36,061 nucleotides of DNA from an uncultured Bacteroidales bacterium. Lineage in GTDB: Bacteria; Bacteroidota; Bacteroidia; Bacteroidales; UBA4417. The stretch covers positions 1 through 36,061 of the forward strand of contig CAIJPI010000088.1 in the NCBI GenBank assembly GCA_903822525.1, read 5' to 3'. The position numbers were made by a program, and so were the translations under genes. Shown here one piece after another: positions 1 through 36,061 of this stretch. The stretch's first letter is position 1; every line of letters starts with the position of its first letter. Below the pieces are notes generated by a model. That model ran no database searches. It had not been told where the DNA came from and was given only the letters and a program-made list of their open reading frames with translations.

Positions 1-87
1 AAGCCGAATATCACTGGCATCATTCTCTATTCGGGAAATATAAGTCTTTGTAGTGCCGCACTTTTCAGCTAACTGCGCTTGAGTCAT
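1..87 (-). CDS. XRE-family helix-turn-helix regulator, fragment running off the window
   Basis: Reading from the ATG at 87 towards position 1 gives 29 residues beginning MTQAQLAEKCGTTKTYIS and continuing RIENDASDIRL. This is the helix-turn-helix core of XRE/HigA-like DNA-binding proteins, often antitoxins. Family members usually carry 15-40 residues before this core, but here the in-frame codons just upstream contain TAA stops, with a transposase tail ending at 103. The gene therefore looks cut at its 5' end, or starts unusually close to the helix-turn-helix. The remainder lies outside the window, so activity and any toxin partner cannot be judged. Confidence 0.55.
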   Translation of the reverse strand, partial: MTQAQLAEKCGTTKTYISRIENDASDIRL

Positions 88-102
88 AGGTTATACAATC
101 AA

Positions 103-176
103 TTATTCTTGATATTCTAATACTGATTCGGGTGTTTTATAACCCAAAGATAAGTGAAGTCGTTTTCATTAAATTT
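103..176 (-). pseudogene. Frameshifted C-terminal tail of an IS3-type transposase
   Basis: On the minus strand, one frame from about 165 to 103 reads KRLHLSLGYKTPESVLEYQE and then a stop. This matches the usual end of IS3-family OrfB integrase domains (pattern N-x-x-R-x-H-x-S-L-G-Y-x-T-P). The preceding residues R-K-F-N-E (about 168-176) lie in a different frame. A single missing A in the run at 163-166 would join the two, so this is a decayed remnant. I see no matching terminal inverted repeat or upstream transposase domain. The identification rests on a short motif only. Confidence 0.5.
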
Positions 177-274
177 CCGGACGATTACGACGGAAATTTC
201 CTTCCCTATTCTCACTCTTCAGCATCAGGCACTGCAGAAATGGAAAATCATTATGTATAAACTAATCATTCGAG

Positions 275-282
275 TACATTTG
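275..282 (+). promoter_or_regulatory. Possible -7 element upstream of the DMT transporter
   Basis: TACATTTG fits the Bacteroidota sigma-ABfr -7 consensus TAnnTTTG. It lies 16 bases before the ATG at 299, which would give a very short leader. There is no clear TTG about 20 bases upstream, so support is partial. Confidence 0.35.
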
Positions 283-298
283 TGTTTTAATTCCAGGT

Positions 299-1180
299 AT
301 GCAGAAAGGAATATACAATCGCGGAGCTATTGCTATGCTGTGGATTACAGCGGCAATATGGGGCTTTGCCTTTGTAGCTCAGCGGGCCGGCATGCAGTTT
401 ATTGGGCCTTTTACATTTAACGGCATACGTTTTCTGCTCGGCAGTATTTCGTTGTTGCCACTGATATTCTGGTTAAAATCAAGGCAGAAAGCACCTTCTT
501 CAAAGCAGCAGAATATTCTCAAAGGAGGACTGGCCGCCGGCCTGGTGCTCTTTATCGGCGCTTCGCTGCAACAGGCAGGCATGGTGTATACCGAAGCAGG
601 GAAAGCCGGCTTTATCACCGGATTTTATGTGATACTCGTGCCGCTTATTGGTATTTTTATAGGGCAGCATATCACAAAACTGTTGTGGATGGGCGCATTT
701 ATTGCGCTGGCTGGCCTGTATCTGCTTACCATGGATGGCCCGCTGGTTTTCCAGAAAGGCGACCTGCTTATTCTGGGGAGCGCTTTTTTCTGGGCTATTC
801 ATGTTCAACTTATAAACAAGCTGGTTGATACGCATTCAGCCTTGCCCATGGCGGCATTTCAGTTTGCCGTTTGCGGAGTGTTAAGCCTTTCGGCAGGCTT
901 TATTTTTGAGACCATTACCATCGAAGCGATCACACAGGCAATGTGGCCGTTGCTGTATGGCGGGCTGATGTCGGTCGGAATAGCCTATACCCTGCAGGTA
1001 GTTGCCCAGCAGCATGTTCACCCCGCCTATGCTTCCATTATCCTGAGTTTCGAAACGGTATTTGCAGTTGTGGGAGGCTGGCTGCTGCTGAATGAGATAC
1101 TTAGCATGCGTAACCTTGCCGGATGCCTGCTCATGCTGGCGGGGATTGTTATTGTGCAGGTATGGGGCAGCAAAAGATAG
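299..1180 (+). CDS. EamA/DMT-family transporter
   Basis: A 293-residue inner-membrane protein with about ten hydrophobic segments, the size and layout of the drug/metabolite transporter superfamily with two five-helix EamA repeats. The first repeat opens with I-W-G-F-A-F-V-A-Q-R, typical of the family. The second begins near residue 150 with G-D-L-L-I-L-G-S-A-F-F-W-A, an EamA signature for the repeat start. Family members export amino acids or other small metabolites or act as exchangers. The substrate cannot be read from the sequence. The gene stands alone between the transposase remnant and a 386-base gap. The ATG at 299 places the first membrane segment right after a short basic N-terminus, which fits inside-positive topology. 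Confidence 0.9.
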   Translation: MQKGIYNRGAIAMLWITAAIWGFAFVAQRAGMQFIGPFTFNGIRFLLGSISLLPLIFWLKSRQKAPSSKQQNILKGGLAAGLVLFIGASLQQAGMVYTEAGKAGFITGFYVILVPLIGIFIGQHITKLLWMGAFIALAGLYLLTMDGPLVFQKGDLLILGSAFFWAIHVQLINKLVDTHSALPMAAFQFAVCGVLSLSAGFIFETITIEAITQAMWPLLYGGLMSVGIAYTLQVVAQQHVHPAYASIILSFETVFAVVGGWLLLNEILSMRNLAGCLLMLAGIVIVQVWGSKR

Positions 1181-1566
1181 AACTGGGACGCAATTGCATT
1201 TCAGCGAGTAGGAAATACCGAAGAACAGATTCAACTTCTATTGTTCAGAGGCTCAGATCCAAAATTTTTCGTCTAAGCGCGGCATATCCGTTTTTTATTA
1301 TAAATTTGTTATGCTTTCCGTGAATATGCATACGGCAACGGAACTAACTACTCCAAACAAAGCTGAATTGATGGGAACCTTTGTTTATTTTCCTACCTTG
1401 ATAAAAAGCTACAGGCGTTTATTCAGCTGCCTGATGTTCTACAATTAAGCTTTCCCCCTCCAAAATTACTTTCGTGAAGTAATGCCTGTTTGCCGTTTCA
1501 ATAACGCAAACTTTCAAAAATCCCTACACCCAGTTTCCATTTAATAGTTTTCAAAAAAGTGATTCC
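1181..1566. other. Non-coding gap before the glycyl radical enzyme
   Basis: No convincing gene is seen in these 386 bases. A TAAATTTG at 1301-1308 fits the Bacteroidota -7 consensus and could drive the downstream operon with a long leader of about 250 bases, but I see no matching -33 TTG. No clear terminator for the upstream transporter is visible. Confidence 0.5.
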
Positions 1567-4029
1567 ATGTTCGAAAAGATAAAATCCCATACCTCCACTC
1601 CCGAAAGACCGGCAACTGCCGAAGGAAATTTCTACGGGCCAAAGACCACAGGGAAAGGCCCCGGCATGAACGAACGGATTCAGAAACTCCGGAAACTGAG
1701 CTTCGAAACCGAACCCTCACTTTCCATTGAACGGGCTCTTCATGAGACTGCCTTTTATAAAGAGAACTATGGGAAATACTCCATCCCGGTTCTGCGGGCA
1801 TTGAATTTTATGGATCATTGCAGCAGGAAAACCATTTATATAGGCGAAGGAGAACTGATTGTTGGCGAACGCGGGCCTAAACCGAAAAGCGTATCCACTT
1901 TCCCTGAACTCACCTGCCATAGTGCTGAAGATTTCCAGGTGCTGAATACACGCGACATGCAGCGCTATACGATCAGCCAGGATGATATTGCCCTCTACGA
2001 AAAAGAAGTTATCCCTTACTGGAAAGGCAAAACACAACGTGAGCGCATTTTCGGGCATGTACCCCACGAATGGAGAGCGGCATACGAAGCAGGCCTGTTT
2101 ACCGAGTTTATGGAACAGCGCGCTCCCGGGCATACCTCCCTCGATGGTAAGATTTACCAAAAAGGCATGCTTGACTTTAAAAATGAAATTGCCGTTCAGC
2201 TTTCGAATCTCGATTACCTGAACGATCCTGACGCTACTGATAAGGCTGAGCAATGGAAAGCCATGGACATTTCGTGCGATGCCGTTATTGTTTTTGCTGA
2301 GCGCCATGCTGAAATGGCCACCTCACTGGCTTCGGCCGAAAGCAATCCCGAACGGGCCGCTGAGTTAAAAAAAATTGCCGAAGTATGCCGTTGGGTACCT
2401 GCCCATGCACCGCGTAACTTTTGGGAAGCCATACAGATGTATTGGTTTGTGCACCTGGGAACCATTACCGAGCTGAATGGCTGGGATGCCATGAACCCGG
2501 GCCATTTCGATCAGCACCTGGCCCCGTTTTACACCGGGGATATGGCTGATGGCACCCTTACTCGCGATCAGGCTAAAGAACTTATTTCGTGCTTCTGGAT
2601 TAAGGTCAACAACCATCCGGCACCGCCCAAAGTAGGTATAACGGCGCGCGAAAGCGGAACCTACAACGATTTTACGAATATCAATATCGGAGGCGTAAAA
2701 GGCGATGGCACCGACGGAACCAGCGAAGTTTCGTATCTGATGCTCGAAGTAACCGAAGAACTGCATATACTGCAACCGGGCAACTCGGTTCATATCAGTG
2801 CAGATACCCCCGATAAATTCCTTCATGCCGCCGCGCATGTGATACGGCAGGGACATGGATACCCTTCGGTATTTAATCCTGATATTTATATCCCGGAGAT
2901 GCTCCGGCAGGGGAAAACACTGCAGGATGCGCGCGAGGGAGGATGCAGCGGATGCATTGAAGTAGGAGCCTTTGGCAAGGAAGCATACCTGCTTACCGGC
3001 TACCTGAACGTGCCAAAGATTTTTGAGATAACCCTCAACAATGGGAATGATCCCGTAACAGGGAAAGTTGTCGGGATAAAAACCGGCGACCCGCGCAAAT
3101 TCATCTCATACCAGGAACTTTACCAGGCATTCCTGAAACAACTGCAGTTTGTGGTGGATCAGAAAATGAGAGTCAGCAATTACATCGACCGTATGTTTGC
3201 AAAATATGCCCCGGCACCATTTCTTTCGGTTGTAATCGACGACTGTATTGCCAAAGGGAAAGACTATTACGACGGGGGACCGCGATACAATACCAGCTAC
3301 ATTCAATGCTGCGGACTCGGCACCGTAACCGATAGCCTGGCAGCATTAAAAAAACATGTTTTTGAAGACAAGACGTTCAGCATGGACAGGGTACTGAATG
3401 CTGTGCTTAAGAACTTTGAAGGAGAGGAGATGCTAAGGCAGACTATTATCAACCGGACTCCATTTTTCGGCAACGATGATGACTATGCCGACAGCATTGC
3501 CGTTAATGTTTACAACGACCTGGTTGATACCATCGATGGAAAGCCCAACATAAAACCGGGTGGAAAGTACCATCTGAATATGCTTTCGACTACCTGCCAT
3601 GTATATTTCGGAAAAGTAATGGGTGCAAGCCCCAATGGACGGCTGGCAGGAAAATCAATTTCCGATGGCACCTCACCCTCACATGGCGCTGATACGCATG
3701 GGCCTTCGGCTGTTATAAAGTCGCTTACCAGGTTAGATCATAAAAAATCGGGTGGCACCCTGCTGAACCAGCGTTTTTTACCCGGCATGCTGCGCAAGGA
3801 AGAAGATATACGGAAACTGGGGCACCTGATCCGGACGTATTTTACACTCGGTGGCCATCATATTCAGTTTAACATTGTCGACACGGCTACATTATTGGCA
3901 GCACAGGCCTGTCCTGAGGATTACAGAGACCTGCTGGTTCGTATGGCCGGCTACAGCGATTATTTCAACGATATGAATGCAGATCTGCAACAGGAAGTGA
4001 TAGAGCGTACTGAGAATGACTCGTTTTGA
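1567..4029 (+). CDS. hypD: Glycyl radical enzyme, probable trans-4-hydroxy-L-proline dehydratase
   Basis: This 820-residue glycyl radical enzyme has the thiyl cysteine and base in G-C-I-E (Cys463, Glu465) and the radical loop R-M-A-G-Y-S with Gly795. Residues I remember from the Clostridioides difficile HypD site align at a constant offset of +29 (+30 near the C-terminus): Phe181, His189, Asp307, Ser363, Asp368, Phe369, Tyr479 and Thr675. HypD dehydrates trans-4-hydroxy-L-proline to pyrroline-5-carboxylate, which ProC reduces to proline. It works anaerobically in the cytosol. The partner activase follows at 4570. No proC is visible in the window. The N-terminus is about 30 residues longer than HypD; the second Met (residue 34, position 1666) matches the usual start and may be the true one. 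A related GRE with another substrate is possible, but residue agreement makes this less likely. Confidence 0.87.
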   Translation: MFEKIKSHTSTPERPATAEGNFYGPKTTGKGPGMNERIQKLRKLSFETEPSLSIERALHETAFYKENYGKYSIPVLRALNFMDHCSRKTIYIGEGELIVGERGPKPKSVSTFPELTCHSAEDFQVLNTRDMQRYTISQDDIALYEKEVIPYWKGKTQRERIFGHVPHEWRAAYEAGLFTEFMEQRAPGHTSLDGKIYQKGMLDFKNEIAVQLSNLDYLNDPDATDKAEQWKAMDISCDAVIVFAERHAEMATSLASAESNPERAAELKKIAEVCRWVPAHAPRNFWEAIQMYWFVHLGTITELNGWDAMNPGHFDQHLAPFYTGDMADGTLTRDQAKELISCFWIKVNNHPAPPKVGITARESGTYNDFTNINIGGVKGDGTDGTSEVSYLMLEVTEELHILQPGNSVHISADTPDKFLHAAAHVIRQGHGYPSVFNPDIYIPEMLRQGKTLQDAREGGCSGCIEVGAFGKEAYLLTGYLNVPKIFEITLNNGNDPVTGKVVGIKTGDPRKFISYQELYQAFLKQLQFVVDQKMRVSNYIDRMFAKYAPAPFLSVVIDDCIAKGKDYYDGGPRYNTSYIQCCGLGTVTDSLAALKKHVFEDKTFSMDRVLNAVLKNFEGEEMLRQTIINRTPFFGNDDDYADSIAVNVYNDLVDTIDGKPNIKPGGKYHLNMLSTTCHVYFGKVMGASPNGRLAGKSISDGTSPSHGADTHGPSAVIKSLTRLDHKKSGGTLLNQRFLPGMLRKEEDIRKLGHLIRTYFTLGGHHIQFNIVDTATLLAAQACPEDYRDLLVRMAGYSDYFNDMNADLQQEVIERTENDSF

Positions 4030-4547
4030 AAGAGTCGGAAGTCGGAAGTCGGAAGTCGGAAGTCAGGAGCCTGGAGTCAGGAGTCTGGAGTCTGGAGTCA
4101 GGAGTCAGGAATCTGGAATCTGGAGTTGGGAGCCGGGAGTTGGGGTCTTCCATTTCCATTTCCATCTTCCGTCTTCCGTCTTCCATCTTCCATCTTCCGT
4201 CTTCCGTCTTCCGTCTTCCGACTTCCGACTTCCGACTTCAATCTTCCGTCTTCCGTCTTCCATCTTCCATCTTCAATCTTCAATCTTCAATCTTCCGTCT
4301 TCCGTCTTCCGTCTTCCGTCTTCCATCTTCCATCTTCCATCTTCCATCTTCCATCTTCCATCTTCCATCTTCCGTCTTCAATCTTCCGTCTTCCATCTTC
4401 CATCTTCAATCTTCCGTCTTCCGTCTTCCGTCTTCCATCTTCAATCTTCCGTCTTCCGTCTTCCGACTTCCGTCTTCCGACTTCCGACTTCCGACTTCCG
4501 ACTCCCGACTCCCGACTCCCGACTCCCAACTCCCAACTCTTTCAAAA
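4024..4547. repeat. Heptanucleotide array with 12-bp perfect inverted ends
   Basis: The segment is bounded by TTTTGAAAGAGT (4024-4035) and its exact reverse complement ACTCTTTCAAAA (4536-4547). Inside, 4036-4140 holds 15 units of the word CGGAAGT and variants (CTGGAGT, CAGGAGT, TGGGAGC). About 4146-4535 holds roughly 55 units in the opposite orientation: CTTCCGT, CTTCCAT, CTTCAAT, CTTCCGA and CTCCCGA. Except for two 6-base units near 4150-4165, the 7-base phase is unbroken. Variants occur in runs, for example seven consecutive CTTCCAT, as expected from slippage or unequal exchange. The two arms are complementary and could form a very large imperfect hairpin or cruciform. The left terminal repeat includes the hypD stop codon at 4027-4029. 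Because 7 is not a multiple of 3, all frames stay open and produce spurious L-P-S-S-type peptides. Confidence 0.95.
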
Positions 4548-4569
4548 CCAAATCCCCCAATCTACCCAC

Positions 4570-5478
4570 ATGACTCCAAGCCTGATCTTTGATATAAAAC
4601 GCTATGCCATTAACGATGGTCCGGGTATACGCCTGGTGGTCTTTTTCAAAGGCTGTAACCTGCGTTGTGCCTGGTGCCATAATCCGGAAAGCATCTCGGC
4701 AAAGGCAGAGAAGATGTATACACCTGCTAAATGCATCAAATGCGGAACCTGCGTTGAGGCATGTCCCGAAAATGCCATTACACTCACCTCTGAGGGGATA
4801 ATCACAGATGCCGACCTCTGCCGTATGTGCGGCAAATGTGCCGATGTATGCCCGAGCAAGGCAATTGTGATGTCAGGAAAAGTGATGTCAGTTGCTGAAA
4901 TCATGGATGCTATTGAAAAAGAGAGGGTGTTTTTCGATCAATCAGGCGGAGGTGTCACTTTTTCGGGTGGCGAACCGCTGCTGCATACTAAACTACTTAT
5001 TGAATTGCTCGACGAATGCGGTAAAAAAGGAATTCACCGTGCAGTTGATACGGCAGGGAATGTGAGTACTGAAACCCTTCTTGAAGTGGCCGGGCGCACT
5101 GACCTTTTTCTCTACGATCTAAAGATGATGGATACAGAATTGCACCGCAAATGGACAACAGCAGGCAACCGAAAGATACTTCATAATCTGAAAATACTGG
5201 CCGGAACCGGAGCCAACATTATTATACGTATTCCGCTCATTGGGGGAATAAACGATACCGTCGAAAACATACAACTGACGGCAAAATTCATTTCTGAATT
5301 AGACGGTGAACCTAAGGAAGTACACCTTCTGCCCTACCATGCCATTGCACAGCACAAATACCTGAAACTAGGCAGGGCCGGTGATTTTGAGAGACTGATG
5401 GAGCCCGGCAGTGAAACTATTGCAAATGCAATTTCAATATTCGGGAAATATGGAATACGGGCGGAAGTAGGTGGATAG
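4570..5478 (+). CDS. Glycyl radical enzyme activase (radical SAM)
   Basis: A 302-residue radical SAM protein that installs the glycyl radical on its partner. Counting from the ATG at 4570, the AdoMet-cluster motif is C29-x3-C33-x2-C36. Two ferredoxin-type 4Fe-4S sets follow (Cys55/58/61/65 and Cys84/87/90/94), and then the F-S-G-G-E-P-L motif that contacts AdoMet. This two-extra-cluster layout is normal for activases of dehydratase and decarboxylase GREs rather than for PflA. It lies in the same direction as the hypD-like gene and should be co-transcribed, although the heptad array separates them. The reading frame stays open upstream through the array to a Met codon at 4126, but the family length and the N-terminal sequence (FDIKRYAINDGPGIR) support the start at 4570. 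Confidence 0.93.
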   Translation: MTPSLIFDIKRYAINDGPGIRLVVFFKGCNLRCAWCHNPESISAKAEKMYTPAKCIKCGTCVEACPENAITLTSEGIITDADLCRMCGKCADVCPSKAIVMSGKVMSVAEIMDAIEKERVFFDQSGGGVTFSGGEPLLHTKLLIELLDECGKKGIHRAVDTAGNVSTETLLEVAGRTDLFLYDLKMMDTELHRKWTTAGNRKILHNLKILAGTGANIIIRIPLIGGINDTVENIQLTAKFISELDGEPKEVHLLPYHAIAQHKYLKLGRAGDFERLMEPGSETIANAISIFGKYGIRAEVGG

Positions 5479-5586
5479 TGAAAGAAGAATGAATTTCTGT
5501 TTTGGCAATTCCTGAAAATGAATACAAATTGAACAGCACACATTTAAAAAAACATAACTGAACTTTACATTATTGATACAGAATCT

Positions 5587-7233
5587 ATGAAAAAGCTTAG
5601 TAAAATCATCACATTACTTTTATTTATTGCCTCAAATTCTGTTGTTTATGGACAGGTACAGAAGTTTACACATCAGGATACATTGAGAGGATCAGTTACA
5701 AAGGAACGGGCCTGGTGGGATTTATCCTATTATCATCTCCAGGTTAAAGTAAACCCAGTGGATAGTTCCTTAACAGGAAGGAACACAATCAGGTACCGGG
5801 TGCTGAAACCCTACCAGGTTATGCAAATTGATTTGCAGGAGCCTATGCAACTGATCGGGGTAACACAGGATGGCATGCCACTGGAATTCAGAAGGGATGG
5901 CAATGCATATTTTATTACGCTGAGCCGCTTACAAACTGAAGGCTCCTATAATGAAGTTGTGGCAGATTATGAAGGAAAACCTAAGGTAAGCCCGAGGCCG
6001 CCCTGGAGTGGCGGATTTTCGTGGAAACGGGATGCAAATCAGAATCCTTTTATCGTTACTACATGCCAGGGCGACGGAGCCAGCATATGGTGGCCCTGTA
6101 AAGATCATCAATACGATGAACCTGACAGTATGCTAATTACTGCAACTGTTCCCGGGAACCTGACGGATGTTTCGAACGGGAGACTGCGGAATGTTGCGAC
6201 CAATCCTGACCATACCAGGACCTTTACCTGGTTTGTTTCAAATCCCATCAACAACTACTGTGTAAATCTCAATATTGGCGATTATGTGTATTTCGGCGAA
6301 AAATACCAGGGTGAAAAAGGGACGCTCGATTGCGATTATTATGTATTGCGTAACAACCTTGATAAAGCCAAGATCCAGTTCAGAGAGGTAAAAAGAATGC
6401 TGGAAGCACTCGAATATTGGTTTGGCCCCTACCCGTTTTATGAAGACAGTTATAAACTCGTTGAAGTTCCATACCCGGGAATGGAACATCAGAGTTCAGT
6501 AACCTATGGGAATGGCTACGAAAACGGCTATATGAAAACCGATGAAAGCAATACCGGATGGGGAATGAAATTTGACTTTATTATTATTCACGAATCAGCT
6601 CATGAGTGGTTTGGAAACAGTATAACCAGCAAAGATGTAGCCGATATGTGGATTCATGAAGCTTTTGGCGCTTATTCTGAAAACCTTTTCCTTGATTACC
6701 ATTTCGGAAGGAAAGCCTGCGACGAATATGTGATTGGAACTAGGGCAAAGATCAGGAACGACCAACCTATTACAGGTCCGTACGATGTAAATACGGAAGG
6801 CTCGCACGATATGTATTACAAAGGAGCGAATATGCTTCATACCTTGCGTCAGATTGTTAATAATGATGAGAAATGGCGCAGTATGATCAGGGGATTGAGC
6901 AAAACATTCTACCATCAGACAGTAACCACCGGGCAAATAGAAAACTATCTGAGTCAGGCTTCCGGCATTGATTTAAACCCGTTTTTCAGTCAATACCTGC
7001 GCGATACGCGGATCCCGGTATTTGAATACATACTTGATCATAATCAATTGAAATACCGCTGGACAAATTGTGTTGATGGGTTCAATATGCCCCTTAAAAT
7101 TATGGCCGGCAATACAACGCTTTGGTTATCTCCAACCATGGACTGGGAATTCCTTGAAAATGTTACCGACACTAAAATTGTGGCTGATATTAATTTCTAT
7201 ATCAAAACCAAAAATGCAAGTCCAACGAAATAA
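5587..7233 (+). CDS. Secreted M1-family (gluzincin) metallopeptidase
   Basis: A 548-residue protein with a cleavable signal peptide (residues 1-22, ending V-V-Y-G before Q). It has the M1 zinc site HESAH (His335, Glu336, His339) and the third ligand Glu358 in W-I-H-E-A-F. The substrate-binding G-M-E-H-Q loop replaces the classical GAMEN. An N-terminal beta-saddle domain (about 40-230) precedes the catalytic domain. The long C-terminal helical domain of the large aminopeptidases is absent and only a short tail remains, so it resembles the shorter secreted Bacteroidota members. It probably trims N-terminal residues from peptides in the periplasm or outside. It follows the activase by 108 bases in the same direction, with no terminator visible between them, so co-transcription is possible but unproven. 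Confidence 0.92.
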   Translation: MKKLSKIITLLLFIASNSVVYGQVQKFTHQDTLRGSVTKERAWWDLSYYHLQVKVNPVDSSLTGRNTIRYRVLKPYQVMQIDLQEPMQLIGVTQDGMPLEFRRDGNAYFITLSRLQTEGSYNEVVADYEGKPKVSPRPPWSGGFSWKRDANQNPFIVTTCQGDGASIWWPCKDHQYDEPDSMLITATVPGNLTDVSNGRLRNVATNPDHTRTFTWFVSNPINNYCVNLNIGDYVYFGEKYQGEKGTLDCDYYVLRNNLDKAKIQFREVKRMLEALEYWFGPYPFYEDSYKLVEVPYPGMEHQSSVTYGNGYENGYMKTDESNTGWGMKFDFIIIHESAHEWFGNSITSKDVADMWIHEAFGAYSENLFLDYHFGRKACDEYVIGTRAKIRNDQPITGPYDVNTEGSHDMYYKGANMLHTLRQIVNNDEKWRSMIRGLSKTFYHQTVTTGQIENYLSQASGIDLNPFFSQYLRDTRIPVFEYILDHNQLKYRWTNCVDGFNMPLKIMAGNTTLWLSPTMDWEFLENVTDTKIVADINFYIKTKNASPTK

Positions 7234-7358
7234 ATGTTTCGATTAAAAGAGTGAATTACAATCAACAACCTAAGAAACAATTAATAAGAATCGACAGTAA
7301 TAAAATTATCTGAATACGGATTTATACGTTTCAACCCATTCTGGATTCCTTCTCCATA

Positions 7359-8627
7359 TTACGGATACAGCAACTGAGGTTCAGTTTTTCCAAAAAGAAT
7401 GGATGAGGAGGAGGGCAGTACAATTCCGGTATTTTCATTGCGGCCTTGCAGAATAAACCTGGGTTCAGGATTATTTATTTCATCAACAGCCTGAAGAGAT
7501 ATTTTTCCGATATCACCACCTTTTACGCGGTTCCAGATCAGAGCCAGTTTCATCCCGGTGAAACCGGTCATCATTTCATAATCGCCATCGCTGTCGCCGG
7601 CCGAAAACAAAGGATCCCAGTTTTTACCGAGTCCTGTTTTTATTATACGGTTGATAGCTTCAACTTTCCCCTGCCGGTATGTTTTAACCCACCCGGTTTT
7701 ATATACAGGCAGAATAACGTTATTGGCGGTTTCAAGTTCCATGGCAATAATATTTTCGTCAGGCACATTGTAACCAAATGCTCCCACACCGGCAAAAGCC
7801 TCTACAACAGGCTTGTAACTTGCTGAAACAATATAAACCTCGATTCCATGCTCTTCGAAAGTTGCAATCAGATCCTGCATTTCCGGAAAAATACGTAAGC
7901 CCGAACGGTACGAATACATAACCCCGCTTATATTGGCCGGGAAGTTTGATGGCGACTGCCAGGTAACTTTACTCAGTTTATTGCTTAGTTCGTAGGAGAT
8001 GGCTTCCCTGGCCAGTGCTTTAATTTCAACAGTTGTATAGCCTGACAGTAAATACAGTACCCAGGGGTAACCGTACTCAGCCTCAATACCAGGCGTACTG
8101 CAATATCCGTTATACAAGTAAGGTAGTTTGGCAATAAAATCGATATATGGATTGGTTAGTTTAATTTCTTCGAGCGACAACGATCCATTAAAACCTGAAT
8201 AATTGTCGTAAAGGAAATTGTAATCATTTATCAGATCCTGGTTAATATCCGAAAGCAGGATGTTTTGAAAACCATCGGATAGGTTAGTTACCCCGTTAAT
8301 ATCCGGTTTTAAAATAGTACTGAATTGTTCAGGGGTAATCCTGAACTTTAAATTCGACAACTGGTAATGCAGCAAAGCTTCCTCTGTATCAAAATGGGCA
8401 CAGGTCTGATCCCAGTCCAGCACTACATACGGTGGCCTATTTTTATCATAGAATTTCCCGTTAACCCCATAATTACGGATCAACTGATCCAAAACCTCAT
8501 AGTTCCTGGCTTCCCAGTTCAGCCTGTTAAGCGAATCTGTCGTTGAAATAATCTGATCGTTTTTACAACAAGCTGAAATCATAGCAATTATCCCAAGACA
8601 TATACATACTAAAAACCAGTTTTTCAT
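7359..8627 (-). CDS. HAD-superfamily phosphatase-like lipoprotein
   Basis: A 422-residue lipoprotein. The signal sequence ends in the lipobox I-S-A-C with Cys20. The HAD motif I D-W-D-Q-T (Asp71, Asp73) supplies the nucleophile and acid. Motif II is the V-S-A-S-Y-K region, and G-D-S-D-G-D-Y-E-M near the C-terminus is the metal-binding motif. The large insertion between motifs I and II is a cap of the kind found in phosphoserine-phosphatase-like HADs. It should hydrolyse phosphate esters outside the cytoplasm. The substrate is unknown. It is transcribed alone, convergent with the peptidase gene, and its 5' side faces the long non-coding region. Confidence 0.88.
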   Translation of the reverse strand: MKNWFLVCICLGIIAMISACCKNDQIISTTDSLNRLNWEARNYEVLDQLIRNYGVNGKFYDKNRPPYVVLDWDQTCAHFDTEEALLHYQLSNLKFRITPEQFSTILKPDINGVTNLSDGFQNILLSDINQDLINDYNFLYDNYSGFNGSLSLEEIKLTNPYIDFIAKLPYLYNGYCSTPGIEAEYGYPWVLYLLSGYTTVEIKALAREAISYELSNKLSKVTWQSPSNFPANISGVMYSYRSGLRIFPEMQDLIATFEEHGIEVYIVSASYKPVVEAFAGVGAFGYNVPDENIIAMELETANNVILPVYKTGWVKTYRQGKVEAINRIIKTGLGKNWDPLFSAGDSDGDYEMMTGFTGMKLALIWNRVKGGDIGKISLQAVDEINNPEPRFILQGRNENTGIVLPSSSSILFGKTEPQLLYP

Positions 8628-8690
8628 AATAATGTGTCATTATTTATACTTATATTTTAATTCTATTTCGGGCAAAGTGTTTATTTAAAA

Positions 8691-8739
8691 ATGTCGGATG
8701 TTAGATGTTGGATGTTGGGGGATGGGGGATGGGGGATGG
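8691..8739. repeat. Short degenerate heptad repeat
   Basis: The units are ATGTCGG, ATGTTAG, ATGTTGG and ATGTTGG, followed by a G-rich shift to two ATGGGGG units. The word is the same as the array at 18291-18404 but shorter and more degraded. It lies between divergent genes, 64 bases upstream of the HAD lipoprotein start. Confidence 0.85.
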
Positions 8740-9123
8740 ATTTTAAGATAAGTTACTCCAAGTCAATGTTAGATATAGTTATAGATAAGTGTCAAATATT
8801 GTGGATTCTTACTGTTTTAGTGGATTAGTGGCTAAAAAAAACAGCTATGAGTTCACAAAGAATCACTAATCCAGACTGCAACGCTTTTCAAAAGTTGAGA
8901 CAAAAGATTAGCATAGTAATATCTAAAGCAATAAACCCCAAAAAACCAACTTTAAAGAACGGAAATTAAGCTAATTAGAAGGTTTCACCAATGGTTTCCA
9001 TCTTCAATATGTCACAACATTTTTCTGTCAGCAAAAATACAATTTTATACTTATTTACTCATTAACTGATTCCGAATAAATAGTTTAAATATGATTTATG
9101 TGCATATTTTTGAAAATAATAAA

Positions 9124-9170
9124 GTAAACTACATGTAACATACTGTTTAACAAGCGGTTATTTTATTTTC
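9124..9170. repeat. Decayed copy of the tRNA-Leu terminator
   Basis: Bases 9141-9170 match 10155-10184 at 29 of 30 positions, and GTAAACTAC at 9124-9132 is shared as well, with about 11 extra bases between. The copy at 10141 has the complementary arm AACCGCTTGT, but here that arm is missing, so the hairpin cannot form. It lies in the same orientation as the intact copy, about 1 kb away. I could not recognise a tRNA remnant next to it. Confidence 0.7.
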
Positions 9171-9302
9171 AAAGCCCTTAGCAGTTCCTCTCAACCACAG
9201 CGGATAAATCCGTCTATCACAGTCTTGTAAATCCCTATGCCTGATGCTTCTATTCAGTTTTTCATCATTAAATCCTATGTTTTCCTGCATAGAATTTTAC
9301 AC

Positions 9303-9333
9303 TTGACTTTATGTTAATATCATCTTATCTTTG
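9303..9333 (+). promoter_or_regulatory. Bacteroidota-type promoter of the NTF2-like gene
   Basis: TTG at 9303-9305 and TATCTTTG at 9326-9333 are separated by 20 bases, fitting the -33 TTG / -7 TAnnTTTG consensus. Transcription would start about 10 bases downstream, giving a leader of about 90 bases before the ATG at 9434. This is the best promoter in the window. Confidence 0.7.
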
Positions 9334-9433
9334 GGATATTCAATATTTTATCTTTAATGTGGAGATCAGAAACCACTCGAAAAAACGGGGCGTATTCAGA
9401 AAAGCCTTAAGAGTAGGAAAATTTAAAAACAAA

Positions 9434-9934
9434 ATGAAAATGAAAAAATCTCTATTACTGATGGCTTTTGCAGCAATTTTACTTTTTGCATGCCAACCCA
9501 AAACTCAAACAGTTGATAAATCTGCTGTGAATGAAGCTGTAAATACGTTTATGGATAAGTATCTGAATCTCTGGAATACAAAAGATGTGAATTTGCTTAC
9601 CGCATTACTGGCTGATAACGGACAATTCTACGGCACAGATCCATCGGAAATTATGGATAAGAAAACTCTGTCGGAAAGATGGATGAAGTCATTTGCTGAT
9701 ACTTCTGCCAACTTCAGTTATACAGTGGAAAAACGGGTCATATTACTGGCTCCTGATGGGAATTCAGCAATAGTAACAGAACAGTTTGAGATGTCTCCGT
9801 TAACAGGATTGCTTAAATGCCGGTTAGTTTCCCAAATCGTTAAATCAGAGGATACCTGGAAAATTGAATACCAGAGTTGCTCTGTTTTACCAAAAAATGA
9901 AGACCTGGGTAAACTTATAACTGCACTTAAGTAG
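9434..9934 (+). CDS. Small NTF2/SnoaL-like lipoprotein
   Basis: A 166-residue lipoprotein. The signal peptide (K-x-K-K then L-L-L-M-A-F-A) ends in L-F-A-C with Cys20. The body (about 35-160) has the cone-shaped NTF2-like pattern: a long first helix (V-N-E-A-V-N-T-F-M-D-K-Y-L-N-L-W), the acidic D-N-G-Q-F-Y-G-T-D-P turn and then beta strands. It resembles DUF4440/SnoaL-like ketosteroid-isomerase-fold proteins. These bind small hydrophobic ligands or have unknown roles, and no catalytic assignment is safe. An upstream in-frame Met at 9311 lies inside the predicted promoter and is rejected. A second Met at 9440 is also possible. A hairpin terminator follows at 9964. Confidence 0.82.
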   Translation: MKMKKSLLLMAFAAILLFACQPKTQTVDKSAVNEAVNTFMDKYLNLWNTKDVNLLTALLADNGQFYGTDPSEIMDKKTLSERWMKSFADTSANFSYTVEKRVILLAPDGNSAIVTEQFEMSPLTGLLKCRLVSQIVKSEDTWKIEYQSCSVLPKNEDLGKLITALK

Positions 9935-9963
9935 TGCTTAATGATTTTATACTCTTTCTATTG

Positions 9964-9992
9964 CCTGGATGAGGATCCAGGTAGATTTTTTT
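9964..9992 (+). terminator. Rho-independent terminator after the NTF2-like gene
   Basis: CCTGGAT (9964-9970), loop GAGG and ATCCAGG (9975-9981) form a 7-bp perfect stem, followed by TAGA and a run of seven T. It lies 30 bases after the stop codon. Confidence 0.8.
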
Positions 9993-10016
9993 GATTAAAT
10001 GAGAACTATTGGGTTC

Positions 10017-10047
10017 GCATGCGACTTAACTTCAGTCGCATGCTTTT
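10017..10047. terminator. Perfect 10-bp hairpin, possible second terminator
   Basis: GCATGCGACT (10017-10026) pairs exactly with AGTCGCATGC (10034-10043) over a 7-base loop, and four T follow. The T-run is weak, so it may be an RNA-stabilising or protein-binding hairpin instead. It sits between the terminator at 9964 and the tRNA terminator at 10133. Confidence 0.6.
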
Positions 10048-10132
10048 AAAACTGTGGTTCGCGCGAATCTTAATTTTCTGAAACGTGCGATGTATCACAC
10101 TGCTTCTAACCCTATCCAACTTTAGCACGTAT

Positions 10133-10173
10133 ATAAAAAAAACCGCTTGTAAACTACTGTTTAACAAGCGGTT
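10133..10173 (-). terminator. Terminator of the tRNA-Leu pair
   Basis: AACCGCTTGT (10141-10150) pairs with ACAAGCGGTT (10164-10173). The inner AAAC/GTTT can extend the stem to 14 bp with one bulged base and a TACT loop. Read on the minus strand, the stem is followed by eight T, a strong intrinsic terminator placed 14 bases beyond the last tRNA. A decayed copy exists at 9124-9170. Confidence 0.85.
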
Positions 10174-10186
10174 ATTTAATTTTCGG

Positions 10187-10270
10187 TGCCCAGAACAGGA
10201 CTCGAACCTGCACAGCCGTAAGGCCACTGGTCCCTGAAACCAGCGTGTCTACCAATTTCACCATCTGGGC
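10187..10270 (-). tRNA. tRNA-Leu (CAG)
   Basis: The minus strand gives an 84-base class II tRNA. The acceptor pair GCCCAGA/TCTGGGC, D-arm G-G-T-G-A-A-A-T-T-G-G-T-A-G, T-arm GGTTCGAGTCC and a long variable arm (T-G-G-C-C-T-T-A-C-G-G-C-T-G) are present. The anticodon stem CTGGT/ACCAG encloses the loop TTCAGGG, so the anticodon is CAG. The 3' CCA is not encoded. It is second in the transcript, 27 bases after tRNA-Leu(GAG). Confidence 0.96.
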
Positions 10271-10297
10271 AGATGGATCTTCATTTTGTGTGATGAG

Positions 10298-10381
10298 TGC
10301 CCAGGACAAGACTCGAACTTGCACATCCTTAAGGACACCAGCCCCTCAAGCTGGCGTGTCTACCAATTTCACCACCTGGGC
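10298..10381 (-). tRNA. tRNA-Leu (GAG)
   Basis: The minus strand gives an 84-base class II tRNA with acceptor GCCCAGG/CCTGGGC and the same D-arm as its neighbour. The anticodon stem CCAGC/GCTGG encloses the loop TTGAGGG, so the anticodon is GAG. The long variable arm is typical of leucine tRNAs. CCA is not encoded. The close similarity to the neighbour suggests tandem duplication followed by anticodon change. Confidence 0.96.
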
Positions 10382-10608
10382 AAAGCGGGTGCAAAGATAA
10401 TACTTTTTCGAAACGTTAAACAATGAAAATTTAATTATTTCAATTTTAATAAAACAGCTGCATTTTATGATTTTTACACTATTTTTGATGTAGTATTATT
10501 TATTTATATCTATCTGTATACCTGCATATTGCCCGTATAATAAAATCAGTTTCATCTGTATTGCATAGCATTTATTAAAATAATCATTCCCTGACAGATC
10601 AAATTTAG

Positions 10609-10616
10609 TAACTTTG
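10609..10616 (+). promoter_or_regulatory. -7 element upstream of the DUF4301 gene
   Basis: TAACTTTG fits TAnnTTTG and lies 25 bases before the ATG at 10642. No good -33 TTG is seen. The rest of the gap 10382-10608 is AT-rich and shows nothing else. Confidence 0.5.
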
Positions 10617-10641
10617 ACCACTGCACACAAAAACCATCATT

Positions 10642-12186
10642 ATGTTTACCAAAGACGACCTAAAGCAATTGCATTCGCGCGGAAGCGACCAGAAAGTAGT
10701 TGAATACCAAATAGATAATTTCAGAAGAGGGTTCCCGTTTATCAACCTCGACAGGCCTGCCATAGTTGGCGACGGAATAAAAGCATTTAATCAGCGCGAC
10801 GCCAAAAAGCTGTCGTATTATTACGATTCGAACTCAAAACGCTATGAGTTGCTCAAATTTGTTCCTGCTTCGGGAGCTGCCAGCCGTATGTTCAAGCATT
10901 TGTTCGAATTTATGGAATCCTATTCCGGCTCGGAAAAGGACATCCAGGACCTTAAGACATCACCGGGGCTGAAACTGGTCAAAGATTTTTTTGAACGCAT
11001 CAGCGACTTTGCCTTCTATGAAAAACTCTCAAAAGCATTGCGCAAGGATGATTACTCAATTGATGAGTGCCTTGCAAAACACGAATACAAAATTATTATC
11101 GATTATCTCCTGAATCCGGTTGGACTTAATTATGCTAACCTGCCTAAAGGGCTGTTAATGTTTCATTCCTATCCTGACGGAGCCCGCATGTCGATCGAAG
11201 AGCATATGGTGGAGGCTGCAAACTACTGCAAGGATAAAGAAAAACGCTCTGCCATCCACTTTACGGTTTCGCCCGAACATGCCGATATGTTCCTGGATGA
11301 AATAAACAGGGTAAAGGAAAAATACGAGGATCTTTTTGACATCACCTACGAGCTGACATTTTCGCTGCAGAAGGCATCAACGGATACCATTGCCGTTGAT
11401 ATGAACAACAAACCTATGCGTGAAGCCGATGGCAGACTGATGTTCAGACCGGGTGGTCATGGCGCATTGATCGAAAACCTGAACGATCGTGAAAGTGAGA
11501 TCATTTTCATAAAAAATATCGACAATATCGTTCCCGACAGCATGAAACCTGATACGTATCTCTACAAAAAAGTATTGGGCGGGTATCTTTTCGAACTGCA
11601 GGATATGGTGTTTGAACACCTCGAAACGCTCGACGGAAAGCCTGATGATGAGGACCTGAGAACTATACTTCGTTTTATCAAATCAAAACTTGGTTTTGTC
11701 ATTGATCCGGAATTCAGTGCTTTTGCCCGTGAGGACAAAATCGAATACCTTCATCAAAAGTTGAACCGTCCGATTAAGGTATGTGGCATGGTTAAAAATG
11801 AAGGTGAACCCGGTGGCGGACCATTCTGGGTTAAAGAGCCTAACGGGGAAATCGCACTGCAAATCGTTGAATCGTCGCAGATCGATATGAACAACCCTCA
11901 GCAGAAAGAGATACTGAGGAAATCGACACATTTCAATCCTGTTGACCTGGTTTGCGGTGTTCGCGATTATAAAGGAAAGGTTTTTGATCTGCGGAAATTT
12001 GTTGATCCTTTAACAGGTTTTATTTCGACCAAATCAAAGGATGGCAAAGAACTGAAAGCCCAGGAGTTGCCAGGCTTATGGAACGGCGCTATGGCAAACT
12101 GGATTACTGTTTTTGTTGAAATCCCGATTTGTACGTTTAACCCTGTTAAGACAGTAAACGACTTGCTGAGAAAAGAACATCAGTAG
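10642..12186 (+). CDS. DUF4301 family protein
   Basis: A 514-residue soluble protein whose start (F-T-K-D-D-L-K-Q-L-H-S-R-G, then F-R-R-G-F-P-F-I-N-L and V-G-D-G-I) is characteristic of DUF4301, a family largely limited to Bacteroidota. The P-A-S-G-A-A-S-R-M-F-K segment near residue 75 recalls the G-x-G-x-R glycine-rich loop of sugar nucleotidylyltransferases, and R-P-G-G-H-G-A-L-I near 272 also resembles such enzymes. No biochemical role is known to me. Length is normal for the family, and no signal peptide is present. It stands alone and converges with pdxH. Confidence 0.88.
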   Translation: MFTKDDLKQLHSRGSDQKVVEYQIDNFRRGFPFINLDRPAIVGDGIKAFNQRDAKKLSYYYDSNSKRYELLKFVPASGAASRMFKHLFEFMESYSGSEKDIQDLKTSPGLKLVKDFFERISDFAFYEKLSKALRKDDYSIDECLAKHEYKIIIDYLLNPVGLNYANLPKGLLMFHSYPDGARMSIEEHMVEAANYCKDKEKRSAIHFTVSPEHADMFLDEINRVKEKYEDLFDITYELTFSLQKASTDTIAVDMNNKPMREADGRLMFRPGGHGALIENLNDRESEIIFIKNIDNIVPDSMKPDTYLYKKVLGGYLFELQDMVFEHLETLDGKPDDEDLRTILRFIKSKLGFVIDPEFSAFAREDKIEYLHQKLNRPIKVCGMVKNEGEPGGGPFWVKEPNGEIALQIVESSQIDMNNPQQKEILRKSTHFNPVDLVCGVRDYKGKVFDLRKFVDPLTGFISTKSKDGKELKAQELPGLWNGAMANWITVFVEIPICTFNPVKTVNDLLRKEHQ

Positions 12187-12386
12187 AAACTACAGCTACA
12201 TGCCAGTTATTTAGCCGAATTACTTACAGTTCCTTGCCGTTAAATTCAGTATAATATTCATATAACGACCGGAGTAGCTTAAATTATGGGGAGTAGTTAT
12301 ATGCCTTCGGTATTCGTTGTAACGAAAGGAATTATTCTTTTTACGGTGATTGAATATAAGCAAAGGAAATCCGCAAGTTGGCAACG

Positions 12387-13022
12387 CTAAGGGGCTAACC
12401 TGCCTACTGTCCACACATTTCCTTCGAGCGAATATTGTATCCTGTCGTGTAGCCTGCCAGGCCTCCCCTGCCAGAATTCCATACGATCGGGTTTCAGCCT
12501 GTAACCGCCCCAGTGAGCAGGGCGTGCAATATTTTCGCTGTCGTTGTTGAATAACAGATTTTCGCGTTCCTCCTCCAGCAGGCTGCGTGAGGCAATAGGT
12601 GAACTCTGGGGCGAAATAATCGCATTTATGCGGCTCTCAAGAGGTCGCGAATAAAAGTATGTGTCCGATTCTTCGGCATCAACCTTACCTACTATACCTT
12701 CAATACGAACCTGCCTTTCGGTGAGAGGCCAGAAAAAAGTCAGGGCAGCAGCACGGTTACTGCTAAGTTGAATCCCTTTCCTGCTCAGGTAATTGGTAAA
12801 GAACACAAAGCCATGTTCATCAACCGATTTCAGTAAAACCACCCGGGCTGAAGGCCGCCATTCGGCCGAAACAGTCGAAAGGACCATGGCGGTAGGTTCA
12901 GGTTCCCCCGATTCCATAGCATTGTTTAGCCACTCCCTGAACCAATTAACCGGCTCAAGCGGAAATTCTTCCCCGTGTATGGCACTATGCTGGTAATCTT
13001 TGCGGATATCTCTCAGATCCAT
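12387..13022 (-). CDS. pdxH: Pyridoxine/pyridoxamine 5'-phosphate oxidase
   Basis: A 211-residue FMN-dependent enzyme that oxidises pyridoxine or pyridoxamine 5'-phosphate to pyridoxal 5'-phosphate, the last step of vitamin B6 synthesis and salvage. Family landmarks are present in order: R-x-x-Y near the N-terminus, P-S-A-R-V-V-L-L-K (FMN phosphate binding), F-F-T-N-Y-x-S-R-K-G, F-F-W-x-x-L-x-R-Q-V-R-I-E-G, S-R-P-x-x-S-R-I, then W-G-G-Y-R-L-x-P and E-F-W-Q-G-R-x-x-R-L-H-D-R, and the terminal R-L-A-P. One difference is that E-S-R-I replaces the usual A-S-R-I. It is cytosolic and monocistronic in this view. Confidence 0.97.
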   Translation of the reverse strand: MDLRDIRKDYQHSAIHGEEFPLEPVNWFREWLNNAMESGEPEPTAMVLSTVSAEWRPSARVVLLKSVDEHGFVFFTNYLSRKGIQLSSNRAAALTFFWPLTERQVRIEGIVGKVDAEESDTYFYSRPLESRINAIISPQSSPIASRSLLEEERENLLFNNDSENIARPAHWGGYRLKPDRMEFWQGRPGRLHDRIQYSLEGNVWTVGRLAP

Positions 13023-13341
13023 TGTTTTGTTTTTTTAAAAAAGAAACTGACTCAAAACAGAATGATAAATATAAACAAAAAACTGAAATGTATGTTTATC
13101 GAAGCCGGATCAAAGTAATTGAACGCTTCAGTAGAATATGGTGCAGGATGCTGACGCAGTTCTCACATGACTTTTTTCTCTTTTCGCCAATGGTTGAGCA
13201 TTTTTAAGGATCAAAACCAAATACACTGGTTCTGTTAACTTGATGAAGTTAATGCAAATCTCTTTTTTACATTCTGTTTAAACAGGACCAACTTATCCTA
13301 TGATTTTATATCTTCGCAGTTAATTTAAAAATTAGCTGAAC
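13023..13341. other. Divergent intergenic region, pdxH / DUF1684
   Basis: These 319 bases between divergent genes hold no gene that I can support. TATCTTCG at about 13309-13316 is one base off the -7 consensus and may serve the DUF1684 gene. No riboswitch-like fold was recognised. Confidence 0.45.
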
Positions 13342-13980
13342 TTGTCCGCAATCCGTAAACTCTTGTTTGTTTTCCTTGTCCTGGCCGGTATCCCGTTTAG
13401 CGTAATTCAGGCCCAGACAGTAGGCGAATTCAACCATTCGAAATACGTTAGCGAAATAAAAAACGACCGCCTGGCCAAAGACAAGGAAATGCTTACCGAT
13501 GAGCATTCGCCTATTGCCCCCGACGAGAAAGCAGGATTTACAAAACTGAACTATTTCAGGCCAAAAGTTTCATTCCGCAAATCAGCAAAAGTCGAACGTT
13601 TCGACCAGGCCACTCATTTCCTGATGAAAACAACTACCGACAGGCTTCCCGAATACTCATTGTACGGCAAAATAACTTTCCGTCACAAGGGCAAGAAATT
13701 CTCGCTGAATATTTATCAGAACATTGAACTTGTGAAGAAGCCAGGCTACGAAAAGCACCTTTTCATCCCTTTCAACGACAAAACTAATGGTAACGAAACT
13801 TATGGAGGAGGAAGATTCCTTGATATCACCGAAACCGGAAGCGATACACTAGTAATTGATTTCAACAAGGGGTACAACCCATATTGCGCTTACAACCATA
13901 AATACTCATGCCCTATTCCTCCGGAGTCAAATAGTCTGAAAATAAAAATAAAAGCCGGTGAAAAGAAATGGCATAATTAA
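13342..13980 (+). CDS. DUF1684 secreted protein, TTG start
   Basis: A 212-residue protein with a signal peptide (about 24 residues, ending V-I-Q-A-Q) and the DUF1684 core. The core signatures are Y-G-G-G-R-F-L-D-I, D-F-N-x-x-Y-N-P-Y-C-A-Y-N and Y-S-C-P-I-P-P-x-x-N-x-L-x-I-x-I-K-A-G-E. The family is common in Bacteroidota and actinobacteria and has no settled function. No ATG lies upstream before an in-frame TAG at 13333, and the signal peptide needs everything from TTG 13342 on, so TTG (or CTG 13336) is the probable start. The membrane protein follows after 82 bases in the same direction. Confidence 0.85.
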   Translation: MSAIRKLLFVFLVLAGIPFSVIQAQTVGEFNHSKYVSEIKNDRLAKDKEMLTDEHSPIAPDEKAGFTKLNYFRPKVSFRKSAKVERFDQATHFLMKTTTDRLPEYSLYGKITFRHKGKKFSLNIYQNIELVKKPGYEKHLFIPFNDKTNGNETYGGGRFLDITETGSDTLVIDFNKGYNPYCAYNHKYSCPIPPESNSLKIKIKAGEKKWHN

Positions 13981-14062
13981 GCTAACCGGGCATTGGCATT
14001 CAAAAAATAACCACACCTTTCAAGCATACTAACGCAGCATAAAATTCGTGGGAACTTAAATA

Positions 14063-15871
14063 ATGGCAAGAGTTGTTGAAACTTCCGGAACCAGAATAAC
14101 TTTCAGACGATTGCTCCGAAGGCCACGCTACCGGTACATGATTGTAAACCGCATTGTGCCTCATTTACCCTGGTTTGTACTCTTTGCGCTGGCCTCATAT
14201 TTATACAAAGCCCGGATTTTTGCTGATTCCGGTTTCTATGTATCCCAGTTTATCAATAACCAGACTTTCTGGATCGAATGCCAGCGTATTGTTTTAGGCA
14301 TTTCGCAGATCATTCCGCTTATTGGCGTATGGATAGGGCTGCAGATTAAGTATATACTCTTGCTGTATTCGCTGAGCCATGTCATATTCTTCTATATCCT
14401 GTTCCTGTTTGTATACTATGGTCTACGCGACCGTCGGTCAGGTTTGCTGATTATTCTGGCACAAACAGTAGGGATTATGCACAGCTTTTATACGCCCATG
14501 TTCGAGCTATACTATGGCGTTCCGCTGCTTATTACTTTTTATTCCATATGGAGACTTCAGTTCCGGTTTCGCACCATTTACATACTGCTTATTCTGGAGG
14601 TCCTGATACTGCTTAGCCACCCGCTGGCATTTATGCTTTTTGTATTCCTGCTGCTGTATGATTTCAGGAAAGAGACTGCAAAGCCTTTTAAATATTATGC
14701 AGCAGTTGGAATTGTTTTTATTGCGGCGGTGGCGTTCAAGTATTTTGTCATGTGTGGTTACGAATCAGGAAAACTGGCCTGGCAATTTAACTACACTGAG
14801 AACACGCAGTATCTGCAGCTTATCAATCCTGCCTATTACAAAGTCCTTGGTTTATTTATGCTGCGATACTACTCCGAAGTTCTGATAGCATTTATACTGG
14901 TTATATTTATGCTGGCAAACCGGAAACAATGGTTCCGCCTGCTGGTAGTTGCCGGAACTTTCTTTGCATATGTATTCCTTGTAAATTCAGCCTATACAGT
15001 CTCGCCTTCGCGATATATGGAACAGGTGATGTTTCCTTTTGTCCCTATCGTATTTATCCCGCTGATTTACGGATTCCCTGCAAGCGGAAGGCAGGGATTG
15101 CTTAATATTTCGGTATTGCTCATTTCGGCACTTATTGCGTACCGGCTTGCCGTTATTTATTATGGCAGCGAGATATTTGTTAAGCGCATTGCCCAGATGG
15201 AACAGCTAATTGAAACCGCACGACAGAAAGGAGGCAGCAAATTTGTTGTTTCGCAGGATGTAATTGACCATGGCTATACGCAACTCAACTGGTCATTCCC
15301 TATCGAAACCATGCTTCTGAGTGCTATTGACGGTAACGACATTACCGTTACCATCGCTCCTGAGGATGATCTGTATTTTGAGAACAATAACAACAAAATG
15401 GCTGCTGACCAGTTTATATTCAGAAGATGGGAACTGAAAGATGAAAAATGGCTTAACAGCAGGTATTTCCATCTTGATATTGGGCCATACCGCACACTTA
15501 ACGATACCACACCAAATACCAATATCAGTTCAATTGCCAATAGAATGCGTATCAACATTGATGCAAAAAAGATATACCGGGCTACTGATACGGTCTGGAT
15601 TCCGGTTACGATTATCAACCAGAGCGACATCCCGGTATATTCAGGGAAGAATAACAAGGTGTTTTTATCCTATTTCTGGACAGAAAACAAGGATGTGCTA
15701 AACTGGGATGAGATCCGTACACCTCTGCAAGCCGATATTTCCGGCACCATGCGCCAGGACATCCGGGTTGCTATTCCGCCGAATAAAGGACATCTGCAAC
15801 TCAAAGTTGACATACTTGTTAATGACAAGTGGCTAGGGATATACAGCCTGGAAGATGTACTGGTATATTGA
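14063..15871 (+). CDS. Polytopic membrane protein with a C-terminal beta domain
   Basis: A 602-residue protein of unrecognised family. A basic N-terminus (T-F-R-R-L-L-R-R-P-R) is followed by about ten hydrophobic segments between residues 35 and 375, in the style of glycosyltransferase-C or O-antigen-type membrane enzymes, although I see no diagnostic catalytic motif. Residues 385-602 are soluble. The last 110 carry a beta-sandwich pattern (V-W-I-P-V-T-I-I-N, then F-L-S-Y-F-W, R-T-P-L and L-Q-L-K-V-D-I-L-V-N-D-K-W-L) reminiscent of the Ig-like glycan-associated domains in Wzt C-termini and some glycan enzymes. It lies between the DUF1684 and thioredoxin-fold genes with gaps of 82 and 52 bases, probably as one operon. 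Its function is unknown. Confidence 0.75.
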   Translation: MARVVETSGTRITFRRLLRRPRYRYMIVNRIVPHLPWFVLFALASYLYKARIFADSGFYVSQFINNQTFWIECQRIVLGISQIIPLIGVWIGLQIKYILLLYSLSHVIFFYILFLFVYYGLRDRRSGLLIILAQTVGIMHSFYTPMFELYYGVPLLITFYSIWRLQFRFRTIYILLILEVLILLSHPLAFMLFVFLLLYDFRKETAKPFKYYAAVGIVFIAAVAFKYFVMCGYESGKLAWQFNYTENTQYLQLINPAYYKVLGLFMLRYYSEVLIAFILVIFMLANRKQWFRLLVVAGTFFAYVFLVNSAYTVSPSRYMEQVMFPFVPIVFIPLIYGFPASGRQGLLNISVLLISALIAYRLAVIYYGSEIFVKRIAQMEQLIETARQKGGSKFVVSQDVIDHGYTQLNWSFPIETMLLSAIDGNDITVTIAPEDDLYFENNNNKMAADQFIFRRWELKDEKWLNSRYFHLDIGPYRTLNDTTPNTNISSIANRMRINIDAKKIYRATDTVWIPVTIINQSDIPVYSGKNNKVFLSYFWTENKDVLNWDEIRTPLQADISGTMRQDIRVAIPPNKGHLQLKVDILVNDKWLGIYSLEDVLVY

Positions 15872-15923
15872 TATAACATCAGGTAAAATAAGAATCAGAT
15901 TTATTAAAAACCGAAAATAATCA

Positions 15924-17366
15924 ATGAAAAATATAATTGCCTTTCTTTTTGTATTGTGCTTTAGCGCCGGATTGCTGGCTGCTGAAAAAGGGTATAAGAT
16001 TACTGTTAAACTAACGGGTTCATCTGACACTTCGCTGCTGCTGGCTCATTACTATGGCAACAAACAATATCTTGATGATACAGCATTCAGGAACAGGCAA
16101 GGTTTGTTTGTTTTCGAAGGCAAGGAAAAGCTCAAAGACGGGATGTATATTGTTGCAGGAGTGGCAAAAAGCAAGTATTTCGATTTCTTTCTGACCGGCA
16201 GCCAGCAGATTGATTTTGCCTGCGATCCGGCAAACGTGGTTAACACCATGCAGGTTAAAGGGTCGGACGACAACAAGGCTTTTTATGCGTACATAAAATA
16301 CCTTGGTAACAAGCAGACCGAGATAGAGCCCTTAAGTGCCTGGATGAAGGCAAACCGTTCCCATCCTGAATCCGATTCAACCAAACTTGTAAAAGCCCGC
16401 ATTGATGCGATTGACGAGGAAGCAAAAGCCTATATTAAAAATTTCTACACTTCGAATCCTGCATACCTTTCGGCAAATTTCGTTAAAGCAAGCAACGAGG
16501 CTGAATATCTTCAGTACATTGCTGTTACTGACGGCAAAATTGACTCTTCGCGCATATACCCTACTTACAAAGAGCATTATTTCGATAATTTCACTTTTGA
16601 GGATTCAAGGCTTATATACACACCTGTTTTCGGGCAGAAAGTGGATTTCTATTTCGATAAACTGGTGGTGCCGGTGCTCGATTCGTTACAGAAAGATATT
16701 GACAGGGTTATGACCTTTGCTTCGGCAAACAAAGAAATGGAAACCTACATGGCCTGGTTCCTGTCGCTTAAGTACGAAACCTCGCAGGTGATGGGCCACG
16801 ATGCCTTGTTTGTATACATTGTCCGCAAATATCTTGAAACTGGCAAAGTCGGCTGGCAGTATCCCGAGGTAAAGGGAAACATCCTGAAACGCATCAATAC
16901 CCTCGATCCCCTTTTACTAGGGAAAACAGCGCCTAACCTTATACTTCTCGACACCAGCAATGTTGCATGTTCGCTGCTAGCTACCAAAGCAAAGTATACC
17001 TTGCTTTTTTTCTGGGAAAGCAACTGTGGCCACTGCCAGCAGGAAATGCCTAAAGTCCTGAAATTTTACGAAGAGTTTCATTCAAAGTACGGCCTCGAAA
17101 TCTTCGCGGTAAGTACCGATACTTCACTTGTAAAATGGAAAGCCTTTATCAGTAAAAATAAGATGTCGTGGATAAATGTCAACGGGCACCTGAGCCTGAG
17201 CGGGAATTATCATACTCTATATGACATCAGGAGTACGCCTGTAATGTACCTGCTTGATGAGGACAAAAAAATCCTGACTAAATTCCTGTTGATGGATGAA
17301 ATCAGCAATGTGATCAGGAAACGCGAAGAAGCTGCTGAAAAGAATAAAAAAGAAAAGACACCCTGA
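15924..17366 (+). CDS. TlpA-like thioredoxin-fold protein with DUF4369/DUF5106-like N-terminus
   Basis: A 480-residue secreted protein. A signal peptide (1-20) precedes a beta-rich N-terminal domain (about 22-115) like DUF4369, a helical middle (about 120-325) like DUF5106, and a TlpA/AhpC-type thioredoxin fold (about 335-470). The redox motif W-E-S-N-C-G-H-C has Cys368 and Cys371, and the cis-Pro segment is S-T-P-V-M-Y. Such proteins act as periplasmic thiol-disulfide reductases in Bacteroidota. The client is unknown, although the co-directional membrane protein upstream is a candidate. A short heptad repeat begins 10 bases after the stop. Confidence 0.9.
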   Translation: MKNIIAFLFVLCFSAGLLAAEKGYKITVKLTGSSDTSLLLAHYYGNKQYLDDTAFRNRQGLFVFEGKEKLKDGMYIVAGVAKSKYFDFFLTGSQQIDFACDPANVVNTMQVKGSDDNKAFYAYIKYLGNKQTEIEPLSAWMKANRSHPESDSTKLVKARIDAIDEEAKAYIKNFYTSNPAYLSANFVKASNEAEYLQYIAVTDGKIDSSRIYPTYKEHYFDNFTFEDSRLIYTPVFGQKVDFYFDKLVVPVLDSLQKDIDRVMTFASANKEMETYMAWFLSLKYETSQVMGHDALFVYIVRKYLETGKVGWQYPEVKGNILKRINTLDPLLLGKTAPNLILLDTSNVACSLLATKAKYTLLFFWESNCGHCQQEMPKVLKFYEEFHSKYGLEIFAVSTDTSLVKWKAFISKNKMSWINVNGHLSLSGNYHTLYDIRSTPVMYLLDEDKKILTKFLLMDEISNVIRKREEAAEKNKKEKTP

Positions 17367-17375
17367 CAGAAAAAA

Positions 17376-17403
17376 GTTCCGGGTTCAGAGTTCCGGGTTC
17401 CAG
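17376..17403. repeat. Short heptad repeat, word GTTCCGG
   Basis: Four 7-base units, GTTCCGG, GTTCAGA, GTTCCGG and GTTCCAG, are followed by TCTGAAAC. It begins 10 bases after the stop codon of the thioredoxin-fold gene. The unit length is the same as in the arrays at 4024 and 18291, but the word is different. Confidence 0.8.
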
Positions 17404-17495
17404 TCTGAAACATAGTACTGGCAAGCAAAATAAAAAAAACAAAGAAGTACGGATAACCTTTTAGCGATCTCAATTATAACCAAGCAACTCATTAC

Positions 17496-18290
17496 ATGAC
17501 TCCATCACGAACAATCTGGATTACGGGAGCTTCATCAGGAATCGGCGAAGCATTGGCTTTGCAGTGGGCAAGTCCTGAAACCACACTTATTCTTTCGGGA
17601 CTTGAAGAGAAGCAACTGGAGCCAGTTGCTGTAAAATGCGAAAGTCGGGGAGCCAGGGTTCAAATTATCCCTTTCAATCTCACAAATGAGGCTGAAATCG
17701 CTGAAGCTGCAAACAAAGTTCAGACTATGATCCCAAAAATTGATATTCTTGTCAATTGCGGTGGTATTGGGCAACGTTCATTAATCATTGAAACTCCTGA
17801 TGCTGTTTCACGAAAGATCATGGAAACGGATTTTTGGGGCCATGCCACTCTCACCAGCAGGATTCTACCATTTATGGTGAAAACAGGTGGTGGAACTATT
17901 GTAGTAATGAGCAGCCTGTCAGGACTTTTCGGGTTTCCACAACGCTCCATGTATTGCGCCGCAAAGCATGCCCTGCACGGATTTTTCGAAACTCTCAGGC
18001 TAGAGCATCATAAAGATAAGATTAACGTTCTGATGGTTTGTCCTGGAAGAGTAAGAACCAATTTCTCTTACGGCGCACTGACAGCTACAGGCGACAAGCA
18101 CGGAAAAATGGATAAAGGTCAGGCAAACGGAGTATCAGCTGAATACTGTGCTGCCAAAATTGACAAGGCTGTTAAAAGGAATAAAAAACAGGTACTGATT
18201 GGAAAAAAAGAACTAATCATGGCCTATTTAAAACGTTTCGCTCCCTGGTTGTTTTACAAAATAGCATTGAAGATTGATCCTAATTCCTAA
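17496..18290 (+). CDS. Short-chain dehydrogenase/reductase
   Basis: A 264-residue classical SDR oxidoreductase. It has the nucleotide-binding motif T-G-A-S-S-G-I-G at residues 10-17, N-C-G-G near 87-90 (usual N-N-A-G, here N-C-G-G), the catalytic Ser in M-S-S-L-S-G-L-F-G and the Y-x-x-x-K pair Tyr153/Lys157. The P-G-R-V-R-T-N-F segment after the active site and the C-terminal hydrophobic K-R-F-A-P-W-L-F-Y-K tail match the DHRS7-like or DltE-like branch, which often reduces lipid-like or keto substrates at membranes. The substrate is unknown. A heptad array touches the stop codon, and a VOC protein follows in the same direction. Confidence 0.92.
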   Translation: MTPSRTIWITGASSGIGEALALQWASPETTLILSGLEEKQLEPVAVKCESRGARVQIIPFNLTNEAEIAEAANKVQTMIPKIDILVNCGGIGQRSLIIETPDAVSRKIMETDFWGHATLTSRILPFMVKTGGGTIVVMSSLSGLFGFPQRSMYCAAKHALHGFFETLRLEHHKDKINVLMVCPGRVRTNFSYGALTATGDKHGKMDKGQANGVSAEYCAAKIDKAVKRNKKQVLIGKKELIMAYLKRFAPWLFYKIALKIDPNS

Positions 18291-18404
18291 TGTCGGATGT
18301 CGGATGTCGGATGTCGGATGTCGGATGTCGGATGTCGGATGTCGGATGTCGGATGTCGGATGTCGGATGTTGGATGTCGGATGTTGGATGTTGGATGTTG
18401 GATG
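18291..18404. repeat. Heptanucleotide array, word TGTCGGA
   Basis: About 16 tandem units of 7 bases start at the base after the TAA of the SDR gene. The first ten or so are identical (TGTCGGA), and towards the 3' end they become TGTTGGA. Homogeneity at one end and mutation at the other suggests growth or homogenisation at the SDR-proximal side. No inverted partner arm is present, unlike the array at 4024. Confidence 0.95.
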
Positions 18405-18474
18405 TAAGAATCAATTTCTAATTTTTTTTTGAAACCTTCAAACCACTAAGACTTAATACCAAAACCTATTTAAA

Positions 18475-19548
18475 ATGGATAAAGTAGTAATAAGCGGAAT
18501 ACAGCAACTGGGCATTGGCGTGCAGAATGTTGCTGCAGCATGGAAATGGTATCGCAAATACTTAGGTATGGATATCAAAGTTTTTGAAGAAAGCGCCACT
18601 GCATCGCTTATGCTGCCGTATACGGGTGGAATGCCTCAAAAACGACATGCCATTCTCGCACTGAACCTGAGTGGCGGTGGTGGTTTTGAAATATGGCAAT
18701 ATACCGACCGCATTCCGCAGCCTCCCAAATTTACACCTTCGCTGGGCGATCTCGGGATATTTGCGGCAAAAATTAAAGCCCGCGATGTAGCTAAGACTCA
18801 TGCGTATTTTACCGAAGAAAAGCTCACAGTAAGCGCAATACATTTAGGCCCCGACGGCAGGTCCCATTTCTTTTTAACTGATCCGTTCAATAATATATTT
18901 CAGGTGATTGAATCCCAGAATTGGTTCAGTAACGAAAAGAAAAATACCGGTTCGGTATATGGGGTAATGATTGGAGTAGCTGATATCGAAAAATCGATGA
19001 AGGTTTATTCTGAAATACTGGGCTATGACAAGATAATTTGTGATACTACAGCTACATTTTCAGACCTGATGCCATTGAGCGGCGGCGATGCAACATTCCG
19101 CAGGGTTATGCTGAAAAACAGCAAGCCCAGGGCCGGAGCCTTCGGTCGTTTATTTGGTGACAGCGAGATTGAACTATTTCAGGTTGAGGGCCGCCAGCCC
19201 AGGAAAATATATGACGGGCGTTTCTGGGGTGACCTGGGGTTTATCCATCTTTGCTATGACATACAGGGTATGGAAGCTTTAAATGCCGCCTGCGCTAAAC
19301 GGGGATTCCCTTTTACAGTTGACAGTTTCGCCGACCATAAAGGCAACAGCTTTGATATGGGCGAGGCTGCTGGCCACTTTTCGTATATCGAGGATCCTGA
19401 TGGTACTTTGATAGAATTTGTTGAAACACATAAAGTCCCTATCCTAAAGAAACTCGGCTGGTACCTGAACCTCCGCAAACGAAATCCGGCAAAGCCTCTG
19501 CCCAACTGGATAATAAAAGCAATGGGAATGAACAGGGAAAAAGATTGA
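18475..19548 (+). CDS. Two-domain VOC (glyoxalase/dioxygenase fold) protein
   Basis: A 357-residue cytosolic protein with two vicinal-oxygen-chelate domains. The first (about 8-145) starts I-Q-Q-L-G-I-G-V-Q-N-V-A and ends in F-F-L-T-D-P-F-N-N-I-F-Q-V-I-E. The second (about 160-320) starts Y-G-V-M-I-G-V-A-D-I-E-K-S and ends E-D-P-D-G-T-L-I-E-F-V-E. Glu at these domain ends is the usual metal ligand. His at the usual first ligand position is not obvious, since I see G-I-G-V and M-I-G-V, so the metal site may be incomplete. Substrate and reaction cannot be assigned. It follows the SDR gene, which suggests a shared pathway. Confidence 0.87.
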   Translation: MDKVVISGIQQLGIGVQNVAAAWKWYRKYLGMDIKVFEESATASLMLPYTGGMPQKRHAILALNLSGGGGFEIWQYTDRIPQPPKFTPSLGDLGIFAAKIKARDVAKTHAYFTEEKLTVSAIHLGPDGRSHFFLTDPFNNIFQVIESQNWFSNEKKNTGSVYGVMIGVADIEKSMKVYSEILGYDKIICDTTATFSDLMPLSGGDATFRRVMLKNSKPRAGAFGRLFGDSEIELFQVEGRQPRKIYDGRFWGDLGFIHLCYDIQGMEALNAACAKRGFPFTVDSFADHKGNSFDMGEAAGHFSYIEDPDGTLIEFVETHKVPILKKLGWYLNLRKRNPAKPLPNWIIKAMGMNREKD

Positions 19549-19572
19549 ATTTTCTGATTCGGAGCGTTTAGA

Positions 19573-19795
19573 AACTGTCTAAATTTTTAAACTGAAGTGA
19601 TTTATCAAGTTATTTGCTCATTCTATTGTCAGGCTGAGAAGCCTGCCCTGAGCTTGCCGAAGGGGAGGCGAAGCCCACTAAATCATCTCAATATTTTCAT
19701 TTTAGCGTTGAACGAGTGCATTTCGACTTCGCTCAATGTGACAGAAATACAGGGGTTTGATGCTTTAAAGTAGTTTTTATCTTTTTTAGACAGTT
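19573..19795. mobile_element. MITE-like element with 11-bp terminal inverted repeats
   Basis: AACTGTCTAAA (19573-19583) and TTTAGACAGTT (19785-19795) are exact inverted repeats bounding 223 non-coding bases. Inside are two modules of a dispersed-repeat type common in bacterial genomes, in opposite orientation: CCCTGAGCTTGCCGAAGGGG near 19646-19665 and CATTTCGACTTCGCTCAA near 19719-19736, the second followed by TGTGACA. The ends resemble IS terminal repeats, but no transposase is present, so it is non-autonomous. I found no clear target-site duplication. Confidence 0.6.
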
Positions 19796-19802
19796 ACTTT
19801 AT

Positions 19803-20915
19803 CTATTGCACTTCCTCCCATATCCTACCATCCTGAACAATGTGCCAGGTAGTCTTTCCATCATGTCCAGGCACAATGGCTTCGAAAAGGCTGAATGTCA
19901 TTTTCAGAGCAGGATTGAATGGCTTTCCATCAAGGCGATAACCGTCGAGTCCAAGAACCTTCATATCAGAGGTATAAGAATTATTCTTTTCGAAAAAGTC
20001 TTTTTCCCTGTAATAAAGCATGCGAAGCGCCCATTTTATGTCGTTATCGGCATCAGGCACATAGGCATCAACTCCTGTACCGGCTATTTTTTCCGAAAAC
20101 TGCAAAAAGCCCCAGGTTTCGGGCTGATGCATGGCTATTACTCCCTGCGGCGACCACACCCAGTTATTTTCAGGCAAAGGTTTTTCCTTTCCATCCACCA
20201 GGTGGGAGCGTTTTTTATAATTGCCTTCAATAATATCAACGGTCCATTCAACACGCGAAAAATCGATGCGGTATTGTTCGCCATTTATAGGTAGTTTGCC
20301 TGTTGCACTCAGTTCAGTAAGCGCATCCAGAGGAATGGCAATTTCAAGCGTCCAGCCTTTATCTGTATCGGTTGGATTATTAATAGTTCCTTCAACATGA
20401 ACGGCTGATCTGATACCATTAAAGTTCCAGTTGTCGATTGCCACATTCCGCTTCACATCGTCGCGGTATGGTTTCAACAGCATAAGGTCCCACTGCGTAT
20501 TAAAGGCATTCATTTCGTATTCAAGGTAATGATGCGTGTCGCCATCAGGGTCGATAAATACCTCAAAATCATTATCAAAAAAAACAATACTCTCACGCTC
20601 TGTCAACGTAGCCCAAACATGAGGATCCTCCAATTCGGCGGCAACATACAGGTAGTTGTTATCCCACAACATTTTCATCCGTGTTTTATAAGCAGGCTCA
20701 GGTTTCAGGCTGCCTTCAATATCACCAAAATATTCACTCCACGACACATTAACCCAGTCGGTTTCGTTTATCAACCCATCGATGGTAAGTGGAGTACCTG
20801 CCCGGTAACACACATAATTCCTCGGACTTATAGGAATGGGCGATTCCTGAGCAAGTGCTGAATGATTCAATAATGCGATGATGCATATAATCAGTGGGAA
20901 GATCAGTTTTTTCAT
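19803..20915 (-). CDS. Secreted CBM9-like carbohydrate-binding protein
   Basis: A 370-residue protein with a signal peptide of about 22 residues ending A-L-A-Q. A family 9 carbohydrate-binding-module-like sugar-binding domain follows (about 38-255): L-T-I-D-G-x-I-x-E-x-x-W at the start, then L-W-D-x-x-Y-L-Y-V-A-A-E-L-x-D-P-H-V, F-F-D-N-D-F-E-V-F-I-D-P-D-G-D-x-x-x-Y and W-x-L-E-I-A-I-P near 205. The C-terminal region (255-370), rich in W, Y and D, is not recognised. No catalytic motif is seen, so it may bind glycan, or modify it through an unrecognised domain. It is divergent from the GH92 gene across the triple hairpin repeat. Confidence 0.85.
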   Translation of the reverse strand: MKKLIFPLIICIIALLNHSALAQESPIPISPRNYVCYRAGTPLTIDGLINETDWVNVSWSEYFGDIEGSLKPEPAYKTRMKMLWDNNYLYVAAELEDPHVWATLTERESIVFFDNDFEVFIDPDGDTHHYLEYEMNAFNTQWDLMLLKPYRDDVKRNVAIDNWNFNGIRSAVHVEGTINNPTDTDKGWTLEIAIPLDALTELSATGKLPINGEQYRIDFSRVEWTVDIIEGNYKKRSHLVDGKEKPLPENNWVWSPQGVIAMHQPETWGFLQFSEKIAGTGVDAYVPDADNDIKWALRMLYYREKDFFEKNNSYTSDMKVLGLDGYRLDGKPFNPALKMTFSLFEAIVPGHDGKTTWHIVQDGRIWEEVQ

Positions 20916-20944
20916 TTTGAACTAATTTATTGATTTCTTCACGT

Positions 20945-21067
20945 GTCAGACACCCCTTCGGGTGTGCAGACACGTGTCTAATTTAGTAGTCAGACGCCCT
21001 TCGGGTGTGCAGACACGTATCTAATTTAGTAGTCAGACACCCTTCGGGTGTGCAGACGCGTATGATT
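20945..21067. repeat. Three tandem ~43-bp repeats with TTCG hairpins
   Basis: The units span 20945-20988, 20989-21031 and 21032-about 21067. Each reads GTCAGAC, then ACCCTTCGGGTGT (a stem closed by a TTCG tetraloop), then GCAGACACG and TATCTAATTTAGTA. Unit 1 also holds the 12-bp palindrome AGACACGTGTCT. The third unit is cut short. They lie between divergent genes, where three terminators in a row are not needed, so a REP-like or regulator-binding role is plausible. Confidence 0.85.
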
Positions 21068-21196
21068 TCACTATCAAAGGAACGAAATATTTTTAATTTT
21101 TCTGACTTAGTAAATAAAATTAAAAAGAGCGTATTTTTACACATTCATTTGCCCGGAACCAACATATTTATTCCATTTACATTCATTACCCATTTT

Positions 21197-24139
21197 ATGA
21201 AAAAGACAACCTTACTTTTGTTGCTTTCAGTTGCAGTTTCGTTCGTGGCAAAGGCACAGAAACTGCCTGCCGATTATGTAAACACATTTATAGGAACCGG
21301 AGGACACGGGCATACATATCCCGGAGCAACCATGCCTTTTGGGATGGTGCAACTGAGTCCTGATACCAGGCTTGAAGGCTGGGACGGTTGTGGCGGGTAT
21401 CATTACGACGACAACTACATTTATGGTTTCTCGCATACCCACCTCAACGGAACAGGTGTTCCCGACCTGTGCGACATACTCATTATGCCTACTACAGGCG
21501 AAACCCGCTGGAATAATGGCTCCGACGGCAAACCCGGTTACGGCTCACATTTCAGGCACAGCAGCGAGAGTGCCGAACCCGGATATTACAAGGTCGCTCT
21601 CGATGATTATAATATTACAGCAGAACTCACTGCAACCACACGTGCCGGAATGCATTGTTATACTTTCCCTGCCGGAAAGGAATCGAACATAATGCTTGAC
21701 CTTTTTCATCGCGACGAGGTGCTCAGTTCATCCATCAGGGTGATCAGCAACACCCGGATTGAAGGATTAAGGCGGTCGCGTTCCTGGGCTGAGAATCAAT
21801 ATGTTTACTTTGTTGCCGAATTTTCGAAACCTTTTGCTTCGTACGAAATTGCGGTCGATAACATAATTAAGCCGGGGATTAATTCGGCAGAAAACGAAAA
21901 GAACATAAAAGCTGCCTTTCATTTTACCACTACTGCCGGCGAAAATATTTATGTAAAAGTCGGCATTTCGGCAGTTAGCGAAGCCGGCGCTGGTTTGAAC
22001 CTTGAAACAGAAATACCCGGCTGGAATTACGACAAGGTGCGCATCGATGCAAAAGTGGCCTGGAATAAAGAACTTTCGAAAATTGAAGTCGAAGGAGGAA
22101 CCGATCTGCAGAAAACTGTTTTTTATACCGCCTTATACCATACCATGGTAAATCCGAATACCTATATGGATGTTGACGGCAGTTACCGCGGGCGTGACCT
22201 GAAAGTGCATAAAGACGCATCGTTTACCAACTATACTGTTTTCTCGCTATGGGATACTTACCGGGCTTGTCATCCCCTGATGACCATTATTGATCAGAAA
22301 CGTACACTTGACTATATTAAAACCTTTCTGACCCAATACGATCAGGGCGGCTTACTGCCTGTTTGGGAACTTGCCGGAAACGAAACCTTCTGTATGATAG
22401 GATATCATTCAGTTCCTGTGATTGTTGACGCCTATCTGAAAGGAATAAAAGGGTTTGATACTGAAAAAGCTTTCGCAGCTATGAAAAAGAGCGCTATGCG
22501 TGAAGGCAATGCCGGATTAAAAGCAGTGGATAAAAACGGGTATGTTTCTACAGAAGATGAATCGGAAAGTGTTTCAAAAACACTCGAATATGCTTATGAC
22601 GACTGGTGTATTGCACAATTTGCAAAAGCAACAGGGAAAGCAGATGAATACAAATATTTTATCAAACGGGGACAGAACTTCAAAAACCTCTTTGATGCGT
22701 CAACGGGGTTTATGCGAGCCCGTTCCAATGGCGGATGGTTTAATCCTTTCGATCCTTTTGAAGTAAATTTCAATTATACCGAAGCCAATTCGTGGCAATA
22801 CAGTTTTTCGGCTGTGCAGGATATGACCGGCTTTATTCAGTTGCATGGAGGAAAACAAAACCTGGCAAAAAAACTTGATGATCTGTTCAGCGTTTCATCC
22901 AAGACCTCGGGGCGCGACCAGAGCGATATAACCGGTTTGATTGGCCAGTATGCACACGGCAACGAGCCGAGCCACCATATTGCATATCTCTATCCTTTTG
23001 CCGGACAAGCTTATAAAACGCAGGAACTGGTTCACCGCATTCTCAGCACTTTATATCACAACAATCCTGATGGACTTACCGGTAACGAAGACTGCGGGCA
23101 AATGTCGGCATGGGCTGTAATGAGTGCCATGGGGTTTTACCCGGTTATACCGGGAACGGATACCTATGTAATCGGGACTCCCTGGTTCAGTAAAACGACC
23201 ATTCACCTCGAAAATGGCAAGACGTTCGTTATAAAAGCAGACAATATTTCGGAACATAATTTTTACATCAGTTCGGCCAAACTCAACAATAAAACATATA
23301 ATGCCTCCTATCTGAAACATGATGATATTCTGAATGGTGGTGAGCTGGTATTTACCATGAGTCCCGAACCAAACAAAACCTGGGGAACAGGAGCCGGAAA
23401 CGAGCCATCCACTTCTGTTTCCGACAACCTGATTGTAGCAGCACCTGCCATACTGGAGGCCTCAAAATCGTTTAAAGACTCAAAAGTGATCAGCATGAGC
23501 GGCCCTGACGGTTCTCAAATTACTTACAGCCTGACAGGAACTGACGGAAAAACATCAACACAAACCTACCAGGAACCTTTCCGGATCGATCAATCATCGA
23601 AACTATATTTTTATGCCGAAAAAGACGGGATCAAAAGCCAGGGTGTTTCATCGGAATTTGTTAAAATGATTGATGATAAAAGCATTACGCTGACCTACCC
23701 GCCGGCAAATCAATATTCAGGCGGAGGCGTAAATAACCTGATCGACGGCATCCGTTGTTCCCCCGACTTCAAAGTTGGCGGTTGGCTGGGTTTTGAAAAA
23801 ACCAACCTGGAAGCTCTAATCGATTTACGCGAAGTAAAACCAGTATCCACTTTTGGTGCCGGCTTCCTGCAGGACATTAATTCCTGGATTTTCATGCCTT
23901 CACAGGTTGAGTTTTTTGTATCCGAAAACGGAATGGATTACCACTCGGCCGGTATTGTTAAAAACGATATTCCTCAGGATAAAGATGGCGTATTCCTTAA
24001 AACTTTTGAAACGAAAACAGCTCCTGTAAATGCCCGGTATGTAAAAATCATAGCAACCAATATTGGTAATTGTCCTGCAGGACACAAAGCACAAGGCGGG
24101 GCTGCCTGGATGTTCGCTGATGAAATTATTGTAAAATAA
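21197..24139 (+). CDS. GH92 alpha-mannosidase with C-terminal binding domains
   Basis: A 980-residue secreted protein. The ATG at 21197 starts a clean signal peptide (M-K-K-T-T-L-L-L-L-L, cleaved after A-K-A-Q). Residues about 25-760 are glycoside hydrolase family 92: Y-V-N-T-F-I-G-T-G-G-H-G-H-T-Y-P-G-A, then F-S-H-T-H-L-N-G-T-G, H-G-N-E-P-S-H-H and G-N-E-D-C-G-Q-M-S-A-W with the putative general base Asp. GH92 enzymes are calcium-dependent exo-alpha-mannosidases that trim host or fungal mannans and N-glycans. About 800-860 is a short beta domain of the chitobiase C-terminal type, and 860-980 a discoidin/CBM32-like domain. Reading further upstream to 21005 would cross the tandem repeats and is rejected. 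Confidence 0.95.
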   Translation: MKKTTLLLLLSVAVSFVAKAQKLPADYVNTFIGTGGHGHTYPGATMPFGMVQLSPDTRLEGWDGCGGYHYDDNYIYGFSHTHLNGTGVPDLCDILIMPTTGETRWNNGSDGKPGYGSHFRHSSESAEPGYYKVALDDYNITAELTATTRAGMHCYTFPAGKESNIMLDLFHRDEVLSSSIRVISNTRIEGLRRSRSWAENQYVYFVAEFSKPFASYEIAVDNIIKPGINSAENEKNIKAAFHFTTTAGENIYVKVGISAVSEAGAGLNLETEIPGWNYDKVRIDAKVAWNKELSKIEVEGGTDLQKTVFYTALYHTMVNPNTYMDVDGSYRGRDLKVHKDASFTNYTVFSLWDTYRACHPLMTIIDQKRTLDYIKTFLTQYDQGGLLPVWELAGNETFCMIGYHSVPVIVDAYLKGIKGFDTEKAFAAMKKSAMREGNAGLKAVDKNGYVSTEDESESVSKTLEYAYDDWCIAQFAKATGKADEYKYFIKRGQNFKNLFDASTGFMRARSNGGWFNPFDPFEVNFNYTEANSWQYSFSAVQDMTGFIQLHGGKQNLAKKLDDLFSVSSKTSGRDQSDITGLIGQYAHGNEPSHHIAYLYPFAGQAYKTQELVHRILSTLYHNNPDGLTGNEDCGQMSAWAVMSAMGFYPVIPGTDTYVIGTPWFSKTTIHLENGKTFVIKADNISEHNFYISSAKLNNKTYNASYLKHDDILNGGELVFTMSPEPNKTWGTGAGNEPSTSVSDNLIVAAPAILEASKSFKDSKVISMSGPDGSQITYSLTGTDGKTSTQTYQEPFRIDQSSKLYFYAEKDGIKSQGVSSEFVKMIDDKSITLTYPPANQYSGGGVNNLIDGIRCSPDFKVGGWLGFEKTNLEALIDLREVKPVSTFGAGFLQDINSWIFMPSQVEFFVSENGMDYHSAGIVKNDIPQDKDGVFLKTFETKTAPVNARYVKIIATNIGNCPAGHKAQGGAAWMFADEIIVK

Positions 24140-24268
24140 TCATCTGCAGGCTTTGCCAGGTATGATAAAACAAGAGCAGGCTGTTGTTTTTGTTCAGAAA
24201 ACTACTCCTTAAACCCAACTGTTGCCTTTACCTTTTTACCACACTAATTTGAATTGCAAAATATCCGT

Positions 24269-26959
24269 ATGAAAAAAAATGCTATGATCATTTCGTTGAT
24301 AAAGGCTTCAAGGATCTCATTATTGATCATCACTATTTTTATTGCAGGTGCAACAGCAAAGGCTCAGCTGATAAACGACAGTAAAACATTAGCTGACATG
24401 CAGCTTATGTTGCAGAAACAGCAGCAAATGGCTACCGGAAGAAGCCAGCAGCTTTTTGATGTGTACCGTAGCCCGCTCACAGGTGATGAAAAACAGGCTC
24501 TCGACTATTTGTATGCCTATATGCCATTGAGCGATCTGGCCGATTATACCGGAGATTTTTTCCTTCAGCAGGTGCAGGCAGTCCTAAAAGCCCGTAACGA
24601 GACTGACTGGGGTAAACGTATTCCGGAAGATGTATTCCTGCATTTTGTGCTTCCAACCCGCGTAAACAACGAAAATCTTGATCTTTTCAGGGTTGTTATG
24701 TACGATGAAATAAAAAAGCGTATCAACGGAATGAATATGCACGATGCCGCACTTGAAGTAAACCACTGGTGCCACGAGAAAGTAACGTACCGGGGAAGCG
24801 ACGACCGAACCAGTTCACCGCTTGCATCCGTAAAAACATCCTTTGGCCGCTGTGGCGAGGAATCAACCCTCACCGTCACCGCTCTGAGGACCATAGGCAT
24901 TCCCGCACGGCAGGTATATACACCCCGCTGGGCACATTCGGATGACAACCATGCCTGGGTTGAAGTATGGATTGATGGCAGCTGGTATTTCCTGGGAGCC
25001 TGCGAACCCGACTCTGATCTGAATATGGGATGGTTCTCCGAACCGGCACGCAGAGCCATGCTGGTGCATACAAGGGCTTACGGCGCATATCACGGCACTG
25101 AGCCTGCCATTGACCGCCAGGAACGTTTTACCGAACTCAACCTGATCAGGAATTATGCTGCCGCAAAAAATATTTATGTTAAAGTTCTTACTCCTGACAA
25201 TAAGCCGGTGGCAAATGCAATTGTGGAATACCAGTTGTATAACTATGCTGAGTTCTATCCTATTGCCAAAGGAACAACCGATCAAAACGGAATCAGTTCG
25301 ATAACAACCGGTCTTGGCGACCTGCTGATATGGGCATACCAGGGCGAAAAATGGGGCTATGCAAAGATCTCAGTCGATAAAATGGATTCGGTTACCGTGG
25401 TAATCAATACTACTTATACCAGCGGCCAAGCCGTAAATTTTGATTTCATACCCCCTGTTGAAAAAACACCTCTAGCTGCAAAGATTACACAGAAAGACCG
25501 CGACCACAATGCCTTCCGGCTTCAGCAGGAAGACTCTATACGGACAGCATATATGTCGACATTCAGGGATTCGGCCTGGGTTGCTGCATTCGCTGCCGGA
25601 CAAGACCTGGATGCAGTAAGGTTACTGCCGGTTTTCCGACAGAGTTACGGCAACTGGAATGAAATAGCTGATTTTATTTCAGGTACGCCAAAGTCGCAGA
25701 AAGACTGGGCTGTATATATGCTTGAGGCGATCTCCGAAAAAGATATCAGGGATACCAGGGCCGAAATCCTGAAAGACCACCTGTCACATGCCTTCAGCTA
25801 CAACAATCCTGCTTCGGCCAGCGACAAGGAGTTTTTTGCACGTTATGTTATGAGTGGCCGTATCTCCAACGAAATGATGCTGTCATGGCGCGGTTTCCTG
25901 CAGCAACAGTTCCCGTATGATTTTGTGATGCAGTTTAAAACAGATGTTAATGTGCTGGTTGATTGGATAAAAGTAAATATCAGGATTGACAATACTGCAA
26001 ATTTGCATTCGCGGGCACCGCTTTCACCGCGAGGGGCTTTTGAGCTCAGAGTAGCCGACAACCGTTCGCGCGATATCTTTTTTGTGGCTGTTTGCCGCAG
26101 CCTCGGACATGCAGCCCGTATAAACCCGGCTACCAGCCTTCCGCAATATCACAATGGCACCAGCTGGGTTAATGTTGCGTTCGAACCTGTTAATGAGAAC
26201 ATCACAGCTAAAGGCTTTGTCCATTTCGGGAATGCTGACGAAAGTATTGACCCCAAGTATGCCATTAACTTTACAATAGCACGTTATAACAAGGGTGTGT
26301 ACCGTACTGTTGATTTCGATTTCGGATTAAAGATCAGCGAATTTGAAAACAAAACAGAAGTGGAAGCCGGAAAATACCTGCTCGTAACCGGTAACAGGCA
26401 AGCGGATGGAAGTGTGCTTTCGTCGGTTACTTTTTTCGACGTTCCGGCTGAAGTTACAACAGACATCAAAGTGAACATCCGGCAGGATTTCTCACCGGCT
26501 GAACCCTGGGCTACAATAGATCCGGCCGCATACAAATTCAGCCGCTACGCTGTCAAGGAAGAAATAGCTCTCAGCAAGCTGGTATCTGAACGTGGGGCTG
26601 TCCTTATTTGGATTGATCCTGACAAGGAACCATCAAAACATGTAATGGCAGATATTCCTGCTGTGAAAGATCTGATTGAGAAATGGGGAGGCGGTGTTAT
26701 GTTCCTGTTTGCTAACGATAAGGTAAGCGCTTCGTTTAAACCGGCTAATTTTCCGGGTCTGCCGGCTCAGGCTATGTTTGCTTACGATAAAGGAGCCCGA
26801 TTACTTACCGAAACAGAGCGCCTCAGGCACAGAAACAGCAGTTCCAACCTTCCGGTTATAATCATTACTGACAAAAACGGGAACCTTGTATACTATTCCG
26901 AGGGATACAAAATCGGCATAGGCGAGCAGATTGCAAAAGCCATTGCACCATTAAGATAA
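24269..26959 (+). CDS. Secreted transglutaminase-like multidomain protein
   Basis: An 896-residue protein. A signal peptide (about 33 residues) precedes a transglutaminase-like papain-fold domain (about 130-265) with Cys195 in F-G-R-C-G-E-E-S and His228 in D-N-H-A-W-V-E-V-W. The third catalytic residue region is F-L-G-A-C-E-P-D. Residues about 295-375 look like a carboxypeptidase-regulatory-like beta domain (P-D-N-K-P-V-A-N-A-I-V, then T-D-Q-N-G). The middle is unrecognised. The last ~115 residues look like a thioredoxin fold without the CxxC (N-L-P-V-I-I-I-T-D-K-N-G-N-L-V-Y-Y-S-E-G). It probably cleaves or crosslinks peptide bonds outside the cytoplasm. It lies 129 bases after GH92. The ATG at 24269 is preferred to an upstream TTG at 24254. 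Confidence 0.87.
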   Translation: MKKNAMIISLIKASRISLLIITIFIAGATAKAQLINDSKTLADMQLMLQKQQQMATGRSQQLFDVYRSPLTGDEKQALDYLYAYMPLSDLADYTGDFFLQQVQAVLKARNETDWGKRIPEDVFLHFVLPTRVNNENLDLFRVVMYDEIKKRINGMNMHDAALEVNHWCHEKVTYRGSDDRTSSPLASVKTSFGRCGEESTLTVTALRTIGIPARQVYTPRWAHSDDNHAWVEVWIDGSWYFLGACEPDSDLNMGWFSEPARRAMLVHTRAYGAYHGTEPAIDRQERFTELNLIRNYAAAKNIYVKVLTPDNKPVANAIVEYQLYNYAEFYPIAKGTTDQNGISSITTGLGDLLIWAYQGEKWGYAKISVDKMDSVTVVINTTYTSGQAVNFDFIPPVEKTPLAAKITQKDRDHNAFRLQQEDSIRTAYMSTFRDSAWVAAFAAGQDLDAVRLLPVFRQSYGNWNEIADFISGTPKSQKDWAVYMLEAISEKDIRDTRAEILKDHLSHAFSYNNPASASDKEFFARYVMSGRISNEMMLSWRGFLQQQFPYDFVMQFKTDVNVLVDWIKVNIRIDNTANLHSRAPLSPRGAFELRVADNRSRDIFFVAVCRSLGHAARINPATSLPQYHNGTSWVNVAFEPVNENITAKGFVHFGNADESIDPKYAINFTIARYNKGVYRTVDFDFGLKISEFENKTEVEAGKYLLVTGNRQADGSVLSSVTFFDVPAEVTTDIKVNIRQDFSPAEPWATIDPAAYKFSRYAVKEEIALSKLVSERGAVLIWIDPDKEPSKHVMADIPAVKDLIEKWGGGVMFLFANDKVSASFKPANFPGLPAQAMFAYDKGARLLTETERLRHRNSSSNLPVIIITDKNGNLVYYSEGYKIGIGEQIAKAIAPLR

Positions 26960-27090
26960 AAGAGAATCCATAAACCAAATTCCTGTTTTGCTGAAATCTG
27001 TTAAACCGCTGATTTCTGCTGATTGAGAGTGAATACTCTGATTCCCGATAAATACTTCAGCATACCGAATAAAAAACAACATCAATACAT

Positions 27091-27098
27091 TACTTTTG
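27091..27098 (+). promoter_or_regulatory. -7 element of the fucose operon
   Basis: TACTTTTG fits TAnnTTTG, 80 bases before the first ATG of the operon. No clear TTG is found 19-21 bases upstream, which could mean the promoter needs an activator. The rest of the 218-base gap shows no gene or fold. Confidence 0.45.
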
Positions 27099-27177
27099 CA
27101 ATATACTGATACACTACCTTAAATCTCATTTTCTCTAAGCTTAGCCGCCTTGAAACAGCGGGAAACATTTCAAAAAA

Positions 27178-27822
27178 ATGCCATTTGTTACTGACAGTCA
27201 CCTTAAAACATTCGTTGAAGCAGCTCATCGCATAGGGACACACCAATTGTTGCTTTGCAGTAGCGGCAACCTTTCGTGGAGGCTAAACGAAGAAATTATG
27301 TTAATTTCGCAAACAGGCTCATGGCTTCCCTACCTGAGCAAGGACCAGGTGAGCATCAGCCGGCTTTCGGATGGGATGATCATTAACAATGTGAGCCCTT
27401 CGATGGATAGCGGGTTTCATTTCGGCATTATGCGCCAGCGGAAAGATGTAAATGTTATATTGCATTTCCAGTCGCTTTACGGCACCACCCTGGCTTGCCT
27501 GCCTGATCCGCCGACAAACTTCAACGTGATAAACGAAATACCGGCATACATCGGGAAAATCGATATGCTGCCCTATATATGCCCCGGCTCGCCTGAGTTA
27601 GGCATCCGGGTAACCGAATCCATAAAAACGCACGATCTGGTTGTACTGAAAAATCATGGGCAGGTGGTTGTCGGGAAAAATTTTGACGATGTAATTCAGA
27701 AAGCCCTTTTCTTTGAACTGGCCTGCGGTATCATTATGAGGAGCCGCGATCAGGCTGTCCGGCTTACTGATGATCAAATATGTGAGATGGACAAATACAT
27801 GAAGAAATCTCCTTCTTTTTAA
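27178..27822 (+). CDS. Class II aldolase family protein (fuculose-phosphate-aldolase-like)
   Basis: A 214-residue protein of the class II aldolase/adducin family: S-S-G-N-L-S at 28-33 and L-K-N-H-G-Q-V-V-V-G at 157-166. L-fuculose-1-phosphate aldolase (FucA) uses Glu73 as base and His92, His94 and His155 as zinc ligands. The equivalents here are Asp77, His96, Gln98 and His160, so two of the four metal/catalytic residues are changed. Its place in an operon with fucose transport and fucosidase genes suggests a fucose-related role, perhaps with altered metal binding or chemistry. It is first in the operon, 32 bases before the three-domain protein. Confidence 0.85.
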   Translation: MPFVTDSHLKTFVEAAHRIGTHQLLLCSSGNLSWRLNEEIMLISQTGSWLPYLSKDQVSISRLSDGMIINNVSPSMDSGFHFGIMRQRKDVNVILHFQSLYGTTLACLPDPPTNFNVINEIPAYIGKIDMLPYICPGSPELGIRVTESIKTHDLVVLKNHGQVVVGKNFDDVIQKALFFELACGIIMRSRDQAVRLTDDQICEMDKYMKKSPSF

Positions 27823-27854
27823 CATTACATCACAAAAACCCATACATGTAACAT

Positions 27855-29642
27855 ATGAGTAACGGACATCAGCTAGTTTCAGGAAGTATAATAAGGCTGA
27901 AGCCGGAGTTTGAAGATCAATATATTACGTTACACAAACACACTTTCCCAGGTGTACTGAAATGTATACAAAAGTCAAATATCAGCGATTATTCTATTTT
28001 TCTGCTCAACGGCATTCTTTTCAGCCATATGGTATATACCGGCCATGACTTTGTAGCTGATATGAAGGCCATCGGAGAAGATAGTACTACCCGCGACTGG
28101 TGGAAGCTTACCGACCCCATGCAGCAGCCCATTGAACCGAGGAAAGATAATGAATGGTGGGCGGACTTAAAACTCTGGTTCCAGGCTGATTTCCCAGCTA
28201 CGACCGCAGGAAAAACGCTGCGTTATGCCTATTCATTTCCTGCTCCTGCTGAAATGACTGATGCTGCCCCCGATCAGTTTTTTGGCGATATCGATTTCTG
28301 GGGAACAACGTATGATCTGGAAGCATTCAGAATTTTTAAAGGACATGGTAATGTGTATGTATATCTTGAAACATCAGAGGCTTCGGATCACATGTTTCTC
28401 CTCGAGATTATAGCCAGGGTGCTGAAAACCGATTCTTCACCGGCAGCCATGACCGAAGTATTTCATACAGGGAATAAAATATCCGCTCCTTCATCATCTG
28501 AAAAAAAAGTCTTCGTCACCGGTTGTTTCGACCTGTTGCATAGCGGGCATATTGCATTTCTGCAGGAAGCTGCCGTATATGGCGAACTTTATGTTAGTAT
28601 TGGCGCCGACGAAAATGTACACCACCTCAAAGGTCGTTACCCTGTCAATACTCAATCGGAGCGAAAGTATATGATTGATGCACTTGCATGCGTTAAAAAA
28701 TGCGTGGTTAACTCCGGATGGGGTTATATAGATTTCGAAAAAGAATTGCGCGAAGTGATGCCCGATGTGTTTGTGGTGAACGAAGATGGTCATACTCCAT
28801 CCAAGCAGGCACTTTGCAACGAAATGGGCATTGAATACCATATCCTCAAGCGGATTCCGCATGCCGGTCTGCCGGTCCGCTCAACCACAACGCTGCGCAC
28901 CGAATGCACTATTCCTTTCCGTATCGATCTGGCGGGAGGATGGCTCGATCAGCCGTTTGTATCAAAACATTATCCCGGCTCAGTACTTACGATAAGCATT
29001 GAGCCCACCATCGAATTTAACGACCGCAGCGGCATGTCGTCGAGTACCCGCCGGAAAGCCATTGAATTGTGGCGCAATGAGATACCTCACGGCGATGCCG
29101 AACACCTGGCAAAAATGCTGTTCAGTTTTGAAAACCCTCCTGGTACGGCTGAAGTCTCCGGATCGCAGGACTCGCTCGGAATCGTACTTCCCGGCCTGAA
29201 TAAACTGGACTACAACGGAAACTACTGGCCCGGCAAAATCACATCCATTGCAGATGATGAACTGCTGAACTGGATCGAAAGGAACCTCTACCTGGTAACA
29301 CTGGGTCCGCGTGTTAACTCCTACAGCCCCTTGTCAAATACTCACATACATCCCAAAGGTGCCCAAGCTCTTGCTGATGCTGCCGATGATTGCTGGAATG
29401 CAATTATAAATAAAGATATACAGAAATTCGGCGATGCATTCAGGCGCTCTTTCGAAGCACAGATCGCCATGTTCCCGAATATGGCCGACGATGATATTCT
29501 CCGTACCATTGCGAAATATAAAGATAAAGCCTGGGGATGGAAACTGTCAGGGGCCGGCGGTGGTGGTTATATTATCCTTGTATCCGACACACCGGTTGAA
29601 GGAGCCATGCAGATTAAAATCAGGAGAAAAAACAATTTATAG
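27855..29642 (+). CDS. Fusion: sugar mutarotase + HxGH nucleotidylyltransferase + GHMP (fucokinase-like) kinase
   Basis: A 595-residue cytosolic fusion. Residues 1-110 are a rhamnose/fucose mutarotase (DUF718) domain with Tyr23, His27, Tyr46 and R-D-W-W-K, equivalent to the RhaM site. Residues 110-210 look like a degenerate second lobe. Residues 217-350 are an HxGH nucleotidylyltransferase: F-D-L-L-H-S-G-H (His229, His232) and S-T-T-T-L-R at 343-348. Residues 350-595 are a GHMP kinase: R-I-D-L-A-G-G-W at 356-363, as in fucokinases, S-G-M-S-S-S at 392-397 and S-G-A-G-G-G-G at 565-571. Predicted role: convert fucose anomers, phosphorylate C1 and activate the sugar-1-phosphate as an NDP-sugar. 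Fkp does the last two with a different pyrophosphorylase domain. The acceptor nucleotide is unknown, with CTP, ATP or GTP possible. No frameshift is seen. Confidence 0.88.
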   Translation: MSNGHQLVSGSIIRLKPEFEDQYITLHKHTFPGVLKCIQKSNISDYSIFLLNGILFSHMVYTGHDFVADMKAIGEDSTTRDWWKLTDPMQQPIEPRKDNEWWADLKLWFQADFPATTAGKTLRYAYSFPAPAEMTDAAPDQFFGDIDFWGTTYDLEAFRIFKGHGNVYVYLETSEASDHMFLLEIIARVLKTDSSPAAMTEVFHTGNKISAPSSSEKKVFVTGCFDLLHSGHIAFLQEAAVYGELYVSIGADENVHHLKGRYPVNTQSERKYMIDALACVKKCVVNSGWGYIDFEKELREVMPDVFVVNEDGHTPSKQALCNEMGIEYHILKRIPHAGLPVRSTTTLRTECTIPFRIDLAGGWLDQPFVSKHYPGSVLTISIEPTIEFNDRSGMSSSTRRKAIELWRNEIPHGDAEHLAKMLFSFENPPGTAEVSGSQDSLGIVLPGLNKLDYNGNYWPGKITSIADDELLNWIERNLYLVTLGPRVNSYSPLSNTHIHPKGAQALADAADDCWNAIINKDIQKFGDAFRRSFEAQIAMFPNMADDDILRTIAKYKDKAWGWKLSGAGGGGYIILVSDTPVEGAMQIKIRRKNNL

Positions 29643-29720
29643 TCACGGGATTCCGGCTAAATCAGGTTGCACATGCAACTTATACTAACTAGCTTTTGGA
29701 CTTCAACATAAATCAAAACT

Positions 29721-31034
29721 ATGATCGAAAAACACAAAATCGTAAGCAAAGAGTCTATTCTACCTTTCGTATTAGTTTCGGCACTTTTCTTCCTTTGGGC
29801 GTTGCCAAATAACCTGAACGATATCCTCATACCGCAGTTTATGAAATCGTTCGAATTAAGCCGTCTGCAGGCAGGTCTTGTTCAATCAGCGTTTTACCTG
29901 GGTTATTTTTTATTTGCCATGCCGGCAGCGCTTATCATGGATAAATATAATTACAAAACAGGGCTTATCATCGGATTGCTTCTTTTTGCAAGCGGATGCT
30001 TCCTTTTCTGGCCTGCTGCCAGTGCCGGTAATTACATGTTTTTCCTATTTGCACTTTTTGTTATAGCAAGCGGTCTGGCTTTCCTCGAAACAGGATCGAA
30101 TTCCTTTATTGCTGTGCTGGGTGATCCTGCTACTTCCGAACACCGTTTGAATTTCTCGCAGTCCTTCAATCCACTTGGATCGATGACAGGAGTGCTTATT
30201 GGCACCGTTTTCATTTTCTCGGGCACCGAATTATCAAACGTCAGTATAGAAACCATGAAATCAGCTGGAACATACAAAGCATACCTTCATGATGAAATAG
30301 CACGTGTAGGTCCACCCTACCTGGTTATCGGCAGCATTATACTTGTTTGGGCCTTTTTAATTTGGCGTACCCGGTTTCCGGAAGAGAAAAAGATAATATC
30401 AGCCGATGGCGACACCAAAGGAAAACTATCTGCATTGATTCATTATCCTCATTTCCTGAAAGGGGTTGCCGCGCAGTTTTTTTATGTGGGCGCCCAGGTA
30501 GGCACCTGGAGTTTCATGATTCAGTACCTGAAGGATTATATGCAGAAATCAGAAAAGGAGGCCGGAGCACTGCTGTTTATTTCCATACTTGCCTTTGGAA
30601 TCGGGCGTTTTGCTGCTACTGCGCTTATGAAAAAATTCGAACCCCGAAAACTGATGGGAGCATACAGCATTTTTAATGTTGCATTATGCACGCTGGCAAT
30701 CCTCACACCCGGAATCATAGGCGGATGGGCACTGGTGGCAAGCAGTTTCTTTATGTCGCTGATGTTTCCAACCATATTTGCACTGGGAATCAAAGGACTT
30801 GGTCCCAACACAAAACTAGGCGGTTCGGTGATCATCATGGCTATCATAGGCGGTGCTGTTTCTACACCCTTAATGGGACTGATATCCGATACAACACACA
30901 GTATGGCATTGGCTATCACTGTTCCATTGGCCTGCTATGTTTTCATCATTTATTACTCTTTTCTTGGCTCCAGGCCATCAGGTCCATTGTACCTGACGCC
31001 TGTAAAAGCTGATAAGGTTGAACCTCAAAACTGA
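29721..31034 (+). CDS. fucP: L-fucose:H+ symporter family permease
   Basis: A 437-residue MFS permease with twelve predicted membrane segments. The N-terminal motif F-F-L-W-A-L-P-N-N-L-N-D-I-L-I-P-Q-F closely matches FucP, with Asp34 at the place of E. coli Asp46. F-L-E-T-G-S-N with Glu123 fits E. coli Glu135. These two acidic residues drive proton-coupled fucose uptake in FucP. It sits between the sugar-activating fusion and the alpha-L-fucosidase, which supports fucose as substrate, although some FucP homologues carry other sugars. The gap to the upstream gene is 78 bases and to the downstream gene 48 bases, so it probably belongs to the operon. Confidence 0.9.
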   Translation: MIEKHKIVSKESILPFVLVSALFFLWALPNNLNDILIPQFMKSFELSRLQAGLVQSAFYLGYFLFAMPAALIMDKYNYKTGLIIGLLLFASGCFLFWPAASAGNYMFFLFALFVIASGLAFLETGSNSFIAVLGDPATSEHRLNFSQSFNPLGSMTGVLIGTVFIFSGTELSNVSIETMKSAGTYKAYLHDEIARVGPPYLVIGSIILVWAFLIWRTRFPEEKKIISADGDTKGKLSALIHYPHFLKGVAAQFFYVGAQVGTWSFMIQYLKDYMQKSEKEAGALLFISILAFGIGRFAATALMKKFEPRKLMGAYSIFNVALCTLAILTPGIIGGWALVASSFFMSLMFPTIFALGIKGLGPNTKLGGSVIIMAIIGGAVSTPLMGLISDTTHSMALAITVPLACYVFIIYYSFLGSRPSGPLYLTPVKADKVEPQN

Positions 31035-31082
31035 AATCCGAAGTAAAATATTCATGTCTACACGCTGTAAATCCGAACCCAT

Positions 31083-32522
31083 ATGAAATCAGTTCTTGCC
31101 ACTTTCATTATGCTGCTGGCCAGTATTAATATGCTAAATGCCCAGGAGCATGAAACCCCTTACATCGTTCCAACAGATCCTGAAGTAGTAAAAAACATTG
31201 AAGAGTGGCAGGATCTGAAATTTGGCATATTCATGCACTGGGGAACTTACAGCCAATGGGGCGTTGTCGAATCCTGGAGCATATGTCCCGAAGATGAAGG
31301 CTGGACCCAACGCAGAGGGGCATATTCAAATGACTATTATACGTATAAAAAAGCATATGAGGACCTGCAGAAGACATTTAATCCGATTAATTTCAATCCC
31401 GACAAATGGGCAACAGCAGCTAAGGATGCCGGATTCAAATATATGATCATCACTTTCAAGCATCACGACGGCTTTTGCATGTACGACAGCAAATACACCG
31501 ATTATAAAATTACAAGTCCGAATACGCCCTTCCATACCAGCCCTAAGGCAGATGCCGGAAAGGAAACTACAACAGCTTTCCGGAAACAAGGGTTTAAAAT
31601 AGGCACCTATTTCTCAAAACCTGACTGGCATTGCGAATCATACTGGTGGCCTTATTTTCCACCCAAGGACCGCAATGTAAACTATGACCCGAAGCGATAT
31701 CCTGAACGCTGGCAGCAATACAAAGATTTCACCTATAACCAGATAGAAGAAATCCTGTCAAACTACGGTAAAGTCGACATTCTCTGGCTCGATGGTGGTT
31801 GGGTAAGACCAAAACAGAGCATTGACCCAAACATCGACTGGCAGAAAACCATCCCATATGATCAGGATATCGATATGGCAAAAATTGCTGCCATGGGACG
31901 CAGGCATCAGCCGGGCCTGATTGTAGTGGACCGTTCGGTAAGCGGTGAATTTGAAAACTACCGTACACCCGAGCAGCAGATTCCGGAGATCCCTCTCGAT
32001 TACCCATGGGAAACATGTATGACAATGGCTTCGTCGTGGTCGTATGTACCCGGTGATATATATAAACCAGCCGGCACTATTATCCATTACCTTGTCGACA
32101 TTGTTGCCAAAGGAGGCAATTACCTGCTGAATATAGGGCCAAGCCCTTTGGGCGACTACGATACGATTGCCTATTCGCGCATGAAAGAAATAGGTGCCTG
32201 GATGAAAATAAACGGGGACGCCATATATGGCACCAGGCCTGTTGCACCCTATAAGGAAAACAACATCTGCTTTACACAGAATAAAGATAAACGGGTGAAT
32301 GCGATATACCTGGCCGGTAATGAGGAAACCAAACTTCCTCCGTTTATTACCCTGAAAGGCATAAAACCAGCTCAAAAATCTACTATTCAATTGCTTGGAT
32401 CAACCCTTAAGCTGAAATGGAAAACGGTGAATGGTGAAACCCGGATCATCATTCCCGAATCTTTGCAAAAAGCACCTCCCTGCAGCTTTGCCTGGACCTT
32501 TACCATAAGCCAGGTTGAGTAG
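31083..32522 (+). CDS. GH29 alpha-L-fucosidase
   Basis: A 479-residue secreted or periplasmic enzyme with a signal peptide (about 20 residues, ending M-L-N-A-Q). The GH29 fold shows in F-G-I-F-M-H-W-G, K-Y-M-I-I-T-F-K-H-H-D-G-F-C-M-Y (conserved tandem His), G-T-Y-F-S-K-P-D-W-H and the nucleophile Asp237 in I-L-W-L-D-G-G-W-V. It releases terminal L-fucose with retention. Linkage preference (GH29-A or B type) cannot be read here. The C-terminal ~110 residues form a beta-rich domain without known motifs. As the last gene before a strong terminator it supplies the sugar for the upstream transporter and kinase fusion. Confidence 0.95.
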   Translation: MKSVLATFIMLLASINMLNAQEHETPYIVPTDPEVVKNIEEWQDLKFGIFMHWGTYSQWGVVESWSICPEDEGWTQRRGAYSNDYYTYKKAYEDLQKTFNPINFNPDKWATAAKDAGFKYMIITFKHHDGFCMYDSKYTDYKITSPNTPFHTSPKADAGKETTTAFRKQGFKIGTYFSKPDWHCESYWWPYFPPKDRNVNYDPKRYPERWQQYKDFTYNQIEEILSNYGKVDILWLDGGWVRPKQSIDPNIDWQKTIPYDQDIDMAKIAAMGRRHQPGLIVVDRSVSGEFENYRTPEQQIPEIPLDYPWETCMTMASSWSYVPGDIYKPAGTIIHYLVDIVAKGGNYLLNIGPSPLGDYDTIAYSRMKEIGAWMKINGDAIYGTRPVAPYKENNICFTQNKDKRVNAIYLAGNEETKLPPFITLKGIKPAQKSTIQLLGSTLKLKWKTVNGETRIIIPESLQKAPPCSFAWTFTISQVE

Positions 32523-32552
32523 ATAGCAATTCAGGAAGTACCTGAAAACGAA

Positions 32553-32593
32553 AATCCCGGGTCTGTTGAATGAACAGATCCGGGATTTTTTTT
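32553..32593 (+). terminator. Intrinsic terminator of the fucose operon
   Basis: AATCCCGG plus GTCTGTT pairs with AACAGAT plus CCGGGATT in a 15-bp stem with one mismatch-like offset and a GAATG-type loop. Eight T follow. It lies 30 bases after the fucosidase stop and faces the convergent FKBP gene. Confidence 0.9.
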
Positions 32594-32640
32594 GAATTTT
32601 CTTCTGGAAGCTAATTTCTACAGAAAAGATTCAGGCTGAT

Positions 32641-33387
32641 TTATTTCTTTTCGAACTCTAACAGTTCCACATCAAATACAAGGGTTGAACCTTCAGGAAT
32701 AGGACCGGTTTTTTTATCACCGTAAGCCAGTCTGGCAGGGATATACAGCATATATTGCGAACCTGGTTTCATCATTTTCAGGGCTTCTGTCCATCCGGCA
32801 ATAACACCGTTAACCGGAAATTCAAGAGGTTCGCCTCTTTCGCGTGACGAATCGAAAACCGTTCCATCGATAAGAGTACCGGTATAGTGTACCGAAACCA
32901 TATCGTTATCATCAGGTGAATCGCCTGAGCCTTCTTTAATGACTTTGTACTGTAAACCGCTTTGAGTTTCAACAACGCCTTCCTTCAGTTTGTTTGCTGC
33001 AAGGAATTCCTCACCCAACATCGTATTCTTAGTCATTTCCTGCCCTGATACCGCTGTCTTCTTGGCACTCATGTCCTGCTGCCAGCATGTCATAATAGTC
33101 CCGATTTGCTCCTGAGTAAAAAGAGTATCCGTCATGGCCTGAGCATCGCTGAATCCTTTAAACACCAGTTCCTTGTTCAGTTGAAGCGAATTTTTTGCAA
33201 AATTATGAGCGATTTCGGAACCGATTATATAGCTGATTGTATCGTTATTATTAGCAAATACCGGAACAGAAGCTACTGCTTCACCTTTTTTATTCTTCTT
33301 ATTCTTTTCTTTTTTCTGGGCATAGGCCTGGGAAGAAACAGCTGCTACTAACACCAGTGTAACAGCAAGTAAAATGTATTTTCTCAT
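32641..33387 (-). CDS. FKBP-type peptidyl-prolyl isomerase, exported
   Basis: A 248-residue protein with a signal peptide (about 23 residues, ending A-Y-A-Q) and a lysine-rich linker. An N-terminal helical dimerisation domain (about 45-130, FkpA/Mip type) with I-S-Y-I-I-G-S-E-I-A precedes the C-terminal FKBP fold (about 140-247): V-S-V-H-Y-T-G-T-L-I-D-G-T-V-F-D-S-S, then G-V-I-A-G-W-T-E-A-L, P-A-R-L-A-Y-G-D-K and L-V-F-D-V-E-L-L-E. It catalyses cis-trans proline isomerisation during periplasmic folding. It converges with the fucose operon and carries its own promoter at 33407. Confidence 0.95.
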   Translation of the reverse strand: MRKYILLAVTLVLVAAVSSQAYAQKKEKNKKNKKGEAVASVPVFANNNDTISYIIGSEIAHNFAKNSLQLNKELVFKGFSDAQAMTDTLFTQEQIGTIMTCWQQDMSAKKTAVSGQEMTKNTMLGEEFLAANKLKEGVVETQSGLQYKVIKEGSGDSPDDNDMVSVHYTGTLIDGTVFDSSRERGEPLEFPVNGVIAGWTEALKMMKPGSQYMLYIPARLAYGDKKTGPIPEGSTLVFDVELLEFEKK

Positions 33388-33406
33388 ATAAATAATTTTG
33401 TTTTCG

Positions 33407-33414
33407 CAAAAGTA
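33407..33414 (-). promoter_or_regulatory. -7 element of the FKBP gene
   Basis: On the minus strand this reads TACTTTTG, fitting TAnnTTTG, 20 bases upstream of the start codon. A -33 TTG is not evident. The remaining intergenic bases up to 33610 hold no supported gene. Confidence 0.45.
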
Positions 33415-33610
33415 TAGAAATATTTTTATGTGATATAATTAAAAGATGTTAAATAGAATACCGGAATCCTAAGCCGGGTAACAGTATTTATATAGATAAT
33501 ACAAGCCATTTTATAACTGTTTAGAAGCAGTCAGAATAGAAAAGCCCTTCCATTGATTGTGTGAAAAAGCCGTGCAACTCTGCCTGATTTGCTCAGATCA
33601 GGGAAATGCT

Positions 33611-34333
33611 TTATACAATACTGACCGAATCCTCCCCTATCAGCGGTTCACCGCGGTAACGGCGGAAAATCTGGGCTACGGTAAGTACATCTTTGGTGCA
33701 GTAATGTACAATACGTGGCAGATCGTTCTCTTTATAATAAACTTCGGCAACCTGGCTTCCGTCGATATCATCCTTTGGAGTAGGGATACCAAATATAGCT
33801 GCGAGCAGATCGAGGGAGGTATAGTTTTTATAATCGCCGAATTTCCAGAGTTCCATCGTATCCAGGTGATTGACTTCCCATGGCTTTTTGCCCGACAGAT
33901 CGAGTATCTGGGGAATTGCAATTCCGAGAATAAGCATACGGCGTGCCATATAAGGAAAATCGAATTCCTTGCCGTTATGTGCACACAGCAAATGTTCGGG
34001 CCGGTTGTAACGTTTGTTCAGCAATTCGGCAAATGCTGTGAGCACGGCTTTTTCATCGTGGCCCGAAAAGGACTTTATCCTGAATTCACCTTTCATAAAA
34101 GCTCCTATCGAAATGCAGATGATCTTCCCGAATTCGGCATAAATCCCGGCCCTGCCATACAACTGTTCTGGCGAGGGGGTCTCCATAGCCGGATTATTGT
34201 TTGGCGAAAGCCGTTCGGCCTTCTTATTCCAGAGTTTTTGCATCCGCTCGCTCAACTGACTGTATTCAGCAAAAGCAGGAACCGTTTCAATATCCAGAAA
34301 CAGCACGTTTTCAATATCAATTCTATCAAGCAT
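33611..34333 (-). CDS. Predicted PolB-like 3'-5' exonuclease (DEDDy)
   Basis: A 240-residue cytosolic protein. The exo I motif L-F-L-D-I-E-T has Asp14 and Glu16, the exo II region is A-H-N-G-K-E-F-D-F-P-Y-M, and exo III is Y-C-T-K-D-V-L (Tyr-x3-Asp). These are the DEDDy acidic residues that hold two metals in DNA-polymerase-B-type proofreading exonucleases, here as a stand-alone domain of the PF10108 kind. It probably acts in DNA repair or degradation. A partner polymerase is not nearby. The Met at 34333 gives the expected family start. Frames open upstream to 34414 add residues with no family match. An overlapping 261-codon reading frame on the other strand is a shadow. Confidence 0.9.
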   Translation of the reverse strand: MLDRIDIENVLFLDIETVPAFAEYSQLSERMQKLWNKKAERLSPNNNPAMETPSPEQLYGRAGIYAEFGKIICISIGAFMKGEFRIKSFSGHDEKAVLTAFAELLNKRYNRPEHLLCAHNGKEFDFPYMARRMLILGIAIPQILDLSGKKPWEVNHLDTMELWKFGDYKNYTSLDLLAAIFGIPTPKDDIDGSQVAEVYYKENDLPRIVHYCTKDVLTVAQIFRRYRGEPLIGEDSVSIV

Positions 34334-34611
34334 AATAATTGATTTTAGTATTGATTTACAATATGTTAACTTAAAAGCAGAATAATGATACGAACTTTCA
34401 TATCCGGAAACCATCAGCAGACGGGTACTTCCGGTTTTAAACTTAAATATCCTTTTATACTTGCTGATATAAAATTACAAAGTTTTTAGTATCCATCCTC
34501 TCATTTCATGTAATTTTATGCCATGGAAAAGCCATGATTGTATAGTATTACCAAAGATGATATCACTACCGATCAGTTCTCCTCCTTAGTACCCAAATTA
34601 AATAAATACAG

Positions 34612-35916
34612 ATGAATAAAATTCATGCTGTCGTCCTGATATTTCTGGCTGCTTTAACAACTATACTTATTGCTGCCTGCGACACAAAGGAAGATGCCGA
34701 ATACCCTGCCATCACCGTGACACTGCCTATGCCCGGAAGCATTTTCGAAAATGGAGATACTATCAGGTTTCATGCGTTATTCAGCGACAATACAAAACTT
34801 ACCAGCCTCGAAGTAATGCTTCTGGACCAGGATAATAAGCCTATGCTATCGGCAATCAACAGGATACCGGAGGGAAATCCATTCACCTGGCAGGGCGATT
34901 ACTGCATTAATGATCCAATGCTTCCTAACGGAGTTTACCAGCTCAGGTTCCGGACCTCCGACGGGCTGAATGTATCAAACCATTTTGTTGAGATCCAAAT
35001 TCATGAACTGGCCAGGGAAATGCTGTACCCGCTTATTGTAACTCACCCTGAACAGGACAAATGGACCGCATACCGGCTGACGTCAAAAAATACATGGCAG
35101 GAATTCTATTCCCAAACCGGCGATTACTGCGGTTCAGCTGTTAATTCGCCTGCATCACAGTTCTATATCTGTGGTATAAGCCTTTCGAATCTTACAGCGG
35201 TTCACCTGCCTGACGGCATTCCCCTATGGAATATAAAACCTGTTTTCAATCAGTCGATGCGCTGGTTCGAAAGCATTTCATTTACGTATCCCCAACTTTA
35301 CGTTTCCTGTGCCGAAGGAAATATAAGGGGCTATGATAAAACAGGAAATGAAATTTATAAATCGCAAACCTATGCCACGGCTGTCCCGAAGCTTTCGGTC
35401 ACCACAAGAAACATGGTTATCGGCACATTTAAGGATTCTTTCAGCACCGACAGGTTCCTGCTTGCTTTTCACAACCCCGGCGGATTAATGCTGAACAGCA
35501 AATATATACAAGGCGATGTAACCGGTATTCTGAATACAACTGCCGATAAAGTACTGGTATTCAGCAACAGCAACGGGGAAGGCGAAATATCGCTTTACAA
35601 TGGTACCGACAATACCCTTATTCTGTTGCATCCATTTTCAGAAGGGATATTTGGCGAAGTTGCAGCGCTCGATACTGATAACTACCTGATCACATCCAGC
35701 GCCGGACTCTACCGTTACCAGCTCAGCAACAACAGCCTAACGCTTTTTGTGGCAGGCATGGTATATGGCAACATTGCCTGCGACAATACATCCCAGCGAA
35801 TTTATGCATGCTCTAAAAATACAATGAGCGTATATACTTTCCCCTTTCCTGACTTACTTGAAACATACCCTTTACCCGATTCAGCCATAGATCTGCATCT
35901 TGTTTTTAATAAATAA
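34612..35916 (+). CDS. Surface-type lipoprotein with Ig-like domain and WD/beta-propeller-like body
   Basis: A 434-residue lipoprotein. The signal ends I-A-A-C with Cys23, followed by D-T-K-E-D-A-E, an acidic, lysine-containing stretch like the Bacteroidota lipoprotein export signal, so the protein may be on the outer surface. Residues about 30-135 look like an Ig-like beta domain (P-x-P-G-S-I-F-E-N-G-D-T-I-R-F, then G-V-Y-Q-L-R-F-R-T-S-D-G). Residues about 140-434 have repeated four-strand patterns as in beta-propellers (for example V-L-V-F-S-N-S-N-G-E-G-E-I-S-L-Y-N). No enzyme motif is seen. It is not recognised by name. mnmD begins 8 bases after the stop codon. Confidence 0.72.
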   Translation: MNKIHAVVLIFLAALTTILIAACDTKEDAEYPAITVTLPMPGSIFENGDTIRFHALFSDNTKLTSLEVMLLDQDNKPMLSAINRIPEGNPFTWQGDYCINDPMLPNGVYQLRFRTSDGLNVSNHFVEIQIHELAREMLYPLIVTHPEQDKWTAYRLTSKNTWQEFYSQTGDYCGSAVNSPASQFYICGISLSNLTAVHLPDGIPLWNIKPVFNQSMRWFESISFTYPQLYVSCAEGNIRGYDKTGNEIYKSQTYATAVPKLSVTTRNMVIGTFKDSFSTDRFLLAFHNPGGLMLNSKYIQGDVTGILNTTADKVLVFSNSNGEGEISLYNGTDNTLILLHPFSEGIFGEVAALDTDNYLITSSAGLYRYQLSNNSLTLFVAGMVYGNIACDNTSQRIYACSKNTMSVYTFPFPDLLETYPLPDSAIDLHLVFNK

Positions 35917-35924
35917 CACGAAAA

Positions 35925-36061
35925 TTGCAAAAACGTATTCTCACAACAACAGCCGACGGTTCACACACCCTGTTTGTACCTGCACTGAATGAGCACTACC
36001 ATTCAACTAACGGAGCACTCCAGGAATCGGAACTTGTATTTATTAACCATGGCCTGCATTA
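35925..36061 (+). CDS. mnmD: tRNA 5-methylaminomethyl-2-thiouridine methyltransferase-like MnmD, start only
   Basis: The visible 45 codons read Q-K-R-I-L-T-T-T-A-D-G-S-H-T-L-F-V-P and then L-N-E-H-Y-H-S-T-N-G-A-L-Q-E-S. This is the typical N-terminus of MnmD/MnmC2-type methyltransferases, which complete the wobble modification mnm5s2U in tRNAs. No ATG is available: the in-frame codon TAA at 35910 blocks extension upstream, so TTG at 35925 is the likely start. The gene runs off the right end of the window. Confidence 0.8.
   Translation, partial: MQKRILTTTADGSHTLFVPALNEHYHSTNGALQESELVFINHGLH

Follow-up and report, generated by a model that had tools for sequence, protein, structure and literature searches.

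The window analysed here is the whole 36,061-nt stretch of contig 88 from a 4.1-Mb draft genome of an uncultured Bacteroidales bacterium. On its plus strand, positions 1567..4029 encode HypD, the 820-amino-acid glycyl radical enzyme trans-4-hydroxy-L-proline dehydratase, identified by NCBIfam, PDB and Pfam matches: it scores 1164.7 bits against NF043068 (cut-off 1100), its closest solved structure is PDB 6vxc (E 5e-293), and it contains the PFL-like and Gly_radical domains. The 302-amino-acid radical SAM activase of the dehydratase is encoded on the same strand at 4570..5478. Its best NCBIfam model is the trans-4-hydroxy-L-proline dehydratase activase model NF043069, at 356.8 bits under the 425 cut-off, and against the general activating-protein model TIGR02494 it scores over the cut-off. 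The two genes are 540 nt apart, and the gap between them begins straight after the TGA stop codon of the enzyme (4027-4029).

Between 4024 and 4547 the gap holds about 72 degenerate heptads in two opposed blocks, 16 on the left and 56 on the right, as an earlier note on this DNA had described (about 70 heptads in two opposed arms between enzyme and activase). Unit parsing on the plus strand places the left arm at 4032..4144 (113 nt, 44% G and 14% C; AGTCGGA type, with AAGTCGG, GAGTCAG and GAGTTGG units) and the right arm at 4145..4539 (395 nt, 42% C and 8% G; TCTTCCG type, with CTTCCGT, CTTCCAT, CTTCCGA, CTTCAAT and CTCCCGA units). Tandem Repeats Finder reported period 7 at 4032-4148, 4145-4500 (score 432, 90% matches) and 4463-4539. 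The arms are opposed, but the palindrome described in the earlier note is not an even one, the arms being 113 and 395 nt long and only 68.6-70% complementary in ungapped comparison. The runs of identical variants that it reported are real, with 29 adjacent identical units in the right arm versus 11.9 in permutations (p = 5e-5). The array consists of head-to-tail 7-nt units and is longer than chance would give, as is characteristic of bacterial intergenic heptanucleotide repeats (LSSR/STRR). At the level of sequence, the at least four regularly spaced GGG runs of the G-quadruplex heptads known from Xanthomonas and Nostoc are absent; the left-arm units carry mostly GG, and GGG is confined to near the inner end of the arm. 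All three plus-strand frames are open across the array, which we judged a by-product of heptads without stops rather than a sign of coding.

A misassembled copy number, or an array produced by assembly altogether, might be suspected in a draft of 354 contigs in which one contig (C49) begins inside an array. No exact repeat within the array exceeds 48 bp; ordinary k-mers can therefore resolve it, and assembly collapse is not forced. Independent assemblies of three sister species also contain opposed heptads in the same gap, and we regard an artefact as very unlikely. In the congeners G013, G003 and G008 (loci L042, L043 and L044), AGTCGGA-type heptads are accompanied by a short opposed block. 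The gap of G005 (L048) has TGTCGGA-type versus CTTCTGA-type blocks, and that of G010 (L046:1126-1251) has opposed heptads of another unit, AGTGCAT versus AAGCACT. No such arrays were found in the same gap of G002, G014, G009 and G015. At two further congeneric loci, L045:3114-3416 and L132, the gap is filled with other palindromic repeats (TCCCTAACGGGACT, CCCTGACAGGGTT) that are not heptads. A tree of activases, intended to date the array, contains a sole well-supported clade, G013/G003/G008, and does not place the window.

The array is closed by 13-bp inverted ends, GTTTTGAAAGAGT on the left (4023..4035, plus strand) and its perfect reverse complement on the right (4536..4548; ACTCTTTCAAAAC on the plus strand), the latter read as a minus-strand copy of the gene end. 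These are the perfect 12-bp inverted ends of the earlier note, extended to 13 bp of identity, and the left copy does include the enzyme stop codon at 4027-4029. The earlier note had suggested that the exact ends mark a bounded element and not slippage alone, and had advised looking for them around heptads elsewhere; that interpretation is not supported. The 12-mer TTTTGAAAGAGT has only three occurrences in the 4.1 Mb, two of them at this locus, and no paired ends exist elsewhere in the genome, the dehydratase-activase gap holding the sole pair. The left end, in turn, consists of the terminal codons of the dehydratase (..TTT TGA) and the first bases of the array. The 12-bp ends were consequently rejected as an element signature.

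Comparison with the sister species points to where the right-hand end came from. The left flank in L042 and L044, CGTTTTRARAGAGT, again comprises the last codons of the enzyme and the first repeat bases, and the right flank reads ..CTTCCAGCCAAATC versus ..CTCTTTCAAAACCAAATC in the window. The left end is thus present in the sister species as coding sequence, without the inverted right copy, and the opposed heptads of G013 and G008 lie in the same gap without the right-hand end, the very outcome that the earlier note had named as refuting its proposal. In the right flank of the window, the inverted gene end is joined at CCAAATC, which is common to the sister species. By our own arithmetic, for a fixed register, a match of ten non-repeat bases at that position would arise by chance about once in a million. 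The right-hand end is read as an inverted copy of the end of the enzyme gene, and we infer, no intermediate having been seen, that it is the footprint of a template switch between partly complementary arms; a mechanism by which template switching yields perfect stems has been described (PMC8794818).

A bounded mobile element with 12-13-bp terminal repeats, whether a MITE, a REP or similar, would account for the perfect ends, and a real heptad-carrying MITE exists in this genome. MITEs and insertion elements have the same termini at several loci together with target duplications, whereas here the ends are unique and gene-derived, include the host stop codon and terminal codons, and are flanked by no visible target duplication. 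REP/BIME sequences are short palindromes dispersed in many copies, and the 13-bp ends are paired here only. The MITE ends (GGTTCTACTGC) are not found above chance in the window, which also removes the array as a decayed copy of the heptad-carrying MITE. A mobile element is therefore largely refuted, and we give it hardly any weight.

The MITE family itself is informative about how heptads multiply. Its copies in the source genome (L231-L244) are 211-302 bp long, have the ends GGTTCTACTG/AGTAGAACC, with 8-9-bp duplications in several copies, and carry the heptad seed TTGGAAGCCAGAAG. The heptad inserts of 14 copies measure 14 nt in four, 21 nt in three, 28 nt in three, and 35, 42, 49 and 105 nt in one each, all multiples of 7 nt, corresponding to 2 to 15 units. 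A further copy at C340 contains a longer repeat, and related MITE ends are present in G002, G008, G010 and G011. These copies are direct evidence for copy-number change by whole heptads, a property of LSSR/STRR repeats, and they form an allelic series in which the 7-nt step can be measured. The change in copy number proposed in the earlier note is accordingly seen in one-heptad steps at the MITE loci, and would extend to the window locus by analogy with other loci and with the sister species.

Heptad arrays, which were sampled through pattern searches and genome stretches, are dispersed throughout the genome and are mainly intergenic, as LSSR/STRR repeats are. Four consecutive units of the pattern WGWYNGR gave 231 matches in the source genome versus 5 for the reversed pattern, and every one of the 15 congeners searched, as well as 26 of 104 sampled genera, had four-heptad matches. 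A unit-blind search for tandem periods, covering about 1.16 Mb of three congeneric genomes, detected 55 tracts at period 7 (12 in the source genome, 38 in G004 and 5 in G013) and 0 at periods 4-6. The units are diverse and unrelated, among them TGTCGGA, TCCGCAA, GCACACT, AAACAGG and CAATTTT. The locus is large, even extreme, but ordinary for its lineage.

Other repeats occur in the window. A second, single-armed array of about 16 TGTCGGA units (18290-18405, 97% matches) begins at the stop codon of gene 17496-18290. The gap past the start of the minus-strand gene 7359-8627 contains, at 8685-8749, a short G-rich heptad tract (TGTCGGA/TGTTGGG) followed by GGGGGAT repeats. At 20945-21063, 2.7 copies of a 43-nt unit, each bearing a small ACACCCTTCGGGTGT hairpin, overlap the start of the ORF at 21005-24139. 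In the congener G004, heptad tracts lie between short inverted ends, GGCAGGT...ACCTGCC, in four copies in the sampled stretches (L195:9048, L197:10287, L197:17765 and L197:17838), a different case from the ends in the window.

The arrays have a polarity that depends on which flanking gene is nearer. On the plus strand, 22 tracts nearer the left gene are G-rich and 8 C-rich, and nearer the right gene 1 is G-rich and 35 are C-rich (Fisher p 6e-10), with gaps delimited by an ORF-based gene caller and tracts within one genome not fully independent. With each gap side represented by a single tract and split tracts excluded, the ratios are 20:8 versus 1:28 (p 4e-8). The direction is the same in tandem, convergent and divergent gaps, with few cases in the latter two, and array-free gaps display the same skew weakly in tandem and divergent pairs and lack it in convergent pairs. 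Selection, rather than amplified local base skew alone, could be the source of the polarity. The heptads of Xanthomonas and Nostoc have the same polarity and opposed pairs (PMC4692102), and the G-rich strand being the coding strand after stops and the non-coding strand before starts, with opposed pairs, is typical of LSSR/STRR repeats. Since the opposed layout in the window follows this general rule, the layout alone does not imply a hairpin.

The earlier note had proposed that the arms, in one RNA, could fold into a huge hairpin separating or stabilising the two messages. Pairing is possible: the RNA of the region has a predicted fold of -147.2 kcal/mol (z -6.1 versus shuffles) with 102 left-right pairs, although 289 of 404 right-side nucleotides are unpaired. 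The hairpin might have been selected to protect the dehydratase message or to set the enzyme/activase ratio, and there is a cyanobacterial parallel in the 7-bp STRR between hupS and hupL, for which transcript stability or translational coupling has been considered (PMC2670836). When the same gap was folded across species, z was -7.0 in the window, -0.2 in L042, -1.5 in L044, -1.4 in L048 and -4.1 in L046. Folding is thus strong in the window and L046 only and weak in the other sister-species gaps with opposed heptads, indicating that pairing is not a kept feature and arguing against the proposed role. Among 10 gaps with opposed arms, a small sample, complementarity within a gap was no greater than between arms of different gaps (p = 0.70), and complementary arms were dropped as a general rule. 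Outside the genus, several Bacteroidales have gaps of 0-15 nt, which also speaks against a selected structure; others have gaps of up to about 300 nt and one of about 500 nt. We consider a selected intercistronic hairpin unlikely.

Termination was weighed in two forms. An intrinsic terminator, a GC-rich stem followed by a U run, was rejected: the outer stem is followed by CCAAATCCCCC, with no U run. Alternatively, the unpaired, C-rich and G-poor right arm could load Rho in the untranslated gap and lower activase expression, with copy number tuning the effect. Of all 395-nt stretches on the two strands of the window, the right arm has one of the greatest excesses of C over G, the property measured here for a putative Rho utilisation site; most of it is unpaired in the predicted fold, no U-tract terminator ends it, and a rho gene is present in the source genome. 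C-rich arms before starts are, however, a genus-wide compositional pattern and not specific to this operon, and a Rho-dependent attenuator is in our estimation improbable. The activase message might be subject to a hairpin or to a C-rich attenuator. No conserved feature favours either role, and tolerance of the array is the simplest reading; on the best reading, any function would be incidental.

The locus is probably a pair of long degenerate heptanucleotide repeats that grew in place by slippage, followed by one template switch. Copy number would have changed in steps of complete 7-nt units, two units being enough to begin from, as documented at other loci in the genome. Surviving arrays have, statistically, the polarity described above: towards the left gene most are G-rich, and towards the right gene almost all are C-rich, in any gene orientation, from which it follows that a gap with two arrays has them opposed. 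The arms being partly complementary, a replication template switch of the quasi-palindrome correction type may then have copied the left outer edge in inverted form onto the right edge, carrying the last dehydratase codons with it and producing the perfect 13-bp ends; this step is suggested by the sister-species comparison. The array would be transcribed within the operon, and in the mRNA the activase would be preceded by an intercistronic hairpin of as many as 100 or so pairs and by a long C-rich stretch that is left unpaired. Most likely, both are tolerated, and any effect on how strongly the activase is expressed would be quantitative at most. How the locus formed is fairly clear: unit-wise expansion, a general polarity and one template switch.

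The wider pattern outweighs the locus, in that one genus has many unrelated units with a single step size and polarity. It is conceivable, and we put it forward tentatively, that some mutational process, independent of sequence and with a step fixed at 7 nt, operates in bacterial intergenic DNA and leaves gene-outward G-rich arrays in phyla that are not related (Bacteroidales in this work; Xanthomonas and Nostoc in the literature). The MITE family, whose copies differ only in heptad number, opens the question of why bacteria favour 7-nt repeats to counting and experiment.

The kind of repeat is already known, and the locus is a large new member. A literature search with the literal repeat sequences returned nothing relevant. 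Among the closest known systems are the intergenic G-rich heptamers of Xanthomonas (GGGAATC) and Nostoc (GGGGAYT) (Rehm et al. 2015, PMC4692102), from which the array described here differs in having mostly GG rather than GGG, in units that vary between arrays and species, and in being far longer, with 72 units versus a preferred four. Cyanobacterial STRR (Mazel et al. 1990, as cited in PMC2670836) are likewise 7-bp repeats, with a putative hairpin between two operon genes (hupS/hupL), but belong to another phylum and have other units, and the hoxW example given in PMC2670836 contains no more than four repeats. Intergenic heptads, in Bacteroidetes as well, for which slippage was proposed are also found among long simple sequence repeats with an excess of heptanucleotides (Mrazek et al. 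2007, as summarised in PMC4679880) and as the TAACTGA repeats of Beggiatoaceae, cyanobacteria and some Bacteroidetes (PMC4679880). Unlike the array described here, the TAACTGA repeats have a single fixed unit, lie mostly just upstream of start codons, and do not have opposed blocks as a main feature. Quasi-palindrome template-switch mutations (PMC8794818, PMC7202029) parallel the 13-bp ends in that inverted copying perfects the arms, whereas here the switch would have taken place at the border of a heptad array, and the copied segment would include some coding sequence.
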